From: Pseudonocardia sp. SCN 73-27
GTDB taxonomy: Bacteria; Actinomycetota; Actinomycetes; Mycobacteriales; Pseudonocardiaceae
Direction of reading: 5' to 3'
Assembly (NCBI GenBank): GCA_001725415.1
Contig: MEGH01000037.1
Coordinates: 1 to 43,045, forward strand
Length of the DNA: 43,045 nucleotides
In this document: piece after piece, positions 1-43,045 of the stretch
Position numbering within the stretch: the stretch's first letter is position 1
Layout: each line of letters opens with the position of its first letter
Notes under the pieces: generated by a model
The model's input: the letters and a program-made list of their open reading frames with translations, nothing else
What the model was told of the DNA's origin: nothing
The model's database searches: none
Program-made: the position numbers and the translations under genes

Positions 1-1
1 G

Positions 2-397
2 ACGTCGTTCTCCGACGACGAGGCGCTCTTCGGCGCGATCATGGCCGGGGCAGCCGGCTACCTGCTCAAACAGGTCGCGGGCACCGACCTCGTCGGCGCC
101 GTCCGCACGGTCGCGGCGGGCGGGTCGCTGCTCGACGCGAAGGCGACGACGCAGGTGCTGGAGCGGCTGCGCCGTGGTGACCGGACCGAGGACCCGCGCT
201 ACGCGGGGTTGTCGCCGCAGGAGCAGCGCATCCTCGGCCTGATCGCCGACGGCCTGACCAACCGGCAGATCGGCGCCAGGCTGCATCTCGCCGAGAAGAC
301 GGTCAAGAACTACGTGTCGTCGCTGCTGCACAAGCTGGGTTTCTCGCGCCGTACCGAGGCCGCTGTCTACGCGGAGCGCCGCCGCACGAGCGAGTGA
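2..397 (+). CDS. NarL/DosR-type response regulator, C-terminal part (5' end outside window)
   Basis: The reading frame is open from base 2, so the start codon and the phospho-acceptor Asp lie before the window. About 131 residues are visible. They include the end of a receiver domain, with the GYLLK stretch carrying the conserved Lys, then a linker and a LuxR/NarL helix-turn-helix from about residue 70. The recognition-helix region (AEKTVKNYVSSLLHKLG) closely matches the DosR/DevR dormancy regulators of mycobacteria. DosR-like proteins are phosphorylated by sensor kinases in response to hypoxia, NO or redox change. The neighbours (Rv1733c-like protein, universal stress protein, CBS protein) are classic DosR-regulon members, which supports the assignment. 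It converges on the next gene with a 59-bp gap. Confidence 0.9.
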   Translation, partial: TSFSDDEALFGAIMAGAAGYLLKQVAGTDLVGAVRTVAAGGSLLDAKATTQVLERLRRGDRTEDPRYAGLSPQEQRILGLIADGLTNRQIGARLHLAEKTVKNYVSSLLHKLGFSRRTEAAVYAERRRTSE

Positions 398-456
398 CCG
401 GGCGCCGACAGGGTCGCGAGGCCCCGACGGAGGCCGTGCGAGCGGCCGCCACCTCC

Positions 457-1047
457 TCAGCGCGTGCCGGAGCCCTCCCGACCGCTCCATCGGGGCTCGA
501 CCCGCAGCCAGCCCGCGTCCCATTCCGCCGCGCGCAGCCGAGCGAGCCACCGTCGTTCGACCCACACGAGGAGAGCGAGCAGACCCGAGCCTGCGACGAG
601 CAGGCCCAGCACGCTCACCGCGGTCACGATCGGCGGGAACTCGGGGCCGGGCGGAGGGGGCACGACGTCGCCCTGACGGTCCGTCCAGATCGTGATGGCC
701 GTACCGGCCCGCGTGAGCGCCGGCACCTCCGTGTAGCCGGTCCGGTCCACTCCGTGCGAGTCCGTCCACCGCACTCCCCCGTACGCGGAGGCGAGCCCAC
801 CGTCCGACGGAGCCGCGGGTTCGTCGGACAGTGTCGTCGCGGCTGTCGGCGTGAGGTCGGCGGCCCGCCGGTGCATCGTGTCCGTGGCCTCACCGTGGAC
901 CCAGGCCGCGACCACGACCGTCACGACCAGCACGGCCGCGGCGAGGCCGCAGAACAACCACGTGCTCATCGCCTCGAGCCGGTCGCTGCGACGACGGGGT
1001 AGCCGGCGCCGACCTGTCCGGCGCCCGGATCGGTCGTCCGTGCGCAT
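457..1047 (-). CDS. Rv1733c-like membrane protein
   Basis: The product has 196 residues: a basic cytoplasmic N-terminus, a membrane segment at about 30-52, an extracytoplasmic domain, and a second membrane segment at about 145-168 followed by a charged tail. The outer domain has the family look of Rv1733c, a conserved dormancy-regulon membrane protein of M. tuberculosis: VRWTDSHGVDRTG, a central IWTDRQGD and a PP run before the second helix. The molecular function of that family is unknown. The ATG at 1047 is chosen because a GGGGGAGGAAG Shine-Dalgarno lies just upstream. The frame stays open further upstream but the translation there is not protein-like. It diverges from the flavodoxin gene. 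Confidence 0.8.
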   Translation of the reverse strand: MRTDDRSGRRTGRRRLPRRRSDRLEAMSTWLFCGLAAAVLVVTVVVAAWVHGEATDTMHRRAADLTPTAATTLSDEPAAPSDGGLASAYGGVRWTDSHGVDRTGYTEVPALTRAGTAITIWTDRQGDVVPPPPGPEFPPIVTAVSVLGLLVAGSGLLALLVWVERRWLARLRAAEWDAGWLRVEPRWSGREGSGTR

Positions 1048-1233
1048 GGCTTCCTCCCCCGGGCACTCGTCAGCGGCGAACGGCGACTCCCGGGTGGCGC
1101 CGCCCTGTGCACTGCCTCCGAGCACACCGCACCGACGCCCTGGCGGACCAGGGCCGAGTGGTCCGTCGCGATCGACCGGAGGTCCCGATCCGCGGGAGGG
1201 GCACCCCGCCGGGGTTGGATCCGCCGGGCCGAT

Positions 1234-1254
1234 GGTCCCGCACGGTGTGGGACC
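1234..1254. promoter_or_regulatory. inverted repeat in divergent promoter region
   Basis: GGTCCC and GGGACC form 6-bp arms with a 9-bp spacer in the 295-bp gap (1048-1342) between the Rv1733c-like gene and the flavodoxin gene. The half-sites resemble the GGGAC/GTCCC halves of DosR boxes but the orientation and spacing do not match the mycobacterial consensus. No other element could be supported in this gap. Confidence 0.2.
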
Positions 1255-1342
1255 GCCGCCCGTGGCCCGCGGCCCCCGCCCGGGGCACTGTCGGAGCGCC
1301 GGACCGGCCGACGGCCCGGGTCGACGACGAGGAGGCGACGCC

Positions 1343-1891
1343 GTGGAGGCGCTGGTGGTGTGCGAGTCGGTGTTCGGCAACACGCGTGAGGTCGCGGCGG
1401 CGGTTGGCCGGGGCCTCGCGTCGCGGCTGCCCGTCACCGTGGTCGACGTCAACTCGGCGCCTGCCGTGCTGCCGGCCGAGGTGGACCTGCTCGTGGTCGG
1501 CGGCCCGACGCACGCATTCGGCATGAGCCGGCCGGGGACCCGCCGTGACGCGGCGCGCCAGGCGGGCCGCGACGAGGACTTGGACGCGATCGGCCTGCGG
1601 GAATGGCTGGCAGGACTGGAGCCGGCACGCCGGGGTGTATCGGCGGCCGCGTTCGACACGCGCATCCGCCGTCCACGGGTCCCGGGCTCCGCCGCCCACC
1701 GTGCCGCTGCACGCCTGCGGCACCTCGGTTTCACGATGCTCGACGCTCCGACCACGTTCTGGGTCGGTGCCACGACGGGTCCGCTCCTGCCCGAGGAGCC
1801 GGATCGTGCCTGTCGATGGGGTGAGCAGCTCGGAGCCCGGGTCGTCCCTGCGCACGGACGCCCCACCGGTGGGACGGTCCCCTCCGGTTGA
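1343..1891 (+). CDS. flavodoxin family protein
   Basis: The product has 182 residues. The N-terminus has the flavodoxin FMN phosphate loop in the form VCESVFGNTREVA (about 5-17) after a short beta strand. It is followed by VDLLVVGGPTHAFGMSRP (about 46-63), the typical loop contacting the isoalloxazine ring. It probably binds FMN and carries electrons in the cytoplasm; no fused oxidase or reductase domain is present. The GTG at 1343 is preferred because GAGGAGG lies 7-8 bases upstream, while the longer open frame upstream is low-complexity Arg/Pro/Gly translation. Stand-alone flavodoxins of this type sit in stress islands of actinobacteria, which agrees with the neighbours. The redox partner is unknown. 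Confidence 0.85.
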   Translation: MEALVVCESVFGNTREVAAAVGRGLASRLPVTVVDVNSAPAVLPAEVDLLVVGGPTHAFGMSRPGTRRDAARQAGRDEDLDAIGLREWLAGLEPARRGVSAAAFDTRIRRPRVPGSAAHRAAARLRHLGFTMLDAPTTFWVGATTGPLLPEEPDRACRWGEQLGARVVPAHGRPTGGTVPSG

Positions 1892-1973
1892 GCCGGGCCG
1901 CCCGTGTGTGACGTGCACGAACACCGTCGGCCTACGGCGGACGCAACAGACCCGACAACCCTGAGGAGCGCTG

Positions 1974-2822
1974 ATGGAGCGGCGGCACGGATCCGGTGAC
2001 GAGCACGCGGTGCTCGTCGGGGTGGACGGAACGACGACTGCCCTGCACGCCGTGGCCTGGGCTGCCGCGGAGGCCGACGCGCACGGCGCGTCGTTGACGA
2101 TCGTGCACGCCGCGCCCTACGCCGTCGGCGAGCGCGGCACGCGACGGGCCGCCGGGATCCTGGGCCGGGCCAGGGCTGTCGCGCAACACGAGCGACCGGC
2201 GCTGCACGTCGAGACCCGACGCAGCGAGGAGCAGCCGCTGCCGGCGTTGGTCGAGGAGGCCGGCCGCGCGCGGCTGCTGGTGACGGGCCTGATCTCCGAG
2301 ACGATCACCGACTCCGTCCTGGGGTCGGTGACCCTGGGGGTGCTGGGCCGCACGTCGTGCCCGCTCGCGGTGATCCGCAGCAGTGACGTGGCCGGCAACG
2401 GGATCGTGGTCGGCACGAGCGACGTGCAGGCGGATGCCGGCGCACTCGCGTTCGCGTTCGCCGAGGCGGCCGCACACGGCGACGAGCTGACGGTCGTCCA
2501 TGCCGACGTCCGTCGCCATGCACTGCCCCTGATCCCGCTGGTCGAGGCGGTCGGCGGGTTCTCGACGCGGTTCCCGCAGGTGCGGGTCCAGATCGACGGC
2601 GCCCGTGGCAGGGCCGCGGACGTCCTCGCGGCGCGGTCGACGGGCGCGCGGATGCTCGTCGTCGGCAGCCGGGGTCCCCACAATGTGAGCCGGGTCCTGC
2701 TGGGCTCGACGAGTGGCACGCTCGTCCGGACCAGCGCCTGCCCGGTCGTGGTCGTACCGCACGAGCACCGGGGGCACCCAGCCGCCGGGGCTGTCGGCCA
2801 CAGGCACGACGTCTCGACCTGA
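1974..2822 (+). CDS. universal stress protein, tandem UspA domains
   Basis: The product has 282 residues with two UspA folds in tandem, about 10-140 and 143-275. The second domain has an intact ATP-binding signature G-2x-G-9x-G-S within VVGSRGPHNVSRVLLGSTS. The first domain has a degenerate version in which the second Gly is Ser. This two-domain layout is that of the DosR-regulated Usp proteins of mycobacteria, which act as nucleotide-binding growth regulators under oxygen limitation. A clear GAGGAG precedes the ATG. The upstream 82-bp gap plus the end of the flavodoxin gene must hold its promoter, if it has one. It could also be read through from the flavodoxin gene. Confidence 0.92.
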   Translation: MERRHGSGDEHAVLVGVDGTTTALHAVAWAAAEADAHGASLTIVHAAPYAVGERGTRRAAGILGRARAVAQHERPALHVETRRSEEQPLPALVEEAGRARLLVTGLISETITDSVLGSVTLGVLGRTSCPLAVIRSSDVAGNGIVVGTSDVQADAGALAFAFAEAAAHGDELTVVHADVRRHALPLIPLVEAVGGFSTRFPQVRVQIDGARGRAADVLAARSTGARMLVVGSRGPHNVSRVLLGSTSGTLVRTSACPVVVVPHEHRGHPAAGAVGHRHDVST

Positions 2823-2837
2823 CGGACCGACGGTCCG
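2823..2837. promoter_or_regulatory. short palindrome right after the Usp stop codon
   Basis: CGGACCG and CGGTCCG are perfect 7-bp arms around a single central base. A one-base loop is unfavourable for a hairpin, so it is more likely a protein-binding palindrome than a terminator. It lies in the 262-bp gap before the MreB-like gene, in which nothing else could be identified. Confidence 0.25.
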
Positions 2838-3084
2838 GCGCTACCGGCCCCGGTACCCGGATGCACGACCGCAGGGCCGTTGGACCCTCCACGGGGGACC
2901 CTCGGACGTCGCACCATCGACCCAGACATGACGGGCTCCACCAGCCACCACCCGACCCTCCGGAGGGGGCGGGTGACCCCGCCGGGACCGCGTTCGGGGG
3001 AACGCCACCCGGCCCCGGCCGCGGGCGCTCCCGGCATGACAGGGCGGAGACATTCGGCACGGAGCGGGGATCGGGGGGTGCGGC

Positions 3085-4083
3085 ATGGGATGGACTGCGG
3101 CGCAATGGGGTCTCGACGTCGGTAGCAGCAGCACCGTCGTCTACGACCTGAGCGGTGGCTTCCTGCTCGACGAGCCGTCGTTGATGCTCGAGATGCCGCA
3201 CGGCGGCGGTACCGGCATCGGTCGCGACGCCGCCGACCTGATGGAGCGGCTGCCCTCCGCGGCGGGCGCGGTCCGGCCCGTGCGCGCGGGCGTGGTGACC
3301 GATCTGGACACTGCGCGCCGCTACATCCGCGCCGTCGTACGCCGCATCCTCCCCCGCCCGTGGCAACGTTCCCGCCTGTCGGTCGCCCTCGTCGTACCCG
3401 CAGCGGCCAGCGCACTGGAGCGGCGCGCCCTCGTCGAGGCAGCCGAGGAAGCGGGAATCGGCCGGGTGGTGGCCCTCGCCGCGCCGGTCGCGGCAGCAGT
3501 CGGCTGTGGGCTGGACCCGCTCGACCGACGGGCCCACATGGTGGCGGACGTGGGCGCGGGCACCGCCGAGATCATGGCCGTCTGTTACGGGGAGGTCCTC
3601 GCCGTACGGTCCACGCGGCAGGCCGGCGACGCGCTGACCGCCGCCGTCCGCCACCATCTGCGAACCGAGCACCGGCTGCTGACCGGCCCGGCCGCGGCCG
3701 AGGCGCTGACCCGACAGGTGGGCCTGGCCCAGCCCGACGCTCGGCTCGCCGTCTCCGGCCGCGACGTCGAACACGCTCGCCCACGATCGCTGCAGATCCC
3801 GGCGGCAGAGCTCCACGACCTCGTCGCCGCACATGTCGCGGCCGTCGCACAGGTGCTGTCCAGCTGCCTGGACGACCTGCCCGCACAAGCGGTCGACGAC
3901 ATCGCCGCCGACGGCGTCCTGCTCGTCGGCGGCTCGTCACCCGCCCGCGGGCTCAAGGCGGCACTCGAGTCCGGGCTCGGTCTCCCGGTCAAGCAGGCCG
4001 AGAACCCGGTCACCTGCATCGCCGAGGGAGCTGCGCGCTCGCTCGTGCTCCCCGACGTGCGGTCCGTCTTCGGCCTGCGCTGA
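3085..4083 (+). CDS. MreB/Hsp70-like actin-fold ATPase (orphan MreB homologue)
   Basis: The product has 332 residues, close to the usual MreB length of about 340. It shows phosphate-1 as GLDVGSSSTVVYD (about 9-21), a MreB-type segment with GVVTDLDTARRYIRAVVRR (about 71-89), phosphate-2 as VADVGAGTAEIM (about 153-164), and the adenosine loop LLVGGSSPARG near residue 278. This is the actin/Hsp70 fold. Overall order and length fit MreB better than DnaK, since there is no substrate-binding domain. MreB polymers guide the lateral-wall elongation machinery. Many apically growing actinobacteria have no MreB, and no mreC or mreD is visible here. The stop is only 5 bp from the converging RodA-PBP fusion gene, so the two probably form a functional pair. 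A GGGGGG ribosome-binding tract precedes the ATG. Confidence 0.82.
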   Translation: MGWTAAQWGLDVGSSSTVVYDLSGGFLLDEPSLMLEMPHGGGTGIGRDAADLMERLPSAAGAVRPVRAGVVTDLDTARRYIRAVVRRILPRPWQRSRLSVALVVPAAASALERRALVEAAEEAGIGRVVALAAPVAAAVGCGLDPLDRRAHMVADVGAGTAEIMAVCYGEVLAVRSTRQAGDALTAAVRHHLRTEHRLLTGPAAAEALTRQVGLAQPDARLAVSGRDVEHARPRSLQIPAAELHDLVAAHVAAVAQVLSSCLDDLPAQAVDDIAADGVLLVGGSSPARGLKAALESGLGLPVKQAENPVTCIAEGAARSLVLPDVRSVFGLR

Positions 4084-4088
4084 CCTCC

Positions 4089-7001
4089 TCACGGTGGTGG
4101 CGGCGACGCCAGGTACCCACCGAGGCCGTCCACCACGATCCGGCCCGCGCTGTTGGCCCCCTGCCCCGGGCCCTGGACGAGACTGGTGACCACCACCGTC
4201 GGGGCGTCCAGCGGCGCCGCCACGGTCGTCCAGTTGTCGTAGCTTCCGGCGGGCAGGCTTCCGTCCTGGGCCGTGCCGGTCTTGGCTCCCGAGTCCACCG
4301 GCAGCGGCGCGAGCCATCCCGCCGTGCCGGAGCGCACGGCAGCGCGCATGCCGTCACGGACCGGCCCGAGTGCCGCCGCGAACGGAACCGGCTGCGGCGG
4401 CGGCTGCGGCAGGGCCGTCGTCCCGCCACCGGGGGTGACGACCGCCAGCCCCAGGTGTGGTGTGACGAGCCGCCCCGTGGTGAGGGCCGCCGTCCACCGG
4501 GCGTTCTGCAGCGGGGTGACCTGCAACGGGCCCTGGCCGATGCCGAGGATGACGGTGGTCCCGCCGTACCACGGCTCCCCGGTGTCCGGGCTGCCCAGGT
4601 GACCCGCCGACTCGCCAGGAAGATCGATCCCGGTCGGCCCGCCGACCCCGAGGGCGCGAGCGGTGTCGATGATCGGCCCGGGACCCATCCGGGCCGCCAG
4701 CTGGTAGAAGTAGACGTCGTTGGACCAGCCGATGGCCTGCGGCAGGTTCATCGGCCCCATCGGACGCCAGTTGGCGAAGGTGTGGCCCCCGAGGGTGAAG
4801 CTGGCGCCGGTCGGGACGACCTGCGTGGGCGGGATGGTGCCCGTCACCATGTTTGCCGCCGCCACCACGAGCTTGAACGTCGACCCCGGTGGCACGGCGA
4901 CCTGCGTGACGTGGTTCAGGCCGGGACTACCGGGACGCGCGTCGACGGCGGCGAGCGCGGCCGCGTCCACCGGCGGGCCGTAGACGTTGTCGTCGTACGA
5001 CGGCAGGCTCGCCATGGCGAGAACCTGTCCGTCCCGCGGATCCATGGCCACGGCTGCGCCGACGGCGCGGGGGTCGGACTGGGCCGCGAGCGACACCCGC
5101 AGCGAGTCGGTGAGCCGCCGCTGCAGCGGCAGGTCCACAGCGGTCCGCAGGCCCGCCCCCGGAACCGGTGCCTGTTGCGGACCCGGCGCCACCGGCACCC
5201 CGGTCGGGGTCACGTACCAGCAACGCCGGCCGTCGACGCCCCGCAGCACGGCGTCATAGGTCGCCTCCAGCCCGAGCCTGCCCACCACGGTCCCGGGGGC
5301 CAGCGACGGGTCCCGGGCCGTCTGCTCGGCCGTGGCGACGCCGGCGAAGCCGAGCACCGGTGCGAGGAGCTCCCCCGTCGGGTAGAGGCGGCGCTCCTCG
5401 TCCGCCACGACCACGCCCGGCGCGTCCCGCAGGACCCCCACCCGCCCGACGGGAGCCGCGCCGACCTCAAGGTCGAGCGTCGTCGCCGCGGCCGCGGCGA
5501 CCGCCGCGCGCAGCTGGTCGAGCGGGCGCCCGGTGACGGCGGCGACCCGTTCGAGCTCGGCCGGCGTCACCAGCGCGGGCACCACACCGACGGATGCGGA
5601 GCCGGCGTCGGTCGCGGCGGCGTCCTGGGCCAGGACCGTGCCGTCGCGGGCCGTGATCTCGCCGCGCGGTGCGGCCACCCGCAGGCAGCGCACCATCTGT
5701 TCCTGGCCCGCCGCCACCAGCGACGGCTGCTGCCGCGCCTGGACCTGGCCGCCCACCACGGCGAACGTCACGAGGACCCCGGTGAGCACCAGCGCGGAGC
5801 TCTGGACGAGCCGGGGGCGCAAGCGCCCGGGAGCGGCCCACAGCGCGCGCCGTGCACCGTCCCGACGCACCCCGAGGACGGTGCCGATGGCGACGAGATG
5901 CACCACCATCGCCGTTCCGCCGTTGCTCACCAGCGGGAAAGGGACACCGGCGAGCGGCAGCAGACCGAGGTTGCCGCCGACGGACACCACGACCTCGGCA
6001 CCGATCAGCACCGCGAGCCCACCCGCGACCAGCGCACCGTGGCTCGTACGGGCCCCACGTGCCGCCGTCGCGAGCCGCCAGACCAGGATCAGTGCCGCGA
6101 GCAGCACCGCGAAGCCCGCGACCCACCCGAACTGCTCGACGAGGCTCGCCGGCGCGAGGTCGGTGGATCGTTCGGGCAGGTAGCTCTCGAGCACGTCGGT
6201 GAGCGGATGACCCGCGCGTCCGAACCACCCGCCGGAGGCCACCGCGATACGGGCCTGCGATGCGGCCCACCCGGCGCCTCCGGCCGCCTGGGCCGAGCCG
6301 GCGAGGAAGCTGCCGAGGCGTTCTACCTGATACGGCCGCAACAGTCCCACGACGAGGGGGGCCGCCACGACGGCCGCCGCCGCGACCGGGAGGAGGAACC
6401 GGGCGGGTACCCGTCCGATCACCACGAGGGTGACGGCGACGACGACGAGCAACGCGGTGGTGCTCAGGTCCGGTTGCAGGACGGTCAGGACGATCGGGAC
6501 CGCCGCCAGGACGAGAGAGCCGGCGAACCGTTGCCAGGCCGGGCGGGTGGACGCGAGCAGGGCCGCCATCATGAGGAGCAGGCCCAGCTTCGCCAGCTCC
6601 GAGGGCTGGAACGTGAACGCGCCCACGTCGAGCCAGCGGGTCGCGCCGTTCGTCCGGTTCCCGAGCAGCGGGACTGCGACGAGCATGACCACGGCGACGG
6701 CGTAGCTGAGCACCGCGACCACTCCGAGCACCCGGACGCGTATCCGCCGCGACGTCAGCAGGAGCGCGAACCCGACGGCAGCGATGGCTCCCTGCCGCGC
6801 CGCCGTCCCGGCGCCCCCGACGGCCGCCAGGTTGGCGACGCCGATGACGACGAGGACAGCGGCCGCGAGGATGGCCAGCGCGTCGAACGTCGGCTCCCCC
6901 GGCAGCCTCCGCCGCACCCGAGCGGGTCTCGGATCGGACGCCCACGTCGACAACCGCCGGCGGCCCCCCAGCCATCGGCGACCCCTCCGCAGCCTCTGCA
7001 C
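4089..7001 (-). CDS. RodA/FtsW glycosyltransferase fused to PBP2-type transpeptidase
   Basis: One uninterrupted 970-residue protein carries both halves of a cell-wall synthase. Residues about 40-380 are a SEDS (RodA/FtsW) multi-pass domain with TRWLDVGAFTFQPSELAKLG, QPDLSTT, LPERST followed by Asp281 (the presumed catalytic Asp), and GVPFPLVSNGGT. A further helix at about 401-421 leads to an extracytoplasmic class B penicillin-binding protein. That part has a dimerisation/pedestal region and a transpeptidase with Ser707-TFK, Ser760-Asn-Asp and Lys907-Thr-Gly, all intact. The SND followed by VYFYQLA is PBP2 (MrdA)-like. It should polymerise lipid II and cross-link the product in the membrane. 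RodA and PBP2 are normally separate proteins. The start is GTG with GGGAGG 7 bases upstream. It is 16 bp downstream of the next gene and probably co-transcribed with it. Confidence 0.93.
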   Translation of the reverse strand: MQRLRRGRRWLGGRRRLSTWASDPRPARVRRRLPGEPTFDALAILAAAVLVVIGVANLAAVGGAGTAARQGAIAAVGFALLLTSRRIRVRVLGVVAVLSYAVAVVMLVAVPLLGNRTNGATRWLDVGAFTFQPSELAKLGLLLMMAALLASTRPAWQRFAGSLVLAAVPIVLTVLQPDLSTTALLVVVAVTLVVIGRVPARFLLPVAAAAVVAAPLVVGLLRPYQVERLGSFLAGSAQAAGGAGWAASQARIAVASGGWFGRAGHPLTDVLESYLPERSTDLAPASLVEQFGWVAGFAVLLAALILVWRLATAARGARTSHGALVAGGLAVLIGAEVVVSVGGNLGLLPLAGVPFPLVSNGGTAMVVHLVAIGTVLGVRRDGARRALWAAPGRLRPRLVQSSALVLTGVLVTFAVVGGQVQARQQPSLVAAGQEQMVRCLRVAAPRGEITARDGTVLAQDAAATDAGSASVGVVPALVTPAELERVAAVTGRPLDQLRAAVAAAAATTLDLEVGAAPVGRVGVLRDAPGVVVADEERRLYPTGELLAPVLGFAGVATAEQTARDPSLAPGTVVGRLGLEATYDAVLRGVDGRRCWYVTPTGVPVAPGPQQAPVPGAGLRTAVDLPLQRRLTDSLRVSLAAQSDPRAVGAAVAMDPRDGQVLAMASLPSYDDNVYGPPVDAAALAAVDARPGSPGLNHVTQVAVPPGSTFKLVVAAANMVTGTIPPTQVVPTGASFTLGGHTFANWRPMGPMNLPQAIGWSNDVYFYQLAARMGPGPIIDTARALGVGGPTGIDLPGESAGHLGSPDTGEPWYGGTTVILGIGQGPLQVTPLQNARWTAALTTGRLVTPHLGLAVVTPGGGTTALPQPPPQPVPFAAALGPVRDGMRAAVRSGTAGWLAPLPVDSGAKTGTAQDGSLPAGSYDNWTTVAAPLDAPTVVVTSLVQGPGQGANSAGRIVVDGLGGYLASPPPP

Positions 7002-7017
7002 GACGACCTCCCGGCGC

Positions 7018-7563
7018 TCACGAATCGCAGCGTTCGGCGGCCGACACCCTCAGCGGCGGCGCCGTCGCCATCGCGGGACCGGTCGTCGACACCGTCAGCG
7101 CCGTTGCCGCCGCCGGGGGCAGGGCCACGACCGTCACCGCGTCGACCCGGTCCGCGGCCGCGGGCAGGGCAGCCGTGCCGGTGCCGACCTCGCGCACCTG
7201 GCCGGTACAGAGATCGTGCGCCTGCACGACCCAGGACACGGCCCCCGCGCCGGCGCCGTCCAGGAGGATCTGGACCCGGACCCGGCAACCACCCCCGCCG
7301 GTGCACCCGGGAAGGACACGCAGCCCGACCGCCCGAACCGGTCCTGCGGCGGCCGGCAGCGCCACGTCGGGAAGGTCGGGCGGCTGAGCAGCCGCGGGGA
7401 TCGCCTGTCGCGCAACCGGATCGCGGGGGGTGTCCAGCACGAGAGAGACGTCGGCCGTGATCCGATCCCCGAGCAGCACGAACTCGAGCGCCACGAGGCC
7501 CGCCACCACCACGGGCCACACGAGCCACGGCCCCCACCGGCGTCCGGGTCGCGCCCCGGTCAT
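7018..7563 (-). CDS. membrane-anchored exported protein of unknown function, RodA-PBP partner
   Basis: The product has 181 residues with one membrane segment near the N-terminus (about 12-30, WPVVVAGLVALEFVLLG) and an extracytoplasmic domain rich in Ala, Val and Pro. The outer domain contains Cys pairs (GCTGGGGC and a later DLC, with a C-terminal ERCDS) that might form disulphides. I do not recognise a family. The ATG at 7563 is the best start by position before the membrane helix, but the ribosome-binding site is weak and a start slightly upstream is possible. It ends 16 bp before the RodA-PBP gene on the same strand. An accessory or regulatory role with that synthase is therefore likely, but this is inference. 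Confidence 0.6.
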   Translation of the reverse strand: MTGARPGRRWGPWLVWPVVVAGLVALEFVLLGDRITADVSLVLDTPRDPVARQAIPAAAQPPDLPDVALPAAAGPVRAVGLRVLPGCTGGGGCRVRVQILLDGAGAGAVSWVVQAHDLCTGQVREVGTGTAALPAAADRVDAVTVVALPPAAATALTVSTTGPAMATAPPLRVSAAERCDS

Positions 7564-8261
7564 GAGTCGGCCGGCCCACGGACGGAGCCGCGGGGCGGGC
7601 GGTCCCGCTCGCCCGGCGACAGTCCGATCTCCCGCAACCGTGAGCCACCAGCCGTCGTCACCGCCGAACCTCCCGGTCCCGTTCCGCCCCGTTCCGCACC
7701 GTGCAGGCGGTCGGCGCCACCGGCAGTGGAGGTGGCGCGCAGGCATCGCTGTCGGATGTCGGCGGACGCCCGGGCCGCGTCCGGACCCGCGTCGCCGCCC
7801 CCGGCCCGGTCGTCGCCTCCACCCCCGGTGCGCCGCCGTCGCCGAGGTTAGGGATCGACGGCGTCGACGATCAGGGCCGAACGTCCCGGACACCACCGGT
7901 CGATCGGTCCACCCGGCTGCTGGGCCGCCGGTCGAGGACGACCCCGCGGCACGGACGTGCGGGGCCGCGAGACCGCACGGCCCGAAGCGCCCCGCGGCGC
8001 CGCGGCTGCGCCGACGGACCGGGCATACCGGACCTGTGCGACGACGAGTCACGCGGCTCCGCACAGTCGCTTCGACGTCGAGGAGAAGGTCGTTGGTCCC
8101 GTGTCCGCCGTCAGCCCGACGTGCCACGGTCGACGGGTTCCTTTCCGCACGCGCCACGGAGCCTGCCGGTTCCGGACGTCGTGACCGTCGATCGATGCGC
8201 GCACCGGAGGCTCGGCTCCGGCCGCGGGACCGTTCCCACGGATGCCGCGCCGAGGCCTGCC
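7564..8261. other. 698-bp intergenic region without a supportable gene
   Basis: This region separates the divergently transcribed RodA-PBP operon and the sigma-factor operon. Both strands have long open frames but their translations are Arg/Pro/Gly-rich and show no domain, as expected from codon bias at this GC content. It must contain promoters in both directions. I could not assign a specific promoter or hairpin. Confidence 0.5.
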
Positions 8262-8900
8262 ATGTACCGAGGACGACAACCATTGCGCGCCGACACGCCG
8301 GATCCCGGCACCGGCGCCGACGACGACAGCCGGATCGACCGACTGGTGGGCCCAGCCCAGGCCGGTGACGCCGCGGCCCTGTCCGAGCTCATGGAGCTGG
8401 TCCGCCCGCTGGTGGTGCGCTACTGCTCCACCCGCGTGCGGGGCTCGACCATCTCTCCCGAGGACGTCGCGCAGGAAGTGTGCGTGGCACTGCTGAAGTC
8501 CCTGCCCCGCTACCGCAGCCGCGGCCGCCCGTTCCTCGCTTTCGTGCACTCGGTGGCCGGCCATCGCCTCGCCAATGCGTTCACCTCGGCAGCACGGCGA
8601 CACGAGTTCGCGATCGCCGAGCTTCCAGCGGACTCGATCCGGTCCGACCCCCGGGAACAACCCGAACAGCACCTCCTGGACGAATTGATGGCGGGAGAGG
8701 TCGGCCTACTGCTGCGTCGACTCCCCGCCGAACGTCGGGACATCCTGGTGCTCCGCATCGCATGGGGCCTGTCGGTGCGCGACACCGCTGCGGTGCTCGG
8801 TCTCGCGCCCGAACGCGTGCGGCTGCTCCAGCACCGTGCCCTCAACTCGCTGCGGCACTCGCTGTCCGACACCCGCCGAGGTCGAAGGGGGCGGCGATGA
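8262..8900 (+). CDS. ECF-type RNA polymerase sigma factor, SigD/ShbA-like
   Basis: The product has 212 residues. Sigma region 2 lies at about 38-105 and includes the ISPEDVAQEVCVALLKSLPRYR helix and a basic segment. Sigma region 4 lies at about 140-200, with LPAERRDILVLRIAWGLSVRDTAAVLG and ERVRLLQHRALNSLR as the helix-turn-helix. The match is best to the SigD/ShbA group, whose partner is an RsdA-type anti-sigma factor, and exactly such a gene follows with an ATGA overlap. The start is uncertain: ATG at 8262 is listed, but TTG at 8283 has a GAGGA sequence at a good distance. It should direct transcription of its own operon and distant targets when the anti-sigma factor is removed. Confidence 0.88.
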   Translation: MYRGRQPLRADTPDPGTGADDDSRIDRLVGPAQAGDAAALSELMELVRPLVVRYCSTRVRGSTISPEDVAQEVCVALLKSLPRYRSRGRPFLAFVHSVAGHRLANAFTSAARRHEFAIAELPADSIRSDPREQPEQHLLDELMAGEVGLLLRRLPAERRDILVLRIAWGLSVRDTAAVLGLAPERVRLLQHRALNSLRHSLSDTRRGRRGRR

Positions 8901-10054
8901 GCCGACGTGAGCCGTTCGACCTGTGCGCGGTCCTCGCCGACGACGCACTGCTCGACGCACTGGGCCCGCGGGCGGAGAGCGATGCCCGCATCCGTGCCCG
9001 GTTCGGCGACGACGTGCTGGTCGAGACCTTGCTCCTGTATCGGGGACGACAACTGGCGCCGACCCCCCGCATCCGAGTGACGAGACGGTTCCGGCCCAGA
9101 GCGACCGTGGTCGCGGCGGCCCTGATCGCCGTCGTGTTCGGGCTCGGGAGCGGCCTGGACGCGGGGATCGGCCCGCCGGGTCCGCCGACGGGGCCTGCCG
9201 CCCACACGGTCGACAGGTATCTCAAGCTCGCCGCCGCGAACCTCGCGTCGGGCGACCACGCCTCCGCGCGAGTCGACGTGGTCCGCGCCGGCCGGCTGCT
9301 CGGCGCGGTCCGCGCCGCGGACGCCCGGAGCGAGCTGGAGGCACGGTGGGTCGCGATCGACCGGGCCGTGCGCGACACGACCGCGCCGCTCGTGTCCCGG
9401 TCCGACCGGGTACCGGAGAACCGCGAGCCGGCGACCGGCGCCGCCCACTCCACGAGCTCGAACTCCCCGCCGCACCAGGAGCGGCAGGATCGGGCGGCCA
9501 CCTCGTCCGTCCCGGTTCCTCCGCACCGGCAGGTGCCGGTGGGCACCGACCGGCACGCCGCACTCGACCCGCCGCACGACCCGCCGGCCGCGGACGGTGC
9601 GACCGCGCGCACGACACAGCGGTCCGCCGAGGACCGGCGCTCCCAGGACGAGGCCGGCAGGCCCCCGCCTGCACACGAGGGGCGCACACCCACCACGCCC
9701 CTGCCGGTGAAGGCCCGGACCCACTCCGACGACCCGTGGCACGTCGCCGGACAGCCTCCGACATCCCGGCCCACCGCACCGCCGGACGGCCGGTCGTCGA
9801 CCCGGGACGCGTCGTCGTCCTGGGACCGGACCCCGCCGGCACGCCACCGGGCCGACTCGAACGGGCTCGCCCCACACCCGAGGACGTGGCCGGACGTCGG
9901 ACGGCCGGGGCTCGCCGGGCTGCTCCGTTCGGGTGGCCTTCGGCCTGGTCCGCAACGCGGGCACCACCTGCGCGGCTATGGGGGGGCACCCCGCGAGGGT
10001 GCGCAGGAACGGAACGTCCCGGGGTGGCGACGGATCGCCCCCCGGTTCGAATAG
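8897..10054 (+). CDS. RsdA-like membrane anti-sigma factor
   Basis: The product has 385 residues. The N-terminal cytoplasmic part has FDLCAVLADDALLDALG, the typical sigma-D-binding helix of RsdA proteins. A single membrane segment lies at about 71-93 (TVVAAALIAVVFGLGSGL). The remaining 290 residues are an extracytoplasmic, Pro/Thr/Arg/His-rich low-complexity tail with a short helical region (about 110-160). RsdA in mycobacteria is degraded by regulated proteolysis to free SigD, and the same logic is likely here. Its ATG overlaps the sigma stop codon by four bases (ATGA), so translation is coupled. The tail is longer and more disordered than in RsdA of M. tuberculosis, which I recall as somewhat over 300 residues. 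Confidence 0.82.
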   Translation: MSRREPFDLCAVLADDALLDALGPRAESDARIRARFGDDVLVETLLLYRGRQLAPTPRIRVTRRFRPRATVVAAALIAVVFGLGSGLDAGIGPPGPPTGPAAHTVDRYLKLAAANLASGDHASARVDVVRAGRLLGAVRAADARSELEARWVAIDRAVRDTTAPLVSRSDRVPENREPATGAAHSTSSNSPPHQERQDRAATSSVPVPPHRQVPVGTDRHAALDPPHDPPAADGATARTTQRSAEDRRSQDEAGRPPPAHEGRTPTTPLPVKARTHSDDPWHVAGQPPTSRPTAPPDGRSSTRDASSSWDRTPPARHRADSNGLAPHPRTWPDVGRPGLAGLLRSGGLRPGPQRGHHLRGYGGAPREGAQERNVPGWRRIAPRFE

Positions 10055-10067
10055 GAGGGGAAAACGG

Positions 10068-10223
10068 ATGAGCAACCACGACTGGGGCAATTGGCATCGT
10101 CGTCACAGGCACGACAACCACTGGGGCAAGTGGGGGGACGACGACTGCAAGGACAAGCACGACCGGCACCGCCACGACCACAAGGACCACGACGACCACA
10201 AGAAGTGGGGTAGCTGCAGGTAG
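10068..10223 (+). CDS. 51-residue His/Asp/Trp-rich small protein
   Basis: The ATG is preceded by a near-perfect Shine-Dalgarno (AGGAGGGG, then 7 bases), and starts only 13 bases after the anti-sigma stop codon. The 51 residues hold 11 His, 11 Asp, 6 Lys, 6 Arg, 5 Trp and 2 Cys (Cys27 and Cys50). Almost no hydrophobic residue except Trp is present. There is no signal peptide or membrane helix. The repeated His-Asp and His-x-His spacing suggests metal binding (Zn, Ni, Cu) or a polyampholyte stress protein. I know no family for it. The strong ribosome-binding site is the main proof that it is a gene. It ends just before a hairpin, so it is the last gene of the sigma-factor operon or the first before the exporter genes. 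Confidence 0.7.
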   Translation: MSNHDWGNWHRRHRHDNHWGKWGDDDCKDKHDRHRHDHKDHDDHKKWGSCR

Positions 10224-10235
10224 TCGTGGGCGTAG

Positions 10236-10275
10236 GACGGGCCGGTGGTCGCAGTGTCGCGGCCACCGGCCCGTC
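10236..10275 (+). terminator. strong GC hairpin between small-protein gene and ABC exporter gene
   Basis: A perfect 13-bp stem (10236-10248 with 10263-10275) is extended inward by one T-G wobble and three more pairs, leaving a 6-base loop at 10253-10258. It begins 13 bases after the small-protein stop codon. No T-run follows, as is usual in high-GC actinobacteria. It should end or attenuate the sigma operon transcript. The stem also covers an upstream in-frame GTG at 10245, which argues for the downstream start of the exporter gene. Confidence 0.7.
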
Positions 10276-10292
10276 GGCACCGAGGGGGGAAG

Positions 10293-12173
10293 GTGCGCGA
10301 GGTCCTCAGGTCTCTGCTCGGTCGTGGGTCCTTCGACCAGGACGGCGTGGTCGACGCCGCGCCCGCCCTCCGGATCCGCGAGATATTCCGCCGGTTCGCC
10401 GGCGACGCGCGGCCGTATCGCGGTCGCGCAGCGTTCGTCCTGGTGCTCGTCTGCGTGCTCCCGGTACTGGACGCCGCGATCGTCTGGATGTTCAAGCTCG
10501 TCGTCGACGACGTCCTGGTCCCGCAGAACGTCGCCGCGTTCCCACCGCTCGCGCTCGGCTACGTCGGGCTGACCCTCGCCGCCGGCCTGCTGGGGCTGTG
10601 GTCGACCTACCTCACCGCGTGGATCGGGGAGCACTTCCTGCACCGTCTCCGCACCCGCGTCTTCGCCCACGTGCAGACGCTGTCGCTCGACTTCTTCGAC
10701 CGGCGCAGGCTCGGCGACACGCTCAGCAGGCTCACCAGCGACGTCAGCCAGATCGAGGGGCTCGTGCTCTCGGGCGTGATCAGGCTGGTCTCGACGCTGG
10801 TGACGATCGGGGTGTTCGCCGGCGTCCTCGTCTACCTCAGCTGGAAGCTCGCGCTCGTCTCGCTGGCGACGATCCCCCTGTTCTGGCTGGTCGCGCGCCT
10901 GTTCTCGAGGCACATCCGCACCGCCTCGCGGCACGTGCGCCGCTGGTCGGGCGGGATCAGCGCGGTCACCGAGGAGAGCCTCGGGAACGCGATGCTCATC
11001 CAGGCCTACGGTGGCGAATCGGCCGAGGTCCGCCGCTTCGAGACCGAGTCCCGCGGTGCGATCGAGGCCGTGCTGCACGCGACCAGGCTCCAGGCGCTGT
11101 TCGGTCCGTCGGTCGAGCTCGTCGAGGTCGTCGGGGTCATGGCGATCCTCGGGGTCGGCATCTGGCAGCTGAGCGCGGGCGCCCTGACGCTGGGTGGCCT
11201 TCTCGCGTTCCTCGTCTACCTCTCGCAGCTGCTGTCCCCGGTCCGCGGGCTGGGTGCCTTCTCCAACTCCGTGTACGCGGCCGCCGCGTCCGCGGAACGG
11301 ATCGTGGAGCTGCTCGACCAACGCACCAGTGTGCCCGCGCCGTCGGACCCGGTACCGATCAGGACACCCGGAACAGGACCCTCGCCCCTTCCCCTGGTGC
11401 ACGGCGCGATCCGGCTCGACACCGTCCGGTTCCGCTATCCGGACAAGGACGTCGACGTCCTCGACGGACTGGATGCCGAGATCGCAGCGGGGACCACGAC
11501 GGCACTCGTCGGAGCGAGCGGTGCCGGGAAGACGACCCTGGTGAAGCTGCTGCTGCGGTTCTACGACCCCACCGGCGGCACCATCACCCTCGACGGCCAC
11601 GACCTGCGTGACCTCGACCCCGAGCAGTTGCGCGCCAACATGGCCGTCGTCCTCCAGGAGACGCTCCTGCTGGACGGCACCATCGCGGAGAACATCCTCG
11701 CGGGCCGCCCCGGCGCGAGTCGCGACGACGTCGAGCGCGCCGCCCGCGCCGCCGACCTCACCGACGTCGTCGCCGCGCTGCCCGACGGCCTCGACACGCG
11801 CGTGGGCCAGCGCGGCCGGCTGCTCTCCGGAGGGCAACGACAGCGCGTCGCCATCGCCCGCGCCATGGTCCGGGACGCCCCCGTCCTGCTCCTCGACGAG
11901 CCCACCACGAGCCTCGACGCCGCCTCCACGGACAGGGTGCTCGGACCGATGCGGCGTCTCATGGCGGGCCGGACCTCACTCGTCATCTCGCACAACCTGC
12001 TCACCGTCACCGACGCCGACCGGATCCTCTACCTCGAGGGCGGTCGGGTGAGCGAGGACGGTACCCATGCCGAGCTGCTCGCCTCGGGCCGGCGCTACGC
12101 CCAGCTCTACCGGCTGCACCAGCACGAACCCGACGACCTGACGGTTCGCCGACGGAAGAGGGCCGCACGATGA
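10293..12173 (+). CDS. ABC exporter, fused permease and ATPase
   Basis: The product has 626 residues. The N-terminal half is a six-helix exporter (type IV) membrane domain, about 50-340. The C-terminal nucleotide-binding domain has Walker A GASGAGKTT (about 408), the signature LSGGQ (about 511), Walker B VLLLDEPTTSLD (about 528) and the switch His in VISHN. It works as a homodimer or heterodimer and pumps a lipid, peptide or drug outward; the substrate cannot be read from sequence. No C39 peptidase domain is present. GTG at 10293 is chosen because GAGGGGGGA lies just before it. The stop codon overlaps the next gene (ATGA), so exporter and monooxygenase are made together. Confidence 0.93.
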   Translation: MREVLRSLLGRGSFDQDGVVDAAPALRIREIFRRFAGDARPYRGRAAFVLVLVCVLPVLDAAIVWMFKLVVDDVLVPQNVAAFPPLALGYVGLTLAAGLLGLWSTYLTAWIGEHFLHRLRTRVFAHVQTLSLDFFDRRRLGDTLSRLTSDVSQIEGLVLSGVIRLVSTLVTIGVFAGVLVYLSWKLALVSLATIPLFWLVARLFSRHIRTASRHVRRWSGGISAVTEESLGNAMLIQAYGGESAEVRRFETESRGAIEAVLHATRLQALFGPSVELVEVVGVMAILGVGIWQLSAGALTLGGLLAFLVYLSQLLSPVRGLGAFSNSVYAAAASAERIVELLDQRTSVPAPSDPVPIRTPGTGPSPLPLVHGAIRLDTVRFRYPDKDVDVLDGLDAEIAAGTTTALVGASGAGKTTLVKLLLRFYDPTGGTITLDGHDLRDLDPEQLRANMAVVLQETLLLDGTIAENILAGRPGASRDDVERAARAADLTDVVAALPDGLDTRVGQRGRLLSGGQRQRVAIARAMVRDAPVLLLDEPTTSLDAASTDRVLGPMRRLMAGRTSLVISHNLLTVTDADRILYLEGGRVSEDGTHAELLASGRRYAQLYRLHQHEPDDLTVRRRKRAAR

Positions 12174-13393
12174 GGATCGTCTGCGTGGGCGGTGGGCCCG
12201 CAGCGCTCTACTTCGCGATCTGCGCCAAGCGCGACGACGCCGGTCACGACATCACCGTGCGCGAGCAGGACCCACCCGGCGCCACCTACGGATGGGGGGT
12301 CGTGTGCCACGACCGGCTGCTCGACATGCTCTATTACACCGACCGGGAGTCCGCGCAGGAGATCCGGCAGCGCTCGACGCTCTGGCAGGAGCAGGAGGTT
12401 CACCTGCCCGGCTCGCGACCGGGGTATCTGCCGGGCTACGGATTCAGCGTGCCGCGCACCGGTCTGCTCGACGCGCTCCGGACGCGCGCCGACGCGCTCG
12501 GCGTCCGGGTCACGCAGGACGATCCGGTTCCTGCCGGGGCCCTGCACGACAACACCTTCGCCGGTGCCGACCTCGTCGTCGTCGCCGATGGGGCCCGCAG
12601 CAGGCTGCGGGACCACGACCCGTCGCGCTACGGCACGACCGTGACCACCGGTCGCAACCCGTACATCTGGCTGGGCACCCGGAAGCAGTTCGCGGCCTTC
12701 ACCTTCGCGTTCGAGCACACGACCGCGGGATGGATCTGGTGCTACGGCTACCCCACCAGTGACGGCGTGAGCACCTTCATCGTCGAGTGCACGCCGGAGA
12801 CCTTCACCGGTCTGGGCCTCGACGTGCTCCCCCACGCCGACGGGATCGCCGTCCTGCAGAGGATCTTCGCCGACGTCCTCGGCGGAGCGCCGCTGCTGAG
12901 CAACTCACGCGGACGAGCGGCCCGCTGGCAGCGCTTCCTCGAGGTGCGCAACACGACCTGGGTCGCCGACAACACCGTGCTCCTGGGGGATGCCGCCCAC
13001 ACCACGCACTTCACCATGGGGCAGGGCACGAGCCTGGCGATGACGGACGCCCTGATGCTCGCCTCCGCGATCGCGGAACACCCGACGATCGGGTCCGCCC
13101 TCGGCTGGTTCGACGACAGAGGTCGGGAAGCGCTGGCGAACACGCAGGCAGGTGCACGGACGGGCGCGGCCTGGTTCGAGCGCGTCGATCACTATCTGGA
13201 CCGCGACCCGATGGAGTTCGCGTATGCCCTCGCCCACCGCCACGGTGACCAGCCCCCGTGGCGCTTCCAGCTGCACCGGGCCACGCAGCTCGCCGCGTTC
13301 CGGCGACCCCGCAGGGCCCTCCACACCGGTCGCAGGCAGTGGCGGGCACTCCGCCGGGGCGAAGCCGTGCCGGCCCGTCGGCCCCGGGTGTAG
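12170..13393 (+). CDS. FAD-dependent monooxygenase, salicylyl-CoA/anthraniloyl-CoA hydroxylase type
   Basis: The product has 407 residues. An N-terminal FAD-binding strand-turn-helix is visible (MRIVCVGGGPAALYFAI), with GATYGWGVVCHD close to the same region of salicylyl-CoA 5-hydroxylase and the first domain of anthraniloyl-CoA monooxygenase. The second FAD motif, LLGDAAHTTHFTMGQG, is at about 269-284 and is intact. The C-terminus is basic. This is a single-component, group A flavin hydroxylase; the fused old-yellow-enzyme domain of anthraniloyl-CoA monooxygenase is missing. Coupling to an ABC exporter suggests that it modifies an exported small molecule or peptide rather than feeding central catabolism. 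That is an inference. The substrate is unknown. Confidence 0.88.
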   Translation: MRIVCVGGGPAALYFAICAKRDDAGHDITVREQDPPGATYGWGVVCHDRLLDMLYYTDRESAQEIRQRSTLWQEQEVHLPGSRPGYLPGYGFSVPRTGLLDALRTRADALGVRVTQDDPVPAGALHDNTFAGADLVVVADGARSRLRDHDPSRYGTTVTTGRNPYIWLGTRKQFAAFTFAFEHTTAGWIWCYGYPTSDGVSTFIVECTPETFTGLGLDVLPHADGIAVLQRIFADVLGGAPLLSNSRGRAARWQRFLEVRNTTWVADNTVLLGDAAHTTHFTMGQGTSLAMTDALMLASAIAEHPTIGSALGWFDDRGREALANTQAGARTGAAWFERVDHYLDRDPMEFAYALAHRHGDQPPWRFQLHRATQLAAFRRPRRALHTGRRQWRALRRGEAVPARRPRV

Positions 13394-13406
13394 ACGCTCC
13401 CGGGGC
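13381..13406 (+). terminator. hairpin at the end of the monooxygenase gene
   Basis: GCCCCGGG (13381-13388) pairs with CCCGGGGC (13399-13406) around a 10-base loop that contains the stop codon. It probably terminates the exporter-monooxygenase transcript. No T-run follows. Confidence 0.45.
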
Positions 13407-13492
13407 TACCGGCGGAACCGTGCCGAGGGCCACTCATCGGCGGTATCCGGGGGACCCGCTCGCTCGCGGTTCTCGAAGAGCAGAAACGTCGT

Positions 13493-14107
13493 TCAGGTGC
13501 CCGCACCGATGGGGACCCCCGCGGCGATCGTGCATCGCGTGGTCCCGATCACCGACTCCGCGGTCCGGATGGCCAGGCTGCGATCCGGTACGTCGGCGGC
13601 CTGGTCCGATGTCAGTACGACGTCCCCGTCGGACACCCGCACCGCCCACCTGTCGCCGAAGCGGAGGACGAGCCGACGACGTACGTCGGCCTCGATGTCG
13701 CCGTCGGGCCGTGCGAGGGCGTGGACGAGGTCCCGCCAGGTCACGACGCCGGCGACGGTGCCGTGGTCGACGACCGGGATCGAACGCACGCCTGCCTCGC
13801 GCATCACGACGAGCAGGTCGCCCGCGTCGTCGCCCGGGGAGGTCGTGAGGACGTCGCGGCGCACGACATCGCCGACGAGCTTGCCGAACGTCCGCGGTCG
13901 ACGGTCGGCGACGGGCAGGCGCGGGTCGGGCGGAAGGCGGTCGGCGAGCACGTCCGCCTCGTCGACGACCCCGGCGAGCCGACCCCCGGCGTCCACGACC
14001 GGGAGCATGGTGAAGCCGCGCTCGTCGAGCAGCTGGGACGCCTCCTTCACGCTTGCGCCGCATCCGACCACGACGGCCGGCGCCGACATCACCTCGCGGA
14101 CACGCAT
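13493..14107 (-). CDS. CBS-domain protein with BON-like C-terminus
   Basis: The product has 204 residues: two CBS motifs in tandem (about 8-60 and 75-130), then a C-terminal segment (about 132-200). The tail resembles a BON domain in layout, since it contains a helix (GDIEADVRRRLV), a WAVRVSDGDVVLTSDQA strand pair and a final strand with TRC. CBS pairs bind adenosyl ligands such as AMP, ATP or NAD and act as energy sensors. CBS-only proteins are common DosR-regulon members (hypoxic response protein 1 type), which fits the left half of the window. A very strong GGAGGAGG lies 5 bases before the ATG. The gene converges on the monooxygenase gene. Confidence 0.87.
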   Translation of the reverse strand: MRVREVMSAPAVVVGCGASVKEASQLLDERGFTMLPVVDAGGRLAGVVDEADVLADRLPPDPRLPVADRRPRTFGKLVGDVVRRDVLTTSPGDDAGDLLVVMREAGVRSIPVVDHGTVAGVVTWRDLVHALARPDGDIEADVRRRLVLRFGDRWAVRVSDGDVVLTSDQAADVPDRSLAIRTAESVIGTTRCTIAAGVPIGAGT

Positions 14108-14505
14108 GACTCCTCCTCCGTGCACCGGGCCGGCGTTCCGGCCCCCGGGATCGACGCTAGGACGGCGGGTACGTCTCCCGATGCCGACGAAGGACCCGGA
14201 GGTGCGGGACCTCCCGCCCGTCCCGTCACACCCGCCCGGGTGGTCGGGCCCGGCGGCGGGATCGGCCGCCACCGCGGGCGTGCCGCCTCGGCGGCTTCCG
14301 GCAGGACGGTGCCGGGTCGGACCGCAACCGGGTGAGGGTCTGCCCGCCCGGCGTCGACGGTGCCCGAATCGGTGCACACGTCACAGCCGTCCCGGGCCGT
14401 TCGGCCCTGCCTGCACCAGCGTGCGCAGCGAATCATCACCAGCGCCGGTCAGCGTGACCACACCGCGCCGGCACAGCCCGTCGCTGGGGAGCGGACGGGT
14501 CGAAG
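14108..14505. other. intergenic region upstream of the CBS-protein gene
   Basis: No protein-like frame was found. It contains the CBS gene promoter. An inverted repeat CGGGAC (14205-14210) / GTCCCG (14220-14225) with a 9-base spacer lies about 100 bases upstream of the start codon and could be a regulator site, perhaps for the DosR-like factor. This is weak evidence in DNA of such high GC content. Confidence 0.3.
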
Positions 14506-14545
14506 GGTCGGGGTGGGCGCTCAAGGGGGAGCGCCCACCCCGACC
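14506..14545 (-). terminator. 17-bp perfect-stem terminator of the DUF4389 gene
   Basis: Bases 14506-14522 pair perfectly with 14529-14545 around the 6-base loop AAGGGG. It lies about 75 bp downstream of the stop of the leftward DUF4389 gene. There is no T-run, but the stem is very long and GC-rich. It would also insulate the CBS gene promoter from read-through. Confidence 0.75.
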
Positions 14546-14618
14546 ACTCATCGCACCACTCATCGCACCAGCAGGAGCTCGACGATCCAGGGCCCGGACG
14601 AGACACCCCAGACCCCCA

Positions 14619-16169
14619 TCATCGGGACACCTCCTGCGGCGTCCGACGACCGCTGCTCGCCGCGCCGACGACGACCGCCACGCCGACCACGAACAGGCCC
14701 AGCGCCGTCCACACGGCGGCGGTCGCGGCGAGCCCCAGCACCGGCAGCTGCGCCCCGAGCTGCACCCCGGCCGACACGGGTGCCGACCCGTCGGCGTTCA
14801 TGACGACGGCCGTCCAGTCACCGGGGACGGGCGTCCACGTCGCCGTGGTCGTCCCGGGTCCTGATGCCTGCGCCACCCAGAACGACTGCTCACCCGGAGG
14901 ACTGACCGCCGACCGACCCGCGATCTCGTCGACACGGCCGGTGACCCGCCGCCCGTCGACGGTTCCGGTGCGCCACACGCCCTGTGCCGCACCGGAAAGG
15001 TACTGGGAGACGTCGGTCGTGGGCCCCACGCCGACGAACACGTCGCCCCCGCCGTTCGACGTCGCCCGCAGCGCGACCTCGCCGACGACGCGGGCGACGG
15101 TCCCGGGCGCGGCCACGTCGATGCGCATCGAGTCCGTCCGCAGTGCGACCCCACCGGTCGTCGTGGTGCCGAGGTTCGTGGCGAGGAAGCCGCCGGCGTC
15201 GCGCGCCGCCCGGTCGGCGACGAGACCCGCGATACCACCGACGGCCAGCAGGACGGCGAGGCCCGTGATCAGCGAACCCACGACGAGAAGGAGCGACCGA
15301 CCGGCCGAAGGTGGCGGGACCGACCTGGCACGGATCGCGTGGCCCGCCCCGGCGGGTTCGCTGTCGGAAACCCGGACCAGAGGCACCGGTGGTGTCATGA
15401 CGACGGTCCGGCCGTGGGACTCGACCGACGGAGTCCGTCCGGCCCCGGTGTCGGGCCGAGGGTCGGGCACGGCGTCGGCGTCCGGCGCGTACTCCTCCAC
15501 CTCCGGCGCGACGCGCTCGTCGCCGCCCTGGTCCAGCCGGAAGGGCGGGTACGCGTCGGTCATGAGGGCGGCGTAGGCCACGACCCGCAGCACCCACCGG
15601 TTCATCCCCATGACCGCGTCGAAGATCCCGCCCGGGTAGCGCCCGGTGAACAGCAGCGCCACCAACGCGATCAGGACGAGCACCCCGATCAGCCCGATGC
15701 CGAACGCTGCCGTGGTCGCCGCGTTCCCGGTCAGCGTGGTGCGGCCGGCCCCGACCAGGAGCACGACGACGAGGTAGTGCGGTATGGCGAGCAACCACCA
15801 CTTGAACAGGGCTTTCGGGCGGGACAACCGTTCGGGGAACTCGATGTCGAGTCGCGCCGGGTGGTCGGGGTCGTCCCTCAGCGTGAAGGGCGGGTACCGG
15901 TCCGTCCCTGCGACCGCGTACCCGTAGAAGCCGACGCGCCACGTCCACCGCAGGACCCCGAGGTTGAACCCGAACAGCGCACGTGGGTACCGGCCCGTCA
16001 CGAGGATCGCCACGAGCGCGACGATCGACAGGACGACGAATGCGACCCAGAGCAGCGCGATCACGACGAGGTGAGGGATCAAGAGCAACCACTTGACGAG
16101 CCACAACCCCCGCGACAGGTGCGGATCGAGGCGACCACTGACGTGGACCGGCTGAGGAGTGTTCGACAT
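14619..16169 (-). CDS. DUF4389 tandem-repeat membrane protein with C-terminal extracytoplasmic domain
   Basis: The product has 516 residues. Two DUF4389 units lie in tandem (about 18-95 and 118-210). Each has a KW/W-rich helix ending in IPH, a long second helix, a TGRYP turn, and a YPPF motif near the end. A linker rich in acidic and Pro residues follows (about 210-285). Then come a membrane helix (about 290-315), an outer beta-rich domain and a last membrane helix (about 475-500) with a basic tail. DUF4389 proteins are widespread in actinobacteria and their function is unknown; the outer domain may sense or bind something at the cell surface. No clear ribosome-binding site precedes the ATG. 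The upstream 237-bp divergent region is shared with the SCO gene. Confidence 0.85.
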   Translation of the reverse strand: MSNTPQPVHVSGRLDPHLSRGLWLVKWLLLIPHLVVIALLWVAFVVLSIVALVAILVTGRYPRALFGFNLGVLRWTWRVGFYGYAVAGTDRYPPFTLRDDPDHPARLDIEFPERLSRPKALFKWWLLAIPHYLVVVLLVGAGRTTLTGNAATTAAFGIGLIGVLVLIALVALLFTGRYPGGIFDAVMGMNRWVLRVVAYAALMTDAYPPFRLDQGGDERVAPEVEEYAPDADAVPDPRPDTGAGRTPSVESHGRTVVMTPPVPLVRVSDSEPAGAGHAIRARSVPPPSAGRSLLLVVGSLITGLAVLLAVGGIAGLVADRAARDAGGFLATNLGTTTTGGVALRTDSMRIDVAAPGTVARVVGEVALRATSNGGGDVFVGVGPTTDVSQYLSGAAQGVWRTGTVDGRRVTGRVDEIAGRSAVSPPGEQSFWVAQASGPGTTTATWTPVPGDWTAVVMNADGSAPVSAGVQLGAQLPVLGLAATAAVWTALGLFVVGVAVVVGAASSGRRTPQEVSR

Positions 16170-16371
16170 GCGCCAGAGGGTCGGGCCGGGCCCGGCGGCC
16201 CGACAGAGGCTCCGGCCTCACCCCAGACGGGACGGAAGGCCCCATGCGGGGCATCGTTGCGTGTTCCTCGGGCGCCCCACACCGGTTCCGGAATCGTCGA
16301 GGGCCGTGGGCAGGGACGGTTATCGTCGGCGGGCCATCGTGCGACACACGCAGCTCGGAGGGAGGACGCCG

Positions 16372-16425
16372 GTGTCCTGTGCGAGCCCGATCCGGACGGT
16401 CCCGACATGGGCGGTCACGCCGTGA
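16372..16425 (+). CDS. putative 17-codon leader peptide coupled to SCO gene
   Basis: A GTG at 16372 follows the best Shine-Dalgarno of the region (GGAGGGAGG, ending about 6 bases before it). It opens a 17-codon frame, MSCASPIRTVPTWAVTP. The stop codon TGA at 16423-16425 overlaps an in-frame GTG (16422) of the SCO gene as GTGA. The SCO starts have no comparable ribosome-binding site, so ribosomes probably reach them through this leader. A leader with one early Cys codon could sense Cys or metal supply, but that is speculation. It might instead be a remnant of a longer N-terminus lost by frameshift. Confidence 0.4.
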   Translation: MSCASPIRTVPTWAVTP

Positions 16426-16916
16426 CGGCCCCGCCGATCCGGGCGACCTACGACCTCGTCGACCAGGACGGGAACCCGGTCACCGAGCAGACCTACCGCG
16501 GTCGGTGGCAGCTCGTCCAGTTCGGCTTCACGGCGTGCCGCGTGGTCTGCCCGCGGGCCCTGGCGAAGCTCGACGAGGTGCTCACGCTCCTCGGCGAGGC
16601 GGCGCGGGAGGTCGTGGCGCTCTACATCACCGTCGACCCCGAGCGCGACACACCCGAGCAGCTCCGGTCGCACCTCACGGCCACGCATCCGCGGTTCACC
16701 GGCCTCACCGGCACCCCCGCTCGGACGACCGACGCCGCCGACTCGTTCCAGGTCTTCACCCGCAGGCGCGACACCCCCGACGGGTACGACGTCCAGCACA
16801 CCGCGATGACCTACCTGCTCGACCGTGAGGCCCGGCCTGCACGTTTCTGGCCCGACACCCGGGACGCACCGTCGATCGCCGCGGAGCTGGCCGAGCTCGT
16901 CGCGCGCGCCGGCTGA
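16407..16916 (+). CDS. SCO1/SenC-family protein without signal peptide
   Basis: The product has 169 residues from ATG 16407 (164 from GTG 16422). It is a thioredoxin-fold SCO protein: FGFTACRVVCPRA carries the CxxxC pair (Cys44, Cys48), VDPERDTPEQL is a family hallmark, and YDVQHTAMTYLLD holds the third copper ligand, His131. All three metal ligands are present. SCO proteins normally sit outside the membrane as lipoproteins or anchored proteins and deliver copper to cytochrome oxidase CuA. Here no signal peptide, lipobox or membrane helix precedes the fold. The protein should therefore stay in the cytoplasm, perhaps as a thiol reductase or metal buffer. Confidence 0.85.
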   Translation: MGGHAVTAPPIRATYDLVDQDGNPVTEQTYRGRWQLVQFGFTACRVVCPRALAKLDEVLTLLGEAAREVVALYITVDPERDTPEQLRSHLTATHPRFTGLTGTPARTTDAADSFQVFTRRRDTPDGYDVQHTAMTYLLDREARPARFWPDTRDAPSIAAELAELVARAG

Positions 16917-17025
16917 GGGCGTCCGGGGCCGGGTGCACCGGCGCCCTGCCGTGCCCGCCCCCGGAATTCGCTCGGGCGGTCGCGGGTTGTGCCTTCGAGC
17001 AGAGCTCACCCCTGGAGGCCAGTCG

Positions 17026-18099
17026 ATGATCGGCACGAGCGTGCAGCCGTTCGTCGTCGCACTCGTCGTCCCGCTGACGGGATCGGCGTCGATCTACGCG
17101 CCGTCGTGCGTCCTGTGTGCGCAGCTCGCCGCGGAGGAGATCAACGACGCCGGCGGTCTGCAGGGCCGCCCGTTGACGGTCAGGATCGTCGACGGTTCCG
17201 GGGACCCGGCGCGGGTCGGCGACGAGGTGGACCGACTCGTGTCGCGAGGTGACGCCGACGCCATCGTCGGGTGGCACATCTCCGCGGTCCGCCGCCACGT
17301 GACGCCGGTGCTCCGTCGACGGGTGCCGTACATCTACACAGCCCTGTTCGAGGGCGGCGAGACGACGCCGGGTGTGATCGCCATCGGCGAGACGCCCGAC
17401 ATCCAGCTGCGGCCGGGCCTGTGCTGGCTCGCCGACGAGGTCGGGGTGCGGAACTGGTTCGTGATCGGCAACGACTACGTCTGGCCGCGGCGTTCCGCCG
17501 AGTCGGCCGTCGAGCTCCTCGGTGGGCGCGACGACACCCGTGTGGTCGACGTGCGCTTCGCCCCGCTCGGGACATCCGAGTTCCGTCCCGTGCTCGACCG
17601 GATCGGGCGCAGCAGCGCGACCGGCGTGCTGATGCTGCTCGTGGGCCGCGACGCGGTGAGCTTCCACCGCCAGTTCGCCGCGCTCGGGCTGGAGGACAAG
17701 TGCGCCCGGTTCTCCCCGCTGATGGACGAGAGCATGCTCGCCGAGATCGGCCCCGGGGCGTCGCAGGACGTGTTCACCGCGTCCGGGTACTTCGAGTCCC
17801 TCCCGACGCTCGAGAGCCTCGAGTTCGGCGGGCGGTACTCGCGGCGGTTCGGGGTCGGGGCACCCTCGCTGTCCGGGCCCGGGGAGTCCTGCTACACCGG
17901 CCTGCTCACACTCGCAGAGCTGGTGCGCCGCACCGGTTCCACCGAGGGCGATCGCCTGGCCGCGGTCGGCAGGGTCACGGTGGCGGGCCCCCGTGGTCTG
18001 CTGCGCGTCGATGCGTCCGAGACGAGCACGCCGACCCGGCAACGGGTCTACATGGCGTCGGCGGACCGGACGGGGTTCGACGTCCTGGACTCCCTGTGA
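17026..18099 (+). CDS. AmiC/UrtA-like type I periplasmic-binding-fold protein, no signal peptide
   Basis: The product has 357 residues. VALVVPLTGSASIYAPS at the very N-terminus, AAEEINDAGGLQGRPL, DAIVGWHISAVRRHVTPVL, and PYIYTALFEGGE are typical of the branched-chain amino acid / amide / urea binding family. The mature domain starts at about residue 10, with no signal peptide or lipobox. The ATG has GGAGG 7 bases upstream, so the start is secure. Cytoplasmic members such as AmiC sense small amides and control gene expression through a partner protein. No permease or ATPase genes are nearby, which supports a sensor role and not transport. It may govern the enzyme gene that follows, but this is inference. 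Confidence 0.8.
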   Translation: MIGTSVQPFVVALVVPLTGSASIYAPSCVLCAQLAAEEINDAGGLQGRPLTVRIVDGSGDPARVGDEVDRLVSRGDADAIVGWHISAVRRHVTPVLRRRVPYIYTALFEGGETTPGVIAIGETPDIQLRPGLCWLADEVGVRNWFVIGNDYVWPRRSAESAVELLGGRDDTRVVDVRFAPLGTSEFRPVLDRIGRSSATGVLMLLVGRDAVSFHRQFAALGLEDKCARFSPLMDESMLAEIGPGASQDVFTASGYFESLPTLESLEFGGRYSRRFGVGAPSLSGPGESCYTGLLTLAELVRRTGSTEGDRLAAVGRVTVAGPRGLLRVDASETSTPTRQRVYMASADRTGFDVLDSL

Positions 18100-18223
18100 C
18101 ACACGGTGTTCCGGGACCGCCGCCAGGGCGTTCCGGATTCGCCGCGGGCGCACCGCCCGTCCGCGCCTATGGTGCCCCGAGGCGCAGGCACCTCGACGCC
18201 CACGCCGGAGAGGGAGGACATCG

Positions 18224-19714
18224 ATGTCGGGTGCGGTCCTGAACCATGAGCAGCTCGGCCACCTGCGGCACTGGGACAACCTCTCCCGGCAGCTCCCGAA
18301 CGACTGGTCCCTCATGCAGGGCAAGGGCGTGAGCCAGGACGACTTCGGCGGCTACCGCTTCCAGCTCGCCTACATGATCTACGGCCTCGCCGTGACGCAC
18401 CGGCACCGGCTGCCCGCCGCTCCCGGGCTGTTCCGGCCGACGATGCAGCGGCTGATCGACAAGCTCCTCATGCCCGAGGTGTGGCTCTACTGGCGCGACG
18501 TGTCACGGGGCGGCTCCGTCTTCAACGCCCACCTCGCCGACCAGCTCGGGGAGGAGTGGGACCCGGTCGTCCGCGACAACATCATGTACTCCGCGTACGT
18601 GCAGTCCTGCGCGACTCTGCACGACGTGCTCTTCGGCTCCGACCGCTACGCCGCGCCGGAGTCGCTGTCGTTCCGGCACTGGTCGTTCTTCTGGGGCGGC
18701 GGGGAGAAGCGGTTCGCCTACGACCGTGACTCGCTCACCGAGCACCTCTACTGGCTCATGGTCCGGACGGGGTACCTCGGCGTGGCCTGCGAACCGAACT
18801 GTGTGTTCCAGATCTGCAACCAGCCCGCGATCCTCGGCTTCCGGCTGCACGACCAGATCACCGGCGGCTCACGGGCCGCCGAGGTCGTCGCCGGCTACGA
18901 GCAGGCCTGGGCCGACTTCGGCCGCCTCGACGACAACGGCCACTACAACATGATGATCACCGAGGACAGCCGGGACGTACGTCCCAACGAGCGCCCGTCC
19001 CCGTGGGTGGACGCGTGGTGCGGCGCGCTGATGAACACCTGGAACCGCGACTTCGTGCGCGACAACTACGAGCGGCAGGTCGCCGACTTCCTGGAGCCCG
19101 GACCGGACGGCACACTGTCCGTCCCGTCGGCGACCGCCCGGTACGTCATGGGCCACGAGATCGTGTCCGACACCTGCGACTTCGGCTGGGTCGCGGCGTG
19201 GGCCTCGGAGATGGGCGACCGGCGGACCCTCGACGGGCTCATGGCCCACGCCGACCGGTTCATGAATCCGACCTGGCGTGACGGAGGGCTCCACTATCCG
19301 CGCAACGACGACCACAGCGACGCCGACGGCAACCGCACCGAGATCGAGCCGATGTCGGGCAACGTCCTGCTCGGCTACGCGCGGCTGAACGTCGAGGACG
19401 GGCTGCGCGCGATCTACCAGGACTCCTGGCCGGCGGGCCACCACGACGCGCCCCGCCTCTCGGCGGTCGACCGCGACGTCGAGGTCAGCCGCGCCGAGGT
19501 CGTCGACGGTGTCCTGCACGCCCGGCTGCGGCGCGACCGCGACGTGCCCGGCGACGGGTCGGGCACGGTCACGCTCGCGGACCTGCCGCACGGCTCGCGG
19601 CTGCGCCTCGGTGGCGTCGAGGTCGACGGCCGCGTCGACGGCCCTACCGAGGGCGCGCAACGGGTCGTCGAGGTGCCCGACGGGCCGGCTGTCGACCTGG
19701 TCGTCACCCCCTGA
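18224..19714 (+). CDS. linalool dehydratase/isomerase-family protein
   Basis: The product has 496 residues. DPVVRDNIMYSAYVQ (about 113-127) and VACEPNCVFQICNQPAILGFRLHD (in parts, about 187-210) are the hallmarks of linalool dehydratase/isomerase. Cys189 and Cys198 are spaced like the two catalytic Cys (171 and 180) of the Castellaniella enzyme. Asp39/Asp40 and His133 fall where its acidic residue and His lie. The fold is an alpha/alpha barrel active on terpene alcohols. Differences are the absence of a signal peptide and about 90 extra C-terminal residues that look beta-rich. The true substrate cannot be told; related actinobacterial proteins are mostly uncharacterised. GGAGG precedes the ATG. 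No terpene synthase is nearby. Confidence 0.8.
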   Translation: MSGAVLNHEQLGHLRHWDNLSRQLPNDWSLMQGKGVSQDDFGGYRFQLAYMIYGLAVTHRHRLPAAPGLFRPTMQRLIDKLLMPEVWLYWRDVSRGGSVFNAHLADQLGEEWDPVVRDNIMYSAYVQSCATLHDVLFGSDRYAAPESLSFRHWSFFWGGGEKRFAYDRDSLTEHLYWLMVRTGYLGVACEPNCVFQICNQPAILGFRLHDQITGGSRAAEVVAGYEQAWADFGRLDDNGHYNMMITEDSRDVRPNERPSPWVDAWCGALMNTWNRDFVRDNYERQVADFLEPGPDGTLSVPSATARYVMGHEIVSDTCDFGWVAAWASEMGDRRTLDGLMAHADRFMNPTWRDGGLHYPRNDDHSDADGNRTEIEPMSGNVLLGYARLNVEDGLRAIYQDSWPAGHHDAPRLSAVDRDVEVSRAEVVDGVLHARLRRDRDVPGDGSGTVTLADLPHGSRLRLGGVEVDGRVDGPTEGAQRVVEVPDGPAVDLVVTP

Positions 19715-19739
19715 GGGCGGTCCGGGCGTGTCGCCGGCG

Positions 19740-19885
19740 GCGGGTGCCCCGCCTCGTCGAACAACCGGGTCACGTAGCGGGCCGACACCCCGCGCGGCGG
19801 GCGACGACCTCCACGGAGAGGCCGGGGTGGGCGAGGTTGTCCAGGACGAACCGCTGCATGCTCTCCGTCAGGGCGAGCGGGCCCG
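19740..19885 (-). pseudogene. AraC-family regulator, C-terminal helix-turn-helix remnant
   Basis: The minus strand encodes ESMQRFVLDNLAHPGLSVEVVARRAG, then continues in another frame as VSARYVTRLFDEAG. Together these are one AraC/XylS helix-turn-helix. A single G appears to be missing in a GGGG run at the junction, which breaks the frame. The N-terminal effector domain is absent. It is a fossil of the regulator that probably belonged to the adjacent decayed operon. Confidence 0.7.
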
Positions 19886-19969
19886 CCGGCGCCGGCCCGT
19901 CCCCACCGAGCGCCGACGACCGCGTCGAGGCCGTGCACCGACGAGGCGACCGCCGAGAACATGCCGGAA

Positions 19970-20354
19970 CCTGTTCCGCGCCCGGCAGGCCGGGCTCCGT
20001 CGCGGGCCGGATCCTGCCGCTGACCCCGCCGAACCCGATCCGGGTCCCGCCCGGACCCGCCGCGGTCGCGGTGATCGTCACCTCGTCGCCGTCGAGCAGG
20101 AAGGTCGGGTCCTCGCCCTCGACCCGGACGGGGTCCCGCCCAGCGAAGCTCTTGCCATCGCTCGGGCCCTGGGCCATGAACGGGTCGAGCGTGGGCCGGT
20201 CGAACACGTCGTCGCCGAGCAGGACGAACAGGTCGACGACGGAGTCGCCGACCCGGACCCCGACCCGTGGCTGTCCACCGTGGACGGAGAACACCCCGTA
20301 CGGCAGGTTCTCGACGCCGAACGGCGAGCCTTCCGGGATCTCGATGCGACTCAC
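19970..20354 (-). pseudogene. fumarylacetoacetase remnant with internal deletion
   Basis: From a GTG at 20354 the translation begins with the N-terminal domain of fumarylacetoacetate hydrolase (IEIPEGSPFGVENLPYGVFS, VRVGDSVVDL). After about 65 residues it jumps to the extreme C-terminus (FLLDGDEVTITATAAGPGG, then TRIGFGGVSGRI). The whole catalytic core, about 300 residues, is missing. The ends remain in the same frame, so the deletion was in phase or has been bridged later. The intact enzyme would perform the last step of tyrosine/homogentisate breakdown. The GTG overlaps the stop of the dioxygenase remnant (GTGA), showing that the original operon order is kept. Confidence 0.8.
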
Positions 20355-20519
20355 GAGCCGGCCCCTTCCTGTGGGTGCACCTCGACGACGCCCAGCAGCG
20401 AGGAGTCGGACGAGGAGCCCTCCTCCCCCATCAGCTCCTCGCGGTGGAGCGCGCCGGACGGGTCGCGATGCTGGGTGCCGCTTCGGCGGGACGTCACCGA
20501 CTCGCGTGTAGTACGCCAT
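20351..20519 (-). pseudogene. homogentisate 1,2-dioxygenase N-terminal remnant
   Basis: The translation starts MAYYTRVGDVPPKRH, the conserved start of homogentisate dioxygenase. After a loss of about two bases it continues in another frame with QHRDPSGALHREELMGEEG and SSDSSLL. The rest of the roughly 380-residue enzyme is gone except a short tail ending at a TGA that overlaps the fumarylacetoacetase start. Both a frameshift and a large deletion inactivate it. The start codon overlaps the end of the intact upstream hydroxylase gene by 26 bases, indicating a former tight operon. Confidence 0.82.
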
Positions 20520-22128
20520 GACGGTCGTCCTCCTGCGGGGCGGTGTGCGCGGCGGCGCGCTGCAGCGCCGCGACGATGTCGTCGATGGCCGGGTCGATCA
20601 ACGTGGCGGCGACGTGGGCGTCGGGCCGCACGACCCACACCTCGCCGCGCCGGACGTCGAGCGCGTCGGCGAGGGTGCCGTGCGGGTCGAGGTCGGTGAG
20701 CGCGAGGACGCGGACCGGTCCGGGCAGCGCCCGCGTTGCCGCCCGTACGGCGTCGAGGTCCACGCCGTGCGCGGTGAGCAGCAGGAACCCGTCCCTGGCC
20801 AGGGTCCGTACCTGGCCGGTCGTCCCGTCGGGCCGGGCGACGGGGGCGTCGGGCAACAACACGCCGGGGCCCGCGGGCGGGAGCTGCCCGCGCGGCGGCC
20901 GGCCCGCGAACGTGCGATGGGCTGCCGCGGTGGTCAGGCGGGACTCGGCGTACCAGAACGGCTCGGCCAGCCTGCCGGAGTCGACGCGGGTCCGGCTGTC
21001 GGCGTCGTGGGCGGCCGCGGCCAGCACGTCGGCGCGGTAGCGGGCCTGGGACTCGTCCTGCGGGACGAGGAAGTCCATCGTCGCGGTGGTGACCGTGATG
21101 TTCTCGACGGCCGCCGCGTGCCGCTCGTCGTGGTAGCTCTCCAGCAGGGCGTCGGGCGACCAGCCGTACCCGACCCAGGCGATCTTCCACGCCGCGTTCT
21201 CGGCGTCGGCGACCCCGGAGTTCAGCCCGCGCGCCCCGAACGGCGACACGAGATGGGCGGCGTCGCCCGCGACGAGGACCCGTCCGATCCGCATCCGGTC
21301 GACCACCCGGGAGTGGAAGCGGTACACCGACTTCCACACGATCTCGTAGTCCCGGTGGCCGACGATCTTCCGGATCCGGGCGTCGAGCGCACCGGAGGCG
21401 ACCTCCGCATCGAGGTCGTAGTCGGAAGGCACCTGCCAGTCGACACGGAACGTGGAGTCGGGGCAGGGGTGGATCAACACCTGGCGACCCGGGTTCCACT
21501 CGGGGTCGAAGTAGAAGCGCCGTTCCGTCGCCCAGCCGGGCAGGTCCGCCCGGACGTCGCAGATCAGGAACCTGTCGTCGAAGCTGTGCCCGTCGAACCC
21601 GACCCCGAGGAGCTCCCGGAGCTGGTCGCTGCGGGCACCACCGCAGACCACGAGGTAGGGCGCCCGCAGCCGGCCGCCGTCCTCGAGCCGGACCTCGACC
21701 CCCGACCCGTCGTGATCGACGTGCACGACCCGGTTCCCCCACCGCACCTCGACGAGCGGTTCCGCGGCGATGCGCTCGTCGAGGATCTCCTCGGTGCGTG
21801 TCTGGGAGATGTTGACGAAGGGCGGGAACGCCGGCCGGCCCGCCTCGGCGAACTCGGTCGCGAACAGCTCCGCGTCGCGATGGAACGTGCGGGCCGTGGT
21901 CCAGGTGACGCCCTCGGCCGCGATCTGCGCACCGGCGCCGACGGCGTCCCAGATGTCGAGGACGTCGCGCTGCTGGCAGATGGCCTTGGAACCGACGCGA
22001 TCGCGTGCGGGCCGCTGGTCGAGCACGATCGCCGGCACGCCCCAGCGGGCCAGCAACAGTGCGGTCGTCTGCCCCACCGGGCCGGCGCCGAGGACGGCGA
22101 CCGGCGCGTGGGGCCAGGTCGTTGACAT
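20494..22128 (-). CDS. FAD-dependent aromatic hydroxylase (MhpA/PheA type)
   Basis: The product has 544 residues. VAVLGAGPVGQTTALLLARWG (about 8-28) binds the FAD ADP part. RVGSKAICQQRDVLDIWDAVG (about 43-63) and the second FAD motif VAGDAAHLVSPFGARGLNSG (about 279-298) are fully conserved. The C-terminal 150 residues have the thioredoxin-like fold of phenol-hydroxylase-type enzymes. This is a group A flavin hydroxylase like 3-(3-hydroxyphenyl)propionate or 3-hydroxyphenylacetate hydroxylases. Since homogentisate-pathway stubs follow directly, it may have made homogentisate from a hydroxyphenylacetate; this is inference. It lies 26 bp downstream of the metallo-beta-lactamase gene in one MarR-controlled operon. 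All key motifs are intact. Confidence 0.9.
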   Translation of the reverse strand: MSTTWPHAPVAVLGAGPVGQTTALLLARWGVPAIVLDQRPARDRVGSKAICQQRDVLDIWDAVGAGAQIAAEGVTWTTARTFHRDAELFATEFAEAGRPAFPPFVNISQTRTEEILDERIAAEPLVEVRWGNRVVHVDHDGSGVEVRLEDGGRLRAPYLVVCGGARSDQLRELLGVGFDGHSFDDRFLICDVRADLPGWATERRFYFDPEWNPGRQVLIHPCPDSTFRVDWQVPSDYDLDAEVASGALDARIRKIVGHRDYEIVWKSVYRFHSRVVDRMRIGRVLVAGDAAHLVSPFGARGLNSGVADAENAAWKIAWVGYGWSPDALLESYHDERHAAAVENITVTTATMDFLVPQDESQARYRADVLAAAAHDADSRTRVDSGRLAEPFWYAESRLTTAAAHRTFAGRPPRGQLPPAGPGVLLPDAPVARPDGTTGQVRTLARDGFLLLTAHGVDLDAVRAATRALPGPVRVLALTDLDPHGTLADALDVRRGEVWVVRPDAHVAATLIDPAIDDIVAALQRAAAHTAPQEDDRHGVLHASR

Positions 22129-22154
22129 CACGGGTTCCCGTCCGTCGGGGTGGC

Positions 22155-23114
22155 TCAGCCCTGCAGCTGGGCCCAGACCTCCTGGTCGCGCTCCGCGGTC
22201 CAGATCACGGGCCGCTCGATGCCCGACAGCTCGTCCCACACCCGGGAGACGTCGAACGGCAGGCAGTGCTCGAAGATCGGCCAGTGGCCGTAGTCGTCGA
22301 CCAGCGCGGCATGGGTCACCTCGAAGGCCTCCCGGGGGGTCCCGCCCCGCTGCTGGACCGCGCCGACCTCGTCGAGCATCACCCGCAGGAAATGGCGGGT
22401 CTGCGCGATCGCGGCGTCGACCTCCTTCCGGCCGCGGCTCACCGCGCCGCGGCCACCGACGAGCTGCTCGGCACCCAGCGCCTGCAGGCGGTCCAGCGTG
22501 GCACCGGCCCATTCGCGGTGGAACGCGTCGCCGGTGTACAGCGCCGCCTGCGCCTCGACGAGATCACCTGCGAACAGGATCCGCCGGCGGGGCAGCCAGG
22601 CGGTGATGTCACCCTCGGTGTGCCCACGACCGTGGTACTGCAGGACGAGATCGCCGTTGTCGCCGCCGAGGTCGATGGTCAGCCGGTCGGCGAATGTCAG
22701 CGTCGGCCAGGTCAGGCCCGGCACCGACTCCGCACCTTCCGCCAGCCGCGGCATCCGCGCGAACTCCGACTCCCAGTCCTGCTTGCCGCGTTCGGCGACC
22801 AGGTCGCGGGTGATCTCGTGGGACACGATCGTCTCGGCGCCGAACGCGCTCGCGCCCAGCACACGGACGGCGTGGTAGTGCGACAGCACCAGGTACCGGA
22901 TCGGCTTGTCGGTGTGGGTCCGCAGCGTGGCCAGCCACTTCTCCGCGACGACCGGCGTGGCGAGCGCCTCGAAGCACACGAGGAAGTCCTCGCCCTCGAT
23001 CGCCCCGATGTTCGGGTCGCCCTCGGCGGTCAGGGCGTAGACGCCGTCGGCCAGGACCTCAAGCGTCTGCTCCTTGGCGGCGGTGTCGGCTGACGAGGCG
23101 AAGGGCTTGCTCAT
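22155..23114 (-). CDS. MBL-fold metallo-hydrolase with degenerate metal site
   Basis: The product has 319 residues with a metallo-beta-lactamase fold. The first metal motif reads His79-Tyr-His81-Ala-Val83-Arg84, so the usual Asp and His of HxHxDH are replaced by Val and Arg. His165 in GHTEGD and the Asp of FAGD are kept. It can therefore hold at most one normal metal site. It is the first gene of the MarR-regulated operon and sits 26 bp before the aromatic hydroxylase gene. I have seen the HYHAVRVLGAS form as a recurrent variant in actinobacterial MBL proteins, without known function. The ATG at 23114 is chosen over an upstream ATG because a GGAAGGA site precedes it. Confidence 0.85.
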   Translation of the reverse strand: MSKPFASSADTAAKEQTLEVLADGVYALTAEGDPNIGAIEGEDFLVCFEALATPVVAEKWLATLRTHTDKPIRYLVLSHYHAVRVLGASAFGAETIVSHEITRDLVAERGKQDWESEFARMPRLAEGAESVPGLTWPTLTFADRLTIDLGGDNGDLVLQYHGRGHTEGDITAWLPRRRILFAGDLVEAQAALYTGDAFHREWAGATLDRLQALGAEQLVGGRGAVSRGRKEVDAAIAQTRHFLRVMLDEVGAVQQRGGTPREAFEVTHAALVDDYGHWPIFEHCLPFDVSRVWDELSGIERPVIWTAERDQEVWAQLQG

Positions 23115-23140
23115 GGCGGAGGTCCTTCCGTCGGGACATC

Positions 23141-23151
23141 TCAAAGCCTTG
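23141..23151. promoter_or_regulatory. second, imperfect MarR-type half operator
   Basis: TCAAAGCCTTG repeats the core of the perfect palindrome found 43 bp upstream. It lies between the predicted transcription start and the metallo-hydrolase start codon, where a bound repressor would block elongation. The match is imperfect. Confidence 0.4.
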
Positions 23152-23159
23152 CCCACCGG

Positions 23160-23197
23160 ACGGTAGCGCACTCCGGCAAGATGATCAAAGCTTTGAT
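23160..23197 (-). promoter_or_regulatory. sigma-70-like promoter with MarR operator over the -35 box
   Basis: Reading leftward, TTGATC (23188-23183) and TACCGT (23165-23160) are separated by exactly 17 bp, a good vegetative promoter for the metallo-hydrolase/hydroxylase operon. A perfect 14-bp palindrome, ATCAAAGCTTTGAT at 23184-23197, overlaps the -35 element. AT-rich perfect palindromes of this size are typical MarR operators, and the marR-type gene lies directly upstream on the same strand. A local drop in GC content makes it stand out. Repression released by an aromatic ligand is the likely mode. Confidence 0.7.
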
Positions 23198-23213
23198 TGT
23201 TTCCTTTCGACGG

Positions 23214-23780
23214 TCAGAAGCGGCGGTTCACCCAGGTCTGGCCCTGCGCCGCGTCGGCGAGCTTGCCCAGCAGCCCGATCAGGACGGTCAGCTCGTCCGC
23301 CGTCAGCAACCCCGCCCATTCCGCCTCACGCCGGTTGTGGATCGCGAACGTCTCCTCCAGCCGGCGCACACCGGCGTCCGAGAGACTCAGCGTCACGGAC
23401 CGACGGTCGTTCGGGTCCGGGGTCCGCACCAGCAGGCCCGCGACGCCGAGCGTCTTGGCCAGGGCCGACACCGCAGCCCTGCTCATGCCCGTGAGCTCCG
23501 CGGCCCGGCTCGGGTCCTGCGCTCCGGCGACCCACAACGTGAACAACAGACGGAACGCCGACCAGCTCCACCCCGCCGGCCGGTGCACGGCCGACTCGAG
23601 GTCGTAGACGAGGCTGTTCGCGACGCGGTGCAGCAGCAGGACCAGCGCCATGGCGTCACGATCGGTGTCGGGCAACCGCTCCTGGGTGCGGTCGAGCGCG
23701 ACCTGGGCGAAACCGAGGAAACCCACGGGCTCGCCGTCGTCCGGACCGGCGGCGCTCTCGGCATCGGGGGGCGGCGGCAC
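23214..23780 (-). CDS. MarR-family transcriptional regulator
   Basis: The product has 188 residues with a winged helix-turn-helix. The core is SRAAELTGMSRAAVSALAKTL (about 90-110), followed by the wing DPNDRRSVTLSLSDAG and a C-terminal dimerisation helix. MarR proteins bind palindromes as dimers and release them on binding phenolic compounds. A perfect palindrome lies 16 bp downstream of its stop, in the promoter of the aromatic hydroxylase operon. The start codon listed is GTG at 23780, without a good ribosome-binding site, so a start further inside cannot be excluded. The N-terminal 30 residues are acidic and longer than usual. Confidence 0.85.
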   Translation of the reverse strand: MPPPPDAESAAGPDDGEPVGFLGFAQVALDRTQERLPDTDRDAMALVLLLHRVANSLVYDLESAVHRPAGWSWSAFRLLFTLWVAGAQDPSRAAELTGMSRAAVSALAKTLGVAGLLVRTPDPNDRRSVTLSLSDAGVRRLEETFAIHNRREAEWAGLLTADELTVLIGLLGKLADAAQGQTWVNRRF

Positions 23781-23851
23781 AGACGGAGACTAGACGTCGA
23801 CGACAACCGCACCCGCCGGACGCACCCGCTGCCGGGGCGTCGCCGACAGGC

Positions 23852-24238
23852 TCACCGCCGTCGCCGGACCGGCGCGCACGCGACACACGTCTCGGCCGCA
23901 GGAAGCGCGTCGAGCCGCTCCGCCGGGATCGGGCGACCGCAGCGCACGCAACGCCCGTACGTACCCTCGGCGAGCCTGCGCTCAGCCCGCTCGACCGCCT
24001 CCAGATCGCGACGCGCCCCCGCAAGCAGACCCTGCACCTGCGCCCGCTCGAACCCGATCGTCACCCCCTCGGGATCGTGCTCGTCGTCGTGGGTGGTGAG
24101 GGCCTGCTCGTCGGCCAGCGCAGCAACCTGCCGGCTCAGCCCCGCGATCCGCGCCTCGACGTCGGTACGCCCGGCCGCGAGCCGCACAGCAGGGTCGACG
24201 TGGGGTGGCCGCTCGTCGTCCGCGTCGGAACCGTCCAT
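23852..24238 (-). CDS. DksA/TraR-type C4 zinc-finger protein
   Basis: The product has 128 residues: a helical region with coiled-coil character (about 15-90), then a C4 zinc finger with Cys97-x2-Cys100 and Cys118-x2-Cys121. The segment YGRCVRCGRPIPAERLDALP is the family signature. DksA/TraR proteins enter the secondary channel of RNA polymerase and change promoter choice under starvation. The coiled-coil tip acidic pair of E. coli DksA cannot be placed with certainty here, so polymerase binding is likely but unproved. The ATG at 24238 has a GGGGG tract before it. A second, broken copy of this gene lies at 29.5 kb. Confidence 0.87.
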   Translation of the reverse strand: MDGSDADDERPPHVDPAVRLAAGRTDVEARIAGLSRQVAALADEQALTTHDDEHDPEGVTIGFERAQVQGLLAGARRDLEAVERAERRLAEGTYGRCVRCGRPIPAERLDALPAAETCVACAPVRRRR

Positions 24239-24345
24239 GCCCCCAGGGTCGGACACCGACGCGCCCGGCGCCCGGCGTGCGCCGGTGGCAGCAGGAGGCC
24301 GTTCTGTCCCGCGGCGGGACACGGCGTCGCTGCCTCGCGCCTCGA

Positions 24346-24414
24346 CGCTTCTCTCCCCCGCCGGTCCGGGCTCGCGATCACCCCGGCGAGATGAGGCCTG
24401 CACGATCTTCGGCG
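24346..24414. repeat. upstream copy A of a duplicated DksA-gene promoter region
   Basis: This 69-bp stretch upstream of the intact DksA-type gene is closely repeated at 29715-29783. Shared blocks include CGCTTCTCTCCCCCGCCG and ACGATCTTCGGCG. Conservation outside the coding region suggests that it holds the gene's promoter or regulator site, or that the duplication is recent. Confidence 0.7.
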
Positions 24415-24457
24415 CGCCAGGATCCGCGCGACGGCCAGACCGAGTGGAGGCTCCGCG

Positions 24458-25543
24458 GTGCGACGACGGCGGTTGACGATCCTGCTCGGCGTCCTCGTCG
24501 TACTGGGCCTCGCCGCGACGCCCGGCTCGGCCGCCGGCTTCGGCACGATCGACACGGGCGGCCAGAGCCGTGAACACGAGCGGCTCACCCGGGCCGCCCT
24601 GAGCTGCGCCGGCGACGCGCGCACGGACCGGGACTGCTTCGAGCCCACGACGATGGACTACCTCGCCGGGCACGACCACGAGTTCGGGGCCGTCGGCGCG
24701 CCGGACAGCGACGAGCTGTCCGACCCGGGCGCGCACTGCGACGGCGCGGACTACGTCACGGGCCCCTACCCGCAGACCCGGACGCAGGCCACCGCGGCGC
24801 TCGACGACTGCCTGAACCAGATGCGCATCCGCTTCGGGGAAGGTCTGGACGCGGCGCAGCGCCTGCTCGGTCCCGACGGCGAGGTGCTCGCGAACGAGGT
24901 CGGCCTCGACCCCGAGTGCCGCTCCAGGGAGGAGCGTGAGGTGCGGGCCAAGTGCGCGGCTCTGGAGGGTTTCGGCCGGGCGCTGCACGGTGTGCAGGAC
25001 TTCTACTCCCACAGCAACTGGGCCGACGAGGCCGACCCGACCCGCCCGATCGGGGACGAGAACCCGCCAGGACTCGACCTGCCCGCGCCCAGCCCGCTGC
25101 TCGACCTGCGCGGTCCGGCACCTGACCCGCCCGTGGACCTGACCACGGGGTGCTACGTCGCCCGCGACGAGGTCCCCGGCGTCGGGGACTGCCGGCTGCG
25201 GGTCACCCACGCCGGGCTCAACAAGGACCGCGGGCAGATCGACCCCGTCACCGGCGCGGCCACCGACCCGACCACACCACGCGGGATGGTCGGCACCAAC
25301 TTCGCCAAGGCCGTGTCCGGCGCCGTCACCGAGACCCGCCGCGAATGGCAGGACTTCCGGTCCGAGCTGGTGGCGCGCTACGGCAGCGAGCACGGCGAGC
25401 GGATGATCTGCGCACTCACCCACGACGACCCCGTGAACGACTGCGCGAGACGCAACCTCGCCGTGGCCACCGCCGTCCCCATCGGGCTCGCCGCGGTTGC
25501 GGTCGGGGCGATCCTGTGGATCCGGCGCCGGCGAACCCGGTGA
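24458..25543 (+). CDS. exported, membrane-anchored HET-C/CinY-like protein
   Basis: The product has 361 residues. A signal peptide (about 1-26, basic start, hydrophobic core, GSAAG) is followed by an extracytoplasmic domain. That domain carries GGQSREHERLTRAAL and the striking LHGVQDFYSHSNWAD motif (about 178-192). A C-terminal membrane helix (about 332-354) ends in a run of basic residues. The QDFYSHSNW motif is shared with HET-C-type proteins and the CinY-like proteins of streptomycetes; His and Asp residues nearby could bind a metal as in P1-nuclease/phospholipase C folds. The several Cys may form disulphides. Function is unknown. GGAGG lies 7 bases before the GTG start. Confidence 0.75.
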   Translation: MRRRRLTILLGVLVVLGLAATPGSAAGFGTIDTGGQSREHERLTRAALSCAGDARTDRDCFEPTTMDYLAGHDHEFGAVGAPDSDELSDPGAHCDGADYVTGPYPQTRTQATAALDDCLNQMRIRFGEGLDAAQRLLGPDGEVLANEVGLDPECRSREEREVRAKCAALEGFGRALHGVQDFYSHSNWADEADPTRPIGDENPPGLDLPAPSPLLDLRGPAPDPPVDLTTGCYVARDEVPGVGDCRLRVTHAGLNKDRGQIDPVTGAATDPTTPRGMVGTNFAKAVSGAVTETRREWQDFRSELVARYGSEHGERMICALTHDDPVNDCARRNLAVATAVPIGLAAVAVGAILWIRRRRTR

Positions 25544-25776
25544 TCAGACGATCAGGACCCGGGGACTGCGCGGTGTGGATGACCGGGTCACCGCGTCGGG
25601 CCGCCGCGCATCGAGACGGGCACGACGACAACAGGCCCGGCGGTGACCGTACGCACCCTGGCCTAGCGGGGCGTGATGATCAACTTCCCGCTCTCGAATC
25701 CTCGACCCATCCACTACCTACGAGCGGCTGGCGGCTACCGGAGCCGAGCCTGACACAGCAAGCCCGGCAGGACCCA

Positions 25777-26799
25777 TCAGAGGGGACCGGCGAGAACCAC
25801 GTCGACGAGACCCCAGTCCCGAGCCTCGGCAGCCGACAGCGGGGCCCCGGACAGAGCGAGGTACAGCGTCCTGTGACGACCGATCCGACGCGGGATCGAC
25901 ACCGTGCCCCCCGCACCGGGGATCAGCCCCATCGCGATCTCCGGGAGCCGGATCGTCGTGTCCGGCGAGGCGACCACCCGTCCCGCGAACGCCGGGAGCT
26001 CGATCCCCGCTCCCACGCAGGCACCGTGGAGGCGGGCCTCGACCCGATCGCGGAGGGCGTGCAGGGAGCGGGCAGCACCCCCGCGGGTGCGCACGAGATG
26101 CGCGGTGACCAGGTCCGGGGTGGTGCCGAACTCCGCCAGATCACCACCGGCACAGAACGCGGGCCCCGCCCCGGTGAGGACGACACGTTCGATCGACTCG
26201 TCGAGCAGGGCCACGTCGAGCCCGTCGACGAGGGCGTCACGCAGCAGCCGGCCATAGGCATTGCGCCGCTCGGGACGGTTCAGCGTCAACCGCAGCTCGC
26301 GCCCGACGCGGACCACGAGGACCGGCTCGTCGACGTCCGGCGGCGCGTCCCGTTCGCCACGGCCGTCGAGCCACCGCCGGAACTCGACACCACCGAGCAG
26401 GGTCGAGTAGGCGAACGACTCCGCGTCGAGTGCCGCGTGCACGGGCAGGGCGCCGGACCAGCGCAGCAAGCCCGCCAGCACGCCGGCAGCGCGCGGCGCC
26501 TCGGAGACCGCCGCGCCGAGCGCGTCCAGCGACGCCTCCGGATCGGGGACCACCACGCTCGCGGCACCGGCCGCGCTCGGGACCAGCGTCAGGTCGAGGT
26601 CGTCGACGAGCCCGGCCCACCCGGCGGCCACGGGCCCGACGCCGACGAGGATCCGATCGTCACGACGCGGTCCGACCGGGGTCACCGGACCACGGAGGTC
26701 GACCCCGAGCACCGGGTCGTCCACGGCCAGCACGGCAACGCCGCGGGGGTCGGGAAGCGCCCCCAGCTCTGCAGGGCGCACGATCGGGACACGGGTCAT
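25777..26799 (-). CDS. enoyl-CoA hydratase/isomerase (crotonase) family protein with N-terminal extension
   Basis: The product has 340 residues. The crotonase domain occupies about 165-330: LTLNRPERRNAYGR, the oxyanion-hole loops AFCAGGDLAEFG and GACVGAGIELPAFAG, and IRLPEIAMGLIPGAGGT. The first 160 residues are unusual for the family and I do not recognise them; they contain LVVGVG-like strands and may bind the divergent CoA-transferase. It should act on an acyl-CoA thioester. The gene diverges from a CoA-transferase gene with just 26 bp between start codons, and an amidohydrolase follows there. A degradation route for a CoA-activated ring compound is suggested, without proof. It ends near 25777; the 233 bp to the HET-C-like gene hold no visible gene. 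Confidence 0.85.
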   Translation of the reverse strand: MTRVPIVRPAELGALPDPRGVAVLAVDDPVLGVDLRGPVTPVGPRRDDRILVGVGPVAAGWAGLVDDLDLTLVPSAAGAASVVVPDPEASLDALGAAVSEAPRAAGVLAGLLRWSGALPVHAALDAESFAYSTLLGGVEFRRWLDGRGERDAPPDVDEPVLVVRVGRELRLTLNRPERRNAYGRLLRDALVDGLDVALLDESIERVVLTGAGPAFCAGGDLAEFGTTPDLVTAHLVRTRGGAARSLHALRDRVEARLHGACVGAGIELPAFAGRVVASPDTTIRLPEIAMGLIPGAGGTVSIPRRIGRHRTLYLALSGAPLSAAEARDWGLVDVVLAGPL

Positions 26800-26808
26800 G
26801 GCCGACGT

Positions 26809-26818
26809 AACCTATCCT
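26809..26818. promoter_or_regulatory. overlapping divergent -10 boxes for two leaderless transcripts
   Basis: In the 26-bp gap, TATCCT (26813-26818) reads rightward with 7 bases to the GTG of the CoA-transferase gene. TAGGTT (26814-26809) reads leftward with 9 bases to the ATG of the crotonase gene. Both fit TANNNT. The distances imply that transcription starts at or next to the start codons, that is, leaderless mRNAs. The two boxes share bases 26813 and 26814, so the polymerases should exclude each other. Confidence 0.5.
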
Positions 26819-26825
26819 CCGCCAC

Positions 26826-27968
26826 GTGCAGGAAGGTGAGGCCGCGGCCGACTGGGTGAGGTCCGGCGTGGTGGCACTCACCGGGCACCCCGACGGGCCG
26901 CCACTCGTCCCGCCCGGCCGTGCGGCGTCCATCGCTCGCGAGCTCGGCGAGATGTTCGACGTCGACGGTGCCGCGCTGCTCGGCGAGCGGGCCGCGCTGA
27001 CCGGATGGGCCCGGGCCGGACGGGTGTCGGTCGGCGGTGGTTGCCGGTTACTCCCGCTCGCGTCCGGGTGGGCGGCGGTGTCCTGCGCGCGTGAGGACGA
27101 CATCGCGCTGCTCGGCGCGCTGGTCGAGGAGGACCTGCCCGTCGCCGACCCGTGGCCGCGGCTCTCCGCGGCCGTCGCAGGGATGGGCCCGGACACCTTC
27201 GACGAGCGGGCAACCCTGCTGGGGCTGCCGGCGGCGTCGGTCCGTCCACATCGGCACATCGAACCCGTTGTCGTGACGGGCCGCCCGCACGACGTCACCG
27301 GCCGGCTCGTCGTGTCCTTCGGCGCGCTGTGGGCGGCTCCCCTCTGCACGCAGCTGCTCGCCGGGCGAGGAGCGCGGATCGTCACCGTCGAGACCCAGGG
27401 CCGACCGGACGGCGCGCGCCGCGGCGAGCCACGATTCCACGCGCTGCTCCACACACACGACCGTGCGGTCCAGCTCGACCCCGACACCGATCGCGGTGCG
27501 CTTCACGCGCTCGTCCGTGCCGCCGATGTCATCGTCGAGGCCTCCCGCCCCCGGGCGCTGCGGTCCTGGGGTCTCGACGCCGAGGCAGAGGTCGCCCGCG
27601 GGGCCACCTGGATCTCCGTCACCGCCGCAGGCCGGTCCTCGAACCGGGTCGGGTTCGGGGACGACGTCGCGGCGTCGGCCGGGCTCGTCGCACCCGACGC
27701 CGACGGGCTGCCCGTGTTCGTCGGCGACGCGATCGCCGACCCCCTGACCGGCCTCACCGCCGCGGCCCTCGCCGTGACCGCCCCCGGCAGGCTGCACGAC
27801 ATCTCGATGAGTGATGTCGCGGCCGCGACCCTCGACGGGTCCCCCGGTGGTCCCGTCGCCGGTCCCGTCGCACCACCCCGCGCTCGCCCCGTCCCCGGAC
27901 CCGCACCGGCGCCGGGTGCCGACACCGCCGCGGTCATGACCGAGCTGGGACTGCCGTGGCCCTGCTGA
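26826..27968 (+). CDS. CaiB/BaiF-family CoA-transferase
   Basis: The product has 380 residues. The C-terminal part shows the class III CoA-transferase fold: LVVSFGALWAAPLCTQLLAGRGARIVTVE, DVIVEASRPRALRSWG, GATWISVTAAG, and HDISMSDVAAATLDG, where the Asp region matches the catalytic strand. The N-terminal 150 residues are atypical: the canonical domain appears to start only at about 155, so the domain order or length is modified. It should move CoA between organic acids. It is cotranscribed with the amidohydrolase gene (13-bp overlap). The GTG start has no room for a normal leader. Confidence 0.8.
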   Translation: MQEGEAAADWVRSGVVALTGHPDGPPLVPPGRAASIARELGEMFDVDGAALLGERAALTGWARAGRVSVGGGCRLLPLASGWAAVSCAREDDIALLGALVEEDLPVADPWPRLSAAVAGMGPDTFDERATLLGLPAASVRPHRHIEPVVVTGRPHDVTGRLVVSFGALWAAPLCTQLLAGRGARIVTVETQGRPDGARRGEPRFHALLHTHDRAVQLDPDTDRGALHALVRAADVIVEASRPRALRSWGLDAEAEVARGATWISVTAAGRSSNRVGFGDDVAASAGLVAPDADGLPVFVGDAIADPLTGLTAAALAVTAPGRLHDISMSDVAAATLDGSPGGPVAGPVAPPRARPVPGPAPAPGADTAAVMTELGLPWPC

Positions 27969-29269
27969 TCACCGACGCCGAGATCGACGGCCGTCGGCGC
28001 GACCTCTGGATCGACAGGGGCAGGATCGCACACCCCGGCACCGCGACCGACGTGATCGACGCCCGCGGCGGGGCGCTCCTGCCCGGGTTCGTCGACCACC
28101 ACCTGCACCTGCACGCCCTCGCGGCCGCACGCCGATCCGTGCAGGCCGGCCGGAACCGGGACGACCTCGCCGCCGCACTGCGCCGGGCCACACCCGACCC
28201 GACCGGCTGGATCCGCGTCGTCGGCAGCGACGACGACGTCCTCGACGCTCCCGCTCTCGACCGGATCCGTCCCGGCGTCCCCGTCCGTGTGCAGCACCGC
28301 AGCGGCGCAATGTGGGTCCTCAACACGGCGGCCCTCACGCGCGTCGCCCCCTGGAACCATCCCGGACTCGAGCGCGACCCCGCCGGCACCCCCACCGGCC
28401 GGCTTCACCGCGGCGACGGCTGGCTCCGCGACCGGCTGCCGCACGCCGGGCCACCCGACCTGCACGACCTCGGCCGCGAACTGGCGGCGTCTGGCATCAC
28501 CGCGGTCACCGACGCCACACCCGACCTCGACGCCGGTACCGCCACCGCACTCGCCACCGTCCCCCAGCGCCTGACGTTGCTCGGCATACCACTCGGCTCG
28601 GGTGCGCCGCCCGGGACGACCGTCGGCCCGTACAAGATCGTCCTCGCCGACTCCGACCTGCCCACACCCGACACCCTCGCCGAGCGGATCCGCCAGGCGC
28701 ACCAGGCCGGACGACCCGTCGCGGTGCACTCCGTCACCCGAGAGTCACTCGTGCTGCTCCTCGTCGCACTCGATGCAGCCGGCCGGCTGACCGGAGACCG
28801 CATCGAGCACGCCGCCCTCGTGCCGGAGGAACTCGTTCCCGCGCTGGCCGGACTGGCCGTCGTGACCCAGCCCGGCTTCGTGGCCGACCGCGGCGACCTC
28901 TTCCGACGCGACGTTCCGCCCGACGAACACCCGGATCTCTATCGATGCCGCAGCCTGCGCGCTGCAGGCATCCCCGTCGCCTTCTCCTCCGACGCCCCCT
29001 ACGGTCCTGTCGACCCCTGGGCCGTCCTGCGCGCTGCGATCACCCGCCACACACCCGACGGCGAGCCGCTCGGCCCGGCCGAGACGCTCACCCCACGACA
29101 GGCACTGGCCGCCCTTCAAGCGCCGACACCCGACGCTGCGCCGCCGACGCTGCGCCCCGGCGACGCAGCCGACCTCGTGCTGCTGCACGTCCCCCTGGCG
29201 GCCGCGCTCCGAGCGCCCGACCGCTCCCTCGTCCGAACGACATTCATCAACGGGCAGCCGCTGAACTGA
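27956..29269 (+). CDS. amidohydrolase-superfamily metal-dependent hydrolase
   Basis: The product has 437 residues. The N-terminal beta-sandwich strand is followed by the metal-binding motif GFVDHHLHLHAL (about 43-54). Later come RPVAVHSVTRE with a His, DRIEHAALVP with another His, and SSDAPYGPVDPW with the terminal Asp. This is the set of ligands in the YtcJ-like (amidohydrolase 3) group. It hydrolyses an amide, lactam, lactone or similar bond. The GTG overlaps the CoA-transferase gene by 13 bases. With the crotonase it suggests ring opening and side-chain processing of a cyclic acid, which is inference from context only. Confidence 0.85.
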   Translation: MALLITDAEIDGRRRDLWIDRGRIAHPGTATDVIDARGGALLPGFVDHHLHLHALAAARRSVQAGRNRDDLAAALRRATPDPTGWIRVVGSDDDVLDAPALDRIRPGVPVRVQHRSGAMWVLNTAALTRVAPWNHPGLERDPAGTPTGRLHRGDGWLRDRLPHAGPPDLHDLGRELAASGITAVTDATPDLDAGTATALATVPQRLTLLGIPLGSGAPPGTTVGPYKIVLADSDLPTPDTLAERIRQAHQAGRPVAVHSVTRESLVLLLVALDAAGRLTGDRIEHAALVPEELVPALAGLAVVTQPGFVADRGDLFRRDVPPDEHPDLYRCRSLRAAGIPVAFSSDAPYGPVDPWAVLRAAITRHTPDGEPLGPAETLTPRQALAALQAPTPDAAPPTLRPGDAADLVLLHVPLAAALRAPDRSLVRTTFINGQPLN

Positions 29270-29504
29270 CGAGGCCGGTGTTCATCGCCCGAGCCTGGAG
29301 GGACCCCCGCTCGATCTCCCGCTCCGCCGGGGCGTGGGCCTCGACGAGCCCGCCTGATCAGCCCGGCGTCGCTCAGTTCGCGCATCAGACCTGGCACCGC
29401 TTTCCCCGACCCCGGACGGACATGCGCAAGGCAGGACACGTCGGACCGGACCGCCGCAACCCGACCCGGGTCGCAGTACCGGCGGGGCATCGCCCAGGTC
29501 ACCA

Positions 29505-29795
29505 CCGTTGACCGGCCGGTACGCAGGCCACACACGACCCAGCCGCAGGCAGCGTGTCACCGCCGGCGCAGCAACCTGCGGGCTCAGCCCTGCGATCTGC
29601 TCGTCAAGGTCGGCACAGCCGACCGCGAGCCCCTCCCGGCTGGCCTTGCGCCAGGCCCTGCTGACCGGCGCACAGCATCGCTCTGGCCGGTTCGTCGTCG
29701 CGGCCACACACGACCGCTTCTCTCCCCCGCCGCTCCGGGATCGGGACCACCCCGGCGGGACGAGGCCTGGACGATCTTCGGCGAACCGCTGCGAG
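29505..29795 (-). pseudogene. DksA/TraR-type gene remnant (second copy, internally deleted)
   Basis: The minus strand keeps pieces of the 24-kb zinc-finger gene. The segment 29566-29630 aligns base for base with 24118-24182 with few changes (translated CADLDEQIAGLSPQVAA against RTDVEARIAGLSRQVAA). The final bases near 29528 match the gene's 3' end. The coding part for the zinc finger is deleted and no frame spans the whole. The upstream region is also kept at 29715-29783. The flanking 29270-29504 shows no supportable gene. Confidence 0.7.
29715..29783. repeat. upstream copy B of the duplicated DksA-gene promoter region
   Basis: This is the partner of 24346-24414. It is conserved even though the gene it serves is broken, which favours a recent duplication. 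It lies next to the maleylacetate reductase stop codon, at the border of the aromatic catabolic cluster. Confidence 0.7.
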
Positions 29796-29811
29796 CCCAG
29801 CAGAACCGCTG

Positions 29812-30873
29812 TCAGCCGGCATCGCCGCAGTTCGACCACGCCGCGATGAGCAGGTCCTCGGCTTCTGCGCGGTCGATGGGCCGGACGTTGGGATAGCCGT
29901 CGGCAGTCACCAGCTCTGCCGCGCGGGCGATACCGCTACGCGGCATCCCCAGCTCGCGCAGCGAACGCGGCGCTCCGACCCGGTCGCGCAGCTCGCGGAT
30001 GCCGTCCCCGGCCCGAGGAGCCTTGAGCACCCGGGCAATGCTCTCGACGATCGCGGGTACAGCTGGTGCGTTGAAGTCCACCACATGTGGCAGCACGACG
30101 GCGTGCACCTCTGAGTGCGGCAGGTCGAACGTGCCGCCGAGGACGTGGCAGAGCTTGTGGTGCAGTGCCATGCCGACGGTGCCCAGGCACGTCCCGGAAA
30201 GCCAGGCGCCATACAGCGCAGCGCTGCGCGCGTCCCGATCGAGAGGATCGTCGGCAAGGCGCGGCAGTGCGGTCGCGAAGGCGCCGACAGCCTCGAGCGC
30301 GAGCAGCGATGTGACGGGGTTGCGATCCCGCGCCCACAGGGCCTCGACGGCGTGTGCCATCGCGTTCAGGCCGCTCGTGCCGGTGAGGCCGGCGGGCAGG
30401 GACATCGTCAAGTCGACGTCGTAGACCACGGTACGAGGGGCGACGGCGGGATCGCGGAGCGTTGTCTTTCGGCCGTCGCGCGTCTCGCCGAGTACTGGTG
30501 TCACTTCCGATCCGGCGTAGGTCGTTGGGACTGCAACCTGCGGTAGGCCCGTCCGATGGGTCAGGGCCTTGCCCAGTCCGATCGTCGACCCGCCCCCCAC
30601 CGCGACGGTGCAGTCGGCCTCGAGCGCCCGGGCGAGCGTCAGTGCCTCCTCGGTCGTCTCGACCGGAGTGTGCATACGGGCACCCGTGAACACCCCCGCG
30701 GCGCGTCCACCCAGCCGGTCACGTACCGCGTCGGCGTGATCGACCTGGCCGGGCGTTGCCAACACGAGTGCGCGTCCGCAGCCGAGCAGCTCCAGCTCCT
30801 CGGCGACCCGGTCGATGGTTCCCGACCCGAAGACCACGCGGACCGCCGACGACCGGTACACGAAATCGGTCAT
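29812..30873 (-). CDS. maleylacetate reductase
   Basis: The product has 353 residues, the usual size. It belongs to the iron-containing alcohol dehydrogenase fold: VVFGSGTIDRVAEEL at the N-terminus, the nucleotide loop AVGGGSTIGLGKA (about 97-109), PTTYAGSEVTPVLG, GLNAMAHAVEALWA, and HHKLCHVLGGTFDLPHSEVH with the family His residues. The enzyme reduces maleylacetate to 3-oxoadipate with NAD(P)H, the step after hydroxyquinol ring cleavage. The dioxygenase for that step lies at 40.5 kb in the same cluster. The ATG overlaps the stop of the tautomerase gene (ATGA). Confidence 0.92.
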   Translation of the reverse strand: MTDFVYRSSAVRVVFGSGTIDRVAEELELLGCGRALVLATPGQVDHADAVRDRLGGRAAGVFTGARMHTPVETTEEALTLARALEADCTVAVGGGSTIGLGKALTHRTGLPQVAVPTTYAGSEVTPVLGETRDGRKTTLRDPAVAPRTVVYDVDLTMSLPAGLTGTSGLNAMAHAVEALWARDRNPVTSLLALEAVGAFATALPRLADDPLDRDARSAALYGAWLSGTCLGTVGMALHHKLCHVLGGTFDLPHSEVHAVVLPHVVDFNAPAVPAIVESIARVLKAPRAGDGIRELRDRVGAPRSLRELGMPRSGIARAAELVTADGYPNVRPIDRAEAEDLLIAAWSNCGDAG

Positions 30874-31085
30874 GGCGTCGTGCTTCGCGCAGCTGCAGCC
30901 CGGCGGTCGGCGAGCCGCGTGCCCCCGATCATGACCTCGGTTGCGGGCACCTCGACGAGCCATACCCGGAAGCTTTCCTCAGGAGTGCCGCTCGCCCGCG
31001 CGGCGGCAGCGGACACGTCGGTCAGGAGTTCGTGCTTGCGTCGGTCGTCAAGTCCTTCGGCGATGGTGATCTGGATGAACGGCAC
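30870..31085 (-). CDS. 4-oxalocrotonate tautomerase-family protein
   Basis: The product has 71 residues. After removal of the start Met the N-terminus is Pro-Phe-Ile-Gln-Ile-Thr, giving the catalytic Pro1. The segment LDDRRKHELLTDVSAAAARASG is the family helix, and FRVWLVEVPATEVMIGG holds the second strand and the usual Ile-Gly-Gly. It should interconvert keto and enol forms of a ring-cleavage product. The exact role in a hydroxyquinol route is unclear because no tautomerase is strictly needed there; maleylacetate enol forms are a possible target. The start is GTG with GGGAGG upstream. Translation is coupled to the reductase gene. Confidence 0.85.
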   Translation of the reverse strand: MPFIQITIAEGLDDRRKHELLTDVSAAAARASGTPEESFRVWLVEVPATEVMIGGTRLADRRAAAARSTTP

Positions 31086-31147
31086 CGTTGGCCTCCCGTG
31101 GTCGTTGGTTGTCTGCCGGCCGGTCAGCCGGCCGATCGTGGAAGGGG

Positions 31148-31948
31148 TCAGTGAACGGTGGAGCCGATTCCACCGTCGACCCGCAGGACCTGCCCCGTGA
31201 CATATGAGGCCAGGTCCGAGGCAAGGAAGTAGACGGCGCCGGCGATCTCGGCGGGCCGGGCCCACCGCCGCAGGCTGATACCGAGGTTCGTGGCCATCTC
31301 GTCGCGGACCTCGTCAGCGCCGCGCTGCTGTCCAGACGCCATCGCCTCGAGTCGCGTGAGCCATCCCTCGGTCAGCGTCATGCCGGGAGAGATCGCGTTG
31401 ACCAGGACGTTCTGTGGTGCCGCCTCAGCGGCGAGATAACTGGTCAGAGCGATTGTCGCAGCATTGGTGACGCCGGTGACGCCTGCTCCTGGGACGAGGG
31501 TGTGCGCGGTTGCGCCCGCGACGTTGATGACCCGGCCGGTTCCGCCCTTCTCGATGAGCGGGAGTGCCGTACGCGCCGTCCGCAGGAAGCCGAGGAGCTT
31601 CGCGTCCAACGCTCCCTCGAGCGAGGAGTCCTCAGCCGTGGTCAGGGGGGTGGGGGCGAGCTGTGGGCCTGCGCAGTTGACGAGGATGTCGAGCCGACCC
31701 TGCCAACGATGGGCCTCTCCGATCACATGAGCTACTGCGTCGGGGCTGGTCACGTCCGCGCTGAGGGCGAGGACGGGAGGTGTCCCGGATGCCTCGAGGC
31801 GGGTCGCCGCGTCCTTGACGGCTGTCTCGGTACGTGCGAGCAGGGCGACGGCTGCGCCGTGAGAGTGGAGCTTCTCAGCGATCGCATATCCGATTCCCCG
31901 ACTTCCGCCGGTGATCACGGCGACGCGTCCGGTCAGATCATTCGTCAT
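31148..31948 (-). CDS. SDR-family protein with degenerate catalytic residues
   Basis: The product has 266 residues. The NAD(P)-binding motif TGGSRGIG (13-20) and NCAG (91-94) are normal for short-chain dehydrogenases. The catalytic positions are not: Thr158 sits where the Tyr should be, Asn162 replaces the Lys, and Gly145 replaces the Ser. PGMTLTEG and a C-terminal VTGQVLRVDGG are conserved. The fold and cofactor site should be intact but classical hydride transfer is unlikely. Related divergent SDRs with a TNAA segment exist in aromatic catabolic clusters; their role is not known to me. It is the first gene of the leftward operon with the tautomerase and maleylacetate reductase. AGGAGA precedes the ATG. 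Confidence 0.85.
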   Translation of the reverse strand: MTNDLTGRVAVITGGSRGIGYAIAEKLHSHGAAVALLARTETAVKDAATRLEASGTPPVLALSADVTSPDAVAHVIGEAHRWQGRLDILVNCAGPQLAPTPLTTAEDSSLEGALDAKLLGFLRTARTALPLIEKGGTGRVINVAGATAHTLVPGAGVTGVTNAATIALTSYLAAEAAPQNVLVNAISPGMTLTEGWLTRLEAMASGQQRGADEVRDEMATNLGISLRRWARPAEIAGAVYFLASDLASYVTGQVLRVDGGIGSTVH

Positions 31949-32020
31949 GTCGTCTCCTGGCTGGCGGCGTGAGCGGTTCGTGCCCAGTCGATCGACCGGC
32001 CGTGCATCGGTCAACGTCGT

Positions 32021-32050
32021 TTAACGCGGTGGTTCACACCGGCCGACAAT
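32021..32050 (+). promoter_or_regulatory. candidate regulator site in the SDR / FAD-synthetase divergent region
   Basis: GGTTCACAC (32031-32039) in the 171-bp divergent region shares the GGTTCACA core with the heptamers upstream of the dioxygenase gene. TCAACGT lies 22 bp upstream (32011). A GACAAT sequence (32045-32050) could be a -10 box for the rightward operon. Match quality is only moderate. Confidence 0.3.
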
Positions 32051-32119
32051 CCTGTGTCCCTCGGCGTTGCGGCCGCGCACGCTCGCGGGCGACCAGCCGC
32101 TCACAAGAAGGGGACACCC

Positions 32120-32896
32120 ATGCCGAACGGACTGCGTGAGGCCCGGCCCGTGCTGCGCGCCGGGACCGGCTCGGCGGCGACGGTGGTGGACGTGAGCCGG
32201 GTGCTGCCGCGTCCGCGGATCGTCGCCATCGGGACCTTCGACGGAGTACACCGGGGTCACCGGCTCGTCGTCGAGGGCTGCGACACGGTACTGACATTTC
32301 ACCCGCACCCACGTGCAGTCCTTGCTCCGGGTGAAAGATCGTCGGTGCTCACCGACCGTACTCGGCAGCTGCGGCGGCTGGCCTCACTCGGTGTCAGCGA
32401 AGTCGTCGTGGTGCCCTTCGACGCGGCCTGGGCCCGCGTTCCGGCCGCCGAGTTCGTTGATCGGGTGCTCGTGGACCGGCTGAGCGCCGAGCACGTCTGC
32501 GTCGGGGCGAACTTCCGCTTCGGTGCGCAGGGCGCGGGGTCTCCTCAGACGTTGGCGGCCGACGGGCGGTTCGGTACCAGCGTCGTGCCGCTTCTGGTCG
32601 ACGCGGGCGAGCCCGTCTCGTCGTCGCGCATTCGGGTGCTGATTGATTCCGGCGACGTCGAGCAGGCGGCGGGCCTTCTCGGGGCACCCCACATCCAGCC
32701 TGCCACCCGCGATGGAGACGGCCGGCTGCACTTCGCACCCGAACTCGCAGTCCCTCGGAGCGGCGACTTCGAGGTGCTGATCGATGGGACACCCGGGCGG
32801 TGGCGACCGGCGCAGCCGCCGGGCGCCGGCGCTGCGGGCCCCGGTGCCGAGACGGTCGAGGTCACCTTCCTACGCCCGGTCGGGGCATCGTGGTGA
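32120..32896 (+). CDS. single-domain FAD synthetase (RibF N-domain-like)
   Basis: The product has 258 residues. The nucleotidyltransferase domain of bifunctional RibF is complete: AIGTFDGVHRGHRLVVE (about 37-53), TFHPHPRAVLAPGERSSVLT, VGANFRFGAQGAGSPQTL, and SSSRIRVLIDSGDVEQAAGLLG. The riboflavin kinase domain that normally follows is absent and replaced by about 70 unrelated residues. It should convert FMN and ATP to FAD. A cluster-borne copy would enlarge the FAD pool for the two-component monooxygenase at 38.8 kb, though this is inference. AAGGGG precedes the ATG. It is the first gene of the rightward operon with both regulators and the flavin reductase. Confidence 0.85.
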   Translation: MPNGLREARPVLRAGTGSAATVVDVSRVLPRPRIVAIGTFDGVHRGHRLVVEGCDTVLTFHPHPRAVLAPGERSSVLTDRTRQLRRLASLGVSEVVVVPFDAAWARVPAAEFVDRVLVDRLSAEHVCVGANFRFGAQGAGSPQTLAADGRFGTSVVPLLVDAGEPVSSSRIRVLIDSGDVEQAAGLLGAPHIQPATRDGDGRLHFAPELAVPRSGDFEVLIDGTPGRWRPAQPPGAGAAGPGAETVEVTFLRPVGASW

Positions 32897-32957
32897 CGGG
32901 CGTCGTGGCGCGCTGGTCTTGTGGTCGCGCTGCCAGTGCGCCGAGACTGTGTGACTC

Positions 32958-35900
32958 ATGGACAACCGCGCGAACGAGTCGGGCACCGGAACCGCCATCT
33001 CGCACCGCGTGATCATCCGGCGCAAGCTCGCGGTGCCGACCGCCGACGAGCACGTCGAGCACCGGCGGCGGGTGACGGACTCTGTCCGGCGGTTGTTGAC
33101 GGCCTCGCCGATCCTCGTGGTCTCCGCGACCGCCGGGTCAGGCAAAACCACCGCGCTGACCGGTGCTCTTCACGGGCTCGACCGGCCCGTCGCCTGGCTG
33201 TCCCTCGATGGCACCGAGGCGGCAGCGGGACGGCTGCTGGTTTACCTCGAGGCAGCCGTTGAGGGGCAGGTTCCCGAGGCCGGGCAGGTCGCCACTGACG
33301 CCCTCCACAGCGGCATCCCGCTGGCGGAGGCGGCGGGGCTGCTCGCCGAGAGCCTCTTCGGCAGCGGCCTGGTTCTCGTGTGTGACAACGTGGAACGGAT
33401 TGACGACAGCCCGGAGGCGGTGGCCGTCCTGTCGTCCTTCGCACGCTATCTCCCGGACGGGGTCAACCTCGTCCTTCTGTCGCGGACCACACCGGCGCTC
33501 GACGCCGGCTCAACTCGCGAGCTCGGCCGGGTTGCACGGCTGGAGGGCACCGAGCTCGCGTTCGACGAGGCCGAAGCTGGACTGGTCCTGCAGCGGCTGG
33601 GGCGGAACGACGTCGACCCCGCCGAGGTGGTCCGCATGACCGGCGGGTGGGTCACGGGGGTCGTCTTCGAGGGCTGGGGTGCGCCCGACGCCCACGACAG
33701 GAACGGATACCCCAGGCCGCTGCACGACTACATCGGGGCGCACATCGTCGGCGGGCTCTCAGCTGACGAGACCCGCTTCCTGGTGTGGACCAGTCTCCTC
33801 GACGAGGTCACCGTCGCCGACGCGCAGGCGCTGGGTGAGATCGACTGTGTACGGATCATGGGCACGCTGCGCCGCCGTCACCTGCCCGTCGCGTGGGGAC
33901 CCGACGGTGACCGCTACACCGCTCATCCCAGGTTTCGCGAGTACCTCATCAGCCTGTTCGAACGTGAGTCCGGCACGACCGTAGCGAAGCTGCGGAGCCG
34001 CTATGCCGAACTCCTGATCGCCCGCGGCCAGCAGGAGGAGGCGATCGATCTGCTGTTGGCCGTCGGTGACGTCGAGCGCGCGTGGCGACAGGCCGCGACA
34101 GCGCTCCCGGCGATGGTCGAGCGCATGGATTTTGCGCCGGCCGCGCGGTGGCTGGATGCGTTCGATGTCGCGGCCCGTGACGCCTCGGCGGAAGTCGATG
34201 CCGTCGTGCTCAGGGTCGCGTTCGCGTTGGAGGAGTGCCGGCGGGGCGAGGAACTGTTCGACCGACGCGACCCGGGGTGGCTCACCGACCTCGCTTCGAT
34301 CGACGACGGTGAGCCGGTGGCCCTGTTGGCGTGGTGCCTGTGGCACACGGGGCGACCGACGGAGGCGCTGCGGGTCGTGGAAATCCTGCCCGCGGACCAC
34401 CGCGCGAGACAGATCGTCGCCACCATGGTCGCGCTGAGCCTCGACGAACCGCCGCCGCCGTTCCCCTCCTACTCCACCGCCCCGTCGGGGCCACTCGACG
34501 GCGTCCTGATGCGGGTCGCCTATACCCGGGGGTGTCTCGACGGCCTCGACGAACCGGGGGCGTTCGGCCCGTGGCGGACGGTGCTGGGCGCGCCGTGGGT
34601 CGTCGCCTCCCTGCGGGCCACGGGCCAGCTCGAACGCGCAGTCGCACTCTATGAAGAGCGCCGCGGGGCGCCTTATCCCCTGTGGTTGCACGCCTTCGAC
34701 GCGGTGGACCTCATGGTCGACCTCGGCCGCATCGACGACGCGTGGAAAGGGCTGGAGTACGGCCGGTCGCTCGCGGAGCGTACCGGGTCACAAATCTATC
34801 GCGTCCTCGTCCGGCTCACCGAGGCGAAGCTGTGCCTGCGGGTGCACCAGGACATAGAGGCGGCAGACCGGGCCCTCGCCGAGGCGGCGGCACTCGGCGC
34901 CAACAATCACGCGTTCCTGCGTGACCTGTTGCGAACGTGGCAGGGTCTTGCGTACCTGCTGCAAGATCGCAACGGTGAGGCCCGGGCGGTGCTCGCCGCC
35001 GCGGTGCTGAGCATGCAGGCCAACGACCGGCGGTTGGAGCTGGCGACCGCAGCCGTCTATCTTGCCGAGGCCGAGTGGCGGTCCGGTGAGGAGGATGCGT
35101 CGGCTGCGACGTCGCGGCTGATCCTCGACGTCTCCGACGAGGTCGGGGCGCAGCACGTGCTGCTCTGCGCGCTCGCGGACGTCCCGGGTGTCGCGGTTCG
35201 CGGTGCCGACGCGGAGCCTGTCCGGATGGCGCGGTGGCACGAGCTCACCTCGCGGCTCGCCCACGAAGGCCCTGTACGGGTGGTCGGCGGCGCACCCCGG
35301 CTGGTGCTCGAGCAGTTCGGCGAGCCGGTACTGACCGTCGACGACCGGCGGGTGCGCCCGAGACTGTCCAAGAGCGTCGAGTTGCTCGCCTTCCTCGTCG
35401 CACGACCCAGCCGGGTCGCGACCCGACAGGAGCTTCTCGACGCGCTCTTCGAGGGCCGCAATGATTCCGCCGGTCGCAGCTATCTTCGGCAAGCCCTCTA
35501 CCGGCTGCGCGAGGTTCTGCCGGCCGACCTCGGCCCGGTGCAGGACGGGGACAGGTACCGCATCCCCGGGCGCGACACCGTCGTCGGCACCGCCGAGATC
35601 GTGCTCGGCGCGCTCACCGAGGCCGACCGGCAGGAGGGCGAAACCCGGATGCGCACCTTGAGCAGTGCTCTCATGCAGGCCGAGCGCGGCCCGTTCCTCG
35701 CCACACTGTCGAGCCCGTGGATCGACGCGCGGCGCTCCGAGATCGACGACCGCCTGACCGGCGCGCGGCTCGACGCCGCCCGGCTTGCGTTCCGGCTCGG
35801 CCGGTACCGGGAGGCCCGCGGCCACGTCAACGACGTGCTCCGGCGAGACCCGTACCGCGAGCAGGGGTGGCAGCTGATCCTCACACTCGCCCAGGCCAGC

Positions 35901-36014
35901 GGGGACGACGACGCTGTCCTCGCGCTCTACCAGCAATACGTGGCCACTATGCGCGAGCTCGGGATGGCCCCGTCGGCAGAGGTCCACCGTTTGGTGATGC
36001 GTCTCCGTCGCTGA
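32958..36014 (+). CDS. STAND ATPase regulator with C-terminal SARP (winged helix + BTAD) module
   Basis: The product has 1018 residues. A MalT-like ATPase starts at about 40, with Walker A VSATAGSGKTTAL (about 54-66) and Walker B VLVCDNVERID (about 139-149). Helical TPR-like repeats fill about 330-760. The C-terminus from about 780 has an OmpR-like winged helix (LSKSVELLAFLVARPSRVATRQELLDALF) and a BTAD helical domain (about 880-1015), the pair that defines SARP activators. In AfsR-type proteins this pair is at the N-terminus; here it comes last. SARPs bind heptamer direct repeats, and such repeats are found upstream of the dioxygenase gene. It is probably the pathway activator. No clear ribosome-binding site precedes the ATG. 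Confidence 0.88.
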   Translation: MDNRANESGTGTAISHRVIIRRKLAVPTADEHVEHRRRVTDSVRRLLTASPILVVSATAGSGKTTALTGALHGLDRPVAWLSLDGTEAAAGRLLVYLEAAVEGQVPEAGQVATDALHSGIPLAEAAGLLAESLFGSGLVLVCDNVERIDDSPEAVAVLSSFARYLPDGVNLVLLSRTTPALDAGSTRELGRVARLEGTELAFDEAEAGLVLQRLGRNDVDPAEVVRMTGGWVTGVVFEGWGAPDAHDRNGYPRPLHDYIGAHIVGGLSADETRFLVWTSLLDEVTVADAQALGEIDCVRIMGTLRRRHLPVAWGPDGDRYTAHPRFREYLISLFERESGTTVAKLRSRYAELLIARGQQEEAIDLLLAVGDVERAWRQAATALPAMVERMDFAPAARWLDAFDVAARDASAEVDAVVLRVAFALEECRRGEELFDRRDPGWLTDLASIDDGEPVALLAWCLWHTGRPTEALRVVEILPADHRARQIVATMVALSLDEPPPPFPSYSTAPSGPLDGVLMRVAYTRGCLDGLDEPGAFGPWRTVLGAPWVVASLRATGQLERAVALYEERRGAPYPLWLHAFDAVDLMVDLGRIDDAWKGLEYGRSLAERTGSQIYRVLVRLTEAKLCLRVHQDIEAADRALAEAAALGANNHAFLRDLLRTWQGLAYLLQDRNGEARAVLAAAVLSMQANDRRLELATAAVYLAEAEWRSGEEDASAATSRLILDVSDEVGAQHVLLCALADVPGVAVRGADAEPVRMARWHELTSRLAHEGPVRVVGGAPRLVLEQFGEPVLTVDDRRVRPRLSKSVELLAFLVARPSRVATRQELLDALFEGRNDSAGRSYLRQALYRLREVLPADLGPVQDGDRYRIPGRDTVVGTAEIVLGALTEADRQEGETRMRTLSSALMQAERGPFLATLSSPWIDARRSEIDDRLTGARLDAARLAFRLGRYREARGHVNDVLRRDPYREQGWQLILTLAQASGDDDAVLALYQQYVATMRELGMAPSAEVHRLVMRLRR

Positions 36015-36087
36015 GGGAGCGGCGATTTCTCCGTGGCTAACGGCTCGTGAGCATCCTTTGAGGCGTCCGACAGCCGCGGAGGTCACC

Positions 36088-36624
36088 ATGAATGGTCAGC
36101 CGAACCACGCCACGCATACCTATCGCACCGCGATCTCACGGTTCACGACCGGTGTCGCGGTCGTCACCACCACCACCCCGGACGGTGATGCCGGGATGAC
36201 GGCGAGCGCGGTGACGTCGTTGTCGCTCGATCCCCTGCAGCTGATCGTCTGCGTGGGGAACACACTGCGGACACGCGCGGCGATCGTGGAGGCGGGCCGG
36301 TTCGCCGTCAACGTCCTGGGCGCCGGAAATGAGGACGTCGCGCTGCGGTTCGCAGGGCGGCACCCCGACAAGTTCGCCGACATCCGGCTTCGCACCGAGC
36401 ACGACGTCCCGGTGCTCGAGGTCGCCATCGCTCACTTCGTCTGCCGCCTCGGGGCGGCCCTGCCGGGCGGGGACCACACAATACTCGTGGGGGACGTCGA
36501 AGCGTGCGGGTTCGCGGAGGATGCTGACCCGCTGGTCTACTTCGGCAGTTCCTTCGGCCGGTTGTGCGACTCCGAACGCCACGCGCAGCTGCAGTACGAC
36601 TGGCAGCTCGCGCTCGCGATGTGA
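36088..36624 (+). CDS. flavin reductase of a two-component monooxygenase
   Basis: The product has 178 residues. It belongs to the HpaC/flavin reductase-like FMN-binding family: FTTGVAVVTTTTPDGDAGMTASAVTSLSLDPLQLIVCVG at the N-terminus (shown in parts, about 20-58) is the flavin-binding core, and GDHTILVGDVEACGF with YFGSSFGRL closes the split barrel. It reduces FAD or FMN with NADH and hands it to an oxygenase. The matching oxygenase is encoded at 38.8-40.3 kb on the other strand. GGAGG precedes the ATG. The stop overlaps a GTG of the next regulator gene as GTGA. Confidence 0.92.
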   Translation: MNGQPNHATHTYRTAISRFTTGVAVVTTTTPDGDAGMTASAVTSLSLDPLQLIVCVGNTLRTRAAIVEAGRFAVNVLGAGNEDVALRFAGRHPDKFADIRLRTEHDVPVLEVAIAHFVCRLGAALPGGDHTILVGDVEACGFAEDADPLVYFGSSFGRLCDSERHAQLQYDWQLALAM

Positions 36625-38825
36625 CCCGCGATCGAATGTCGACGCGCCACGTAGTGGTGCGTACGCGGCTCCGGCCGCCCGTCCCCCCTCCCGGTCTGGT
36701 GCGGCGCCGCCGCCTGCTGGAACGGCTGACGGGGGCGCGCGAGCAGGTCCTTGCCGTCTGCGCTCCGACCGGTGCGGGCAAGTCCGTGCTGCTCGCGGAC
36801 TGGGTGGCGCAGCGATCGGCGGGCCGGTGGTGCTGGGCGAGCCTGAGTCCGTACGACGACCACCCGGCCGGCGTGTGGTCGGCCCTGCTCGAGACGGTCA
36901 GGCCGTTGCGACCGAACCTCGCGGTTCCACCGCCGCGGGTGTTGGAGGACCGTCGGGAGCTTTTGACCTCGGTGGTCCCGGACCTGCTCAACGAGTTGCT
37001 CGGCGGTGAGCCGCTCACACTCGTCGTCGACGATCTGTCCGCCGTCGACGATCCACTGGCTCTCGAGGCTCTGGATGTGTTCCTGCGCCAGCTGCCGCCT
37101 CACATCCAGGTGGCCGTCGCGGCGAACCGTCCGCTTCGCCTGGACTCGCTTCCCCGACTCCGTGCCGAGGGGAAGGTCCTGGACCTCGACGAGTCGGCTC
37201 TCCGATTCACTACTGCGGAGGCGCAGGCTCTGTTTCGGACCATGGGCGTCCACGACGTGGACGGGAGTGCCGCCGCGCGCGCATGCGAGGCCGTGGACGG
37301 TCTCGCCGTCGCCGTCCGGCTCGCCGCGGTGCACGAGGCCGCCGGGACGGTGGACCGCGCGTCCGGCGGGCCCGTGCCGGAGCTGGTCGAGTACGTCAGG
37401 TCGTGCGTGCTCGACCGAGTCACCTCACGGCAACTCCGGTTCCTCCTGCGGACCTGTGTACTCGACGAACCGGCCCCCGACGTCTGCTCGGCGCTCACCG
37501 GTGAGCCCGACGCAGGTTTGCTCGACCAGCTCACCGCCTCGTCGTTGCTGATCAGGCGGCTCCCGGTGCGCCCGCCCGCATACCGCTATCACCCCGTGCT
37601 GCGCGGGGTGGCGGCCGCCGTGCTCGCGGCCGAGGACCCTGCCGCGGTCCGGGACCTGCACGCGCGGGCTGCCCGCTGGTACACGGGGCGGGATCGGATC
37701 GCGCCCGTGTTGCGCCACGCGGCCGCCGCCGGCGCGGACCACGCGACGGAAATAGTGTCGCGGCACTGGACCGACGCAGACCCCGGCGAGGTGCTCGGCT
37801 GGCTCAGCGGCCTCGGCCGGATCGACGCGGCGACGCCGTTGCTCCGCGCGATCGGCGCGGCGGCGTCGTTCGTCCGCGGGGACGAGATGTCGTCATGGCT
37901 GAGCCCGGGCGACCGCCTCGCGGACCACGACCATCCCGCCAGGGCCGCGGTCGTGGCGATGACGGCACTGCGGGCGGGCTCGCTGAGCCGGGCAGCCGAG
38001 CTGGCTACGGCCGCGCTGGCCGCGGCGTCGACGGGCCGGTGGTGGGACACGTTCGCCGAGCTGGCTCTGGGCACCGCGCGGCTGTGGGCCGGGCGGTTCG
38101 ACGAGGCGCGGGCGTTGCTGGAGCACGCTGTCCTGGTCGCCGACCGGGACCGGCATCGCTACGTCCGCACCCGGGCACGAGATGCGCTCGCCATCCTCGC
38201 CTACCTGGACGGGACGCCTGACCGGGGTCGTCGCGCCGCCGGCGACGCGGCCACGCACTCGCCCCCCGGCCAGGCACCCCTCGCGCAGTGCGTCTTGGGC
38301 TGTGTCGAGGACGGACGAGCCCACGGCAGCCGATTACCGACGATGGTGGATGCCGCCCGCAGCCTCGACCGCGACGACCCTCACGCCGCGGCAATGGCTT
38401 GGACGCTCGTCGCCCTCGTCGCGAACCGGGAGGGCGACCTGCCCGTCGTCAGGCAGTGCCGTGAGCGGGCTCGGTACGCGTTGATCGGCTGCGAGGAGGG
38501 TGTGACCCTTCCGGAACCGGCCGGCCTTTCGGTGGACTCGCCGTTCTCGTGGCGACCCTCCGGCCGCGAACATGCGGTCCTGCGCGCCCTCCCCGGGCCG
38601 TTGAGCGTGAAGCAGATCGCGTCCGAGCTGCAGCTTTCTCCGAACACGGTGAAAACCCATGTGCGGACGATCTTCCTGGGTCTCGGCGCGCACAGCCGCG
38701 CCGAGGCCGTGGCCAGGGCGCGTGAGCGTGGCCTGCTGCCGGGTGGGGGAGGGCGCCCCCGGAGACCGAGCGCCCTCCCCGTGCATCACGACCGCGCGGA
38801 TGCTGCGTCCTGCCGACGGGCGTAG
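36621..38825 (+). CDS. MalT-like STAND ATPase regulator with LuxR helix-turn-helix
   Basis: The product has 734 residues from GTG 36621 or 729 from ATG 36636. The ATPase domain starts at about 20, with Walker A VCAPTGAGKSVLL (about 47-59) and Walker B LTLVVDDLSAVDD (about 133-145). Helical repeats follow. A LuxR helix-turn-helix lies near the C-terminus (about 645-705, REHAVLRAL, LSVKQIASELQLSPNTVKTH). It probably binds a pathway metabolite and activates transcription. GTG 36621 is chosen because it overlaps the flavin reductase stop as GTGA; neither start has a good ribosome-binding site. Its 3' end overlaps the converging monooxygenase gene by 40 bases. Confidence 0.88.
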   Translation: MTRDRMSTRHVVVRTRLRPPVPPPGLVRRRRLLERLTGAREQVLAVCAPTGAGKSVLLADWVAQRSAGRWCWASLSPYDDHPAGVWSALLETVRPLRPNLAVPPPRVLEDRRELLTSVVPDLLNELLGGEPLTLVVDDLSAVDDPLALEALDVFLRQLPPHIQVAVAANRPLRLDSLPRLRAEGKVLDLDESALRFTTAEAQALFRTMGVHDVDGSAAARACEAVDGLAVAVRLAAVHEAAGTVDRASGGPVPELVEYVRSCVLDRVTSRQLRFLLRTCVLDEPAPDVCSALTGEPDAGLLDQLTASSLLIRRLPVRPPAYRYHPVLRGVAAAVLAAEDPAAVRDLHARAARWYTGRDRIAPVLRHAAAAGADHATEIVSRHWTDADPGEVLGWLSGLGRIDAATPLLRAIGAAASFVRGDEMSSWLSPGDRLADHDHPARAAVVAMTALRAGSLSRAAELATAALAAASTGRWWDTFAELALGTARLWAGRFDEARALLEHAVLVADRDRHRYVRTRARDALAILAYLDGTPDRGRRAAGDAATHSPPGQAPLAQCVLGCVEDGRAHGSRLPTMVDAARSLDRDDPHAAAMAWTLVALVANREGDLPVVRQCRERARYALIGCEEGVTLPEPAGLSVDSPFSWRPSGREHAVLRALPGPLSVKQIASELQLSPNTVKTHVRTIFLGLGAHSRAEAVARARERGLLPGGGGRPRRPSALPVHHDRADAASCRRA

Positions 38826-40318
38826 CCGGCCTGCTCGGTATAGGCGGTGCCCGTCTCGAGCGCCTGGGGCGGTTCGATGCCGCACACTTGCCGTGCGAGG
38901 TCCGCCGCGGGTCCGGCGGGCGCCAACTCCGCGCGTTTCATGGTCAGCATCCGGATCGCCAGCAAGGGTGTGCCGTTGAAGTTCTCGAACGTGCTGATCC
39001 GGTCCCCCCAGTCCGAGAGGAACAGGTCGCGGATGACGCGGCTGATCTTCAGCCGGTCGTGCGGACGTCCCACCGGCCCGGTCTGCAGCGGTTCGAGCCA
39101 GCGCCGCAGCTCGGGCCGCTGCCACTGACCCTCCGACGGGAAGATCAGCGCGGCGCGGCCGGCCAGGTCGACCACCTCGGCCACCATCCGGGGGACGTTC
39201 TCCAGGTAGTAGGCGCGACCGAAGTCGAACAGGAGCACATTGGGCTTGTAGAGCCCGCCTGGCGTCACGAAGCCCTCGTCCTCGCTGGCAATCAGGTGCG
39301 CCCTGATCGTCTGATGGAAGCCGACGAGCTGGGCCAGCCGCGTTTGGACCGGCGGCAACTGGTGCGTGCCGATGTGCTCGGTGATCAGTAAGGCCAGGCC
39401 GACCATGAGTTCTGCCCGGACTGCCTGACGGATCAGCGCCTGGTAGTGCAGCCAGTCGAACACGCGCTGGGGATAGAGGGCGGCGTGGTCGGGGTTGCCG
39501 ACGTGAAAGACGCGGTTCCATGGAATGAGGACGTCGTCGAACAGGATGATGTTGTCGAGCTCGTCGCCGGAGGATGCCAGCGGATGATCGGCCTGCTCGC
39601 CCTCGCGCACAGTGCTTTCCCGGCAGACCAGCGTGACGCCTGGGGCGTTGACCGGGACGGCACCGAAGATGACCTGCTCGCCCGGGATGCCCGGGCGGTA
39701 GAAGACGCCGATGTGGATGTAGTCGGCGAACGCTGTCCCGGTCCCGATCGCTTTCACGCCCCGCACCACGATGCCCTCGTCGGTCGTCCGGACGACGTGC
39801 AGCGCAGGAGACTCCGCGTGCGCGGACTCCCGCGAACGGTCGGTCTGCGGGTCGACGAAGGCGGGCGCGGCGTTGAAGTCGTTGTCGCGCACGAGCTCCC
39901 AGAATTCGCGGATGCCGACCGTGAGGTCCCTGCCGTCGGTGCCTCGGGACTGGTCGCTCCAGGGCGCTGGGTCGTCCAGGTAGGTGACCAGGACGTAGTT
40001 GTTGACGTCGGGCGTGCGGGGCGCCGACCCGGCGTCGAGCTCGCGCAACACCGTCTCCATGTACCGCCGCTTGCGGATCAGCTCCTCCTTGCTGTGGTGA
40101 CGGAACCACATCATCGACCGCCGCTCGCCGTCGTCGTCGACGAACGTCATGACGTCCTGCAGGTCCGGGCGGTGGTGCAGGTCATAGAACTGGGCCACCC
40201 GCTGCGCGTACGCGCGGGTCTTGGGATGGGTGGCGACGTTGTCGACGAGTTCGTCGCCCACCCACACCACGCGCCCGTCGTCGAGCGCCTCCAGGTACTG
40301 CTCTCCGGTGCGCAGCAT
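38786..40318 (-). CDS. HpaB-family flavin-dependent phenol monooxygenase, oxygenase component
   Basis: The product has 510 residues, typical of 4-hydroxyphenylacetate 3-hydroxylase oxygenase components. LRTGEQYLEALDDGRVVWVGDE at the start (given in parts), the acyl-CoA-dehydrogenase-like core with AIGTGTAFADYIHIG, and DELDNIILFDDVLIPWNRVF (in parts) are family hallmarks. It uses reduced FAD from a separate reductase, which lies at 36.1 kb. Members include resorcinol hydroxylases and chlorophenol 4-monooxygenases. Because hydroxyquinol dioxygenase and maleylacetate reductase are in the same cluster, the product is probably hydroxyquinol, from resorcinol or a related phenol. The ATG at 40318 has AGGAGG 7 bases upstream. 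It diverges from the dioxygenase gene. Confidence 0.9.
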   Translation of the reverse strand: MLRTGEQYLEALDDGRVVWVGDELVDNVATHPKTRAYAQRVAQFYDLHHRPDLQDVMTFVDDDGERRSMMWFRHHSKEELIRKRRYMETVLRELDAGSAPRTPDVNNYVLVTYLDDPAPWSDQSRGTDGRDLTVGIREFWELVRDNDFNAAPAFVDPQTDRSRESAHAESPALHVVRTTDEGIVVRGVKAIGTGTAFADYIHIGVFYRPGIPGEQVIFGAVPVNAPGVTLVCRESTVREGEQADHPLASSGDELDNIILFDDVLIPWNRVFHVGNPDHAALYPQRVFDWLHYQALIRQAVRAELMVGLALLITEHIGTHQLPPVQTRLAQLVGFHQTIRAHLIASEDEGFVTPGGLYKPNVLLFDFGRAYYLENVPRMVAEVVDLAGRAALIFPSEGQWQRPELRRWLEPLQTGPVGRPHDRLKISRVIRDLFLSDWGDRISTFENFNGTPLLAIRMLTMKRAELAPAGPAADLARQVCGIEPPQALETGTAYTEQAGYARRQDAASARS

Positions 40319-40398
40319 GGTCACGCCTCCTGTCGTCGGTCCGGCTGTCGTCGACGAACGTGGCCGAATTCGGGGTGAGCGCACCGGGAGCGGCCCGG

Positions 40399-40452
40399 GT
40401 GAACCGCCTTCACAGCGGGTTTCGCGTCGGTTCACAGGCCCCTTCGTAGCGT
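40399..40452 (+). promoter_or_regulatory. SARP-type heptamer repeats and -10 box upstream of the dioxygenase gene
   Basis: TTCACAG at 40409-40415 recurs at 40431-40437, exactly 22 bp later, and a related TTTCGCG lies midway at 40420-40426. This gives three heptamers on an 11-bp period. TAGCGT at 40447-40452 is a possible -10 box 9 bases after the last heptamer, in place of a normal -35. That layout is typical of SARP-activated promoters. GTGAACC (40399-40405) and GGTTCAC (40429-40435) also form an inverted pair, which could serve the leftward monooxygenase gene. Confidence 0.55.
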
Positions 40453-40480
40453 CGCCTGATCCAACGGAGGAGGTCGCCCC

Positions 40481-41350
40481 ATGCTCGATCTCGACGACAC
40501 CACCATCACGACAGCCGTGCTGGATGCCATCGCCGACACCGCCGACCCGCGGCTGCGCGAGATCATGTCAGCGGTCGTCCGGCACGCGCACGACCTCGTT
40601 CGCGAGGTCGGGCTACGTGAAGAGGAATGGGCCGCAGCGGTGGACTTCCTGACACGCACCGGGCAGCTGTGCAGCCCTCGACGCCAGGAATTCATCCTGC
40701 TGTCCGACGTCCTCGGCATCACGATGCTGGTCGACGCGCTCCAGAACCGACGCACGTTCGGCGGGTCGGAGAACAGTGTTCTGGGGCCGTTCTTCCGCGA
40801 GGACCGCCCGGAGTTCGCTTCGGGCGCCGACCTGGCCCCTGACCGGTCGGGTATCCGGCTGCAGGTCCGTGGCCAGGTCGTCAACCATCGAGGGGTTCCG
40901 GTTGCCGGTGCGCGGGTCGACGTCTGGCACAGCGATGCCGACGGCCACTACGACAGCGACATTCCGGGTATCGAGGGTTCGGCGATGCGTGGGCTGCTCG
41001 TCACCGACGTCGATGGTGTGTTCACGTTCCGATCCGTCGCCCCTGGGGCCTACCCCATTCCCGGCGACGGTACCGTCGGCGAGCTCATGCGTGGCCTGGA
41101 GCGACCGCTCATGCGTCCGGCGCACATTCACGTCCGGATCGTCGCCGACGGGTTCGCTCCGGTGACGACGATGTTGTTCCGCGACGACGATCCCCACCTC
41201 GACGCCGACCCGGTCTTCGGTACCAAGAAGTCGCTGCTGGCCCGGTTCGTACCCACGGTGGACGACGAGGGCGAGTTCGAACGGGTCGAGCACCGGTTCG
41301 TCCTGGAGCCGGTCACCACGGACAGCGGCGAGGGGGATGGCCGGCGGTGA
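40481..41350 (+). CDS. hydroxyquinol 1,2-dioxygenase
   Basis: The product has 289 residues. An N-terminal helical dimerisation domain (about 20-90) is followed by the catalytic beta-sandwich. The four Fe(III) ligands are visible: Tyr157 (DADGHYDSD), Tyr191 (PGAYPIPGDG), His215 and His217 (PAHIHVRI). This intradiol dioxygenase cleaves hydroxyquinol to maleylacetate; the size and the neighbouring maleylacetate reductase favour this over catechol 1,2-dioxygenase, but related catechols may also be used. GGAGGAGG-like sequence lies before the ATG. The stop overlaps the transporter GTG as GTGA. SARP-like repeats lie in its promoter. Confidence 0.93.
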   Translation: MLDLDDTTITTAVLDAIADTADPRLREIMSAVVRHAHDLVREVGLREEEWAAAVDFLTRTGQLCSPRRQEFILLSDVLGITMLVDALQNRRTFGGSENSVLGPFFREDRPEFASGADLAPDRSGIRLQVRGQVVNHRGVPVAGARVDVWHSDADGHYDSDIPGIEGSAMRGLLVTDVDGVFTFRSVAPGAYPIPGDGTVGELMRGLERPLMRPAHIHVRIVADGFAPVTTMLFRDDDPHLDADPVFGTKKSLLARFVPTVDDEGEFERVEHRFVLEPVTTDSGEGDGRR

Positions 41351-42684
41351 CCGCCACGTCGTCGAACTTGTCCTTGGACGACCTCCTGGAGCGGCCCCGG
41401 CTCGCTCCGGTCCAACGCAGGGTGATCATCATCTGTCTGCTCATGGCCGTGCTCGACGGGTTCGACGCCCAAACCATCGGCTATGCCGCTCCCGCGATCG
41501 GCGCCGAGCTGGGGGTCACGCCCGCCGCGTTCGCGACAGTGTTCTCCGTCGGCTTGCTGGGAATGGCGCTGGGCAGCGTGCTGTTCGGTTCTCTCGCCGA
41601 CCGTATCGGGCGCAGGACGGTGATCCTGCTCTGCGTCGCGGTCTTCGCGCTGTGCACGCTCGCGGTCGTGTTGACGAACGCCTTTGCGCTGCTCCTCGTG
41701 CTGCGTTTCGTCGCCGGTCTCGGCCTCGGTGGAGCGACGCCGTCGCTGATCGCGCTCTCCGCGGAATACACTCCCCAGCGGTTACGGTCGACCGTCGTAA
41801 TGGTGATCGTCGGCGCGTTGCCGCTCGGTGCTTTCCTCGGCGGGGTACTCGCAGCCGTGCTCATTCCGGCGTTCGGGTGGAGGTCGGTGTTCCTCGTTGG
41901 TGGCTCGTTGCCCTTCCTGATGCTGATCGTGGCCGTGCTCTGGCTCCCGGAATCCCTGCATCGGCTTGCGGCCCGCGGACCGGAGGAGAGGTTCAAACGG
42001 GTCGCTCGCGGGCTCGCCCCGGAGGGGGTCGGCACCATTGTCTGGCAGAGTCAGGCACGAGTTGTGAAATCCGGCGGCGCCGCTCCGGTGGGCGTGCTGT
42101 TCAGAGGCCGCAGGCGAATGGACACGGCGCTGCTGTGGATCACGTTCTTCTCGACACTGCTGGCGCTGTTCCTCCTGCTCAACTGGCTTCCCACGCTGCT
42201 GCACCAAAGTGGCATGGTGCAGTCGGCCGCGGTGGTCGCGACGGCCGGCTTCAGCTTGGGTGGCTTCGTCGGCAGCATCGTTCTCGGCCAAGTGATCGAC
42301 CGGAGGCGCCGTCCGTTCGGGCCGCTCCTCTTCGGCTACGCCGTGGCGATCGTCTTCACCGCGGCGACGGCCTTCTCGACCGGCTCGGTCGTCTTGGTGG
42401 TCGCCTTCGCGGTGGTGATGGGCTTCGGGTTGATCGGATGCCAGACCGGGATCAGCGCTGTAGCGGCGTCCCTCTACCCGGCAGACGCGCGCGGGACCGG
42501 CGTGGGCTGGGCGTTCGGTGTCGGACGCGTCGGTTCAATCCTGGGGCCCGCGCTCGCGGGCGGCCTGCTCACCGTGGGCCTGGCCCCGGCCGCGGTCATC
42601 GCGTTCGCTGCCGCTCCGACGGCGCTCGCCGCGCTCGGCCTGGCGGGGCTGGCAAGACGCGCAGACAACACGGAAAAGGTGTGA
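41347..42684 (+). CDS. MFS aromatic acid:H+ symporter (PcaK/BenK type)
   Basis: The product has 445 residues with 12 predicted helices. The helix 1 motif LLMAVLDGFDAQTIGYAAPAIG (in parts, about 31-52) is the D-G-F-D signature of aromatic acid importers. The loop 2-3 motif GSLADRIGRRTVIL is intact, as is RFVAGLGLGGATPSLIAL in helix 4. It should bring an aromatic acid, for example a resorcylate or hydroxybenzoate, into the cell with protons. No decarboxylase gene is inside the window, so the link between imported acid and the phenol monooxygenase is open. The GTG start overlaps the dioxygenase stop, so the two are translated together. Confidence 0.92.
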   Translation: MTATSSNLSLDDLLERPRLAPVQRRVIIICLLMAVLDGFDAQTIGYAAPAIGAELGVTPAAFATVFSVGLLGMALGSVLFGSLADRIGRRTVILLCVAVFALCTLAVVLTNAFALLLVLRFVAGLGLGGATPSLIALSAEYTPQRLRSTVVMVIVGALPLGAFLGGVLAAVLIPAFGWRSVFLVGGSLPFLMLIVAVLWLPESLHRLAARGPEERFKRVARGLAPEGVGTIVWQSQARVVKSGGAAPVGVLFRGRRRMDTALLWITFFSTLLALFLLLNWLPTLLHQSGMVQSAAVVATAGFSLGGFVGSIVLGQVIDRRRRPFGPLLFGYAVAIVFTAATAFSTGSVVLVVAFAVVMGFGLIGCQTGISAVAASLYPADARGTGVGWAFGVGRVGSILGPALAGGLLTVGLAPAAVIAFAAAPTALAALGLAGLARRADNTEKV

Positions 42685-42694
42685 GCTCGGACAT

Positions 42695-42712
42695 GCCCCG
42701 ATCCGTAGGGGC
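42695..42712 (+). terminator. weak hairpin after the transporter gene
   Basis: GCCCC (42695-42699) and GGGGC (42708-42712) form a 5-bp stem with an 8-base loop, 10 bases after the stop codon. It is short, so termination here is only a possibility. Confidence 0.25.
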
Positions 42713-43045
42713 TTGGCCGACAGTGGATGAGTTCGGGTAGTCCCCTCGGGTACCGGCCCTCGCTGACCGGTCCGCAATGACGTCGTCGCGTGTGAGCAGT
42801 GCGTCGTCGTCTCAGGCCCGTCGGTGGTGTCAGTATCGAGTCGGGTGCGGGCGCGGACCGGGAAGCCGGTGGTCAGTCGCGGGCAGGCCACACCATGCGA
42901 TTGCGACGGGTCTGCAGGTGGGCCATGCGTAGAGGTGGACTGAACCGCCCCGGCGTGTCCGGAGAGCTTGATGTGCCCCGGGATCCACGGAGTCGGCTTG
43001 CTGGATGATCACGCTCCTCCGAGCGAGAAGGATCATCAGCACCGT
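42713..43045. other. terminal non-coding region with possible IS3-family end
   Basis: No protein-like frame is seen. The sequence from 42936 (TGGACTGAACCGCCCCGGCG, then TGTCCGG) resembles the terminal inverted repeat of IS3-family elements of actinobacteria as I remember them. The window then ends just after AGAAGGATCATC, which could be the ribosome-binding region of a transposase orfA beginning outside. The matching right end is not in the window, so this remains tentative. Confidence 0.35.

Follow-up and report, generated by a model that had tools for sequence, protein, structure and literature searches.

Three adjacent genes are found in the window, the whole stretch of 43,045 nt analysed here (Pseudonocardia sp. 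SCN 73-27, contig MEGH01000037.1 of assembly GCA_001725415.1, positions 1-43,045 of the forward strand). The first, mreB (3085..4083, plus strand), encodes a 332-aa MreB actin of a type assigned by Pfam, alignment and tree. The second (4089..7001, minus strand, GTG start) encodes a 970-aa protein identified by Pfam, NCBIfam and alignment as a predicted single-chain RodA-PBP2 peptidoglycan synthase. The third (7018..7563, minus strand), located 16 bp upstream of the fusion gene on the same strand, encodes a 181-aa membrane-anchored protein with an outer four-cysteine domain, the beta fold of which is taken from a relative. All three reading frames are open, and the convergent stop codons of the two large ones are separated by only 5 bp (4084..4088), as described in the first-pass annotation.

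The upstream side includes the C-terminal end of a DevR/DosR-like LuxR regulator (2..397, plus strand; 61% identity over 130 aa to the DevR-like regulator of locus L136), a universal stress protein (Usp) gene next to the module (1974..2822, plus strand; Pfam), and a membrane-protein gene without Pfam match, divergent from a flavodoxin-like gene whose match is weak and below the Pfam cut-off. Beyond the third gene, a domain scan identified a sigma-70-type gene with regions 2 and 4 (about 8391-8900, plus strand), and this side also has genes for an ABC transporter and a FAD-binding protein; a family scan of the downstream ORF 8480-10054 gave no match. The proposal that the module is set between DosR-type genes is thus correct for the upstream side (LuxR end, Usp) but not for the downstream side. 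Beyond the module, flanking genes differ among genera, the commonest family being present at 7 loci among the best 80 of 492 relatives. The arrangement of the three genes themselves is conserved across genomes and is therefore not due to chance.

A single ORF carries, in order, the Pfam domains FTSW_RODA_SPOVE (E=2e-62), PBP_dimer (3e-18) and Transpeptidase (5e-47), with the RodA part at about residues 40-381 and the PBP part at about 414-955. Among NCBIfam models, RodA (238 bits) scores above FtsW (193 bits), and PBP2 is highest at 332 bits, above FtsI. None of these models passes its own curated cut-off, so the two halves are divergent members of their families. The fusion has D281, S707xxK710, S760-N-D and K907-T-G, which we take to be the catalytic aspartate and the SxxK, SxN/D and KTG motifs. 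Across 73 fusions, D281 is conserved in 72/72 (one gap) and S707, K710, S760 and K907 are each conserved in 73/73. The synthase is RodA and PBP2 in a single chain, with both predicted active sites conserved. An AlphaFold model of the fusion (pLDDT 65) was too poor for use.

The third protein has no family match in Pfam or NCBIfam scans. It consists of a membrane anchor, a linker rich in proline and an outer domain in which four cysteines are conserved; since this anchor, single and N-terminal, and the outer domain can be read by eye, the protein is membrane-anchored and not simply exported. In most relatives, the equivalent outer domain lies at the end of a protein of about 400 aa or longer, and the idea of a small exported protein of no assignable kind was rejected because the relatives show it to be a short form of a larger membrane protein. 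A cytoplasmic kinase-derived (KIND-like) domain is present in 61 loci and absent in 14 among the window and the best 80 of 492 relatives, L046 being used in place of L064, judged to be the same genome; six loci (L072, L081, L108, L118, L120 and L128) were not assessable. In the window, this domain is absent in all six frames, and a long ORF (7018-8283, window frame) was rejected as its source since the domain is not inside.

A kinase origin of the domain is indicated by the Dormibacterota-type copies, of which 3/9 have a Pkinase match (best E=8e-8) and whose profile matches solved kinases at E=3e-16; the HRD motif, which we take as the kinase signature to look for, is absent from their alignment by eye. 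The actinobacterial copies, in our reading, would retain only the C-lobe part of the kinase. Their profile gives a match to the Spire KIND domain (E=0.006) and numerous kinase matches (0.02-0.8), a level also reached by a few unrelated proteins such as a TetR regulator. The Rhodococcus jostii form was modelled at a pLDDT of 81.5 overall and about 95 for both domains. In a Foldseek search with this model, Spire KIND structures occupied the top two positions (E=7e-4 and 8e-4, probability 1.00, TM by target 0.58), closely followed by many beta-sandwich matches ascribed to the outer domain. The outer domain of this relative is modelled as a four-cysteine Ig-like beta fold, with no PASTA match. In the Dormibacterota-type MAG loci L086, L087, L098 and L104 and their kin, the third gene is found beyond the other end of mreB, on the opposite strand. 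The supporting alignments are subsets: alignment A2 covers 12 of 15 family genomes, omitting L051 and L052 (TAG in the matched stretch of the fusion) and L060 (cut by the contig end); A3 has 12 rows, omitting L052, L053 and L060; and A4 has 48 of 81 rows, chosen mainly where the motif search succeeded (45 of 71).

The first-pass annotation had proposed co-occurrence of the genes as a check, and the association of MreB with the fusion holds. Of 200 family genomes searched, 15 carry MreB (E<=1e-20), and exactly these 15 carry the fusion as well (E<=1e-90). The two genes are less than 1 kb apart in 14/15 and 8.7 kb apart in the remaining genome, G169. The pairs are convergent in eight cases and co-directional in seven: adjacency is therefore kept while orientation changes. 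The outer domain of the third gene is present in 14/15, the contig of L060 ending before that region. In the order (229 genomes), profile searches detected seven genomes with MreB and eight with the fusion; the mreB of the eighth genome (G763; L239, 16976-17499) is split between two frames and lies 7 kb away from the fusion, which is intact. In 396 genomes of the phylum, a profile search found module-type MreB only in the genome studied here (482 bits; best other, 296 bits), so the module is sparse in that sample. An earlier search of the phylum with a single fusion protein (1/396) is distrusted because only two candidates were scored per genome.

The notion that the module is a curiosity of one genus was rejected once the MreB alignment had been run against public genomes. 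The best 80 of 492 relatives include Pseudonocardia, Amycolatopsis, Haloechinothrix, Actinophytocola, Actinomycetospora, Rhodococcus, Prescottella, Skermania, Hoyosella, Nocardioides, Blastococcus and Phytoactinopolyspora, together with MAGs labelled Dormibacterota, Chloroflexi, Acidimicrobiia, Bacillota or just bacterium. At 72 of these 80 loci, a single-ORF fusion lies beside the module MreB, with a largest gap of 1.5 kb. The remaining eight comprise one with two ORFs (L102), five cut by the sequence end, and two without a fusion in the sequence covered (L118, and L108 on a 4.5-kb contig). The mreB and fusion genes are convergent in 67 of these best 80 of 492, co-directional in 10 and not assessable in 3. 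Fusion genes also occur on three large Rhodococcus plasmids (NZ_CP046575.1, L237; NZ_CP070615.1, L238; and NZ_CP021356.1). No MreB was found near the fusion in the two plasmids examined, one of which retains the third-gene domains. G169 carries a second, partial module-type mreB beside DDE_5 and Mutator-type transposase genes (L061, 8849-9163; contig C1, about 52.8-53.2 kb).

The window MreB is a full-length match to MreB_Mbl (PF06723, E=3e-64, residues 7-320), and its eight best chains among solved structures are all MreB. A tree separates 81 module MreBs from 33 other actinobacterial MreBs with 100/100 support; the 33 include second MreBs from four Nocardioides genomes in which the module is present as well, and the tree omits seven module-type loci (L174-L180) and L144, which is the window itself. 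The sequences thus place module MreBs in a clade of their own, apart from canonical MreBs. In the window protein, the EEP-motif glutamate, presumably the catalytic residue equivalent to CcMreB E140, is replaced (LAAP, with Ala at residue 133). This glutamate is retained in 33/33 other actinobacterial MreBs and in 65/81 module MreBs (window and best 80 of 492). Among the same 81, it is lost in 16, Asp155 in 6 and Thr160 in 5. Residues D11, G13, G157, G159, G282 and G283 are invariant (81/81, window and best 80 of 492). The Asp155 phosphate site is changed to Asn or Ser in six loci of the Rhodococcus/Prescottella group (L113, L117, L121, L123, L127 and L136), all of which retain the cytoplasmic domain and the glutamate, some having also lost Thr160.

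These losses raise the question of whether MreB is a pseudo-actin undergoing decay in a selfish or degenerating passenger of which only the synthase matters. The broken mreB of G763, the partial copy next to transposases in G169 and the plasmid-borne fusions without a nearby mreB would all be expected from such a process. It would account less readily for the six invariant residues and for the retention of the glutamate in most copies. Moreover, MreB and fusion divergence are correlated (r=0.82, 73 genomes), although shared descent alone could produce such a correlation. We consider decay of this kind improbable.

Loss of the glutamate tends to coincide with loss of the cytoplasmic domain. It is lost in 12/14 loci without the domain versus 2/61 with it (75 assessable loci among the window and best 80 of 492; Fisher 3e-10, a value inflated by shared descent). 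The assessable rows contain four domain losses and five glutamate losses, three of them shared (the P. dioxanivorans group, Actinomycetospora and R. triatomae), and a branch-length test of the link gave p=0.10. When Glu, Asp155 and Thr160 are taken together, at least one is altered in 12/14 loci without the domain versus 8/61 with it, the latter figure arising because the six loci that keep both domain and glutamate have lost Asp155, beside the two glutamate losses; these six loci speak against the link. The association is suggestive, and the KIND-like domain may act on the nucleotide cycle of MreB.

The rest of the genome (6.95 Mb in 99 contigs) provides the context in which the module would operate. 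In a PF06723 search, the window MreB scores 217 bits and seven other proteins 26-63 bits. The best four of these were scanned and rejected as MreBs, three being Hsp70 and one, of 270 aa, scoring better as FtsA; the three weakest score 26-29 bits. No second full-length MreB was found in the genome, in agreement with the designation of an orphan MreB. The reported lack of mreC extends to the whole genome: a search with no match here was positive in 8/14 control genomes. A housekeeping mre operon already containing both genes, which by the first-pass annotation would have spoken against its reading, is therefore not apparent, there being neither another full-length MreB nor MreC. The genome has three SEDS genes: the fusion and one on each of contigs C7 and C33, so that FtsW and RodA-PbpA are encoded away from the module. 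The C33 gene adjoins genes for a PbpA-type PBP, a kinase, a PP2C phosphatase and two FHA proteins, and the stretch containing the C7 gene also has a glycosyltransferase-28 gene and another class B PBP gene. The ordinary machinery is therefore present and the fusion represents a third pair.

A similar picture was obtained for 46 module genomes, from among the 80 loci (best 80 of 492 relatives). MreC is absent in 40/46 and present in 6 (five Nocardioides and one MAG), and these six also carry a second MreB (246-287 bits). More than one MreB match was found in 11/46 and a single one in 35/46. On these counts, the module is not a degenerate mre operon, nor does it depend on MreC. Further MreB-like matches (147-234 bits) occur in five module genomes without MreC (G779, G782, G797, G800 and G806).

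A stress-related function had been proposed from the neighbouring genes. With GGGACYWWNGDCCC as the DosR-like box consensus, a pattern that gave no hit in the papers searched for it, one perfect site (GGGACCATCGGCCC, 1226..1239, minus strand) was located between the divergent membrane-protein and flavodoxin-like genes, and three sites with one mismatch, all on the minus strand: GGGTCCAACGGCCC (2874..2887) between Usp and mreB, GGGACGTTCGGCCC (7874..7887) 311 bases before the ATG of the third gene, and another (8087..8100) 524 bases before it. The last two also precede the opposite-strand sigma gene and could serve either. The first 8.3 kb contain four sites with no or one mismatch, compared with 0.55 for shuffled sequence (60 shuffles, maximum 3), and control regions contain 16 such sites in 1.04 Mb. 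When three mismatches are allowed over the whole window, there is no enrichment (33 versus 43.6 expected). Perfect GGGACYWWNGDCCC sites occur at 15 places in 11 loci over 1.41 Mb of module loci, and the 1.04 Mb of control sequence has none. Five Nocardioides loci have a single perfect site in 21 kb, 77-84 bases before the aligned mreB start; around it, L105 and L110 have diverged while the other three are alike. No perfect box was found in a sixth Nocardioides locus, L103. A perfect site precedes mreB in 5/79 cases, all Nocardioides, versus 6/496 other genes (p=0.010), and those six are Usp genes or neighbours of DosR-type genes. In L065, the box precedes a Usp gene directly upstream of, and running into, mreB. 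L139 (Actinomycetospora sp. TBRC 11914) has perfect boxes at 9434 and 15458, one preceding a small ORF that leads into mreB and the other preceding a DevR-like match.

The neighbouring genes themselves are not widely shared. With the window neighbours as tblastn queries over 80 loci (best 80 of 492), matches were obtained to the LuxR end at 10 loci and to Usp at 7; the membrane protein matched at 3 and the flavodoxin-like gene at none. Around the family's 15 copies, the LuxR end alone was found, at 3 loci, and Usp is absent from the 20 kb read in the nearest relative, P. dioxanivorans. Nevertheless, at least two DosR-type families (counting DevR, DevS, Usp, nitroreductase, membrane protein and flavodoxin-like gene) lie within about 10 kb in 9/81 module loci from three lineages (window and best 80 of 492), versus 0/52 random 20-kb regions with any such family (Fisher p=0.012), a comparison that favours the module side since the queries came from module loci, which are related. 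The random regions were drawn from 24 module genomes and the genome studied here, and L046 again replaced L064. The proposed stress link is thus partly supported, by the clustering of neighbours and boxes, but is weakened by the rarity of Usp, the absence of the flavodoxin-like gene and the lack of a perfect box before any Rhodococcus mreB. DosR-type control of the module is likely in some lineages.

Most loci of the Rhodococcus group, Haloechinothrix and Dormibacterota have no DosR-type neighbours (within the Rhodococcus group, the exceptions are L117, L121, L123 and L136), and no Rhodococcus, Rhodococcus-group, Haloechinothrix or Dormibacterota locus has a perfect box before mreB. Together with full conservation of the two-domain enzyme, this would suit a minor elongasome acting constitutively in vegetative cells, for example in rod-coccus shape control or wall repair, with an incidental DosR linkage. 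The patchy occurrence of the module in the family (15/200 genomes) and the enrichment of boxes and neighbours over controls argue against this, and we regard it as a serious possibility, albeit an unlikely one. Dormancy could also involve a developmental stage at which a thickened or spore-like wall is made, rather than growth under low oxygen, and DosR-type linkage would fit such a role too. Several carrier genera are mycelial or sporulating, but Rhodococcus and Nocardioides, which contribute many and several loci, respectively, are non-sporulating. Although Streptomyces is described in passages of PMC3296230 as using its MreB homologues only in sporulation, the module MreB branches separately from those 33 actinobacterial MreBs outside the module. 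A sporulation or dormant-cell role therefore seems to us rather unlikely.

Taken together, comparative sequence evidence favours a real and conserved auxiliary module resembling an elongasome, in which the three genes would form one functional unit (probability about 0.6). The suggestion of a compact, condition-specific wall-synthesis module is thereby retained as far as co-occurrence is concerned and only in part for its stress link. In such a module, the membrane protein would take the place of RodZ or MreC: with its cytoplasmic domain it would contact or regulate the MreB filament, and with its outer domain it would touch the PBP2 part. Through these contacts, the filament could position a polymerase and crosslinker that are always paired. 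In the lineage of the window, where the cytoplasmic domain and the catalytic glutamate of MreB are both gone, the filament probably stays ATP-bound and serves as a static or slow scaffold. In some lineages, including this one, DosR-type control would probably turn the module on at low oxygen or in dormancy, beside normal tip growth run with the housekeeping RodA and PbpA. The most specific form of this reading, a self-contained and dormancy-inducible second elongasome of tip-growing actinobacteria in which a KIND-like membrane pseudokinase replaces MreC, MreD and RodZ and governs the nucleotide cycle of its own MreB filament, which guides the single-chain synthase, domain loss yielding a non-hydrolysing scaffold, is tentative and on balance unlikely. 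Its standing was lowered slightly because six domain-keeping loci have altered another residue of the nucleotide site.

If the module operates in this way, an actin-guided wall machine with a permanently coupled synthase would exist in further tip growers too, among them Rhodococcus, Nocardioides and Pseudonocardia. It would provide a minimal three-gene system in which to ask what purpose MreC, MreD and RodZ serve, would offer a natural case of MreB working without ATP hydrolysis, and might connect wall building to the control of dormancy. Passages of the literature describe the actinobacteria studied as growing apically, with mycobacteria and corynebacteria lacking mreB (PMC3296230), an actin homologue as missing in some actinobacteria (PMC3989709), and Mycobacterium tuberculosis and its relatives as lacking all Rod components but RodA-PBP2 (PMC8262863). 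Literature searches with partial coverage, by titles and abstract starts, found no description of the module under MreB in carrier genera or the gene set, nor, with similarly partial coverage, under KIND or pseudokinase with MreB, or MreB with DosR.

The closest known counterpart is the MreBCD-RodZ-RodA-PBP2 Rod system, with which the module shares an MreB-family actin, RodA and PBP2 with intact active sites, and a membrane-anchored protein in the place of the linker. It differs in that RodA and PBP2 form one chain, MreC is absent in 40/46 module genomes, the linker of the relatives carries a cytoplasmic domain of kinase origin and does not match the RodZ family, and the MreB belongs to a separate clade. 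The fusion has precedents: single-ORF SEDS-PBP fusions occur naturally, according to passages of PMC10449877, and a synthetic RodA-PBP2 fusion is largely functional in E. coli, according to passages of PMC6207328. Unlike those natural fusions as PMC10449877 presents them in such passages, which do not mention MreB or a third gene, the module fusion is linked to both.

Parallels also exist with PknB-type kinases, which control RodA and PbpA in actinobacteria. Both have a kinase fold, a membrane anchor and an outer domain beside RodA and a class B PBP, and the RodA and PbpA genes of the genome studied here adjoin a kinase gene. The module domain differs in being without the HRD motif or a whole N-lobe, and the outer domain is modelled as a four-cysteine Ig-like beta fold with no PASTA match. 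Spiroplasma is a wall-less host, and its MreB3 differs from the module in this and in having no synthase partner. Like the window MreB, however, MreB3 is without the catalytic glutamate for ATP hydrolysis, as indicated in passages of PMC12372405. Finally, the KIND domain of Spire, a eukaryotic actin nucleator, ranks first by fold against a relative's modelled cytoplasmic domain and first in the profile search as well. The scores are modest (TM by target 0.58, E about 7e-4) and do not support common descent or function; since both are non-catalytic kinase C-lobes, their likeness may reflect convergence.
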